Source: a virus
Direction: 5' to 3' (one strand)
Virus record (IMG/VR): IMGVR_UViG_3300030102_005217
Coordinates: 1-39,241 of that record
DNA length: 39,241 nt
A program made the position numbers and the translations under genes. Positions 1 to 39,241 of this stretch are shown piece after piece (within the stretch, counting starts at the first letter, position 1; the number at the start of each line of letters is the position of its first letter). The notes under the pieces were generated by a model, which saw only the letters and a program-made list of their open reading frames with translations, made no database searches and had not been told where the DNA came from.

Positions 1-1358
1 TGTTCTCTTCTTTGTAGAGCTCGAGCCACTCTCTCACGATTTCTGTCAACTTTTTCTTGTTCAAAGCCTAAGAATGTTTGTGTTGTTTCAGTATCGATTT
101 CTAAGGTACCATTATCAAATTTACAATTTTCAAATATAATACCATCTTTTCCTAATCGGGATTTAACGATTGCTATGGTAGCTAATCCCATTTCTTTTTG
201 TTGTAAAGTTTTAGCTACAGATATTATTACGTGTCCAACTTGTGCTTTTTTAATTGAGCCTCCCATTTGGTCAGTGGTTACAACATCTGATGATATTGAA
301 CTCCTGTTACCTTGTGTTGCTGTCCAACCAGCAATATTTAACTCGTGACACATACCTTCGAATTTTCTCATGACAGAACCTTCTCCCTTCCATTCATCAT
401 TAAATGAACGGTCTGGTAATATACAATCTATATAATCTATAAGAACAATGTCTATTTTTGTACCTTCAGAAATAATTTTTCTTACTTGGTTTTTAATTTG
501 TAACATTGTCATTTCATCTGATGGTAATTTTTTTAATATTAATTTACCTCCAGTTTTTTTCATTTCATCTGCTTTATCTAGTACAGTTTCTTTATGTTCA
601 GCTAACTTGTCATTTGGTATTCCCGTCCAACAAGTAAAATGTTTTCTTTGAATTATTTTTGGATTGTCTTCAAAAAATATTTGTAAAACATTGTATCCCA
701 TATTAAATGCTGTGTTAGCAAATCTAGTTAACATTGTGGTTTTACCCACACCTGTAGGTGCTAGTACTACACCTATTTCTCCTTTAGCTAACCCACCATT
801 TAAAATATTATCTAAACCATCCACTCCGGTAGGTAATGGATGTCTATAATCATCTTCTAGTAATTTTTCTAATTCTGTAAAAATTTCAAAACTACCCACA
901 TCTCCTTCACCTATTTTAATTGCGTCCCTAATATATTCTTCACATTTATCATAATTTTCAAATTCACCTTTTTCCATTATACTTTCTACTTTTCTAATGG
1001 CTTTTTTCAATTCTTGTTGTTTACAGAATTTTATAGATTTTTCTTTAATAAATAGATGGTCTTCAAATGAGGCATCTTTAATATCTTTTATCATATCAAA
1101 GATATTTTTTCTAGCCATTTCTGAAGATATTTCTATTCTTGTTAATTGGTCTATAGCATCAAAAGATGGTGCTGTTTGGTATTTTTCATAATATTCTTTA
1201 ATTAATTGCATAATTAATCTGAAATATTGGTTGTCAAAATATTTTGGAGTGATTGCATCAATTATTGACTGAAAAAAAGTATTATCAGTAATAATTAGAT
1301 TTAATAATTTTAATTGAAAGGTATATCCTAGATACCCAAAATTTGTTGTTTCACTCAT
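1..1358 (-). CDS. Replicative DNA helicase, DnaB/gp41-like (3' end cut by window edge)
   Basis: The reading frame runs off the left edge, so the C-terminal end is missing; 452 complete codons are visible, close to the roughly 475 residues of T4 gp41. Seen: an N-terminal helical region, a RecA-type P-loop APTGVGKTT near residues 200-208, a Walker B stretch KIDIVLIDYID near 301-311, and a region GNRSSISS followed by DQMGGSIKKAQ that fits the DnaB H4 block with its DNA-binding loop. Known for the family: hexameric ATP-driven 5'-3' unwinding at the fork, with a primase partner. The start is the ATG at 1358, which gives MSETTNFGYLGY. It is the last visible gene of the minus-strand replication operon. 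A late-type TATTTAT element lies 13 bases upstream, which is unexpected for a replication gene and may be chance. Confidence 0.93.
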   Translation of the reverse strand, partial: MSETTNFGYLGYTFQLKLLNLIITDNTFFQSIIDAITPKYFDNQYFRLIMQLIKEYYEKYQTAPSFDAIDQLTRIEISSEMARKNIFDMIKDIKDASFEDHLFIKEKSIKFCKQQELKKAIRKVESIMEKGEFENYDKCEEYIRDAIKIGEGDVGSFEIFTELEKLLEDDYRHPLPTGVDGLDNILNGGLAKGEIGVVLAPTGVGKTTMLTRFANTAFNMGYNVLQIFFEDNPKIIQRKHFTCWTGIPNDKLAEHKETVLDKADEMKKTGGKLILKKLPSDEMTMLQIKNQVRKIISEGTKIDIVLIDYIDCILPDRSFNDEWKGEGSVMRKFEGMCHELNIAGWTATQGNRSSISSDVVTTDQMGGSIKKAQVGHVIISVAKTLQQKEMGLATIAIVKSRLGKDGIIFENCKFDNGTLEIDTETTQTFLGFEQEKVDRNRERVARALQRRE

Positions 1359-1370
1359 GTGTAATTTTAT

Positions 1371-1383
1371 TTAATAATAAATA
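1371..1383 (-). promoter_or_regulatory. Late-type promoter motif (TATTTATTATTAA), weak
   Basis: Coding-strand TATTTATTATTAA lies between the stop of the 147-residue gene and the helicase ATG. It fits the element seen before many virion genes here, but the downstream gene is a replication gene, so a chance AT-rich match is possible. Confidence 0.25.
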
Positions 1384-1385
1384 CT

Positions 1386-1829
1386 TTATTCACCCACAAT
1401 GAGTGAATAATCTTGGTAGTTAGTAATAACTTTTCTTGTTGACAAAGTGTCTGTTAATTCTCTTAGAATGTAAGAAATTTGTGGTCTAATATCTACGGTG
1501 TATCTAACTTTTGGGGGATAGACATCGGCAGATAGGATTCTTTCATATATAGACTTATTTCCTTTTTTTATTGTTATCGTAAAATTTTCATCATCTGGGT
1601 TATTTTGATTTGGATTTTCTCTAAAATTACTGTCTAATAAAAATAAAGTTTTTTGTTTTAATTGTTCTTTTATAGTATTTACAATATCTGTCATAGTATA
1701 ATGTAAGTCTAAAGAATTACTAGCCTTATTATTAAAGTTTCTTACTGAAAAGAATCTTTGACATACAATATTTTTACCTAAAGTTAGTACGAATTCACAC
1801 TTTTGTGTATTATCATTTTTTTGTTTCAT
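1386..1829 (-). CDS. Unknown 147-residue phage protein
   Basis: I do not recognise this protein. It is soluble-looking, with no signal peptide or membrane segment. The N-terminal half contains LTLGKNIVCQRFFSVRNFN, and the second half alternates charged and hydrophobic residues, ending YQDYSLIVGE. It starts at an ATG (MKQKNDN) 4 bases after the stop of the exonuclease gene and lies directly before the replicative helicase, so it is co-transcribed with replication genes. A role in replication, for example as a helicase or exonuclease partner, is only a positional guess. Confidence 0.75.
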   Translation of the reverse strand: MKQKNDNTQKCEFVLTLGKNIVCQRFFSVRNFNNKASNSLDLHYTMTDIVNTIKEQLKQKTLFLLDSNFRENPNQNNPDDENFTITIKKGNKSIYERILSADVYPPKVRYTVDIRPQISYILRELTDTLSTRKVITNYQDYSLIVGE

Positions 1830-1833
1830 GTTT

Positions 1834-2859
1834 TTAATTTTTTTTACTTTTATAAAAATCTTTTTCTATTCTTGTTAATCTTAAAAATGGTCTTACAAAA
1901 TCTACCCAAGCATCATTTGTTTTCGGTAAAATATTAAGTAATCCATCTGACATCATCAAGTTTAAAGCGTTTTTCCATTCTCTTCCTTCTGGGTCCATCG
2001 CTTCTTGGGATAGGTCTGTTATTCCATTTATTGCTTTTTTGGTTAGGAATTTTTCACCAACACCTATAATATCATAATTAGTTTTTAAAACATTATTTGG
2101 TGTATTTTTTTCATTTAGAATTTTTGGGTCTTTTTGTGTTACCCCGTTAAGTATATTTTTTTCCTTAACATTCAATTTTTCTTTAGATTTAAGTGTTTCT
2201 ATGACTTCTTCTAGTGTAACTTTTTCTTCTAATATTTCTGGTTTTATTTTAACTAAGGATTTTACACCAACCATTTTTATACCATATATATTATCAGAAG
2301 AATCACCACAAATTGTTTTTACTACTCTAACATTCTCTGAAGGTATATAAACACCGTTTAATGGTACTTTTTCACCGTGTTTAAATAATTTATTTAATGA
2401 AATAATATGTAGAGAAACCTTCTTAGATATTAGTTGTAGTAAGTCTCTATCAGAAGTTAATATTATTATGTTTTCTTCTTTAGATTTTTCACAATAATAA
2501 GCCATACAATCGTCAGCTTCACACCATTTAAATGTTGCTTGTCTAACGTATAATTCTTCTAAATATTCTTGTACCCTTAATTTTTGTTTTGCGTAAGATT
2601 CTAAATCTTCATTTTTTCTAGACTTTAATCTTCTATTTAATTTATATTCAGGATATATTTCCAGTCTTGGTTTGGTGTTATTTTCTCCATCCCAAAAAAC
2701 AACTACTTTACTAATAACATAGTCATCTATTAATTTTCTTAATGTATTTAAAAAATGATAAAGCCCACCTATGTGTTCCTCACCATGATACATATTTTTA
2801 ATACCATGAAAACCTGTATTTAATAATGAATTTCCGTCAACTAATAATGTTCTTACCAA
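1834..2859 (-). CDS. 5'-3' exonuclease / RNase H, FEN (PIN-like) family
   Basis: Family role: flap or 5'-3' exonuclease that removes RNA primers during lagging-strand synthesis, the job of T4 RNase H. Seen: the first strand with the metal ligand in LLVDGNSLL (Asp8), VVFWDGE (Asp57), CEADDCMAYY (Glu114, Asp116, Asp117), TSDRDLLQLI (Asp137, Asp139) and CGDSSDNIYGIKMVGVKSL (Asp186, Asp189), the last leading into the helix-3-turn-helix DNA-binding segment. All expected acidic positions are present. The length of 341 is near the family norm. The only start that keeps the conserved N-terminus is TTG at 2859; the ATG just upstream (2864) is in another frame and gives only M-S-W-stop. The gene lies between the FKBP gene and the unknown 147-residue gene. 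Confidence 0.9.
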   Translation of the reverse strand: MVRTLLVDGNSLLNTGFHGIKNMYHGEEHIGGLYHFLNTLRKLIDDYVISKVVVFWDGENNTKPRLEIYPEYKLNRRLKSRKNEDLESYAKQKLRVQEYLEELYVRQATFKWCEADDCMAYYCEKSKEENIIILTSDRDLLQLISKKVSLHIISLNKLFKHGEKVPLNGVYIPSENVRVVKTICGDSSDNIYGIKMVGVKSLVKIKPEILEEKVTLEEVIETLKSKEKLNVKEKNILNGVTQKDPKILNEKNTPNNVLKTNYDIIGVGEKFLTKKAINGITDLSQEAMDPEGREWKNALNLMMSDGLLNILPKTNDAWVDFVRPFLRLTRIEKDFYKSKKN

Positions 2860-2889
2860 GACATTTAATTAAAAGGGTTAAACAATTTT

Positions 2890-3324
2890 TTACTCTACTA
2901 CTTCTACTAACTCAATTTCAAAATTTAAATCTTCACCAGCTAATGGATGATTCATATCTAAATTTACACTTTCCTCTTCAATTTTAACAATTTGTCCTTG
3001 TACTGGTCTACCTTGGTTGTCTTGTCCTTGTACAAATCCATTCATTTCAAAGTTCATTTGTGGTGGAAATTCATTCTTTTTAACTGTTATAACAGCTTCT
3101 GTAATGTATTCACCGTAAGCTTCTTTAGCCTCTAATTTAACTTTAGTTTTTTCACCCACATCTAAATCTTTAACAGCATCATTAAATCCTTTTAATAATT
3201 TACCGTCATCTATTGCAAATTCTAATGTTTGTTTTCTTTCTCTTGAGTTGTCAAATTCTGAACCATCTTTTAATGTACCGACATAGTGTACTTTTACTTT
3301 ATCTCCTGATTTTAATTTAGTCAT
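2890..3324 (-). CDS. FKBP-type peptidyl-prolyl isomerase, SlyD-like
   Basis: Family role: cis-trans isomerisation of prolyl bonds, with chaperone activity carried by an inserted flap domain. Seen: FKBP strands KVKVHYVGTLKDGSEFDNS (about 10-28) and GFNDAVKDLDVGEK (about 46-59), then EAYGEY and an insert-in-flap segment at about 76-121, then NHPLAGEDLNFEIELVEV near the C-terminus, the SlyD signature. The 144 residues match SlyD without its metal-binding tail; there is no His/Cys-rich tail. The start ATG overlaps the UvsX stop by 8 bases (ATGACTAA), implying translational coupling. The partner is unknown. Its place inside a replication operon suggests it folds or switches a replication protein, which is inference. 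Confidence 0.92.
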   Translation of the reverse strand: MTKLKSGDKVKVHYVGTLKDGSEFDNSRERKQTLEFAIDDGKLLKGFNDAVKDLDVGEKTKVKLEAKEAYGEYITEAVITVKKNEFPPQMNFEMNGFVQGQDNQGRPVQGQIVKIEEESVNLDMNHPLAGEDLNFEIELVEVVE

Positions 3325-4321
3325 TTTCTTTTTCTATTTTTAGGTCGAAATCACCACCAACACCTAATTGGTTAGACCAGAAGGTAGCATTTTCTTGTTT
3401 ATATTTTTCTATTGATTTTTTTTCTTCACTGGCTTCTCTTCCAGCTATAAAACCATGTGGTGTTATAAGTATTTTACCATCCTCATAACCCAAACCATTA
3501 ACATGGTTTTTCATTATAGTTATTTTTGTTCTTGTAGCAAATTTTACTTTTCGTTTTTCTTTGACCGCTGTAATATTTGTAGTACCACCATTTTTTTGGT
3601 TTCCAAATCTAAATACTAGAGTTGAGTTTAACCATAGTGACTCACCACCCTTAGCTTTAATTTTAGGTTGTCCAAATGGGTTATCTGGTAATTCAACCCA
3701 AGGTTGGTTAACAACAACTAATGTATTTGTGTGTTTTGAATCTTGTCTTCTTGATTTACCGATTCTTTGGTTTAAACCCATACCTATTTTATCAGCTAGT
3801 GTGGCTGCATTATGCATTTTACCACCTTTACCTTCAAAAGTCATTTTACAAGGTACGGAACCAACAGAATCCCATAAAAATAATAAATCATACTCTAATT
3901 CACCTTTATCTTGAGCATCAAGTAAACTATTAATATAATCTGTAATTTCTTCTATATACTGAAAGTCGTTATTGAACAAGAAAAATCCGTCCCAGTCTAT
4001 TTCACCTGTAGTTTTATCAACAACTTCCTCACAATCAAATCCTAAAATTTTTGCGTGTTCAAAACCCCATTTTTGTTCGGTAATTATTAAAACAGGTAGA
4101 ATACCTTTTTTTTGTGCATCAACTGCTGTCTTTATCAAAGCTGTTGTTTTACCAGTATCTGAGTGACCTAAAAACATTTGTAAATGACCCATCGCTGGTC
4201 CTGGTAAACCTGTGGCATCAAGGAAAGCTTTCCCTAAATCAAAAAATCTTTCTGGTTTAAAGTTAGCTTTCTTTGAAAATTTATTTTTTAAGTCTGAAAA
4301 TGTTCTTTTTTTCAATGCCAT
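3317..4321 (-). CDS. uvsX: UvsX-like RecA-family recombinase
   Basis: Role: ATP-dependent strand-exchange filament for recombination-dependent replication and repair, loaded on ssDNA coated with the gp32-like protein. Seen: Walker A GHSDTGKT at about residues 52-59, the catalytic region IITEQKWGFEHA, a Walker B strand LLFLWDSVGSVP, and the L1/L2 DNA-binding region around NTLVVVNQPWVELPDNPFG and AKGGESLWLNSTLVFRFG. The length of 334 is a little shorter than T4 UvsX (about 390). The gene starts with ATG 10 bases after the stop of the gp32-like gene, and its stop overlaps the start of the FKBP gene. Order SSB, recombinase, FKBP, exonuclease, helicase forms one minus-strand operon. Confidence 0.93.
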   Translation of the reverse strand: MALKKRTFSDLKNKFSKKANFKPERFFDLGKAFLDATGLPGPAMGHLQMFLGHSDTGKTTALIKTAVDAQKKGILPVLIITEQKWGFEHAKILGFDCEEVVDKTTGEIDWDGFFLFNNDFQYIEEITDYINSLLDAQDKGELEYDLLFLWDSVGSVPCKMTFEGKGGKMHNAATLADKIGMGLNQRIGKSRRQDSKHTNTLVVVNQPWVELPDNPFGQPKIKAKGGESLWLNSTLVFRFGNQKNGGTTNITAVKEKRKVKFATRTKITIMKNHVNGLGYEDGKILITPHGFIAGREASEEKKSIEKYKQENATFWSNQLGVGGDFDLKIEKEND

Positions 4322-4331
4322 AATACACTAA

Positions 4332-5198
4332 TTAAAATGGTAAGTCTTCGTCTTGTGGGTCATTGGCTTGTGGGTCAGTTGTCCCCATAGTAGTTGTATT
4401 AGTTACATTTTTATTACTATTAGGGTCATCATAAACATACTTCTTTAATTCTGAATCCCAAACTGGGTCCAAACCTTTAGAAATAGCTTCTAAATACTCA
4501 ACTGGTTTTTGTGAATAAACATCTTTCCAAGTTCTTTCATCACCAGTCCATTCTTTTACTTTAGTATCATCTTCAGATAATTTTCCTGGGTCCTCGTACA
4601 TAACTGAAGAAACTGTTGTATATTCTCCTCTCCCACCTGGTAGTGGTACTGATTGTAAAACTAAAATTAAATCTCTACCTTCATTAATATCGGTAACATC
4701 ACCTTTATTTCTCCAAATTGGTATGATTTTATCTATTGGTCCATCACCTTTCCAATTGTGTTTAAATCTCCAAAATTTAACACCATCTTCCTCATTGTCT
4801 CTATCAACAACTTTAACTATATAAAATTTTTGTGAACGATAAGAACGTGCTAATTCTTTTGATTGTGCATCACCAGCTAATCTTAAAGCCTCTTCAACTT
4901 CATTTAATGGACTTCTTTCACCTGATGGTTTTCCGTCTGAATTTTTACCTGGGTCATAAAGTTTTTGCCATCTTCCTTGGATTTGTACATTATGAAAATA
5001 TACTTCTTTAAAGGGTGACGTACCGTCTGTAGTTGGTATAATTCTTATTCTTTTTTCTCCTGATTTTGTTCCTTTTGGTAACATGATTGAAAGATATTGT
5101 TTCATTCTTTCTTCTGATGTCATTTGTGGTTTTGTGGAACCACCACTTTGTTTGTTTTTTTCGTATTGGGCTAAAACCGCGTCTAAACTATTACTCAT
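4332..5198 (-). CDS. Single-stranded DNA-binding protein, gp32-like with an SSB-type C-terminal tip
   Basis: Role: coats ssDNA in replication and recombination. Seen: 288 residues; a basic N-terminal segment; a central region at about 45-245 with aromatic and basic residues typical of the phage gp32 fold (YFHNVQIQGRWQKLYDPGK, FWRFKHNWKGDGPIDKIIPIW); then a low-complexity Asn/Thr linker and the acidic end DPQDEDLPF. Unlike T4 gp32 there is no cysteine at all, so the zinc-binding element is missing. The last residues resemble the DDDIPF tip by which bacterial SSB recruits partners. Position directly before UvsX supports the call. A host-like promoter candidate lies upstream at 5238-5269. Confidence 0.85.
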   Translation of the reverse strand: MSNSLDAVLAQYEKNKQSGGSTKPQMTSEERMKQYLSIMLPKGTKSGEKRIRIIPTTDGTSPFKEVYFHNVQIQGRWQKLYDPGKNSDGKPSGERSPLNEVEEALRLAGDAQSKELARSYRSQKFYIVKVVDRDNEEDGVKFWRFKHNWKGDGPIDKIIPIWRNKGDVTDINEGRDLILVLQSVPLPGGRGEYTTVSSVMYEDPGKLSEDDTKVKEWTGDERTWKDVYSQKPVEYLEAISKGLDPVWDSELKKYVYDDPNSNKNVTNTTTMGTTDPQANDPQDEDLPF

Positions 5199-5237
5199 TA
5201 TATTTTTTTTTATAACATTAATTAATAAATCTTTGTT

Positions 5238-5269
5238 TAAATATAATAATATAAGTTGGGGATGTCAAA
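5238..5269 (-). promoter_or_regulatory. Candidate host-type promoter for the gp32-like operon
   Basis: Reading the minus strand, TTTG (5269-5266) is followed after 20 bases by TATATTTA (5245-5238), one base away from the Bacteroidota -7 consensus TAnnTTTG. It lies about 40 bases before the ATG of the gp32-like gene. The match is imperfect. Confidence 0.35.
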
Positions 5270-5286
5270 CAAAGAATAACTAAATT

Positions 5287-6018
5287 TTATTCTTCTTCCT
5301 CTTCTGGACTTGAAAAGCTTTTTTTGATGTCGTCTTGACTAAAATCTTCGACTTCATCTTTTGTTAAAATATATTGTTTTTTACCTGTTTTATCAAAAAC
5401 TTCTTCTTTGTCTGTAAAAAAGTCACTTAGATTTTGACTGTAAGGTCCACTATCATGTTTTCTTAAACCTAATTTTTCTTCTGGTGTACGTGGACGATAC
5501 TCTTCTATTTTATTTTCTAAATTGCCTATTTTTTGAACCATGTCATCCATAGAAGTCAGATAACTTTCTAAGTCTGATAATTTATTCATTAAATCATCTA
5601 GACTTTCACTATTTTTAGCAAGTATGTCTTTTTGGTCGGATAATTCTGTATTTGCTTCTTCTTGTTTTGTAACTAAGTCTGTGACATCTAGTTCTTTTGT
5701 ATCTCCACCAGAAGTATCTTCAATACCAACATCTAAACTTTCTTCACCACCATCAACACCTTCAATTTCAGTATCAACAGCAGTATCTTCTAATTCATTA
5801 TCTGCAGGTTCAGCTGTAGGTTCTTCTTCGGTAGGTACTTCATCTTCAACCTCTTGTTCATCCATGTTGAATCTTTTAGATAACCTTTCTAAGTGACTTC
5901 CCATACCTAAACTAGAGACACCACCAACCATTTGTTCGTCCAGATTTTGGGTGTTGTGGTTAATCTCTTTAAACCTACTTAATTCTTCTAATAATTTTTT
6001 TTCTAATTCTTTAGCCAT
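5287..6018 (-). CDS. Acidic coiled-coil protein of unknown function
   Basis: I do not recognise this 243-residue protein. Residues 52-110 are extremely acidic and rich in Glu, Asp, Thr and Val with almost no bulky hydrophobics. Residues of about 112-172 look like a coiled coil (KQEEANTELSDQKDILAKN and a following run with Leu/Met spacing). The C-terminus ends SSPEEEEE. There is no signal peptide. The start overlaps the stop of the preceding 79-residue gene by 8 bases (ATGGCTAA). It lies between the tail module and the gp32-like gene, so it could be a minor virion, scaffold-like or transcription-accessory protein; none of these is shown by the sequence. Confidence 0.72.
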   Translation of the reverse strand: MAKELEKKLLEELSRFKEINHNTQNLDEQMVGGVSSLGMGSHLERLSKRFNMDEQEVEDEVPTEEEPTAEPADNELEDTAVDTEIEGVDGGEESLDVGIEDTSGGDTKELDVTDLVTKQEEANTELSDQKDILAKNSESLDDLMNKLSDLESYLTSMDDMVQKIGNLENKIEEYRPRTPEEKLGLRKHDSGPYSQNLSDFFTDKEEVFDKTGKKQYILTKDEVEDFSQDDIKKSFSSPEEEEE

Positions 6019-6250
6019 TTAACAATTGTTTTACCTCTCCAGATGGAGACTCTACCTGTACTTTACGATTTACTCTTATGCTATTTTCAACTCTTTCTAT
6101 TAAACCATCTCTACTCCTAATAGTATAACAAATACCAGTATCTAAATCACAAACTTGTTGTCCTTGTTCGTTTGCACCATTTTCTACAATATTATCTGTT
6201 TTTTTGCCTAAAAAATTACCTAGTTTTTGTCTTAAACTCTCTGAAATCAT
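6011..6250 (-). CDS. Unknown 79-residue protein
   Basis: A small protein starting MISESLRQKLGNFLGKK. The centre CDLDTGICYTIRSRDGLIERV has two cysteines seven residues apart, followed by RVNRKVQVESPSGEVKQL, which reads like a short beta-rich fold. No family recognised. It overlaps the next gene by 8 bases, a strong sign that it is truly translated, and has a late-type promoter motif about 10 bases before its ATG. It probably belongs with the virion genes upstream. Confidence 0.7.
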   Translation of the reverse strand: MISESLRQKLGNFLGKKTDNIVENGANEQGQQVCDLDTGICYTIRSRDGLIERVENSIRVNRKVQVESPSGEVKQLLNG

Positions 6251-6259
6251 GATTCTTTT

Positions 6260-6271
6260 TTTATATAAATA
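6260..6271 (-). promoter_or_regulatory. Late-type promoter motif (TATTTATATAAA)
   Basis: Coding-strand TATTTATATAAA lies 9 bases before the ATG at 6250, inside the 57-base gap after the giant hub gene. It matches the recurrent element seen before virion genes. Confidence 0.45.
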
Positions 6272-6307
6272 TCATTAAAGTTAATAATAGTCAACTTAAA
6301 CTATAAA

Positions 6308-9300
6308 TTATGTTGGTTCTGGTGGACGATAACTAAATAAGAAGTGTTTAGGGTTTAAAATATGTTCTACAACACTTCCGTCTTCTTGACCAACACCTCT
6401 CCTAATTTCTAAATGTAAATGTTGTCCTTTAGATTTTCCAGTGTTACCTAATTTACCCAATCTTTTTCCATTCATAATATTACCATCAAACCTACCTATA
6501 GCATTTTTATTTATTACCGATTCTGCTCCATTATTTGCTGCTACTAAAATACCCTCTCTTAAATAAGAATACGTAACTTTATAGTAAGCTGTTTCATCAA
6601 CAACAGGATTTTCTATTAACGTTTTTGTTATTTCAATAAAATTACCTCTAGCACAATTTTCATTAGTATTTCCAATTATACAACCGTCTATAACATCTGT
6701 TACCAAACCATCCATTATTGGGTACACATCTATACCGGTTTCACTTGTAGCTAATTCAGTAAATTCTATTTTTGGAGTTAAGTCTACACCTAGATGTGGT
6801 TCTAATGGATTATCCTCTGATATATCCACTAAAGTTGGATTTATAGCATCGCCCCAGAATATATTATCTTCAGATAAAGAAACGTAAGTTGAACCGCTGT
6901 CTATATACCCATTTTGATTTGGTGTTAGTTTCATTTGTTGTGGTGTAGCTGTTAAGTCGTCATAATAATAATTTGGTTGTTTAGTTTCTCTTAGATTTGC
7001 TTCCGCTTCTTTGTATAAACTTTCATTAACTCTTTGAACTAGGTCATCAATTCTTGGTAATTTAGGTATTGGTACTCTAACACCTTCAAAACTAGTTTCT
7101 ATTGTATTTGGTCTTATATCATGTTCTACATTAATAATTAAGTAAGGGCCATTAAACATAGGTAAATATCTTAACTGAAAATATTGTGTTGGTTGGATTG
7201 TTACATTACCCATACAGGTAATTTTTGCTGTGTATGACCTACTAGCATAAACATTAAATAGTGATAGTGACGCCATAGTTGTGGCTCCACCCCCACCTGA
7301 ATTTGCCATTTCCTGTAAAATTTTATAACTCTCAGCAGTGTTTTGGTATTGTGACTGGTCGAGAGTTACCGATTCAAATATATTTTGGTTTGGTATTCCA
7401 AAATCTACGTTGAATCCCATTACTTTATTGGATAAATTTCTATCCCCACATTCTTCAGCTAGTAATGGATTATTAGCTGTGTTATTAACATTAAAAGTAT
7501 CTGTACTATATCCATTATTTGATGTTTTAACGTCTAGTTGACTGGACGTTTTACCAACATACTGACAAAGAAAAGCTGGTCTAGAGTCTAGATAATCAAC
7601 CGTTGTAAATGTACCAAACATAGCATTACCTTGTAATTGTGAATTATCACCTTCTACATTAAAGAAGTTTATGTATGATGGTAATGGTATAAAATTAAAA
7701 TAATTGTTGGCTAAAATAATACTCAGATAACTAGCTATGCTTTGGGTTAGTGTTTTAGAACTCGCGTCTGCAAATGGTGAATCTAAAGCTAGAATATCCC
7801 ATATATTAACAATCGCTTCATTACCTATATCTCTATTGGCTCTATCTAAAAATAAAAACCTTTCAAAAAGTGTACCACCAGTAGCTGTTAAATTAATTCC
7901 TGAAACCCACCTATCATTTAAAGTTTTAAAACCACTATAAAGTTCTAATTTTAAATCATCTGCCTCCACATCTGGTCTATCAGTTGGTTCTTTTAACTTA
8001 TTTAGATTTTGTTCTTTTTTAATTTTTTTCTTAGTCTCTTTTAGTATAACATTAACATAATTTTCTTCTTTATTATTTAAAACAGCTAATTCATCAACTA
8101 GAAGTTTAAAATATTCATGAGCGGGTATATTACCTTGGGTTACACAATGTGTACCATACATTCTAATTATAGGTGCAAATGCTTCTATATTACTACTATT
8201 AAAAGTAATACCATTACCATCAGGTCTTGCTGTAACAAAGAAGTTATAAAATGGATTACTTGTATCTGTTGGTACTAGTATGTCAAAAGCATTGTTGTTT
8301 GGGTAGTGTTCTCCCACATTAATTTGCATATCTATATGTTCTGGTGTTAGAGGTGGAAAAGCCCCACCTGGTGATGTTGGTATTGTTATATTTGATTCTA
8401 GATAATTTCCAAAATCATAATCTGGATTATTATTGTGTAAACCCATTAAATTTTGCATAACAGTAGACCCATTAACAATCATATCTAGATTGGTAGTTGA
8501 GTTATGAGCGTAATTAACATCAGTATATAATAATTCTTTTACTTTTTGAGTAAACTTTTTTTCTTGACCTATTAATAGTTCTTTAGCATTTATAGAATCA
8601 ACCAATAAAGTTAATGGGCTTAAATTATAATCTTCTATTACAGTAATTTCTTTTATAAATTGTTTAAATGTACCCCCCTTATTAAGTGGGTTATCTAAAC
8701 TAGCGTAAGCTAAAAACATTTTTTCAAACTCGTCTAGTTGATATTTGTTAAACACGCCTCTTAATTCTTCTATAGTAGAATAATTAGGATTCTCAATTAA
8801 AGACCATGGTGTAGACTGTAGATTAGTGTTGGGGTTTGTTTCTTTAAAATATCTATTACTTAAGGGTTGGTATGCTGATTTATGTTGGAAGTATCCTTTA
8901 GGTGATGAGTGCCATAATAGTCTTGCAGCTCCATTATGTAATGAGTTTACGTTGTTACCTGGAGTACTTGGGTTCAATGAACCCTCGTCTTCAAAGGCTG
9001 GTGCTTCAGTCCAATTTATTCCACCACAAGAAGGATATAAAATAAAATACCTCTCAGGTTTTATCTGATTACCAAATTTAACACCTAAACTTTCATCGTT
9101 AATATTCTTTGAATCTAGATAAACATTATAATAATTTACTTTTGTACCATTACTTGTAAATGATAGATTTGTTTCATTTTCAATTGTTAAATTTAAATCT
9201 ACGTTAGGAAAAACTAATGGGTTAAATATAAGATTTAATGGTTGTCCAGCTGGTGGTGGTGTATAACTAGAAACGTTATTTGTTGCTATGTATTGAATTG

Positions 9301-12300
9301 CCTCTATTAACCCTGGATACACACCAACACTCACACTATTGTTAGTTGTATCTTCTGTTATATACTGATAGGATACACCGTCTGTTGAACCTGTAAAAGT
9401 AAATTGTGTATTTAATGAATTATTAACGGGGTCATAAACTGTAGCTGGATTGGTACCTATATTGTTCCAAATACTTGTTATTGGGTCTATATCTGTTTTT
9501 ACTGTACTTTTATATCTCCACCATATAGAACCTATTTTTAAAAGTAAAGAAACTGGGACCTTATGTAATGCAGGCATTTGGTTAAACATAAGTGCTACAT
9601 AATCACCCATATCATCATTAACTTTAGAAGTTACCCTGTCTCTAAAATTTATTAACGGTAGTGAATTTAAAAATAGATATGCACCTAAAGTATATGGATT
9701 TGCATTCCCAGCTCTATCATTTGTTACACCATCTAATAAAGCATTTATAAAATAAGGTGTATTTAACATAGATGTTAATCTTTTAATTGTTTGGTCTATG
9801 TCTTGATTAAATGATGTAGGTGGGTTTACTAAGTTTATTGGGGTTAAGGAGTTTTGTATGTCTCCTTCCGTATAAGATAGTTTACTTATATCCTCTAATT
9901 TTTCTTTATAATATTCGTTAACAACACTTTTTTCACTAACTGGACCTACAGGTGTAGATGTTCTCCAGTTACTATCAACAAAACTTTTATCACCAATCAA
10001 ACTACTAGTTAAGTAACTAACGTCATCACCATCTTTTAAGACACCAGTACGATTTACATCATAATATAAACTAGTTCCTATTTTATAAAATTCACCAGGA
10101 CCACCTAATAATTTACCACCAGCAAAATTATTGGTAACCCAACTTAACCCTATAGATGGATTATCATAAATAATTGGTGCTACATCAAAAAATCCTGTTA
10201 TTTTGGAGATATTTAAAGCTTCACTATTTAAAGGAAAGTTTTTTGATATTATCTCAAAAGGGTTATTAGGTATTGTTTCAATTTTAAAGGTTTGTTGATT
10301 AAATGGTGTTATGATACCAAAATTTTCGTAAATACTAAAATTATATGGTGATGTTGATTTTAGTTTTGCTTCTATATCTTCGAAACTATTCAAATTACCT
10401 ATAAATTCTTGTAGTTGTTGATTTTGTTCTATTTGTTTGTTTATGTTTTGTGCTTCATACTCTGCTAATTCATTTAAGGTTTCACCGATTATACTTTGTG
10501 ATGATATTTTTTGATATCTTGTCATAACACTACCAAATGTTACGGCAGCTTGTGCTCTATCTAGTATTTCAAATAAAAATTGTACGTTGTCTTTGGTTTG
10601 GTATGGTGTTGTTGTGGATGGCCAGTCTCTAACATTTATAGGTGTGTATTCTTTTGATATTGCACTATTTACGGTAGCAAACTTATAGTCACTAATACGA
10701 TATGTTGTACTTTTTACATATTCTTCTACAAACTCTACTTCAGGCCAATATATTTTATTATTACCTTGTGTTACGTCTACAACATCTTTTGCTCCTGGAT
10801 ATTTTAAAACAGCCGATGTGATACCACATTCACCTTCTTCTTCAACAACATAATATTGTGGCCAAGGATAACATATTTCATTAGCCGCTGTATTATTTTT
10901 GGGTGTATCATTAGAAGTATTTGCTACATTTAATCTATTCGGATTATTTCTTACCTTCATAGCCTTTGTGTGTGCGTCATCTAAAAGTCTTAAAAAAGTA
11001 TCCGCTCCGGCCACAATAACAGCAAAAACATTTCTTATTGTTGGTTTAAACCCTAAATAGTTTTGTAGTCTTTCATTTAATTCAGCTGAAACGACTTCTG
11101 ACATTTCTTTTGCTTTTTTATCAAAATCTTTTTTTTGTAAATTCCATTTACCGTAAAATGATTGTTCAGCTACATTAATTATAAACCAGGGTTCTAAATC
11201 AGGTGTTTGATTACCATCACTATCAGTTGTTGGTTTTAATTTTTCTGTATTTTCCACCCTAATACCTTTAGGGCCATTAACTTTCATTTCTTCATAAAGT
11301 TCTTTTAAATCTGTATTTTGGTTTGGCATTAGGTAATTATTAACTTTGTAGTCACCAAAAAAACCAAAACTATTATTTTCGTCTAACTGTAAAATGGGTG
11401 GTACACAAAGTAATGATAATGCTACTGCTGCGTCCTCTTCGGCCTTAGTTAATAATTCACTCCTGTTGCCATTACCTTGTTTAACTTCTTCATTAATATT
11501 ACCAATAGCTTTAAGTGGGTAGGCGGTAGTCCATACTTTTTTACTTACAGCGTTTCCTTGTCCGTCAACCTCACTAATTATTATTTCTACATCTTCACCT
11601 AAACTAGTTTCTAAATACTCATTTACCCAATCAGTTTTAAATTGTTCCTTTAATTTATCTAATGTTTCTTCATATTTTAACTTATCTGTTGTTATTGTTA
11701 AATTTTTTTGTCCATACAATTTTCCTAAGTCTCTATCCAAAGATTTAATCTTATCTATTAACTCAACTATTGTATATTCAGGCATGTCCTGTGGTATTAA
11801 ATTACTTCTTTTGTATATACCATAGACAGTATGCATTACTTCTCTACCTTTTGTAGATGTTATATTTTCACCTTCTACTCTAGTTGGGTACATATAGGGT
11901 GCTGTAACACACTGATGCATATTAATATCTCGTAATAAAGCAATATGATTACCTTTAAAATCACAAGTAACCAAATAATCACCGGTTCCTGGGTCAAATC
12001 GTGATGTAAACTTTTCTAGAGTTAGTTGATATTGTACAGCTTTACCGTAGTATCCTTTAAGTGTTAAAAAGAAGGTTGGGTAGGGTAGATGGAAAAAAGC
12101 TGTGTAAGGTGTATTTGTTCTTGCTTGTTCAAAAAGTGTTTTACCCCTAACATCAGTAAAATTTATAGTAACTTGTGGTATATATGAAGAATTAACTTTA
12201 ACACTTATAGATGTTATTCCAAACCCACCAAAATCTTTACTATTATCAAAAAATTTAGATGGTTGTACACCATCACTACCTCTTTTTTTACTTTTAGCAA

Positions 12301-12607
12301 AATCTGGGTCTGTAAAACCTTCAGTCCAATCAGAATCAAGAAATTTTTTACCACCTGGTTTTAAAAAATTTAATTCACCATCAAATAATTCTACTTTTAT
12401 TTCGTCTCCTGCAGATGCACCAGCTATAATTTTACTTCTCGGGTAAATTCTGGCTGATAAATTAGCGTACATAACTAAATCCTCTGCATTTACTAACCTA
12501 TCCACAGCTTGTCCATTTGACCCAACTACTTTATTGGGGTCTACAACAACTAGGTTGTTACCAACTGGGTTGGTTAAGATGTCTCCTGAATTTAATTTAT
12601 CTGCCAT
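6308..12607 (-). CDS. Giant baseplate hub protein with C-terminal M23 peptidase domain
   Basis: A 2099-residue protein. The N-terminal part (about 130-240) has hub-type strands ITSISVKVNSSYIPQVTINF and ARTNTPYTAFFHLPYP, and a second hub-like segment lies at 1788-1845 (YTAKITCMGNVTIQPTQYF, GPYLIINVEHDIRP), as in gp27/gpD-type central tail proteins. Residues 1934-2099 form an M23 (lysostaphin-type) metallopeptidase domain with His1938-x3-Asp1942 and His2063-x-His2065 in KGQHLHLEIR. The His usually found in the YxHL motif is Tyr2015 (TYSYLRE), so full activity is uncertain. Inferred role: hub at the tail tip that cuts peptidoglycan during injection, replacing the gp27 and gp5 pair of T4 in one chain. 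The start overlaps the gp53-like gene by 11 bases. The long middle section is not assigned. Confidence 0.85.
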   Translation of the reverse strand: MADKLNSGDILTNPVGNNLVVVDPNKVVGSNGQAVDRLVNAEDLVMYANLSARIYPRSKIIAGASAGDEIKVELFDGELNFLKPGGKKFLDSDWTEGFTDPDFAKSKKRGSDGVQPSKFFDNSKDFGGFGITSISVKVNSSYIPQVTINFTDVRGKTLFEQARTNTPYTAFFHLPYPTFFLTLKGYYGKAVQYQLTLEKFTSRFDPGTGDYLVTCDFKGNHIALLRDINMHQCVTAPYMYPTRVEGENITSTKGREVMHTVYGIYKRSNLIPQDMPEYTIVELIDKIKSLDRDLGKLYGQKNLTITTDKLKYEETLDKLKEQFKTDWVNEYLETSLGEDVEIIISEVDGQGNAVSKKVWTTAYPLKAIGNINEEVKQGNGNRSELLTKAEEDAAVALSLLCVPPILQLDENNSFGFFGDYKVNNYLMPNQNTDLKELYEEMKVNGPKGIRVENTEKLKPTTDSDGNQTPDLEPWFIINVAEQSFYGKWNLQKKDFDKKAKEMSEVVSAELNERLQNYLGFKPTIRNVFAVIVAGADTFLRLLDDAHTKAMKVRNNPNRLNVANTSNDTPKNNTAANEICYPWPQYYVVEEEGECGITSAVLKYPGAKDVVDVTQGNNKIYWPEVEFVEEYVKSTTYRISDYKFATVNSAISKEYTPINVRDWPSTTTPYQTKDNVQFLFEILDRAQAAVTFGSVMTRYQKISSQSIIGETLNELAEYEAQNINKQIEQNQQLQEFIGNLNSFEDIEAKLKSTSPYNFSIYENFGIITPFNQQTFKIETIPNNPFEIISKNFPLNSEALNISKITGFFDVAPIIYDNPSIGLSWVTNNFAGGKLLGGPGEFYKIGTSLYYDVNRTGVLKDGDDVSYLTSSLIGDKSFVDSNWRTSTPVGPVSEKSVVNEYYKEKLEDISKLSYTEGDIQNSLTPINLVNPPTSFNQDIDQTIKRLTSMLNTPYFINALLDGVTNDRAGNANPYTLGAYLFLNSLPLINFRDRVTSKVNDDMGDYVALMFNQMPALHKVPVSLLLKIGSIWWRYKSTVKTDIDPITSIWNNIGTNPATVYDPVNNSLNTQFTFTGSTDGVSYQYITEDTTNNSVSVGVYPGLIEAIQYIATNNVSSYTPPPAGQPLNLIFNPLVFPNVDLNLTIENETNLSFTSNGTKVNYYNVYLDSKNINDESLGVKFGNQIKPERYFILYPSCGGINWTEAPAFEDEGSLNPSTPGNNVNSLHNGAARLLWHSSPKGYFQHKSAYQPLSNRYFKETNPNTNLQSTPWSLIENPNYSTIEELRGVFNKYQLDEFEKMFLAYASLDNPLNKGGTFKQFIKEITVIEDYNLSPLTLLVDSINAKELLIGQEKKFTQKVKELLYTDVNYAHNSTTNLDMIVNGSTVMQNLMGLHNNNPDYDFGNYLESNITIPTSPGGAFPPLTPEHIDMQINVGEHYPNNNAFDILVPTDTSNPFYNFFVTARPDGNGITFNSSNIEAFAPIIRMYGTHCVTQGNIPAHEYFKLLVDELAVLNNKEENYVNVILKETKKKIKKEQNLNKLKEPTDRPDVEADDLKLELYSGFKTLNDRWVSGINLTATGGTLFERFLFLDRANRDIGNEAIVNIWDILALDSPFADASSKTLTQSIASYLSIILANNYFNFIPLPSYINFFNVEGDNSQLQGNAMFGTFTTVDYLDSRPAFLCQYVGKTSSQLDVKTSNNGYSTDTFNVNNTANNPLLAEECGDRNLSNKVMGFNVDFGIPNQNIFESVTLDQSQYQNTAESYKILQEMANSGGGGATTMASLSLFNVYASRSYTAKITCMGNVTIQPTQYFQLRYLPMFNGPYLIINVEHDIRPNTIETSFEGVRVPIPKLPRIDDLVQRVNESLYKEAEANLRETKQPNYYYDDLTATPQQMKLTPNQNGYIDSGSTYVSLSEDNIFWGDAINPTLVDISEDNPLEPHLGVDLTPKIEFTELATSETGIDVYPIMDGLVTDVIDGCIIGNTNENCARGNFIEITKTLIENPVVDETAYYKVTYSYLREGILVAANNGAESVINKNAIGRFDGNIMNGKRLGKLGNTGKSKGQHLHLEIRRGVGQEDGSVVEHILNPKHFLFSYRPPEPT

Positions 12608-12914
12608 AATAGAGGAAGTATTGGTCTAATTTTGTTTTATAGTCCTCTAGTGATTGCATTAATGGGTAAGGTATTCTTATTATTGCACCATCTGGTATGT
12701 TCCATTCTTGACCACCAAATGATGGATTTGCTTGCATAATTAACCAACCATAGTAAGGTGACCCGTAGTATTGTTGGGAAAATTTATCTAATCTACTTTT
12801 TCCAACTTTATACACCACTTGTCTATCACTGGATTTTTGAGTGATTTCTATGCCTGGTACCATTATATAATCACCATTAACAATAAATTCATTATATCTA
12901 TTATAGTAACTCAT
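12597..12914 (-). CDS. gp53-like baseplate wedge protein (LysM-like fold)
   Basis: 105 residues. Seen: VVYKVGKSRLDKFSQQYYGS, then YYGWLIMQANPS and WNIPDGAIIRIPYP, the pattern of LysM-like tail proteins such as T4 gp53 and gpX-type proteins, where the last strand reads 'I-P-x-G-x-x-I-R-I-P'. Family role: joins baseplate wedges to the hub. The C-terminal tail after the LysM part (about 85-105) is helical and ends at FLYYGR. Its stop overlaps the start of the giant hub gene, consistent with coupled synthesis of the two partners. Confidence 0.78.
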   Translation of the reverse strand: MSYYNRYNEFIVNGDYIMVPGIEITQKSSDRQVVYKVGKSRLDKFSQQYYGSPYYGWLIMQANPSFGGQEWNIPDGAIIRIPYPLMQSLEDYKTKLDQYFLYYGR

Positions 12915-12919
12915 AATTT

Positions 12920-14047
12920 TTAACTAATAATTAGTTGTCTTTCTAATTTAAAATTAAATTTATTATCCGATACACCGTTAGTTCTTTCACGTAAATTATT
13001 TCTCAATATATTTTGTGCCGTTGCACCTGTAGTAGTACCAAACTCAATGTTAAAATCACTAGTATATGTAGATAGTTGACCGTCTAGAACTTCGTATCCG
13101 GCTTCTATTCCGTTTGTAATCCTAGGTTTAAAGAATTTTAAATCATAAGCAATCCAAGGTATAACTATGTTCTTTAAAAGTGGTTCGAACCCTATTTTAG
13201 TTTTTAGTTTTATACCTTTAAAACCATTTTCATCAATTTTTAACAAATGATTATAAAGTTGTCCATCTCTAAATCTTATTAATTTTTTCAACTCTTCTTG
13301 ATAACTATCATTTATATACCCATCAAAAGTAAACGATAAACTATTATTTGTGTATACCTGATTAGAAAAGAATAAGTATTCTATTCCTCTTATTAATGTT
13401 GCTGCGGGATAATTTCTATTAAATGTAGGATTTACATATTCACCAATAAAATTACTTAAACTTAAACTATCACCAGTATAAGCTTGTATAAGTGTTGTTG
13501 TAGAAGATGTTAATTGTTGTACAGTAACTAACCCACCAAATGTATTTTGGTAGTATCCATCATAACTATTTAGTGTTATAAAATTTAATTTATCGACAAC
13601 TTTTGTTAAATCAAATTGTGATTTTCTTAAACTATTAACAACTTCCATTAAGTTATTATTTATGTATTCAAACTGTTGGTCTAATGTTTTATTTAGTACC
13701 TCTTTTATGTATAATTTTTCATTATTTGTTGGTGATAGTGTATTAAAATTTGTTTGTATCGAGGTTGTTTCAGCACTAATAGCTGTTTTAATTGTTGTAT
13801 AATAATTTATTATTCTTTGGAATAGTTCTTTTGGTACACCTACTAGATTAGTAGTTAACCCACCTATGGATTCGTCACCACCTAATTTACCCAAATTAAA
13901 TGTTCTAGAATGCATAACTTCTTCAACTAAACCCATATTATTAAATAAAAATAGGTTAGTTAGTCTGTTTTTAACATCTAAACTATAGGCTTTGCTATTA
14001 TCTACAAAGTTATTTATAGTGTTTTTATAATTAGTTGTTCCTGTCAT
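12920..14047 (-). CDS. Unknown baseplate/tail structural protein (375 residues)
   Basis: No family recognised. Residues 1-200 are rich in Asn, Thr, Leu and look helical; the C-terminal half has mixed strands, with GYEVLDGQLSTYTSDFNIEF and a final LERQLIIS. There is no signal peptide or membrane segment. It starts 10 bases after the 957-residue gene and ends 5 bases before the gp53-like gene, so it is made together with baseplate proteins. A wedge or hub-adaptor role is inferred from position only. Confidence 0.78.
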   Translation of the reverse strand: MTGTTNYKNTINNFVDNSKAYSLDVKNRLTNLFLFNNMGLVEEVMHSRTFNLGKLGGDESIGGLTTNLVGVPKELFQRIINYYTTIKTAISAETTSIQTNFNTLSPTNNEKLYIKEVLNKTLDQQFEYINNNLMEVVNSLRKSQFDLTKVVDKLNFITLNSYDGYYQNTFGGLVTVQQLTSSTTTLIQAYTGDSLSLSNFIGEYVNPTFNRNYPAATLIRGIEYLFFSNQVYTNNSLSFTFDGYINDSYQEELKKLIRFRDGQLYNHLLKIDENGFKGIKLKTKIGFEPLLKNIVIPWIAYDLKFFKPRITNGIEAGYEVLDGQLSTYTSDFNIEFGTTTGATAQNILRNNLRERTNGVSDNKFNFKLERQLIIS

Positions 14048-14057
14048 AAACTATTTT

Positions 14058-16931
14058 TTAAGAAAACCAATCATTTATTTTATCGGTTGCTTTATCCTTA
14101 ATCCAATCAAAACTATTAAATTCTTCTTCTTCTCCTGAATTAACTAAACTATTTGGGTTATACATTTCAGTGTTAGCAAAATAATTATTTGATAGTGCAT
14201 TTTGTAATTGTGATATTGGTCCTTTTAATCCTTGACCACCTATATATTTAAAGTTGATTGATACGTTAGCTATCATAGGTTGTACACCAATACCTTCAGG
14301 GTTTAAATCATATATTAAAGGGTCGTAACTAAAACTTACGGAATCAATAGCTATTTTAGTGTGGTAAAAATCACCTACTCTTAATACACAAATAGGTGGT
14401 GGTCCAAACGCTGTGTTTTCCGCATCGACATCAGCTACACCTTCTTCTGTTACTGTTGGTATTGTTTTTCCTGGTCTTACACATTGTAATAGGAAAGATA
14501 ACCTACTATTTAATCCTTCTGGTGTTGTTGAGTGGAATGCTGGATGAAAATATTGTAATTTTCTTTTAAGTGAACTATAAACAAATTCATCTGTTGTTTC
14601 TAAATGTTTAAAATAATTTTGTTCACCTAATAACTTACTCAGTATTTTAGTCCTTAGTTTGGCCTGATTTTCTTCTTGGTTATTTAAGTTATTATTAATT
14701 GTATTGTTAAAATCAGTTGCTTCACCTAAAGCACTAGATTCTGCTGTTTCTACCCAAGTATCCCAAAAAGTACTTGGTGCACTAGAGTTGTCTTCATTAG
14801 ATTCTACAGCGGTATCAGGCCCTGGATTAGTATTTGGTGGTGGTGGATTATTTTCATTACTATTTATAACTTCATTTATTTCATCAGGTGTTAAAAATTC
14901 GTATCGTTCAGCTAATTCATATACATCATATTTTTTACATCCAGCGAAGAAAGACTCTAAAGCAGCATCTGCAACACTGTCTGGTGTATCAACTAATTCT
15001 TTTTGTGCAATTACATTTAGTATTGATGGGTGGTCAACTACAACTTTAAAGTTGAGTGTTCCAATTCGTTCAGTATAATTATAAGCGTAAACTGGTTCTG
15101 GTCTTCCCAAAAAGTTTATAGAGTTCCATTGAGCTGAATTAGTATCACCTATTTGTAAGTCATATGGTGGAAACCACATAATTCTACCACCATTTGGTCC
15201 TTTTTCTGCTTTAGGTAATCCTAGTAGTTCTTCACTACCTCTCCAAGCTAAATTTTCAATAGAAAACATGTATTTTTTTACATTTTTTTCTTTAGCTTCA
15301 CTATCAACATTAACCCCCATGTTAGGTGCTATATTTAGGTTGAATGTATTATCTAGTACCGAGCTTTCTTTACCTAGTTGATTACCTTCAAATCTAACCA
15401 TATTACTAAATTTATAATATGGATTGTCTTTTGTCCAAGTACGGCAAAATTCTCTTGTTTGTAACGCACCAAATATTCCTTCATCAACAAATCTTGCACC
15501 CGAACCTTTAGAGATTTGTTTATAACCATCATTAAAAATTTTGGAGGTTTGGTCTATAGCATGTCCCGCGTGTTGTCTACGAGCTCCACCCATAAGTGGT
15601 GCCGAATCTATAAGTCTTTGTGTTTCATCTAGTAAACCACCTTTTCTTTTAGGTTTTTCTGAAGATTTTGTGGTTAACATTTGTGGTGGTGCATTTAAAG
15701 ACGCAAAAGATTTATTACCAAACCATGTCCAACCACCAGATAGACCACCACCATCCATATATGTTTTACCTAATAAACCAAAGGTTTGGAATAACCATAA
15801 AGCTCTACCATTTACTGTTTCTAATTCTTTCGCTACAGTTGATGGTCCGTATACAATAGCACCTGTACTTCTACCAAATTCATCTTGTGGTACCGCATCT
15901 AAAGGACTTTGTATTTTACCTGGTTCTGATTCTTTAGAACCAACATAGTAAAATGGTACTACTTTATCTATATTACCAGCAACTGGTACTTTACTATAAT
16001 CAGGACGATAAATATTGTATTTAAGTGCTTCAAATAAAGCAGATTGTTGTTCCTCACCCATATATTGTAAAAATATGTCACTAGGTATTGGCATTGTTGC
16101 TGGACTAGTTGGTATTCCTAGTCCACTAGAAAAAATAGAGTTTTGTAAAGCATCCGCTGTTGCTGTGATATTAGGTGCTAATCCACCAACAAAATTAATT
16201 TGGTCTAACTTTAAAGCATTTATGTCTGGCACAAAAGTTTGTTGGAAGTAATTACCTGGAATAGTTGAGTATCCGTAATATAGATTTGTAATTCTTGATA
16301 TAAAATCAGTACCTTCTAGTATTTTTTCTCCTGGAGTTCTACTAATATTAGCTATAGCTGAACCCTCAACACTAATATCAAAATCATATTGTGATTGTAT
16401 ATACCCTAAATTTTTTCTTAAATATCCTGTTGAAACTTCTGTTAATTTACTATCGTTTAATATTTTATTATTTAATGTATTCGCTAAACCATTTGTTATA
16501 TTAACTGTTTCTAATATCTCTTTGGGTGTGTAACTAGATGATACAAAAGATTGTGGTGTTACGGTATTAGGTGCAACATATCCTTGACCTGTACGAGGTA
16601 ATACTTTATCAACATCAATTAGTCTAACATCTTGGTAACCACCCATAGGTCCATATTTATTATCCAAAAATAAATTTGTTTGTGGTTTAGTAGCTTCTTC
16701 TTGTACGGTGTCTTGGTCTTTTACAAAATTATCTGAAAGTGAATTATAATTAGTACTACCTGGTTCTTGTATCCCAAAAGATGGTGTTACTGGGTTAGAG
16801 TCTGCGAGATAAGAACTTTGTAAATTTTTACCCAATAAAAACTTTCGTAAAATTTCCGTACTAGCAATAGATATTTTATAATTGCCTAGTCCGTATGGAT
16901 TTTGTGAATTGTTGTTATTTGGTGTTGCCAT
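14058..16931 (-). CDS. Large baseplate/tail structural protein (957 residues)
   Basis: The protein is 957 residues, starting MATPNNNNSQNPYG. Residues around 560-640 contain WFPPYDLQIGD and FLGRPEPVYAYNYTERIGTL, followed by a Pro/Asn-rich linker. The C-terminal section has FGPPPICVLRVGDFYHTKI, SFSYDPLIYDLNPEGIGVQP and FKYIGGQGLKGPISQLQNAL, a pattern I associate with adaptor-type baseplate or tail-tube-cap proteins of contractile phages. I cannot match it to one T4 gene; gp48/gp54-like initiator roles are possible. It sits between the tape measure gene and the 375-residue gene. A late-type motif lies about 10 bases before the ATG. Confidence 0.78.
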   Translation of the reverse strand: MATPNNNNSQNPYGLGNYKISIASTEILRKFLLGKNLQSSYLADSNPVTPSFGIQEPGSTNYNSLSDNFVKDQDTVQEEATKPQTNLFLDNKYGPMGGYQDVRLIDVDKVLPRTGQGYVAPNTVTPQSFVSSSYTPKEILETVNITNGLANTLNNKILNDSKLTEVSTGYLRKNLGYIQSQYDFDISVEGSAIANISRTPGEKILEGTDFISRITNLYYGYSTIPGNYFQQTFVPDINALKLDQINFVGGLAPNITATADALQNSIFSSGLGIPTSPATMPIPSDIFLQYMGEEQQSALFEALKYNIYRPDYSKVPVAGNIDKVVPFYYVGSKESEPGKIQSPLDAVPQDEFGRSTGAIVYGPSTVAKELETVNGRALWLFQTFGLLGKTYMDGGGLSGGWTWFGNKSFASLNAPPQMLTTKSSEKPKRKGGLLDETQRLIDSAPLMGGARRQHAGHAIDQTSKIFNDGYKQISKGSGARFVDEGIFGALQTREFCRTWTKDNPYYKFSNMVRFEGNQLGKESSVLDNTFNLNIAPNMGVNVDSEAKEKNVKKYMFSIENLAWRGSEELLGLPKAEKGPNGGRIMWFPPYDLQIGDTNSAQWNSINFLGRPEPVYAYNYTERIGTLNFKVVVDHPSILNVIAQKELVDTPDSVADAALESFFAGCKKYDVYELAERYEFLTPDEINEVINSNENNPPPPNTNPGPDTAVESNEDNSSAPSTFWDTWVETAESSALGEATDFNNTINNNLNNQEENQAKLRTKILSKLLGEQNYFKHLETTDEFVYSSLKRKLQYFHPAFHSTTPEGLNSRLSFLLQCVRPGKTIPTVTEEGVADVDAENTAFGPPPICVLRVGDFYHTKIAIDSVSFSYDPLIYDLNPEGIGVQPMIANVSINFKYIGGQGLKGPISQLQNALSNNYFANTEMYNPNSLVNSGEEEEFNSFDWIKDKATDKINDWFS

Positions 16932-16940
16932 TATCTTTTT

Positions 16941-16950
16941 TAAATAAATA
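16941..16950 (-). promoter_or_regulatory. Late-type promoter motif (TATTTATTTA)
   Basis: Coding-strand TATTTATTTAAAAAAG lies 9 bases before the ATG at 16931, in the short gap after the tape measure gene. Confidence 0.4.
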
Positions 16951-16965
16951 GATTATTAATTATTT

Positions 16966-18873
16966 TTATGCTGTTGCATTAGCTAACATCATACTAAGAC
17001 TTTGTAAATCTCCAGAATTCATTTGAGCTAATAATCTTCTAACATTTACTGTTGCATTTTCTCCCTCACCTTTAACTGTTAATGTACCAGTAAGTTCTAT
17101 AGGGCCTGTTTGACCACCACCCACATTAGTGGTTGTAAGATTTGTGTTGGTTGTGTTAATTTTATTACTCATATCCGTAACTGTATCCCCTAATAATTGT
17201 GTACCACCTAATATAATGTCATCTTCATTAAATCTAATAGGTGCCTCTCCTGGTCTTAAGATAAAATCGTTTGCTTGTATAGTTTGACCTTGGCCAATCA
17301 TTCCCATATTTTTTAATGCTTTTACTATTTGTTCTTGAGCTTCGGTAGTAGCTCTATCTGGTAAATTTGCGAGAACATCTTTTATAGCGTCTTTATCTCC
17401 GGATGCTATCGCACTAAGGTCTTCTTCAGATAATAAATTTATACTTTCACCTATTTGTTGACTTAAACTTGCTGCTACCATATCGGTTGTATCACCACCT
17501 TGTTGTCTAACCAACGCTCTAATACCCGTATCAATTGTAGCTAAATATTGATTTGATTTTTCTGCTACGGTTAATTGTTGTTTGTAGACCTCACTATCAG
17601 ACATACCAACAGCTTTTAATTCTTCTATTTGTTCAGGTGTTAATCTATCTACATCGACCATTCTATCAATACTAGGTATTTTAACTTGCATTTCACCCCC
17701 TTTACCCATCTGAGCCATTCCAGCTATAAGTTCTTTGTCATCCTCAGTTACATTATCTAAAAACTTCATTTCAGCAAAAACTTCAGCACGTCTAGCTGAT
17801 TTAACTGCTGTATCTGCTAAATCTTGGTATGACATACCCATAGCCTCCGCCATATCTTTTAATTGTCGTCTTTGTTCTGGTGATATTACAAATTTTCCTT
17901 TTTCTTCATCAAATGTTACAGCTGCAGCGGCGGTGTCTATTATAGCTTCTTGTAGACCCTCTAGGTCATTAGTTGCCATATACATTAATTTAAACGGGTC
18001 TTGTAGGTCACCCACAGCACCACCAATTACTTGCATTCTCGCAGCAAAGTCTATAGCACCTTCAGGGTCAAAGAATTTATCAGCTAAAGAACTAACAGTA
18101 CTCATTTCTAAACCTAATGCTTGTCCTCTAGCAACCATTCTAGCTAATCCTTCAACACCTCTTTCAAAACCATATGTGTTAACTAATTTAAGATTTGATG
18201 ATACGTTACCTAAGAATTTTTCCATAACAACACCAAATTGTTGTCCAGTGGTAATTATTTCACTCATAGCGTTATTAGAGTCATCTACTTTACCTATTGC
18301 TGTATCTAAACTAAAACCTATGGTATCAAATGCTGCGGCAAAATTTGCTGCATCAAAACCTTCTAAAGTTTTAGTTAATAATGCTGCTCTTTCAGTAACT
18401 TCAGGTGATATTCTTAATTTTCTACCAACTTCAAGTGTTATATTTTTAAATGTTTCGAATAATTCATTTACAGTTAACGCAAATCTTGAAGCTGACGCAC
18501 CTGCTTCATTTAACTCTTCTATAGTGTCAAATAATTGTTGGTTTGACATCCCAATACTCTTGGAGATATCGACCCTTATAGTATCTTCCATAGCCAGCAT
18601 ATCTAAAATTACTGACATAGATTTTTGTGTGTCTATAGTACCAGTTTGTATATCTGTCATTACAGACTGCATTTTTTCTAAATCAGATAACTCTAGTCTG
18701 TTTTTTGGTACTCTTTCTTCTAGTAAGGTTTCTGGTATTTTAAACTCTTGTGTAGTTGTTTTGTTTTGGTTGTTTTGTGGAGTTTGTTGGGGCGTACCAT
18801 AAGGTTCCCATTTATTATTAATCCAAACCTCACGTTGGCCATTTCTTACTCTAATATCTCCATTTACTGGCAT
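16966..18873 (-). CDS. Tail tape measure protein
   Basis: 635 residues, mostly predicted helical with Ala, Leu, Met, Glu-rich heptad-like stretches (about 55-450). The C-terminal part at 536 onward reads DFILRPGEAPIRFNEDDIIL, the pattern near the end of many phage tape measure proteins. Family role: sets tail length during tube polymerisation. The T4 tape measure protein (gp29, about 590 residues) is similar in size, so a tail of around 90-100 nm is expected if the usual length rule of about 0.15 nm per residue holds. The gene follows the tail assembly chaperone pair, the conserved order in tailed phages. No hydrolase or membrane domain was noticed. Confidence 0.87.
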   Translation of the reverse strand: MPVNGDIRVRNGQREVWINNKWEPYGTPQQTPQNNQNKTTTQEFKIPETLLEERVPKNRLELSDLEKMQSVMTDIQTGTIDTQKSMSVILDMLAMEDTIRVDISKSIGMSNQQLFDTIEELNEAGASASRFALTVNELFETFKNITLEVGRKLRISPEVTERAALLTKTLEGFDAANFAAAFDTIGFSLDTAIGKVDDSNNAMSEIITTGQQFGVVMEKFLGNVSSNLKLVNTYGFERGVEGLARMVARGQALGLEMSTVSSLADKFFDPEGAIDFAARMQVIGGAVGDLQDPFKLMYMATNDLEGLQEAIIDTAAAAVTFDEEKGKFVISPEQRRQLKDMAEAMGMSYQDLADTAVKSARRAEVFAEMKFLDNVTEDDKELIAGMAQMGKGGEMQVKIPSIDRMVDVDRLTPEQIEELKAVGMSDSEVYKQQLTVAEKSNQYLATIDTGIRALVRQQGGDTTDMVAASLSQQIGESINLLSEEDLSAIASGDKDAIKDVLANLPDRATTEAQEQIVKALKNMGMIGQGQTIQANDFILRPGEAPIRFNEDDIILGGTQLLGDTVTDMSNKINTTNTNLTTTNVGGGQTGPIELTGTLTVKGEGENATVNVRRLLAQMNSGDLQSLSMMLANATA

Positions 18874-18882
18874 AGTTAACTA

Positions 18883-18896
18883 TTTTATTATAAATA
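18883..18896 (-). promoter_or_regulatory. Late-type promoter motif (TATTTATAATAAAA)
   Basis: Coding-strand TATTTATAATAAAA lies 9 bases before the ATG of the tape measure gene, between it and the chaperone extension. It is one of the fullest matches to the recurrent element. It also forms a palindrome-like run CTATTTATAATAAAATAG. Confidence 0.5.
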
Positions 18897-18897
18897 G

Positions 18898-19125
18898 TTA
18901 GAATCTGTTTTTACTTTTGTTCTTTGCCTGTTCTATAGCTTCATTTTTCTTTTCAAACTCTTCTATTAATTTGCCAATATAGAATCTTCTTTCAAAAGTC
19001 GGCATGTGTAATAAATCTCTGTAGGGTACGTGTAAGTGACGCATTAAGAAGTAAAACTCTTGCAAAAGGGCATTCCTATAGCCCGTAGAAAGGACGAAAA
19101 AACTCAACACCCAATGAAATACCAA
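18898..19125 (-). CDS. Tail assembly chaperone extension, probably expressed by +1 frameshift
   Basis: The frame opens just after a TGA and has no ATG in the overlap; its first possible start is TTG at 19125, deep inside the upstream gene. Residues after the overlap (STGYRNALLQEFYFLMRH, then YRDLLHMPTFERRFYIGKL) resemble the second half of tail assembly chaperones, which ends in a basic helical tail. It lies +1 relative to the upstream 253-residue gene, overlaps it by 50 bases and is followed by the tape measure gene, the place of the lambda G-T arrangement. I infer a fusion of about 247 + 65 residues, made when ribosomes slip at 19096-19102. Independent start at TTG is the alternative. Confidence 0.7.
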   Translation of the reverse strand: MVFHWVLSFFVLSTGYRNALLQEFYFLMRHLHVPYRDLLHMPTFERRFYIGKLIEEFEKKNEAIEQAKNKSKNRF

Positions 19126-19837
19126 CTTTCATTTCTTCTCCTGAGGGTGTAGTTACGGTAGCATTTAAATCTAATGCTGGAGTATTATTTCTAACAATTT
19201 TTCTAATATCTTGTGAGTCCTTTATAGGCATTGTTTGAATAAATTGTGCTATAGTCATTCTGTCTCTAACACCATCTATTTCTACTAACATTTTTTCTAG
19301 TTGTTTGGTCATAAAAGGATTTATAGGGTCATTTTTGTGTGTTTCATCAATTTTTCTAAGTTCCTCCTCGTCTGTTGGGGTTAAGAATTTTAACTTTGCT
19401 TTTTTCTTAGATTTTTCTAAATAAAACTCAAATTCATTCTTTTCATCAGTTTCGACACCTATATCTCTAGTTTTTAATATTGATAAGTCTATACTTGTTT
19501 CGAACAGTTCTTCTGTTTTTGGGTCAGTTAATTGTACTTTATATTCGGAACCAAAAGCTGTATTTCTCAAAAAAACTAAAATTGCCTGTTTATCACACTC
19601 AGGCATGTCTACAACATTGATGTCTTTATCTAATATTTTTCTAGTGATTAGTTGGTTGACTAGTTCACCACTACCTTGTAATGATTGTGATGCTAGTAGG
19701 TTTTCGTCAGAGGCATTTAAATAAGTTACTTTTACACTTTTTTTCTTACTTTTATAGAAGATACCTTCTGAAGGTAGTGTTACCATGTCGTAGGGTAACA
19801 TTGTTTCTGTATCTGGTTTTAAATTATCTTGCAACAT
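19076..19837 (-). CDS. Tail assembly chaperone / T4 gp26-like baseplate family protein
   Basis: 253 residues. Seen: TLPSEGIFYKSKKKSVKVTY near the N-terminus, NVVDMPECDKQAILVFLRN in the middle, and an end RNNTPALDLNATVTTPSGEE followed by VGISLGVEFFRP. This matches the pattern of the family called T4 bacteriophage base plate protein (gp26-type), where the end usually has 'Cys-x-x-Cys' before the final FF; here both Cys are replaced by Thr/Ser-type residues. Position between the tail tube and the tape measure gene fits a tail assembly chaperone that escorts the tape measure protein. Near its 3' end a TTTTTTC run allows slippage into the overlapping frame. Confidence 0.78.
   Translation of the reverse strand: MLQDNLKPDTETMLPYDMVTLPSEGIFYKSKKKSVKVTYLNASDENLLASQSLQGSGELVNQLITRKILDKDINVVDMPECDKQAILVFLRNTAFGSEYKVQLTDPKTEELFETSIDLSILKTRDIGVETDEKNEFEFYLEKSKKKAKLKFLTPTDEEELRKIDETHKNDPINPFMTKQLEKMLVEIDGVRDRMTIAQFIQTMPIKDSQDIRKIVRNNTPALDLNATVTTPSGEEMKVGISLGVEFFRPFYGL
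19096..19102 (-). promoter_or_regulatory. Candidate +1 ribosomal frameshift site (TTT TTT C)
   Basis: In the zero frame the mRNA reads GAG TTT TTT CGT. The Phe tRNA on the second TTT can slip one base forward onto TTC, with perfect pairing, and then reads GTC CTT TCT in the frame of the 65-residue extension. The only window in which a shift can work is about 50 bases, between the TGA that closes the +1 frame upstream and the zero-frame TAG, and this is its only slippery run. Confidence 0.55.
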
Positions 19838-19960
19838 ATATTATATTTTATATTATAATTTTAAATATATAGCTTTTTATTTTATAGTAAATATTGCTAT
19901 TATTATATTATATAATAAGCATCAACATTTAAAATTATAAAGTAAAGGGTTTTTTATAGC
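19838..19960. other. AT-rich intergenic region upstream of the chaperone gene
   Basis: This is a non-coding stretch of A/T runs between the tail tube terminator and the chaperone gene start. It holds the late-type motif at 19880-19893 and nothing else I can identify; no ORF of useful length or RNA gene is apparent. Confidence 0.6.
19880..19893 (-). promoter_or_regulatory. Late-type promoter motif (TATTTACTATAAAA)
   Basis: Coding-strand TATTTACTATAAAA lies about 43 bases before the ATG of the chaperone gene. One base differs from the commonest form. It would restart transcription after the terminator at 19961-19985. Confidence 0.4.
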
Positions 19961-19985
19961 AAAAAAAAAGTCCCTTAGGACTTTT
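19961..19985 (-). terminator. Rho-independent terminator of the tail tube gene
   Basis: On the minus strand the stem AAAAGTCC, loop TAAG and stem GGACTTTT are followed by a T-run (9 T in all). It begins 19 bases after the tail tube stop. The core GTCCTAAGGGAC is identical to the core of the terminator at 32000-32022. Confidence 0.9.
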
Positions 19986-20003
19986 CTTATTTTTTAGTGT
20001 TAA

Positions 20004-20492
20004 TTAGTAAACTAAGATACATCTATCTGGTCGCAACGTGGCTGAAATTGTCGCTAACCCATCATCACTATATCCTAAACTATCAAAATTAACATCTGTA
20101 AGGAATGTTCCCTGCATTATCCATTTTTCTACAACAACACCTGTTGGGTCTAGTAACTCTAAATCTATATTCTTTTTGTATCCTGCCGCATAACCCATTC
20201 TACCTGTTACTGACTCTGCGTGTAATCTAACCCACTCCATAAGTGCTTGTGCAGCAGATGGTCCGATTGGGTCTCTAAAAGTTACGTTTATGGTGTTCCA
20301 AACAAATCTTCCCGCAACATACGTAGATGTGTTAAGAAACGGTACTTCCACAGAATTAATTGTTACTTGTGGTCTAGAAGTACTCTCTACATACCATTCA
20401 TTAATCCCCAAAGATGAATCAAATCTTAAAATAAACCTATTCTTTTTCTTTGGTTCATAAGGTATAGGCATTTTCATTAATAAGTCAGCCAT
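20004..20492 (-). CDS. Tail tube protein, gp19-like
   Basis: 162 residues, the size of T4 gp19 (163). Seen: NRFILRFDSSLGINEWYVES, a segment VAGRFVWNTINVTFRDPIGP, and QALMEWVRLHAESVTGRMGY, followed by a C-terminal strand DGLATISATLRPDRCILVY; this is the usual order of strands and helix in gp19-type tube proteins. Role: stacks as hexamer rings to form the inner tube for DNA passage. It ends at a strong terminator, consistent with high-level, single-gene expression. A late-type motif lies upstream at 20529-20537. Confidence 0.92.
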   Translation of the reverse strand: MADLLMKMPIPYEPKKKNRFILRFDSSLGINEWYVESTSRPQVTINSVEVPFLNTSTYVAGRFVWNTINVTFRDPIGPSAAQALMEWVRLHAESVTGRMGYAAGYKKNIDLELLDPTGVVVEKWIMQGTFLTDVNFDSLGYSDDGLATISATLRPDRCILVY

Positions 20493-20528
20493 ATCTTTTT
20501 AATTTTTAATTTTAGTTTTTTATTATAT

Positions 20529-20537
20529 CTATAAATA
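20529..20537 (-). promoter_or_regulatory. Late-type promoter motif (TATTTATAG)
   Basis: Coding-strand ATATTTATAGATATAATAAA lies about 36 bases before the tail tube ATG at 20492. The core is TATTTATAG followed by an AT-rich run. Confidence 0.45.
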
Positions 20538-20558
20538 TATGGGTAATGAAAAAAATGT

Positions 20559-21422
20559 TTAATTTAACTGTTTTAATATAATTTTATTCATTCCACCTTC
20601 TGAAGTGTCGTAGACAACAAAATCAACATCAGGAAACTCTGATTGTAATACATTTTTTATAAATCTTACAATAGCATTTATATTACCTAAATCATCATCA
20701 CTAAACCCAACAGATAATTTATTGTAATCTGTATTAACCATTTCTTTAGTTTTACTAACAATTTTTGTTACGTAGTCTCTTAATGCTATTTTTTTATTTT
20801 CTTCTGGACTTATAGCAGAACCACCATCTAAACCAAACTGTCCCATAAAAGACTCTGAAGTTACTGGATGATATTCATGACTATCTAAATAAGTTTTTAA
20901 TACTGTTTCAGCGTCCACACCATCTAATTCAGGTATTTCTTGTTGGATGTTGTCAATCATATCATTTAATTCATTTTCAGTAAAAGTATAAGATACGACT
21001 AGGTCCATTCCTTTTCTAAGTGTTTCGGGTTTATGTCCTCTAGCTGTTATGATTGATATTGGGTTTGCGTAAATAAGTGCTTCCTTAAACTTATTAAATG
21101 ATGGTGCATAAGATTTAGTATTTAAAGCTTTTTCTAGGTCTTTTATAAATGCCTCGTCGTCTATAAAGTTATCAAAAGCTCCATCGTCTAATTTGTACAT
21201 AGTATTATTTCTAAAAAACGCAAAGTCTTCCGTACCTACATCTACAGGTTTCCAATTACCACCTGTCTTCTTTAACATTTTTATGGTGGTTGGCATTTTA
21301 AGAATATTATCGTCCCAATCAAAAGAATAAGCTCTAACATTTTTACCTGTTGATTCTTCCTCTTTAATTAAAGACTTAAAAATACTTAATTGTTTAGGTG
21401 TTATAATAATGTTTCTTCCCAT
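20559..21422 (-). CDS. HAD-like phosphatase/hydrolase with N-terminal helical tag
   Basis: Start chosen at the ATG at 21422 (MGRNIIITPKQ); an earlier TTG at 21437 lies within a promoter-like TATTTATTG. Seen: motif I with DxD in SFDWDDNIL (Asp35, Asp37), motif II ISIITARGHKPE, and a late acidic motif VGFSDDDLGNINAI; these fit the HAD superfamily. The first 23 residues (IIITPKQLSIFKSLIKEEE) resemble a helical sequence found in three other proteins here. Substrate unknown; no cap domain was identified. A 5'/3' polynucleotide or nucleotide phosphatase is one possibility. It stands alone between the tail tube gene and the divergent secreted-protein cassette. Confidence 0.78.
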   Translation of the reverse strand: MGRNIIITPKQLSIFKSLIKEEESTGKNVRAYSFDWDDNILKMPTTIKMLKKTGGNWKPVDVGTEDFAFFRNNTMYKLDDGAFDNFIDDEAFIKDLEKALNTKSYAPSFNKFKEALIYANPISIITARGHKPETLRKGMDLVVSYTFTENELNDMIDNIQQEIPELDGVDAETVLKTYLDSHEYHPVTSESFMGQFGLDGGSAISPEENKKIALRDYVTKIVSKTKEMVNTDYNKLSVGFSDDDLGNINAIVRFIKNVLQSEFPDVDFVVYDTSEGGMNKIILKQLN

Positions 21423-21425
21423 ATA

Positions 21426-21434
21426 CAATAAATA
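21426..21434 (-). promoter_or_regulatory. Late-type promoter motif (TATTTATTG)
   Basis: Coding-strand GTATTTATTGTAT ends only 3 bases before the ATG at 21422. If it is the -10 element, the HAD-like mRNA would have almost no leader. Weaker than the other copies. Confidence 0.3.
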
Positions 21435-21443
21435 CAAATTAAT

Positions 21444-21474
21444 TTTGTTTATTCACTATTTTTAGTTATCTTTG
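21444..21474 (+). promoter_or_regulatory. Host-type (Bacteroidota) promoter of the lipoprotein gene
   Basis: TTTG at 21444-21447, a 19-base spacer, and TATCTTTG at 21467-21474, a full match to the Bacteroidota consensus TTTG-N19-TAnnTTTG. The ATG follows 5 bases later, so transcription would begin at or next to the start codon, giving a leaderless or nearly leaderless mRNA. Confidence 0.85.
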
Positions 21475-21478
21475 TATT

Positions 21479-22051
21479 ATGAAAAAATTATTAAAATTAC
21501 TTTGTCTTATATTATTAATTTCTTGTGAAAAAGAAACCTTAATAATTCCTTGTGAAAATACGTACCCAACAACACAAAATCCGGTACCTTACGTTGATGA
21601 TTATTTTATAGATGATTGTTGGCTATTGGTTGATGGTGAAATGTACTTAGAGAATCTAGAAACAGGTGAAATAGAGATGACAAATCATTTTACTATTAGT
21701 GATAGTAGTAGTTTAAGATATGATAGTAGTATGTATGAGTTTGAAGACCTAGTTAAAAATGTTACTACTTGGTGTTTTTATTTACCTAATGATATACCAG
21801 GTATGGGACATTTTACATTGGATGGTGATACTTTACAACCTTATGGTTTGTCTGTAACACACAATAATATGACAATAACAGAACCTCTTGTTGGTTCTTA
21901 TCTACTATTAGGTGGGTCTGGGAGACCTATTTTATACGAAATCTTGGATTTTGAGAACAAAATAATAATGATACACGTACAAGAATCATATGAAAACATA
22001 AATGGGTACAACTGTAGATACCACTCAAAACTAAAATTTAAAAAAAATTAA
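21479..22051 (+). CDS. Phage-encoded lipoprotein of unknown function
   Basis: 190 residues. The N-terminus MKKLLKLLCLILLISCEKE is a signal peptide: two Lys, a Leu/Ile core, and a lipobox LISC with the acylated Cys at residue 16, followed by EKE, a charged patch reminiscent of surface-export signals of Bacteroidota lipoproteins. The mature part is beta-rich with Cys25, Cys47 and more, and motifs LLLGGSGRPILYEILDFENK. No family recognised. Strand is opposite to its neighbours, with its own host-type promoter. Likely exported to the outer membrane; superinfection exclusion or another change of the host surface is the obvious hypothesis, unproven. Confidence 0.85.
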   Translation: MKKLLKLLCLILLISCEKETLIIPCENTYPTTQNPVPYVDDYFIDDCWLLVDGEMYLENLETGEIEMTNHFTISDSSSLRYDSSMYEFEDLVKNVTTWCFYLPNDIPGMGHFTLDGDTLQPYGLSVTHNNMTITEPLVGSYLLLGGSGRPILYEILDFENKIIMIHVQESYENINGYNCRYHSKLKFKKN

Positions 22052-22068
22052 AATATACACAAAATAAC

Positions 22069-22099
22069 TTTGTAGTTTAAAAAAAATTTCTTATCTTTG
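22069..22099 (+). promoter_or_regulatory. Host-type (Bacteroidota) promoter of the secreted-protein gene
   Basis: TTTG at 22069-22072, a 19-base spacer, and TATCTTTG at 22092-22099. The -7 element is identical to that before the lipoprotein gene. The ATG at 22141 is 41 bases downstream with an A-rich leader (AAAAATAAAAAAA) typical of Bacteroidota translation starts. Confidence 0.85.
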
Positions 22100-22140
22100 T
22101 ACTATAATTAAACGAATTCTAACCACTAAAAATAAAAAAA

Positions 22141-22587
22141 ATGAAAAATTTATTCTTATCCTTACTTATTTTACTAACTAGTTTTTCTGTTAAATCACAA
22201 AACTCTGATTTTCCATATTCACAAAAAGATTATTTAATAAAAATGAATGAAGTTGTTAAGGTTGTTGAGGATTTATATAATACTTATGGTGAAGATACTA
22301 TTATGGTAAATCAATTAGTAGATTTGTCTTGTAGTGAGGTTTATGTATTATCTGGTTTAGGGACAATTGATGATGACTTTAGTGTGTCTGAAGCTATAGA
22401 AGAGTGGTTTGTACCAACAATCAATAGGTCTTGTGATTACTTACCTACAACAGTAACCGTAATAGAAAAAGATTGTTGTAAATGGGGTGTGTGGTTCAGA
22501 GTTAAAGTAACAAATATGTATGGTGTAAATAACTATATAGATTTTGGAATCAATAAAGAAAATAAGTTACGTTCAATTATCTTGTAA
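22141..22587 (+). CDS. Small secreted protein with Sec signal peptide
   Basis: 148 residues. The N-terminus MKNLFLSLLILLTSFSVKSQ is a type I signal peptide with probable cleavage near residues 19-20, the common Bacteroidota form ending SQ or AQ. The mature part has a helical acidic stretch (KMNEVVKVVEDLYNTYGED) and then a beta-rich section with four or five Cys including a Cys-Cys pair (EKDCCKWGVWFRVKVTN), suggesting disulfides in the periplasm. No family recognised. It follows the lipoprotein gene after 89 bases and has its own host-type promoter and terminator; a shared role in the host envelope is inferred. Confidence 0.85.
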   Translation: MKNLFLSLLILLTSFSVKSQNSDFPYSQKDYLIKMNEVVKVVEDLYNTYGEDTIMVNQLVDLSCSEVYVLSGLGTIDDDFSVSEAIEEWFVPTINRSCDYLPTTVTVIEKDCCKWGVWFRVKVTNMYGVNNYIDFGINKENKLRSIIL

Positions 22588-22590
22588 AAA

Positions 22591-22616
22591 AAAACTCCCT
22601 AAAAAGGGAGTTTTTT
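22591..22616 (+). terminator. Terminator, probably bidirectional
   Basis: The stem ACTCCCT, loop AAAA and stem AGGGAGT are flanked by an A-run on the left and a T-run on the right. It closes the plus-strand cassette 3 bases after the 148-residue gene and, read on the other strand, may also end the 361-residue gene. Confidence 0.88.
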
Positions 22617-22636
22617 AATTTATATTAAGTTTTATA

Positions 22637-23722
22637 CTAACATTTTATTGAATTTGAACGATTATACTTTCCACGAACATTACTACTAGTTTTTGACCAG
22701 TTTTTAGAATTTTTTAGTGCATCTGGTAATGCTTGACAGAACTCGTATTTTTCATTTCTATCTACAATCCCCTGTACCATTTGTTCCCAACGGCTACTTG
22801 AGCCCTCAACGTTACCATTTTTATAAAAATATACTGTTTGTCGGTCACCACCTTTTGGCATGTATGTTAAAACAAAATTACTAAACTTGTCTGGTGCATC
22901 TTGTTCATTTTCTCTTTTACTTTTATTCAACTGATAACCTATATAACTTCCTTTCTCACCATCACTTCTTTTGGAACTACCTGCTCTTTCTGATGTTCTT
23001 ACTTTGTAACGTGATGGGTCAAATTCTGAGAATGAAGCAAATAACTGATTCACATCACCCACATCGACACCTAACTCTTCGGCTTTCCTTGCTACTATTT
23101 TCTTTAATATTGTGGAAATTCCACTCTTATACTTTTTTGGGTATTTGTTTGCTAATGTATCGTACATTTGATTATCTTTACTATAATCATATCTCCAGTC
23201 TTTTACTGGTTTACGTTCATCTCTACTAGAAATAAGGTCACCAAAATCTGCCCATCTTACAACCGCACTACCCTTTACTGGTTTTTGCTTTTGTTTGTTA
23301 TATTTGTAGACTAGTTCAGCTCCTATATTTATATTATCTTGACCAAATAATACTCTTTTGAGTTTTGTAACTACAGCATTAGGGTCTACTACTTCTTCTT
23401 CCTCCCCCTCTTCTTCTTCCTCTTCTTGTTCTTTAACAACCTTACCCTCTTCAACACCTTCCATAGGTGGATTTTTACCATTTTCTTTTACCTCGTCTTC
23501 TTTTCCTTCAACATGGTCTTCTTTATGACCTTCTTCCATGTCTTTTTCTTCCATATCTTCTTTTTCTGTAAGGTCTTTATATTTTGCTGTAGGGGTACCC
23601 ATTAGACCGAAATTTTGGCCATTTCCATTACCTATATTTTCATTTAATTGTTCTTCACTAATTAAATCTAGTCCCATTATTTCACGAGCTCTATTTAACT
23701 CATTTAAAATATTTTTTTCCAT
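22637..23722 (-). CDS. Acidic-linker protein with N-terminal helical motif, unknown function (361 residues)
   Basis: No family recognised. Three parts: residues 1-30 contain ILNELNRAREIMGLDLISEEQL, helical, with an I-S-E-E-Q-L match to other proteins here; residues 50-112 are a very acidic, low-complexity stretch ending in runs of Glu; residues 115-361 form a basic globular region with VVRWADFGDLISSRDE, SERAGSSKRSDGEKGSYIG and FVLTYMPKGGDRQTVYFY. The charge layout (short helix, acidic spacer, basic domain) suits a packaged or scaffold-associated virion protein, which is inference. It begins 5 bases after the 192-residue gene and is probably co-transcribed with it. Confidence 0.78.
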   Translation of the reverse strand: MEKNILNELNRAREIMGLDLISEEQLNENIGNGNGQNFGLMGTPTAKYKDLTEKEDMEEKDMEEGHKEDHVEGKEDEVKENGKNPPMEGVEEGKVVKEQEEEEEEGEEEEVVDPNAVVTKLKRVLFGQDNINIGAELVYKYNKQKQKPVKGSAVVRWADFGDLISSRDERKPVKDWRYDYSKDNQMYDTLANKYPKKYKSGISTILKKIVARKAEELGVDVGDVNQLFASFSEFDPSRYKVRTSERAGSSKRSDGEKGSYIGYQLNKSKRENEQDAPDKFSNFVLTYMPKGGDRQTVYFYKNGNVEGSSSRWEQMVQGIVDRNEKYEFCQALPDALKNSKNWSKTSSNVRGKYNRSNSIKC

Positions 23723-23727
23723 AGTTA

Positions 23728-24306
23728 TTAAATTTTTGCTATTGGTTTTATTATTTGTTTCATTCTTTTAATGTCTTCTTGAATTAATTTTTCTTTTTCA
23801 TCCTCAGACTCAAAGTGAGTTCCTTTTTCACGTCTATCTTCGTGGTCTTCATCATAAGCCATATCTTTTTCTAAAGCCTTAATATGTTTTTCATCTGCAC
23901 CTTCATCTTCACCATAGTTATATGTTTCCTCACCTTCACTATCTTCTTTTACATCTTTTTTCATTGCCTTTTTAATAGCTTTATCTTTTGCTGCTAAATA
24001 ATCGTCAGAATCTATGTCACCATCACCATCATGGTCTTTTTTCTTACCTTCTTCCATTTCTTTTTTATCTTTAGCTGCTTTTTTCATGGTTTCTTTTTTG
24101 TCCCCATCACCATCTAAATCTAAAAAGTCTGGTTTAGCGTCTTCTTCTAATTTTATTTCTTGCCATTGTTCTTGAATAATTGATAAAACTCTTTCTAACT
24201 GTTCTTCACTAATAATTACATTTTGTTTTTTACCATTAGTAAAAGTTTTATTACCAGTAGACTTCTTATTTAAAGCTTCAACCAATATTTTTTTTGTAAA
24301 TTTCAT
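23728..24306 (-). CDS. Acidic/lysine-rich protein with EF-hand-like loop (possible prohead core or virion protein)
   Basis: 192 residues. Near residues 30-47 is VIISEEQLERVLSIIQEQ, and near the C-terminus LIQEDIKRMKQIIKPI, both similar to a helical motif in neighbouring proteins. Residues around 60-72 contain DLDGDGDKKE, and DHDGDGDIDSDD is a near-perfect EF-hand calcium loop. Much of the rest alternates Lys and Glu. In other phages proteins of this composition are core or scaffold proteins of the prohead; I infer that role only from composition and context. It precedes the 361-residue gene and follows the tail sheath gene. A late-type motif sits 8 bases before its ATG. Confidence 0.75.
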   Translation of the reverse strand: MKFTKKILVEALNKKSTGNKTFTNGKKQNVIISEEQLERVLSIIQEQWQEIKLEEDAKPDFLDLDGDGDKKETMKKAAKDKKEMEEGKKKDHDGDGDIDSDDYLAAKDKAIKKAMKKDVKEDSEGEETYNYGEDEGADEKHIKALEKDMAYDEDHEDRREKGTHFESEDEKEKLIQEDIKRMKQIIKPIAKI

Positions 24307-24313
24307 CTCACTA

Positions 24314-24327
24314 TTTTATTATAAATA
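24314..24327 (-). promoter_or_regulatory. Late-type promoter motif (TATTTATAATAAAA)
   Basis: Coding-strand TATTTATAATAAAA lies 8 bases before the ATG at 24306, directly after the sheath stop codon. The same 14 bases occur before the tape measure gene and the neck gene at 29722. Confidence 0.5.
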
Positions 24328-27300
24328 TTATATATCTTCAAAAGAGGCCCCAGTAGGTGTTATTAGGAATTCAACGAATATATATTCTAAAGCTCTTGTT
24401 GGTTTAATATATATCTTACCATTCATTTCATTTCTATCTATTTCTTCTGGGTCATTTGAAAGAACAACTCTAAAGTCTGTTAAACCTCTGTCTCTTCTAA
24501 TAGAATCTAGTATTGGATTTACCAAGTCTAAGAATTGTTGTCTAACCACATCATCATTTTGTTCGAATATTAATCTTACTGCTACCGCTGATATTAATTT
24601 TCTAGTTTGTAGTAATAATCTTCTAACATTAATTCTATCTAAAGCAGACTCTCTAATTTGTAGAGTTTTATTACCCCAGATAATTGGACCTGTATCACTA
24701 AATGTTGCGATTGGATTCAATCTACCAACGTATAATGTATCTCTTTCATCTAACGTAAGTTTCTTTCTAGCTTTCACAGCGTTAACTAAACCTCTTGTAT
24801 AACCAGCTGATGCGAACCATGGGAATGATATATTATCTGTTAGAGCTATGTTTCTCATTACCTCCGCAGTTGGTGGTATGTATACTTGTTTATTGTTAGC
24901 CGCGTCTCTTATCTGAACCCAAGGATAATAAGTTGCTGTATAGTTAGAATCTATTAGAGAATCTTCTATATTATCAACAGCTTCATCAGGTGTTACTTGA
25001 TTAGTTGGGTCTGAGTTTGTTGTTACAAACATGTTATAATCTGGTGTTGTAGTAATATATAATGAATCTGCTCTATCAGTTTCCACCATATCAATTGCTT
25101 CATTTACTAAACCTAAATTATCAACATAATCAATTCCTGGTGTTGCAAATACATTTATATCTACAGATTCTGGATTACTAAATTCATTTATACCTCTTAA
25201 ATAAGCGAAGTAATCTGTATTAGCTTCATTTGTACTTAATTTTTTGAATGAACCGTCACCAGTTGCTGTTGGGAAATCTGAACTTGTACACGCTCCATTT
25301 AAGAATCCAGTTAGACCCATTCTATAATCATCAGTATTAGACCTAGTTTTTCTGTAAATGTCGAATCCGTCAAAACCACCATGTGGTGCAACCGTAAATT
25401 TACGTGACCTTAAAGATTTATATGGTTCAGTACTTAAAGTAGGCTCTGTATTAAATTGTCCAACACCACAATCAAAGATAGATTCACCATTTAAAGTTGT
25501 AGAAGACCAATTCAAGTAAGTTCCTACACCACCTATTACTACTGTAGCTCCAGAATCCATATGGAATCCTTTAGTTAATACTTCCCACTGTGAACCAGCA
25601 GTTCCTGTACAAATGTTTGTTGGTGGGATATAACCTTTAAAGTCAAAGAAGTCAGCGTCGTATCCAGCACCAGTACTATCAGACACACCTAGATAAACTT
25701 TACTTACTTTATCACCACCACTTCTTACTACGTTATTACCTGTAGCTGAACCGTATGGTGGGTCAAATACTATCTCACCTGGGTTATAATATTTTGTTTT
25801 ATATACAATTTTTGGGTTTACACCACAATTTCCATATCTTCTAAATCTATACCCCTCAAAACCAGCCGGTAAAGAACCAGTATAGGTACCATCTAGTAAA
25901 GCTTCTGTTGGGTATATCATAGTGTACTTAGATTTTAATTCAAACTCACCTGTCGAAGTACCTATTTTTCTACAAACAAAAGATACTTTAGTTGGGTCTA
26001 GACTACATCTAGTGAATTTTTCTAATACAACAGGATTAGCGTCTGTATCATAGAAATCTCTAACTATAATATCAAACTCACCTCTCTCAAAAGACAAGTT
26101 AACAATAGATACTTTATATTCTCTATTAGCTGCTGAACCGTCTGATATAGAAACAAATTTAAATAACCTAAATACATCAGTACCTTGTAATTCAGATACA
26201 ATATAAGGTGTTTCAGGTGTTTCCCATTGATTCATGTACCAGGCTATAGTGTTCGTGTTTACTGCAGCTCTTGCACTTGGTAGGTATTGTAGACAACATT
26301 GAAGTCCCCTAACTTTTCCTAATTTTCTTCCTATATTTAATAGTGTTGGGTAAGCCTCCTCAACAAAGATAGGTACGTCTACTTGTTTCTTATCAAATGG
26401 AGTTCTACCAAACACTCTAGGTGCAAAATTTTGAGCCGTATTAGACATAGAAGCTTCAAAAGTATAAACGTTACCCTCATCAGTTTTAGCACTAATTCCA
26501 AATGTAGCAAATGGGTCTTCAAGTACAGCTTCATAAGAACCACTACAATCAAATTCTACATTTCCTACTGTATTTGCACTTATTGCGTATACTGGACCAC
26601 CACTACCTAGAGAACTTAAACCTCTAGACCTAAATGTTAGTATGTCCATACCATCATATTCTGTATTAGCTGTTACTCCTTGGTAGTTTATAATATCAAA
26701 TACAGCATACCCGGATAAAACAACAATTGTACCACCAGTACTATCAAATGTTGTACCAGTAGCTTGTTCCATCGCCTCTCCGACTCCGTGAGTATATCCA
26801 CTTGAGTATAGTTGGTATGATAACCCACTATATGTTGTACCTGTACAACATTGAGTGCTTCCAGTGTATTCAAATAAACCGTAATACCAAGGGTCGTTTT
26901 CATAAGAAGTTAAGTCTGCACAATTTGTTGATAAAACATTTGTTACTGAAGTAGTTGTAGCTGTTGCTCCATCACTTGCGATTGTATAAGCAGATAACGA
27001 ATCTGTTGTTATACCAGTTGCTGTGTCAGTTAAATATTGTGGTATACAACCATATTGATATATGGTACCGTCTAAGGCTACTGGTATACATGGGTCCACT
27101 CCATATGTACACCCACCGGTAGCACCAGAAGATAAAGCGGTGTTAAAATTAGTATCACTACTAAGTGCTATAGACTCTTGTGCCCAATTTAAAAATGATT
27201 GATTAAATGATGAAAGTGTTGAACCGTCATTTAATGTAATAGTTTGTCCTGTTTCTGACCAAGAACCAAAATCGATACCTGTTAATTCTGAAGGTATACT

Positions 27301-27807
27301 TGTCCAAAACGGTGTAGTAAGAGCAGCACTTGTAAAAGCATCGGCACCAACTGTGGTACCAGAATAATAACTATCACCAGTAAGTGGTATGAAAAATGGT
27401 ACTGTAAGTCCTGAAGAAGAAGTCAAAGCTGAATAAGAATGCTCAAGACCCGATGGTTCTAACTGACCTATAGTCTGAATTGACCAAGAAGGTCCAGCAT
27501 CATAACCACTTAAACCTAATACTCTAGTTACAAATAGTTGATTTGATTGACTTAAGTATGATTTTGCAATATATCCTAACTCATATTTAGGGATTTGTGA
27601 ATCTACGTACAATTCTGGTGACGTTCCACCGAATCTAGTTACAAAATCATCATAAGATGATATAAATATTGGTTCAAAGGCTGGTCCTTTTAAAGTTTCA
27701 CCAACCAAACCTAGTGTTGTAACACCAACACTTTGTGCTACAAATGTTAAATCTTTCTCTGATGTATATACACCAGGAGAAACAAATACCTTATTACCGT
27801 CTGCCAT
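24328..27807 (-). CDS. Tail sheath protein, gp18-like, unusually large
   Basis: 1159 residues against about 660 in T4 gp18. The N-terminus (VFVSPGVYTSEKDLTFVAQS) and C-terminus (RQQFLDLVNPILDSIRRDRG, then DFRVVLSNDPEEIDRNEMNG and YIFVEFLITPTGASFEDI) are typical sheath ends, and the middle has the handshake-region sequence FRRYGNCGVNPKIVY. The extra length comes mainly from insertions between roughly 120 and 450, with repeated Cys (GGCTYGVDPCIP, STQCCTGTTYSG) and many Ser/Thr/Gly, probably exposed on the outside of the sheath. Role: contracts to drive the tube into the host. It starts with ATG at 27807 and has a late-type motif 34 bases upstream. Confidence 0.92.
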   Translation of the reverse strand: MADGNKVFVSPGVYTSEKDLTFVAQSVGVTTLGLVGETLKGPAFEPIFISSYDDFVTRFGGTSPELYVDSQIPKYELGYIAKSYLSQSNQLFVTRVLGLSGYDAGPSWSIQTIGQLEPSGLEHSYSALTSSSGLTVPFFIPLTGDSYYSGTTVGADAFTSAALTTPFWTSIPSELTGIDFGSWSETGQTITLNDGSTLSSFNQSFLNWAQESIALSSDTNFNTALSSGATGGCTYGVDPCIPVALDGTIYQYGCIPQYLTDTATGITTDSLSAYTIASDGATATTTSVTNVLSTNCADLTSYENDPWYYGLFEYTGSTQCCTGTTYSGLSYQLYSSGYTHGVGEAMEQATGTTFDSTGGTIVVLSGYAVFDIINYQGVTANTEYDGMDILTFRSRGLSSLGSGGPVYAISANTVGNVEFDCSGSYEAVLEDPFATFGISAKTDEGNVYTFEASMSNTAQNFAPRVFGRTPFDKKQVDVPIFVEEAYPTLLNIGRKLGKVRGLQCCLQYLPSARAAVNTNTIAWYMNQWETPETPYIVSELQGTDVFRLFKFVSISDGSAANREYKVSIVNLSFERGEFDIIVRDFYDTDANPVVLEKFTRCSLDPTKVSFVCRKIGTSTGEFELKSKYTMIYPTEALLDGTYTGSLPAGFEGYRFRRYGNCGVNPKIVYKTKYYNPGEIVFDPPYGSATGNNVVRSGGDKVSKVYLGVSDSTGAGYDADFFDFKGYIPPTNICTGTAGSQWEVLTKGFHMDSGATVVIGGVGTYLNWSSTTLNGESIFDCGVGQFNTEPTLSTEPYKSLRSRKFTVAPHGGFDGFDIYRKTRSNTDDYRMGLTGFLNGACTSSDFPTATGDGSFKKLSTNEANTDYFAYLRGINEFSNPESVDINVFATPGIDYVDNLGLVNEAIDMVETDRADSLYITTTPDYNMFVTTNSDPTNQVTPDEAVDNIEDSLIDSNYTATYYPWVQIRDAANNKQVYIPPTAEVMRNIALTDNISFPWFASAGYTRGLVNAVKARKKLTLDERDTLYVGRLNPIATFSDTGPIIWGNKTLQIRESALDRINVRRLLLQTRKLISAVAVRLIFEQNDDVVRQQFLDLVNPILDSIRRDRGLTDFRVVLSNDPEEIDRNEMNGKIYIKPTRALEYIFVEFLITPTGASFEDI

Positions 27808-27840
27808 TTTATATATTTTTTAAAAAATTATTTATTTTCG

Positions 27841-27853
27841 TTTATTATAAATA
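27841..27853 (-). promoter_or_regulatory. Late-type promoter motif (TATTTATAATAAA)
   Basis: Coding-strand GTATTTATAATAAACG lies about 33 bases before the sheath ATG. It belongs to the recurrent element. Confidence 0.5.
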
Positions 27854-27903
27854 CATCAGGTAATCACAAAAGTTACGTAGTAAAAGTGGATATTTTGATT
27901 GTT

Positions 27904-27932
27904 GTATGAAAATATTCATACTTTTTTCATAC
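27904..27932 (+). promoter_or_regulatory. Candidate operator: three GTATGAA/TTCATAC half-sites
   Basis: GTATGAA (27904-27910), spacer AATA and TTCATAC (27915-27921) form a perfect inverted repeat; a third half-site TTCATAC follows at 27926-27932, 11 bases (one helical turn) after the second. It lies between the sheath promoter and the promoter-like motif of the small ribbon-helix-helix-like gene, so it is well placed for control of either. The T-run after the repeat means a weak terminator cannot be excluded. Confidence 0.55.
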
Positions 27933-27939
27933 TATACGT

Positions 27940-27953
27940 TATTTATTGTAAAA
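27940..27953 (+). promoter_or_regulatory. Late-type promoter motif (TATTTATTGTAAAA)
   Basis: Plus-strand TATTTATTGTAAAA ends 11 bases before the ATG at 27965, directly after the candidate operator. One position differs from the commonest form of the element. Confidence 0.4.
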
Positions 27954-27964
27954 ACCCTTACTAT

Positions 27965-28132
27965 ATGCGTTCAGAAAGTAAAAAACAAAAAATTAAAAAT
28001 ATAAAGATTAGTATTAAGTCTCATTCTTTACTAAAAGAGTATTGTAAAAATAATGGGTTAAAGATGTTTGCTTTTGTAGAAAAATTAATAACTGAAAAAT
28101 GTAAACCTAAAAAAGGTATATACATGGAATAG
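27965..28132 (+). CDS. Small ribbon-helix-helix-like DNA-binding protein
   Basis: 55 residues with the start placed at ATG 27965 (MRSESKKQK); longer starts from TTG would read through the operator and promoter-like motif. Seen: basic N-terminus, a short strand KNIKISIK (11-18), helix SLLKEYCKNNG (21-31) and helix KMFAFVEKLITEKC (33-46), the strand-helix-helix order of Arc/MetJ-type repressors and of small phage proteins of that type. Role: inferred transcription regulator. The repeat of three half-sites just upstream suggests it controls itself and possibly the sheath gene. Its stop is one base short of the stop of the convergent gene. A non-regulatory small protein remains possible. Confidence 0.68.
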   Translation: MRSESKKQKIKNIKISIKSHSLLKEYCKNNGLKMFAFVEKLITEKCKPKKGIYME

Positions 28133-28133
28133 T

Positions 28134-29207
28134 TTATCTAACTAATTTTTCTTGGATTATTAGTTTGGATGGACTTCCTGGATTTGTTTTAGTTATTGTA
28201 ATTGTTAAAGTATCACCACCATTTACCTGAACTGGACTATCTAAAGTTACACCATCAATAGTAAAAGTAACACTATCAATATTACTAGTCCTCATAACAG
28301 TAATGTCATTTTTATAAACATAATCTATTGTCTTTATAGTTGTTACATCATCAAACTCAATAACAGTCCTAACTTTATCAGGATTTTTTTCACCTAAATT
28401 TTTCTTTTCTCTTTTTCTATTTTGTTCGTCAAAACCATATAAAACTAAACTTCTGTTAATAGCTGGCTTAACCTCAAACTCCTCCTCGTCTAATAAAAAT
28501 CCTTGTAGTTGAAATTGGTAACTTTGTTGATAGTATCTCCTTTCTTCGGTATCTATTTTACTTTCGTCACCAATTGATTGCATAACTATAGGTATGTAAT
28601 GACCTTTAACAAAAGTGTAAGCTTGTCTAGATGTAAATTTTTGTAGTGTAATTTTATTAAAGGTATTTAACTCTCTCATTCTATTACATATTATTTTTAC
28701 ATCATATATAATATCTACAGGTACGGGTTGTGGTATGGTGTAGACATCGTAACCTTTTCTATTCCCATCCCAAGTAGGTACTTTTGCATAATGAAATTGT
28801 TTTCTATCAGGTATTGTATATTGTAAAGCTGGGTTACTACCATATTGTACATCTGGATTCCTAACCACAACTATAAATGGTAAATCAACATTTTTATCTG
28901 AAGTACTAAATTGCCAAGTTTGTGAAAATTCTGCCCATCTTTGTAACGTTAATATTCTATCTATTACATTTATCTTTTTACCATTAGTTACGGTTTGTAA
29001 TTCGTTTTGGACAAAATCTAACATTCCTCTATCTAAATCAGCGTGTAATAAAGATTTTGGTAAAAAGGTACCATCATCATTAATTAAATCAAATAATTCT
29101 TTTCTTCGATTAGGTACTTGTGTACCATCATAACCTTGTGGGTAATGTGGTTGTATAGGTCCTGGTACTATATTTAAGTGTTTTTTTATTTTTTTAGGTA
29201 ATGACAT
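28134..29207 (-). CDS. Tail sheath stabiliser/completion protein, gp15-like
   Basis: 357 residues. Seen: an N-terminal segment with VPGPIQPHYPQGYDGTQVPN, a central part with VPVDIIYDVKIICNRMRELN and a helix FNKITLQKFTSRQAYTF, then YQQSYQFQLQGFLLDEEEFE. This layout (strand with P-x-D-I-x-Y-D-V, then a helix, then a strand ending in Q-G-F/W-L) resembles T4 gp15, where a similar stretch SPIKMIYELSIFTRYEDD and FEVNGWMYPP occurs. Role: caps the end of the tail and joins it to the neck. The C-terminal 80 residues are an extra beta-rich domain. It starts one base before the stop of the upstream neck-like gene. Confidence 0.68.
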   Translation of the reverse strand: MSLPKKIKKHLNIVPGPIQPHYPQGYDGTQVPNRRKELFDLINDDGTFLPKSLLHADLDRGMLDFVQNELQTVTNGKKINVIDRILTLQRWAEFSQTWQFSTSDKNVDLPFIVVVRNPDVQYGSNPALQYTIPDRKQFHYAKVPTWDGNRKGYDVYTIPQPVPVDIIYDVKIICNRMRELNTFNKITLQKFTSRQAYTFVKGHYIPIVMQSIGDESKIDTEERRYYQQSYQFQLQGFLLDEEEFEVKPAINRSLVLYGFDEQNRKREKKNLGEKNPDKVRTVIEFDDVTTIKTIDYVYKNDITVMRTSNIDSVTFTIDGVTLDSPVQVNGGDTLTITITKTNPGSPSKLIIQEKLVR

Positions 29208-29722
29208 TATATTCCTTTAAATTCGTTTGGACTTACATAAGCACAAATTATTGTCCTATAAAAAGCCTTATACCCACCTATTGTGTGTTTATTATCTGAT
29301 GTTACCCTACCATCATTAGTTACAGTATAGTATCTCATCTTATCTTCTTTTTCCGGATAACCTATGTAGTCACCATAATTAATATCTATATCTAATTCCT
29401 CTAGATGTTTTAAGTAAACCCCTAGAGTCATGTTACCGGGTTCTAAATCCTTAACCAAACCATTAGCATAACTATCTAGTCTTGGTGGGTCTATTTTTAC
29501 ATAAGCATTAAATTCCACAGGTGGTTTATATCTAATTTCTTCAGGACCTGACTCACCATAAACATCATCTACATCTGAAAGCTTAGAGTCGACTCTAAAT
29601 AATACCAAAGTAAAATGCATATCACCATGTAACCACTCCATTCCCATACTCTGTTCTAACTTAAAATCCTCAGAACCAAAAAATTTAGATATTCTTGTAA
29701 TTGGTATTTTTTTATTTGCCAT
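29207..29722 (-). CDS. Neck/head-completion-like protein (tentative gp14-like)
   Basis: 171 residues. Seen: GMEWLHGDMHFTLVLFRVDS near the N-terminus, PPVEFNAYVKIDPPRLDSYAN in the middle, and DYIGYPEKEDKMRYYTVTND with IGGYKAFYRTIICAYVSPNEF at the end. The section where GDxIxYP is followed by strands resembles the corresponding part of T4 gp14, but the match is partial and a different connector role is possible. It lies directly before the gp15-like gene, overlapping it by one base. Its leader is identical over 14 bases to that of the gp13-like neck gene at 32062. Confidence 0.55.
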   Translation of the reverse strand: MANKKIPITRISKFFGSEDFKLEQSMGMEWLHGDMHFTLVLFRVDSKLSDVDDVYGESGPEEIRYKPPVEFNAYVKIDPPRLDSYANGLVKDLEPGNMTLGVYLKHLEELDIDINYGDYIGYPEKEDKMRYYTVTNDGRVTSDNKHTIGGYKAFYRTIICAYVSPNEFKGI

Positions 29723-29734
29723 ATTAATGTGTCC

Positions 29735-29748
29735 TTTTATTATAAATA
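29735..29748 (-). promoter_or_regulatory. Late-type promoter motif (TATTTATAATAAAA)
   Basis: Coding-strand TATTTATAATAAAA followed by GGACACATTA and the ATG at 29722. AAAAGGACACATTA recurs exactly in front of the gp13-like gene. Confidence 0.52.
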
Positions 29749-29787
29749 TAATTTGTCTTTCTTTTCTCTTTTTATTATATTTTTAAT

Positions 29788-31521
29788 ATGGAAAATTTCC
29801 CACCAGAAATTAAAGCTAAGAATTCTTTAGCTGATTATAGTGGGGCCAATAACTATATTATAGGCCTCAAAAATACTATGCTTAATAATAAAAGTTTTAA
29901 ATTAACTCGTTCACAAGCAGATTATATAAATAAAAATTATAAAGAAAAACCTAAAGTTGTTAGGTTATGGATGGAAATAGATGATTATTTATCTAAAGAA
30001 TATATGTCTACAAAACTTTTACAGTCACCACCTAAATCTATTTGGATTGAAAAGTTATTGTCTGAAACTGATAAAGCATATCATGTGTGGGGTAAAATAC
30101 TTGAGTCTGATAATTTAAATGCTTTTTGGGTACCTAAAAATCAGATAGTTCCTAGAGCTAATCCAGACTTAAAAGTTGACTTTACTGAATTTGCACATAG
30201 ACCCCCATTTAAACACCAAGAAAAAGCTATAACAAAACTAGTCTCAAATAAAAAATACATACTAGCTGATGACATGGGGTTGGGTAAAACTAGTTCAGCT
30301 ATAATGGCTAGTATAAGTTGTAAGGCAAAAAAAATATTAATTATTTGTCCAGCTTCTTTAAAAGTTAACTGGAAAAGAGAAATAGAAAATTATACAGACG
30401 CAACTGTAGGGATAGTTGAAGGTAAGAAATGGGTGGACGGTAAATATGTTATTATAAATTACGACATACTTAAAAATTTTCATTCTTTACCTGTGGACAA
30501 AGACAAGAAAAAACAAATTTTAGAATCTAGCTTTGATTTGGTCATCATAGACGAGGCCCACTACGTATCAAACGGTAAAGCACAAAGAACTAAATTAGTT
30601 AACAATTTAACCTCTAAAATAGATAGGTTATGGTTATTATCAGGTACACCGATGACTTCTAGACCTATGAATTATTATAACTTATTAAAGTTAGTTGGGT
30701 CTAGAGTTGCTAATAACTGGATTAATTACGTTAGGAGATATTGTGATGGTAAACAAATTTTTAGGGGGTATCGAAAAGTTTGGTTAACTTTTGGTGCTAC
30801 TAACTTAGAAGAACTTCGTGATAAAACTAATGACAAAGTTTTAAGAAGACTAAAAGAAGATGTTTTAGATTTACCAGATAAAATTATAACACCCATACAT
30901 ATGGAATTAAAATCTAAAACTTATGAAGAAGAGATGGGTGAATATTTAGATTGGCGTAGACAAAATAGAAATAGGGGATTGTCTATACAATTATCTAAAC
31001 TAATGAAGGTCAGACAAATTATAGCTTTAGAAAAAGTTAAAGAAACTATACAGTTAATAGAACAATGTCTACAACAGGATAAAAAAGTTATAGTCTTTAC
31101 TAATTTCACCGAACCACTAATGACACTACATGAAAAATACAAAAAAGAATCTGTAATTCTTAATGGTACTATGAAAAAAGAAGATAGACAAGAAAGTGTA
31201 GACAGATTTCAAAACGACGATAAAGTAAAAGTTTTTATTGGTAATGTTAAAGCAGCTGGTGTAGGAATTACTTTAACTGCGGCCGAAGTAGTTATATTTA
31301 ATGATTTATCTTTTGTACCTTCAGATATGTCCCAATGTGAAGATAGGGCTTTTAGAATAGGACAAGATAAAAAAGTATCATGTATGTACCCAATATATGA
31401 CAATACGATAGAAAGAACTATATACGAAATAGTTAATAAAAAGAAATCTGTTATAGACACTGTAATGGGTGATAATATAAATGAAGAAGATATTTTAGGT
31501 GAAATTTTAAGTGGTTTGTAA
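29788..31521 (+). CDS. SNF2-family helicase (possible UvsW counterpart)
   Basis: 577 residues, all helicase motifs seen: Walker A ADDMGLGKTSSAIMA (160-174), DEAH box LVIIDEAHYVSNG (251-263, DEAH at 255-258), LLSGTPMTS (283-291), and C-terminal motifs VFIGNVKAAGVGITLTAA and CEDRAFRIGQ (about 517-526), the R-x-x-R-x-GQ form typical of the SNF2 group. Family role: ATP-driven translocation on double-stranded DNA, with fork regression or strand annealing in some members. T4 UvsW has this kind of job, but in T4 the motifs are not SNF2-like, so equivalence is inferred. It lies between neck genes, transcribed from the other strand. Confidence 0.9.
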   Translation: MENFPPEIKAKNSLADYSGANNYIIGLKNTMLNNKSFKLTRSQADYINKNYKEKPKVVRLWMEIDDYLSKEYMSTKLLQSPPKSIWIEKLLSETDKAYHVWGKILESDNLNAFWVPKNQIVPRANPDLKVDFTEFAHRPPFKHQEKAITKLVSNKKYILADDMGLGKTSSAIMASISCKAKKILIICPASLKVNWKREIENYTDATVGIVEGKKWVDGKYVIINYDILKNFHSLPVDKDKKKQILESSFDLVIIDEAHYVSNGKAQRTKLVNNLTSKIDRLWLLSGTPMTSRPMNYYNLLKLVGSRVANNWINYVRRYCDGKQIFRGYRKVWLTFGATNLEELRDKTNDKVLRRLKEDVLDLPDKIITPIHMELKSKTYEEEMGEYLDWRRQNRNRGLSIQLSKLMKVRQIIALEKVKETIQLIEQCLQQDKKVIVFTNFTEPLMTLHEKYKKESVILNGTMKKEDRQESVDRFQNDDKVKVFIGNVKAAGVGITLTAAEVVIFNDLSFVPSDMSQCEDRAFRIGQDKKVSCMYPIYDNTIERTIYEIVNKKKSVIDTVMGDNINEEDILGEILSGL

Positions 31522-31538
31522 AAACCATGTTTTTGTTA

Positions 31539-31551
31539 TATTTATATAGAA
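31539..31551 (+). promoter_or_regulatory. Late-type promoter motif (TATTTATATAGAA)
   Basis: Plus-strand ATATTTATATAGAA lies about 9 bases before the ATG at 31561, just after the SNF2 gene stop. Confidence 0.45.
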
Positions 31552-31560
31552 ACAATTGTT

Positions 31561-31977
31561 ATGAACAAAAAAGAATTTACTAAAAAACAACTTAAAAAAC
31601 AGTTAACTGTGTTAACAGAAGAAAAGGTTGACTCGGATATTAAATCAGAACTAAAAAAAGCTTTTAAAGCTTTAAAAACGCTTAAATCTATGTTAGTTGG
31701 TCATAAATCTGGTGACGACACTTTAAGTTTTTCTGATTTAAAAAAAATTAAAACCGCTGCTCGTAATATAGAAGACATTTATGAGGATATGGTTGATGAA
31801 GAAATGACTACAAAAGAAAAAGAAAAGGAAAAAAAGGTGGAAAAGAAAAATGAACAATCTGAAGGTCATGGAAAAATGTATAATGCTCTAGAAGGTATTA
31901 GAGAAGATAAAGTTGTTAAAATTAATGAAGATACATTAAAAAGAATAGTTAAACGTGTTATTATAGAACAAAAATAA
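31561..31977 (+). CDS. Small Lys/Glu-rich protein with C-terminal helical motif
   Basis: 138 residues, no family recognised. The N-terminus MNKKEFTKKQLKKQLTVLTEE and middle KKAFKALKTLKSMLVGHKSG are helical and basic; residues of about 85-100 are a Lys/Glu run (TKEKEKEKKVEKKNE). The C-terminus VVKINEDTLKRIVKRVIIEQ carries the same type of short helix as three other proteins in the window. The size, composition and late-type promoter suit an internal or scaffold-like virion protein, which is inference. It is followed by a strong terminator. Confidence 0.72.
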   Translation: MNKKEFTKKQLKKQLTVLTEEKVDSDIKSELKKAFKALKTLKSMLVGHKSGDDTLSFSDLKKIKTAARNIEDIYEDMVDEEMTTKEKEKEKKVEKKNEQSEGHGKMYNALEGIREDKVVKINEDTLKRIVKRVIIEQK

Positions 31978-31999
31978 ACATTTAACCCCATATTTTATT

Positions 32000-32022
32000 A
32001 AAGGTCCTAAGGGACCTTTTTT
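32000..32022 (+). terminator. Rho-independent terminator
   Basis: Stem AAAGGTCC, loop TAAG, stem GGACCTTT and a T-run. It ends the transcript of the 138-residue gene and shares the core GTCCTAAGGGAC with the terminator after the tail tube gene. Confidence 0.9.
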
Positions 32023-32038
32023 AATGCCAACTTCCAAG

Positions 32039-32051
32039 TATTTATATAAAA
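32039..32051 (+). promoter_or_regulatory. Late-type promoter motif (TATTTATATAAAA)
   Basis: Plus-strand GTATTTATATAAAA followed by AGGACACATT and the ATG at 32062. Together with the terminator just upstream it makes the neck gene a separate transcription unit. Confidence 0.52.
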
Positions 32052-32061
32052 AGGACACATT

Positions 32062-33198
32062 ATGCCAGCAACAATAGAACCAGCAAAAAGAGAAAAATTA
32101 TTTACACAAGTTAGACATATGCTAGGTGCACCTTTACGAGGTGTGGAACTAGAAGATGAAATGTTAGATACAGCATTAGAAATTTCTATACTAGATTATG
32201 GTCAATATGTACAAGATTGGTTAATTGAAAATCAGTGGTCATCCATTTATGGTCAAGACCTAGATGTTATTTCATTAACTAACGCTTTTTTAACACGAGA
32301 CCTAGATTTTGAAACTTCTTTTACTTACGCATATTCTAAAATAGTTGGTTTACAAGCTGGAGGTCCATACCAATTAAAACAAGACTATATAACTTTAACT
32401 GCGGGTACACAAATATATGAGATTCCTGCTGGTAGAGAAATAAATGAAATTATGTGGTATAGTAGAGCAGAACTAAATGAGTCTTTTATAGACCCATTTT
32501 TAGGTGCTTTTGGTGGTTTAGGTGGTGGTTTTGGTCTTGGTGGTCCTGGAGGTTTTGCACAAATGGGTATACAAGGTTCCTACTTTTTAATGCCGGCTTT
32601 TGATATTCTTTTAAGAATGCAAGATAGAAATCTTAAAAATAGATTAATTGGTGGTGATTTAACTTATAGAATAACCGCTGGAGCTGGTGGTGTACATGGA
32701 CCTAAATATCTACATCTATATAATGTTCCTGGTGGTAGATTTGATTTTGGTGACATTATGTATAACCAAGAACGTGTTTGGTATTGGTATTATGATTCAG
32801 GTCCTGCAAATAGAGATGATTGTTTAGACGCAAATAAAGACATTGTATTACTACCAAGTGACGTAGACTTAGAAGAAATGACTTATACTAGACTTAACCC
32901 ACCAGCACAAGCATGGGTAAGAAGATACTTTTTTGCTAAAGCTAAAGAAATGTTAGGTAGAGTTAGAGGTAAATTCCAAGGTAACCTAAAAACACCTGAT
33001 TCAGAATTAACTATGGAATACTCTGATTTATTATCAGAATCTAAAGATGAAGTGGCTAAACTAATAGAAGAATTAATGACTAGACTTGAACGTTTAAGGA
33101 ATGATAAAATGTTAGAAAGAAAAGCTTTGGAAGCCGAAAATTTAAATAAATCTCTAGGGTATCGTCCTGTTAACCCTGGTTCTATATTCGTTATTTAA
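32062..33198 (+). CDS. Neck protein, gp13-like
   Basis: 378 residues. Seen: VRHMLGAPLRGVELEDEMLDT (with preceding LFTQ) and AQAWVRRYFFAKAKEMLGRV with RGKFQGN near the end. The first part matches the gp13 start, 'RRLGAP..I.V....DDAVDDAI', and the second the gp13 helix with W-x-x-R-Y. Role: neck ring that joins head and tail after DNA packaging. An insertion of about 30 residues rich in Gly (GAFGGLGGGFGLGGPGGF) lies near residue 150. The stop is followed directly by the start of the fibre gene. The leader is shared with the gp14-like gene. Confidence 0.82.
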   Translation: MPATIEPAKREKLFTQVRHMLGAPLRGVELEDEMLDTALEISILDYGQYVQDWLIENQWSSIYGQDLDVISLTNAFLTRDLDFETSFTYAYSKIVGLQAGGPYQLKQDYITLTAGTQIYEIPAGREINEIMWYSRAELNESFIDPFLGAFGGLGGGFGLGGPGGFAQMGIQGSYFLMPAFDILLRMQDRNLKNRLIGGDLTYRITAGAGGVHGPKYLHLYNVPGGRFDFGDIMYNQERVWYWYYDSGPANRDDCLDANKDIVLLPSDVDLEEMTYTRLNPPAQAWVRRYFFAKAKEMLGRVRGKFQGNLKTPDSELTMEYSDLLSESKDEVAKLIEELMTRLERLRNDKMLERKALEAENLNKSLGYRPVNPGSIFVI

Positions 33199-33199
33199 T

Positions 33200-34231
33200 A
33201 TGCCTTTTTATACTAAAGTAGACTACTCAAGACAATTAAGACAACCATCAGAAACTACGGCTAGATTTTCTGGTTCTACTTTAATGGAACAAAATTTAAA
33301 TGTTTATTCCGGTATTACTGGTGATGGTTCATTTGCTGTTTATAAACCAGCTTCTTGGATTGAGGAGGGTGGGGCAGCTTGTGGTTGTAGTGCATGTACA
33401 ACTGGATATACGTTTGTAGTCGGGGCCTACTCATCAACTTCCGCGTCATGTAATGTTACAATAACCGCTTTTTCAGCTGTGACAGGTATGTCTTCTGTAA
33501 TAGCACTAAATCAAGCACCAATGGAAATACTTAGCGGTGCTACTTTTGCTCCGGGTATAAGTGCAAGTACTCTTCAGATAAATAAGTTAGGTTTAGTAGA
33601 TGCCAATCTTATGAGTGGTGTTGTAGATTTACAATTAGATGAAAATGGTAATGTCGTTAAAGGAGCTTCATCATCTATAAGGTATAAACAATCTTTAAAA
33701 AAAATAGAATTATCTTACTACGATAAATTATTAAATTTAAATAGTTATTTCTTTAAATACTTAGAAAATGGTGTAGATAGTTTTGGTTTAATGGCTGAAG
33801 ACCTACATGAAATGGGTTATAAGGAGTTAGTTATTTACGATGGTCAAGGAAGACCAGATAACATACAATATAAATTATTATCCGTTGCTTTATTAAATTT
33901 AATACAAACTTTACACAAAAACGATATTAATGTTTATGATGAAGGTAAGGAAGTTGATACCGTAACAAAAGTTATAAGTGAAGACTACACCACTAACGGT
34001 GAACATTTAATTGTAGTTAATGGTGAATGTAAACTTACACTAGACTCAAATAACGACACAAAAGTAAAAGTTAAATCATTATCTAAAGTTACTATCGTAT
34101 CTGATGTTGGTAAAATAGATAGTAAGTGGGACTCTATAGAACTAGATGGTGATAGTTGTGTTGAATTAGTATTTGTTAAAGAATTATCTTGTTGGGTTAT
34201 TACTAGTTCAGACGGACTCAAAAATTCCTAA
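33200..34231 (+). CDS. Fibre/appendage protein with S74 intramolecular chaperone domain
   Basis: 343 residues. Residues 157-242 form an S74-type domain (SSIRYKQSLKKIE, FGLMAEDLHEMG, IQYKLLSVALLNLIQTL) with the likely catalytic dyad Ser158 and Lys163. Family role: helps fibre trimers fold and then cuts itself off. The N-terminal part holds a Cys-rich CGCSACTTGYTF. Unusually, about 100 residues follow the chaperone domain (a beta-rich section ending in SCWVITSSDG), whereas S74 is usually last. It starts 2 bases after the neck gene stop. Its last 24 bases overlap the end of the convergent DNA polymerase gene. Confidence 0.83.
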   Translation: MPFYTKVDYSRQLRQPSETTARFSGSTLMEQNLNVYSGITGDGSFAVYKPASWIEEGGAACGCSACTTGYTFVVGAYSSTSASCNVTITAFSAVTGMSSVIALNQAPMEILSGATFAPGISASTLQINKLGLVDANLMSGVVDLQLDENGNVVKGASSSIRYKQSLKKIELSYYDKLLNLNSYFFKYLENGVDSFGLMAEDLHEMGYKELVIYDGQGRPDNIQYKLLSVALLNLIQTLHKNDINVYDEGKEVDTVTKVISEDYTTNGEHLIVVNGECKLTLDSNNDTKVKVKSLSKVTIVSDVGKIDSKWDSIELDGDSCVELVFVKELSCWVITSSDGLKNS

Positions 34232-36928
34232 TTCATCCATAAAATAATTTTCACTTAAATTCATCTTCAACCAATAATCTTTTTCTTCTGGTGATAAAGT
34301 TAAAATTTCTTCTAATGAGTCTTGGTCTGCTTTTTTTCTTGGTACGCCATTAATTAGTTCACATTGGGTTTTAGTGTAATACTCTCTTTCCTCTGGTTTT
34401 TTCTTTAATAGAGTTTCTCTAACCTCTGGTTTAAAACAAACTAACAATGGTTCTACTCTTTTATTAAACGTAGAAATATATCTAGGAACATTATATTCAC
34501 CCTTCATTCCATTCTCTAAATCATTTTCTGATATTAAGTAAGAATTTAATATAATTTCTTCAGTACCATCTTTTTTCTTTTTTCTTTGTACATCACCGTG
34601 TGACATAGCTGTTCCATTATTTACGTAATAAATTGTATCACCTAAAGAAACTGGAATATTTTCTTTTATAACCAACTCCATATGTGCTTGTCTAGCCATT
34701 AAATTACCAGCCTTAGTTCTTTGAGTACATCTTTTTTTGTAAGATTCTACAGTTTGTTTAACTCTAGATTTATTTGCTATCTTAGCTAATAATATATCTT
34801 TATCATATATTTTTTGTAAATATTCGTAATAATACTCTACAAAATCACTACCCTTACCCTCTAACAACATTCTAAGTCCCTTATCAATAAACTCTTCTAG
34901 ATAGCCCTGAATTTTTTTAGATTTAATAGAATTACCAGTTAATTTTACAACCCCACTAGGCATTAATAAAGCATAATTTTTTCTAGCTACGTTAATACAG
35001 GAAGGCCATTGTCCATCAGTATCTAACCCCATTTCACCCCTCATGAATAAATCATTATATTCAGCAACATCAGCCTCACTACCTTGATACTTTTTACCCT
35101 CTTTAACTAATTCATTATTACCTAAACCAATATAAGACCTACTCTCCACATCTAATGGACAAGAAAAGTTAACACCATCCGTGTCCATTACTAATGGGTC
35201 ATAACCTTTATCCATAAAAAACCTAACCATCTGTCTTAAATATTGTCTAGCTGTACAAGTTACTTTTTCTCCCATATTCATATCACCCCAAGGAAAAACT
35301 TGTGGTGCTGACAAAGAACCAAACATAGAGTTAATAAAGATTTTGATGGGTAATTGTTTTCTACCATAAGATTCTGATTTCTTTTTATCCTTAGTATAGT
35401 ATTCAGAAGCTAAATTTTTATACATAATTCTAGTATCTCTAAAATATTTTAACATTCCTTTCATAGCGTCTGTAATGTCACATTCAGGGAAAACATTATG
35501 TACTAATTGTATAGATGGATAGAGTGAACTAAAGTCTAATTTTAAAACGTTTGTTGAGTATCCTGTTTTAACAAGTCTAGATAATCCACCTACAAAAGGT
35601 CTTTTAGAGTCTTTCGCTGGAACAGCTAATCCTTTGTGATAAGACCAAGCTAACATTAACATTTTCCATAAAGTTGCGGTACCCATTGTAGATACTCTTT
35701 CATAAGATGTTGGTACCATACTTGCTAGTAAAAATGAGGCTTGGTTAAATTGTCCGTCTACCTCCATTGTCTCCCACAAGTCATCCATTAGATATCTTTC
35801 TACAATTTCTGCACCACCAACCCTCTTATATATCTTTGGAAATTTTTTATCTATGTCAAATAGTCCCTCACCACCTACTGGTTTGTATTTACCGTTTTCA
35901 ACATTTAAATAAAACTCCTTATTTTCTCTATACGTAGACGCAATTTTATCACCATCAACATAAACTCGATTAGGTTTTTCTGAATTAGAAAACTGTGTTA
36001 TATACTTTAACCCCCAACTTTTTATTTCAGAATTAATTGTTTGTGCACGTCTAACAGCATGTGCTATATCTAATGAGTTATAACCCCAAATTTTTATTTG
36101 TTTATAATCCTCAATTTCTGCTCCTAATTTTAAAACACCATCATTAATTTTATACCCTTCATTTGGGTTTAATGTTTTAAATTTTGTTGTGTCCATCTGA
36201 AGTATTTCTGCTCTTTTAAACAACCAGTTCCAGTCGAAGTTTGATGAGTTATATCCACCTATAATTGTCGGTTTCAATTCACTTATAGTTTCAAAAAATT
36301 CATATATAGCTTCGGATTCTTCTACCTCACTATCACCTATTTCTATTACCTTTTCAAAACCCCTATTATCTTTCATACCAACCATAAAGATTCTACCATC
36401 CTCTGGGTTTAAAGCTGTTGTTTCCAAGTCAAAAACAAATCTATGAATATCATCATACTCTTCAAATCCTTTAAATAACCTTTTTTCTTTTTGTACCAAA
36501 TATTGTTCTATAGGTGGTAAAATCATAATAGCGTCTCTGTTATCACTATCCCAAGGATTTATACCACCTTGTCTAAAAAAAGTTACTAGGTCTCTATATG
36601 TTTTTGTTGTTTTTATTAAATAAGTTAAACCACTGTTTAATCTTTCATCATCTCCAGTATGTAATTTTTCTATTAAAATACCATGTTTAGATATAGCTTC
36701 TTTTTGTGCTTGTTTACTACCGTTGTAGAAATTTTTTTTACTTAAATCACCAACCCAACAAAAAGGAATAAAAGTATCAGTTTCTATAATTTTACCTCTT
36801 TTTGGGTCTTCTTTTATTTTATAGATTTTACCACTTCGCCAACCATATTCTAATGCTACAATATATTTTTCTGGGTCATTACCAAGTAAAAATGCTTCTA
36901 TCTCTTTTGGTGTGGCTTTTTCTGTCAT
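34208..36928 (-). CDS. DNA polymerase, family B (gp43-like)
   Basis: 906 residues from the ATG at 36928 (MTEKATPKEIEAF), chosen because the longer TTG start would include the promoter; ATG 36952 is possible. Seen: 3'-5' exonuclease with FVFDLETTA (Asp167, Glu169), GGYNSSNFDWNW (Asn227, Asp232) and YLMDD (Tyr379, Asp383); polymerase motifs DFSSLYPSI (465-473), KIFINSMFGS (529-538) and MDTDG (581-585). All catalytic acids present. T4 gp43 has 898 residues. Role: leading and lagging strand synthesis with proofreading. The C-terminal NYFMDELGIF may bind the clamp. It is transcribed on its own from a host-type promoter. Confidence 0.95.
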   Translation of the reverse strand: MTEKATPKEIEAFLLGNDPEKYIVALEYGWRSGKIYKIKEDPKRGKIIETDTFIPFCWVGDLSKKNFYNGSKQAQKEAISKHGILIEKLHTGDDERLNSGLTYLIKTTKTYRDLVTFFRQGGINPWDSDNRDAIMILPPIEQYLVQKEKRLFKGFEEYDDIHRFVFDLETTALNPEDGRIFMVGMKDNRGFEKVIEIGDSEVEESEAIYEFFETISELKPTIIGGYNSSNFDWNWLFKRAEILQMDTTKFKTLNPNEGYKINDGVLKLGAEIEDYKQIKIWGYNSLDIAHAVRRAQTINSEIKSWGLKYITQFSNSEKPNRVYVDGDKIASTYRENKEFYLNVENGKYKPVGGEGLFDIDKKFPKIYKRVGGAEIVERYLMDDLWETMEVDGQFNQASFLLASMVPTSYERVSTMGTATLWKMLMLAWSYHKGLAVPAKDSKRPFVGGLSRLVKTGYSTNVLKLDFSSLYPSIQLVHNVFPECDITDAMKGMLKYFRDTRIMYKNLASEYYTKDKKKSESYGRKQLPIKIFINSMFGSLSAPQVFPWGDMNMGEKVTCTARQYLRQMVRFFMDKGYDPLVMDTDGVNFSCPLDVESRSYIGLGNNELVKEGKKYQGSEADVAEYNDLFMRGEMGLDTDGQWPSCINVARKNYALLMPSGVVKLTGNSIKSKKIQGYLEEFIDKGLRMLLEGKGSDFVEYYYEYLQKIYDKDILLAKIANKSRVKQTVESYKKRCTQRTKAGNLMARQAHMELVIKENIPVSLGDTIYYVNNGTAMSHGDVQRKKKKDGTEEIILNSYLISENDLENGMKGEYNVPRYISTFNKRVEPLLVCFKPEVRETLLKKKPEEREYYTKTQCELINGVPRKKADQDSLEEILTLSPEEKDYWLKMNLSENYFMDELGIFESV

Positions 36929-36963
36929 ATTTTCTTTGTTTAATTTTTGCATGTGATTACACA

Positions 36964-36994
36964 CAAATATAGATAAAGAAATTAAACTAATCAA
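36964..36994 (-). promoter_or_regulatory. Candidate host-type promoter of the DNA polymerase gene
   Basis: Reading the minus strand, TTG (36994-36992), a 20-base spacer, and TATATTTG (36971-36964), a full match to the Bacteroidota TAnnTTTG -7 element. It sits about 35 bases before the ATG at 36928, with an A-rich leader between. Confidence 0.65.
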
Positions 36995-37000
36995 TAAAAA

Positions 37001-37381
37001 TTAACAGGGTGACTTAACAAATGAATCGGATATGTTAATATACAAATTTTCTCTAATAGGAGCTATTAACTCTGTATTGTCATCATGAAAATATATAACA
37101 AACTGCCCTTCAAATCTACCAGTTTTTTTAACATCTTTTTTTGTCCATTGATAATATATATAGTATTCTGTTGGTGAGTTTACTGAAGTTGGTTCTTTTG
37201 CTACTATTCCAGCTGTTCTATTTAAAACTCTAGGTATTCCTGTTTCTTCATCTTTCATTGAAAAGTATATACTAGAATTGCTTAACTTGTCATGAAAGTG
37301 TTGGAAGTCGTTCCTCCCATCCTGTACAAGTTGCATTTTAAGTATTGGTTCTATTGAGTCTTTTCTTATAAAAAATTCCAT
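37001..37381 (-). CDS. BppU-like baseplate/adhesion-support protein (N-terminal domain only)
   Basis: 126 residues. Seen: FFIRKDSIEPILKMQLVQDG at the start, SSIYFSMKDEETGIP, YYIYYQWTKKDVKKTGRFEG, FVIYFHDDNTELIAPIRENL, IN. The order '(F)I-R-x-D-x-x-P-x-L' then 'Y-x-W-x-x-x-D-x-x-x-x-G-x-x-E/Q-x-x-F/V' matches the beta-sandwich N-terminal domain of BppU-type baseplate upper proteins. Role inferred: scaffold for a receptor-binding adhesin. It follows the adhesin-like gene in the same direction, separated by 29 bases that hold a late-type motif. A match by sequence search is needed before a firm name. Confidence 0.62.
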   Translation of the reverse strand: MEFFIRKDSIEPILKMQLVQDGRNDFQHFHDKLSNSSIYFSMKDEETGIPRVLNRTAGIVAKEPTSVNSPTEYYIYYQWTKKDVKKTGRFEGQFVIYFHDDNTELIAPIRENLYINISDSFVKSPC

Positions 37382-37385
37382 TTGT

Positions 37386-37399
37386 TTATTATATAAATA
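37386..37399 (-). promoter_or_regulatory. Late-type promoter motif (TATTTATATAATAA)
   Basis: Coding-strand ATATTTATATAATAAAC ends 4 bases before the ATG at 37381. It matches the recurrent element. Confidence 0.45.
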
Positions 37400-37410
37400 T
37401 AATTAATACT

Positions 37411-39241
37411 TTAACAAGGTGGGGGAGGTGGACCATTTTCTAAATTACAGTCTATACAACCGTCGTAACAGTTTTTACACTCCTCACAATCTATAAGTTT
37501 ATATCTTCTTTTATTTATTAAAAAATTATGATATATCTCATCAGGTGTTAAAGGTTTTATATAGTACATCATTTGTGAAATTCCCCCTATAAAAGACCCG
37601 GCAAAATTTTCCATAATTAATCTTTGGTCGGTTTCTCCTGACCATTGTATTAGACTACTAGTGTTGGATGTTAGAGCTGAACAACAACCACTAGTACATC
37701 CCTCCATATCTGTGATAAGACTTTCTCTTAGTCCCATAGCACCACCACCCCAAGACATGTTATATGCTACACCAACCTGAGTTTGTTTATTTGTATTTAG
37801 TTGTCTAGGTATTATTTCTTCATAATCTTTAACTTCATGTACTCTTCTACCATTAACATAGAAAGTTAATGTACCCATTCTATATTCTTTTTCATCAAAC
37901 CAACTTTGTACGTTTGCTCCATGACATGTAAAATCAAAGTAAGCTTCATCTATAAAAGAAGGATATTCGTCTTTACAGGTTGGTTTTGGTTGTGAAGGTT
38001 CCTCTGGGTGACAACCATAAGGCCCACTAGAACTCTCTACGTGTCTACCGTATCTTTGAAACCTGTCTGTCCTAACCTTAACCAAATCATTAACCCCACC
38101 ATTATTGTATATTTCACAGTCTTCTAAACATAGATTTCTTTTAAATACAACATCAACCTGTATCCAGTTTGATGAGCAGTCTCCACTTCTTGTCATAAAA
38201 GCACATATAGGTTCTGAGTAACTTTCTTCTATAGTATATCCACAATTAAAACTACTGCCTGTATAACAGTCAGAAATAATTTCAGAAGGGGTACTAGTAG
38301 GTGAATCTTCAACACTATAATCAATCATAGTTCTTCCAGTTGTTTGACATGCACCCGTATATCTAATAGTTCTATAACCAATTCTCATATCATCAGTAAT
38401 TCTAAATCCAATAGCATTACTATAAACATCATGTTGAGCTGTCGGTGATTTATTTTCACCTGTTAATTTAACTGGGTCTTCTAAACTAGCGGTAAATCCT
38501 GTTTGACCATCACATATATCAGTAACCACACCAGTTTCTACACATTCATAACAACAACTAGTTTCACCAGTTAAAGTTTCACACTCAGAAAAAGCAGAAT
38601 AAGACATATCTTCATGAAACCACTTATCTTCAGCTCTAATTCCTTTATAAAAAAAGAAACCATACTTATCTGTTCTACCTATAGTCATTCCAGACCCATT
38701 CCACGCACTATAATTAAAAGTATATTCTGGACCAACCGAACTATATGTGTAAGACGCTGGATTTGCACTACATAATGGTGTTATAACTCCAGTCTGTCTA
38801 TTATTATTTTTATACCACCCACTAGTGTTGTAACAATTACCGTAAGTACCGTATGTTCTTAGTCCTTTTTGGATTAGAGGGGAATCCGGTCCATTAATAT
38901 CTGTACAAATAGTATTTAATTTAAGGTAGGTTTCAAACGACCACCCACATTTAGGTCTTGTTGGTAATACCTCATAAGGGTAACCATATAATTTATAGAA
39001 TCCTTGATAAAAACCACCTTTTAATTCTTGATAGTAACCGGAATAATCTGTCTTGTTTAATATTGTTGTGTCAGTATAGAATGTATTAACCCACCAAGGA
39101 AAACCATAGGCTTTTACTTGATGCATTTTAAATCTTTTATCATATGATAATTTATCATATATTAATGATGTAGGTAACTCATCAAATAAATCTATATAGT
39201 AATTTCCTGTTGAGACTTCTTTAGGATTAAGTAGTCCATTA
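37411..39241 (-). CDS. Cysteine-rich virion adhesin-like protein with LamG/ConA-like fold (5' end cut by window edge)
   Basis: The frame stays open past the ATG at 39126 to the right edge (no stop in the 38 codons upstream), so the true start lies outside and this ATG is probably internal. 609 residues are visible. Two parts look like LamG/concanavalin-type folds: CGWSFETYLKLNTICTD near the start and TLTFYVNGRRVHEVKDYEEI with FAGSFIGGISQMMYYIKPLT at the end. There are many Cys (SCCYECVETGVVTDICDG, CKNCYDGCIDCN), and the C-terminus is GPPPPPC. Inferred role: receptor-binding or tail-surface protein. It shares an operon direction with the BppU-like gene downstream. Confidence 0.72.
   Translation of the reverse strand, partial: NGLLNPKEVSTGNYYIDLFDELPTSLIYDKLSYDKRFKMHQVKAYGFPWWVNTFYTDTTILNKTDYSGYYQELKGGFYQGFYKLYGYPYEVLPTRPKCGWSFETYLKLNTICTDINGPDSPLIQKGLRTYGTYGNCYNTSGWYKNNNRQTGVITPLCSANPASYTYSSVGPEYTFNYSAWNGSGMTIGRTDKYGFFFYKGIRAEDKWFHEDMSYSAFSECETLTGETSCCYECVETGVVTDICDGQTGFTASLEDPVKLTGENKSPTAQHDVYSNAIGFRITDDMRIGYRTIRYTGACQTTGRTMIDYSVEDSPTSTPSEIISDCYTGSSFNCGYTIEESYSEPICAFMTRSGDCSSNWIQVDVVFKRNLCLEDCEIYNNGGVNDLVKVRTDRFQRYGRHVESSSGPYGCHPEEPSQPKPTCKDEYPSFIDEAYFDFTCHGANVQSWFDEKEYRMGTLTFYVNGRRVHEVKDYEEIIPRQLNTNKQTQVGVAYNMSWGGGAMGLRESLITDMEGCTSGCCSALTSNTSSLIQWSGETDQRLIMENFAGSFIGGISQMMYYIKPLTPDEIYHNFLINKRRYKLIDCEECKNCYDGCIDCNLENGPPPPPC

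Follow-up and report, generated by a model that had tools for sequence, protein, structure and literature searches.

The 39,241-base stretch analysed here (the window) is part of a 44,140-base virus record that, judged by its gene content, is a T4-like phage: it encodes a tail tube protein, a baseplate hub-like protein, a family B DNA polymerase and an SNF2 helicase. The host is very likely a member of the Bacteroidota. The closest matches of the DNA polymerase come from Salinibacter phages, those of the tail tube include Rhodothermus and Flavobacterium phages, and the DnaK encoded by one relative (G003) is closest to proteins of Flavobacteriales and Cytophagales, many of them marine. Within the tail module, two plus-strand genes for putative secreted proteins lie amid minus-strand genes and, with their control elements, make up the feature under study (21444-22616). 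The locus contains:

20004-20492, minus strand: tail tube protein (PHROG 4542, E 2.4e-30), the next gene beyond the left neighbour
20559-21422, minus strand: left neighbour, divergent and conserved, HAD phosphatase-like by eye
21423-21478: divergent intergenic region of 56 bp, with a phage-type element leftward and a host-type promoter rightward
21427-21434, minus strand: TATTTATT, the window variant of the phage-type element TATTTATA, 4 nt before the ATG of gene 20559-21422
21444-21447, plus strand: -33 element TTTG of the lipoprotein promoter, N19 spacing
21467-21474, plus strand: -7 element TATCTTTG of the lipoprotein promoter, 4 nt before the ATG, with the transcription start predicted at the ATG
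21479-22051, plus strand: core gene for a 190-aa lipoprotein, with signal peptide at residues 1-15, Cys16 predicted to be lipidated and a predicted lipocalin-like barrel at ~40-190
22069-22072, plus strand: -33 element TTTG of the second promoter, N19 spacing
22092-22099, plus strand: -7 element TATCTTTG of the second promoter, predicted start near 22104, leader of ~37 nt
22141-22587, plus strand: accessory gene for a 148-aa signal-peptide protein of unassigned family, with a Sec-type signal (MKNLFLSLLILLTSFSVKSQ) by a simple rule
22589-22616, both strands: symmetrical intrinsic terminator
22637-23722, minus strand: right neighbour, convergent, function unassigned (context gene)
23728-24306, minus strand: conserved acidic protein adjoining the sheath gene (context gene)
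24328-27807, minus strand: large conserved tail gene, taken as tail sheath by size, gene order and sequence

Both plus-strand reading frames of the original prediction are present. Their neighbours had been described as tail genes; the setting within the tail module bears this out, but the left neighbour is no recognised tail protein: it has no Pfam match, and its HAD likeness was seen only by eye, in a DWDDN motif. Relatives of this gene with 29-35% identity occur in uncultured phages of 630-735 kb (INPHARED LR745206 and LR756501-LR756504), so that this tail-module gene also occurs in huge phages. The layout had also been called unique in the window, which holds for secretion combined with a promoter but not for gene orientation, because a second lone plus-strand gene (27914-28132) lies amid the minus-strand tail genes. 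This small gene, beside the sheath gene, has a weak Arc-like repressor match and is kept in nearly all relatives, distant ones included. An Rfam search returned no family within 21444-22616. Elsewhere in the window, the minus-strand gene 2890-3324, which adjoins a recombinase-like gene, has by eye the look of an FKBP-type peptidyl-prolyl isomerase.

Promoter elements and terminator

Bacteroidota sigma-A promoters combine TTTG with TAHHTTTG ~19-20 nt apart and start transcription 4-5 nt downstream, and the transcripts of Flavobacterium johnsoniae begin 4-5 nt past the -7 box (PMC6847099). A full promoter of this type had been proposed for each cassette gene, and the exact arrangement TTTG-N19-TATCTTTG indeed occurs twice in the window, upstream of both genes, against 0.03 copies expected; none of 300 dinucleotide shuffles contained two. 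With spacing relaxed to TTTG-N18-20-TATCTTTG, the count remains two against 0.06 expected. The looser TTTG-N17-22-TANNTTTG is common by chance (six seen, three expected), and its other four sites are intragenic. The sequence elements of a sigma-A promoter are present and conserved, and the start site is a prediction. Given a start 4-5 nt past the box, the arrangement TATCTTTG-N4-ATG would place the transcription start of the lipoprotein gene at its ATG, so that the mRNA is predicted to be leaderless. The closing terminator also proved to be as proposed, a strong hairpin (-16.8 kcal/mol, z -5.7); its symmetry allows it to end the convergent minus-strand gene 22637-23722 as well.

The lipoprotein promoter is widely kept. 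The window and 34 other contigs retain an intact TATCTTTG-N4-ATG, preceded at 19-20 nt by TTTG, and TTTTG or TTTGG stands at the -33 position in all relatives. In every one of 12 whole records, the lipoprotein gene has the exact promoter, which is rare elsewhere: ten of them contain a single copy, setting aside extra sites (G007, G011) and, in G000 and the nearly identical G006, the promoter of the second cassette gene. In relatives of 155,892 bases (G003) and 128,462 bases it occurs at the lipoprotein gene only. A perfect host promoter can therefore serve as a signpost, which in these genomes picks out one gene, the lipoprotein. Back-to-back host-type promoters also lie between divergent DnaK and ClpB-like chaperone genes (L141:578-4654 in G003; G001:75057-79141).

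Phage genes generally carry a different element. Counts of the T4 late promoter TATAAATA equal chance over the window; a signal appeared once the motif was read on the gene strand as TATTTATA. In the window and five relatives (G001, G002, G003, G007, G008), 103 of 123 intergenic copies of TATTTATA lie on the gene strand, versus 28 in reverse. Many phage genes carry one, mostly 4 or 12-19 nt before the ATG, and TATTTATA is probably the phage's own -10-like promoter element, often yielding leaderless mRNAs. It stands ahead of the counterpart of gene 20559-21422 in most relatives. The lipoprotein gene lacks the element that its divergent neighbour has. G003 also encodes a sigma-70-family protein with regions 1.2, 2 and 4 (L148:2385-3185, equal to G003:142385-143185), with a loose host-type promoter 83 nt upstream of its gene; this protein is a candidate reader of TATTTATA.

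Secretion signals and predicted fold

The lipoprotein begins with MKKLLKLLCLILLISC-EKE, which includes a lipobox with Cys16, and the SC of the lipobox (residues 15-16) is invariant in 22 homologues. By the simple rules used for signal-peptide and lipobox calls, no protein of the 44,140-base record other than the two cassette proteins is a candidate for secretion, and the cassette lipoprotein is the sole lipoprotein detected across six records. Surface-exposed lipoproteins of Bacteroidota carry an LES signal, C-X-K-(D/E)2 or S(D)n, after the cysteine (PMC5080379). In the homologue alignment, the sequence from the lipid cysteine onward is C-E-K-E-T/P or C-E-K-N, with one acid only after the K. 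The LES signal, a rule derived from other genera, is thus absent, which predicts a periplasmic orientation for the lipoprotein.

The protein families had been called unrecognisable and stayed so: searches of Pfam, PHROGs, NCBIfam and PADLOC with both window proteins gave nothing usable. A profile search against the sequences of solved structures yielded chance matches only, and isolated-phage records contained no relative of the lipoprotein. An AF2 model of the lipoprotein built from 22 sequences (pLDDT 75.7) folds residues 40-190 into a barrel whose local confidence is good outside one loop (residues 41-130 and 151-190 mostly 80-94). Foldseek found weak matches among solved structures. The rows of a VIA-align comparison are mostly lipocalins, with Z of 6-6.8 at the top, below the safe level for such matches. 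The best BFVD match, from Myoviridae sp. ctPuP5 (A0A8S5LA00; E 2.3e-3, TM 0.40/0.53), is named lipocalin-like. We regard a lipocalin-like single-sheet barrel as having moderate support from these models, because a Z under 8 may reflect a common arrangement. Lipocalin-like lipoproteins are common in Bacteroidota, where they have other roles, a point against an exclusion function.

Inheritance of the lipoprotein and turnover of its partners

Relatives of the locus were gathered through the neighbouring gene 20559. The lipoprotein is found at the same spot, on the opposite strand, in all 26 loci whose copy of that gene has 68% identity or more. Scanning viral contigs with a profile detected it in 35 of them in total, and the eight new loci inspected adjoin the same neighbour. 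Its pairwise divergence follows that of genes 20559 (r 0.58) and 19076 (r 0.84), with none of 1000 permutations as good. Its dN/dS is ~0.29, versus 0.04-0.18 for the neighbours; the lipoprotein is under purifying selection yet evolves faster than they do. Constant position and neighbour-tracking divergence show that the gene is inherited with the genome rather than being a mobile moron: it belongs to the core of its phage clade and is passed on vertically. The lipoprotein is absent from the spot in more distant loci and in L030 and L031, where gene 20559 is 61% identical. In the latter two (L030 5594-5725, L031 6876-7007), the host-type promoter is kept without the lipoprotein and leads to an 83-aa two-helix membrane protein, a state that is either a loss of the lipoprotein or older than its presence.

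The original prediction had classed both cassette genes as morons. The comparison of related phages at this spot rejects the label for the lipoprotein, which is always there in the 26 close relatives, and upholds it for the second gene, which is present in some and missing from most and has its own promoter and terminator. Outside the window, the second protein has relatives only in two near-identical contigs (97%), and its AF2 model, built from 3 near-identical sequences, reaches a pLDDT of 39. Matches of 27% to it in L005 and L006 were discarded as chance, as the peptide NMYGVNNY is shared with an unrelated protein.

Other relatives fill the second slot differently. In some it holds a different secreted family of 136-149 aa (A4), which shows no kinship to the window's second protein nor to the lipoprotein (the signal peptide alone aligns). 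L013 has a 197-aa secreted protein there, further relatives have a two-helix membrane protein instead, and L088-L090 have nothing. Most second genes of these other kinds start within ~30 nt of the lipoprotein gene and have no promoter of their own. In many relatives a two-helix protein of 78-83 aa (A3) follows; the window record and L088-L090 lack it. Around the core lipoprotein, the rest of the cassette is thus variable, with swapped partners. The secreted protein of L013 (L013:431-1024), which has no Pfam match, looks related to G007:93376-93903, and both have a ERAIFNEVNRHRDSVG-type start; the L013 copy occupies the second slot, and the G007 copy lies outside the cassette spot, two genes behind an exact host-type promoter.

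A two-helix protein next to a lipoprotein could suggest a lysis module, the former acting as holin and the latter as outer spanin, and the lipoprotein does have a very weak Rz-like PHROG match (E 0.33). However, this match spans the signal peptide alone, a beta barrel, not a coiled coil, is predicted, and the promoter is of host type, whereas lysis genes are late. With the two-helix protein missing from the window and L088-L090, we consider a lysis function quite unlikely.

The swapped partners also bear on the idea that, soon after infection begins, the cassette counters a host defence located in the membrane or periplasm. A second slot with at least three unrelated kinds of secreted protein, fast evolution and a host-type promoter would all suit such counter-defence. 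We nevertheless think it unlikely, because the lipoprotein is kept across the clade whatever its partner and no likeness to known systems emerged from PADLOC, whose entries are defence and not counter-defence proteins.

Vertical inheritance and purifying selection, as in a house-keeping phage gene, together with the predicted lipocalin-like fold, could instead point to envelope maintenance or host fitness. The lipoprotein would then be an early carrier of lipids or small hydrophobic molecules, or would protect the envelope, and have no part in exclusion. A weak cellular look-alike (L267) exists in Flavobacteriales. No close cellular homologue was found, either by a pattern scan of 84,980 bacterial and archaeal species genomes or by a profile search of 296 Flavobacteriales-order genomes, the latter giving weak matches only, several of them to the signal peptide alone. 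The lipoprotein moreover evolves faster than its neighbours, and its strongly variable partners suggest conflict instead, making a maintenance role somewhat unlikely in our judgement.

The family extends to a second phage group. In the 210,157-base record G015, the first 170 residues of a 303-aa lipoprotein match it in a profile search (E 1.4e-20), and hhalign agrees (E 1.6e-20, 31% identity). Four more proteins of the G015 type were found, in which the family is fused to a second domain. The two-helix protein of this group has no detectable kinship to A3. These homologues sit elsewhere in the genome, and each has TTTG-N19/20-TATATTTG upstream, with a leader of ~30-37 nt; in 20 kb of G015, the single site of this kind is at the lipoprotein homologue. 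The host-type promoter thus goes with the protein and not with the place alone. In the G015 locus, 0.6 kb from the lipoprotein homologue, an 832-aa secreted protein (L174:2967-5465) carries the C-terminal sorting domain of type IX secretion (PF18962, E 1.1e-12); the host type IX system apparently serves as the route for this phage protein.

If the lipoprotein were a virion protein that happens to be encoded on the other strand, its place inside the virion module and its presence in all close relatives would be expected, and conservation of both cassette genes as virion proteins had been named as an outcome that would overturn the envelope proposal. Conservation was found for the lipoprotein, but a virion role is opposed by its signal peptide with the invariant lipobox and by a host-type promoter in place of a late element. 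The distant homologue at another genomic place adds to this, and a virion role is highly improbable.

Proposed function and known exclusion systems

The reading we favour, though with somewhat less than even confidence, is an early, host-sigma-driven envelope cassette that most likely serves superinfection exclusion. Once the phage DNA enters, the host primary sigma factor would transcribe the lipoprotein gene into a leaderless mRNA running opposite to the strand of the late tail genes; its promoter elements are consistent with early expression. After export, the product would receive a lipid at Cys16 and become attached to the outer membrane, as its signals predict, probably on the periplasmic side. 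There its lipocalin-like barrel may bind an outer-membrane component and, much as T5 Llp and T1 Cor do, disable the receptor or entry route on which this phage or its relatives depend. In relatives, further envelope proteins added to the same transcript might tune the effect. By analogy we favour exclusion because early phage lipoproteins at such a place are best known for it. A point against it is that, within the tail module, the lipoprotein gene adjoins the HAD-like gene, towards the tail tube, and apparently not a receptor-binding gene.

More tentatively still, the cassette may represent a new class of Bacteroidota phage exclusion system: an early lipocalin-like outer-membrane lipoprotein as the core of a modular cassette with swapped second and third slots, read from the back of the late tail module and shared by two groups of T4-like phages that differ in its position but agree in its promoter logic. 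Nearly all that is established about superinfection exclusion and lytic conversion comes from phages of E. coli and its relatives, and the literature searched contained no described case of either in Bacteroidota phages. If the proposal is right, these abundant, uncultured marine phages would carry an undescribed protein family for which the time of expression can be predicted and a likely cellular location named.

Among known systems, T4 Imm resembles the relatives' accessory two-helix protein in size (83 aa from a 252-base CDS, versus 78-83 aa with two hydrophobic helices). However, imm sits among replication genes, the two-helix gene in the tail module, and hhalign detected no kinship between the two proteins (probability 0.2%). 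T4 Spackle is a secreted partner in superinfection exclusion. With the lipocalin-like lipoproteins of Bacteroidota and Myoviridae sp. ctPuP5 (A0A8S5LA00), the lipoprotein shares a predicted single-sheet barrel, but its Z of 6-7 is middling and no Pfam or NCBIfam family was reached. Unlike morons, it is vertically inherited, and the phage shows no tested sign of lysogeny.

Both T5 Llp, which jams FhuA from the periplasmic side (PMC9586334), and T1 Cor, which also targets FhuA (PMC13164509), are made early in infection. Rtp45 of phage Rtp, a periplasmic outer-membrane lipoprotein of ~6 kDa, targets LptDE by distorting LptD from inside (PMC12685063). The window protein is likewise predicted to be an outer-membrane lipoprotein on the periplasmic side, but it has ~175 mature residues, a different predicted fold and presumably another target, and no sequence similarity to Rtp45 was found. 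Comparison of the lipoprotein with known exclusion lipoproteins gave no PHROG, Pfam, PDB-sequence or fold match, which is weak evidence because such proteins diverge fast. We do not file it as a member of the Llp/Cor group, because kinship went undetected, both size and predicted fold are different (~175 mature residues and a lipocalin-like barrel versus small proteins, in different hosts) and its exclusion effect is a proposal. In anatomy, the lipoprotein is Llp/Cor-like: as with T5 Llp and T1/phi80 Cor, it is a phage-encoded lipoprotein, here predicted to reside in the outer membrane, whose gene lies in the tail region.
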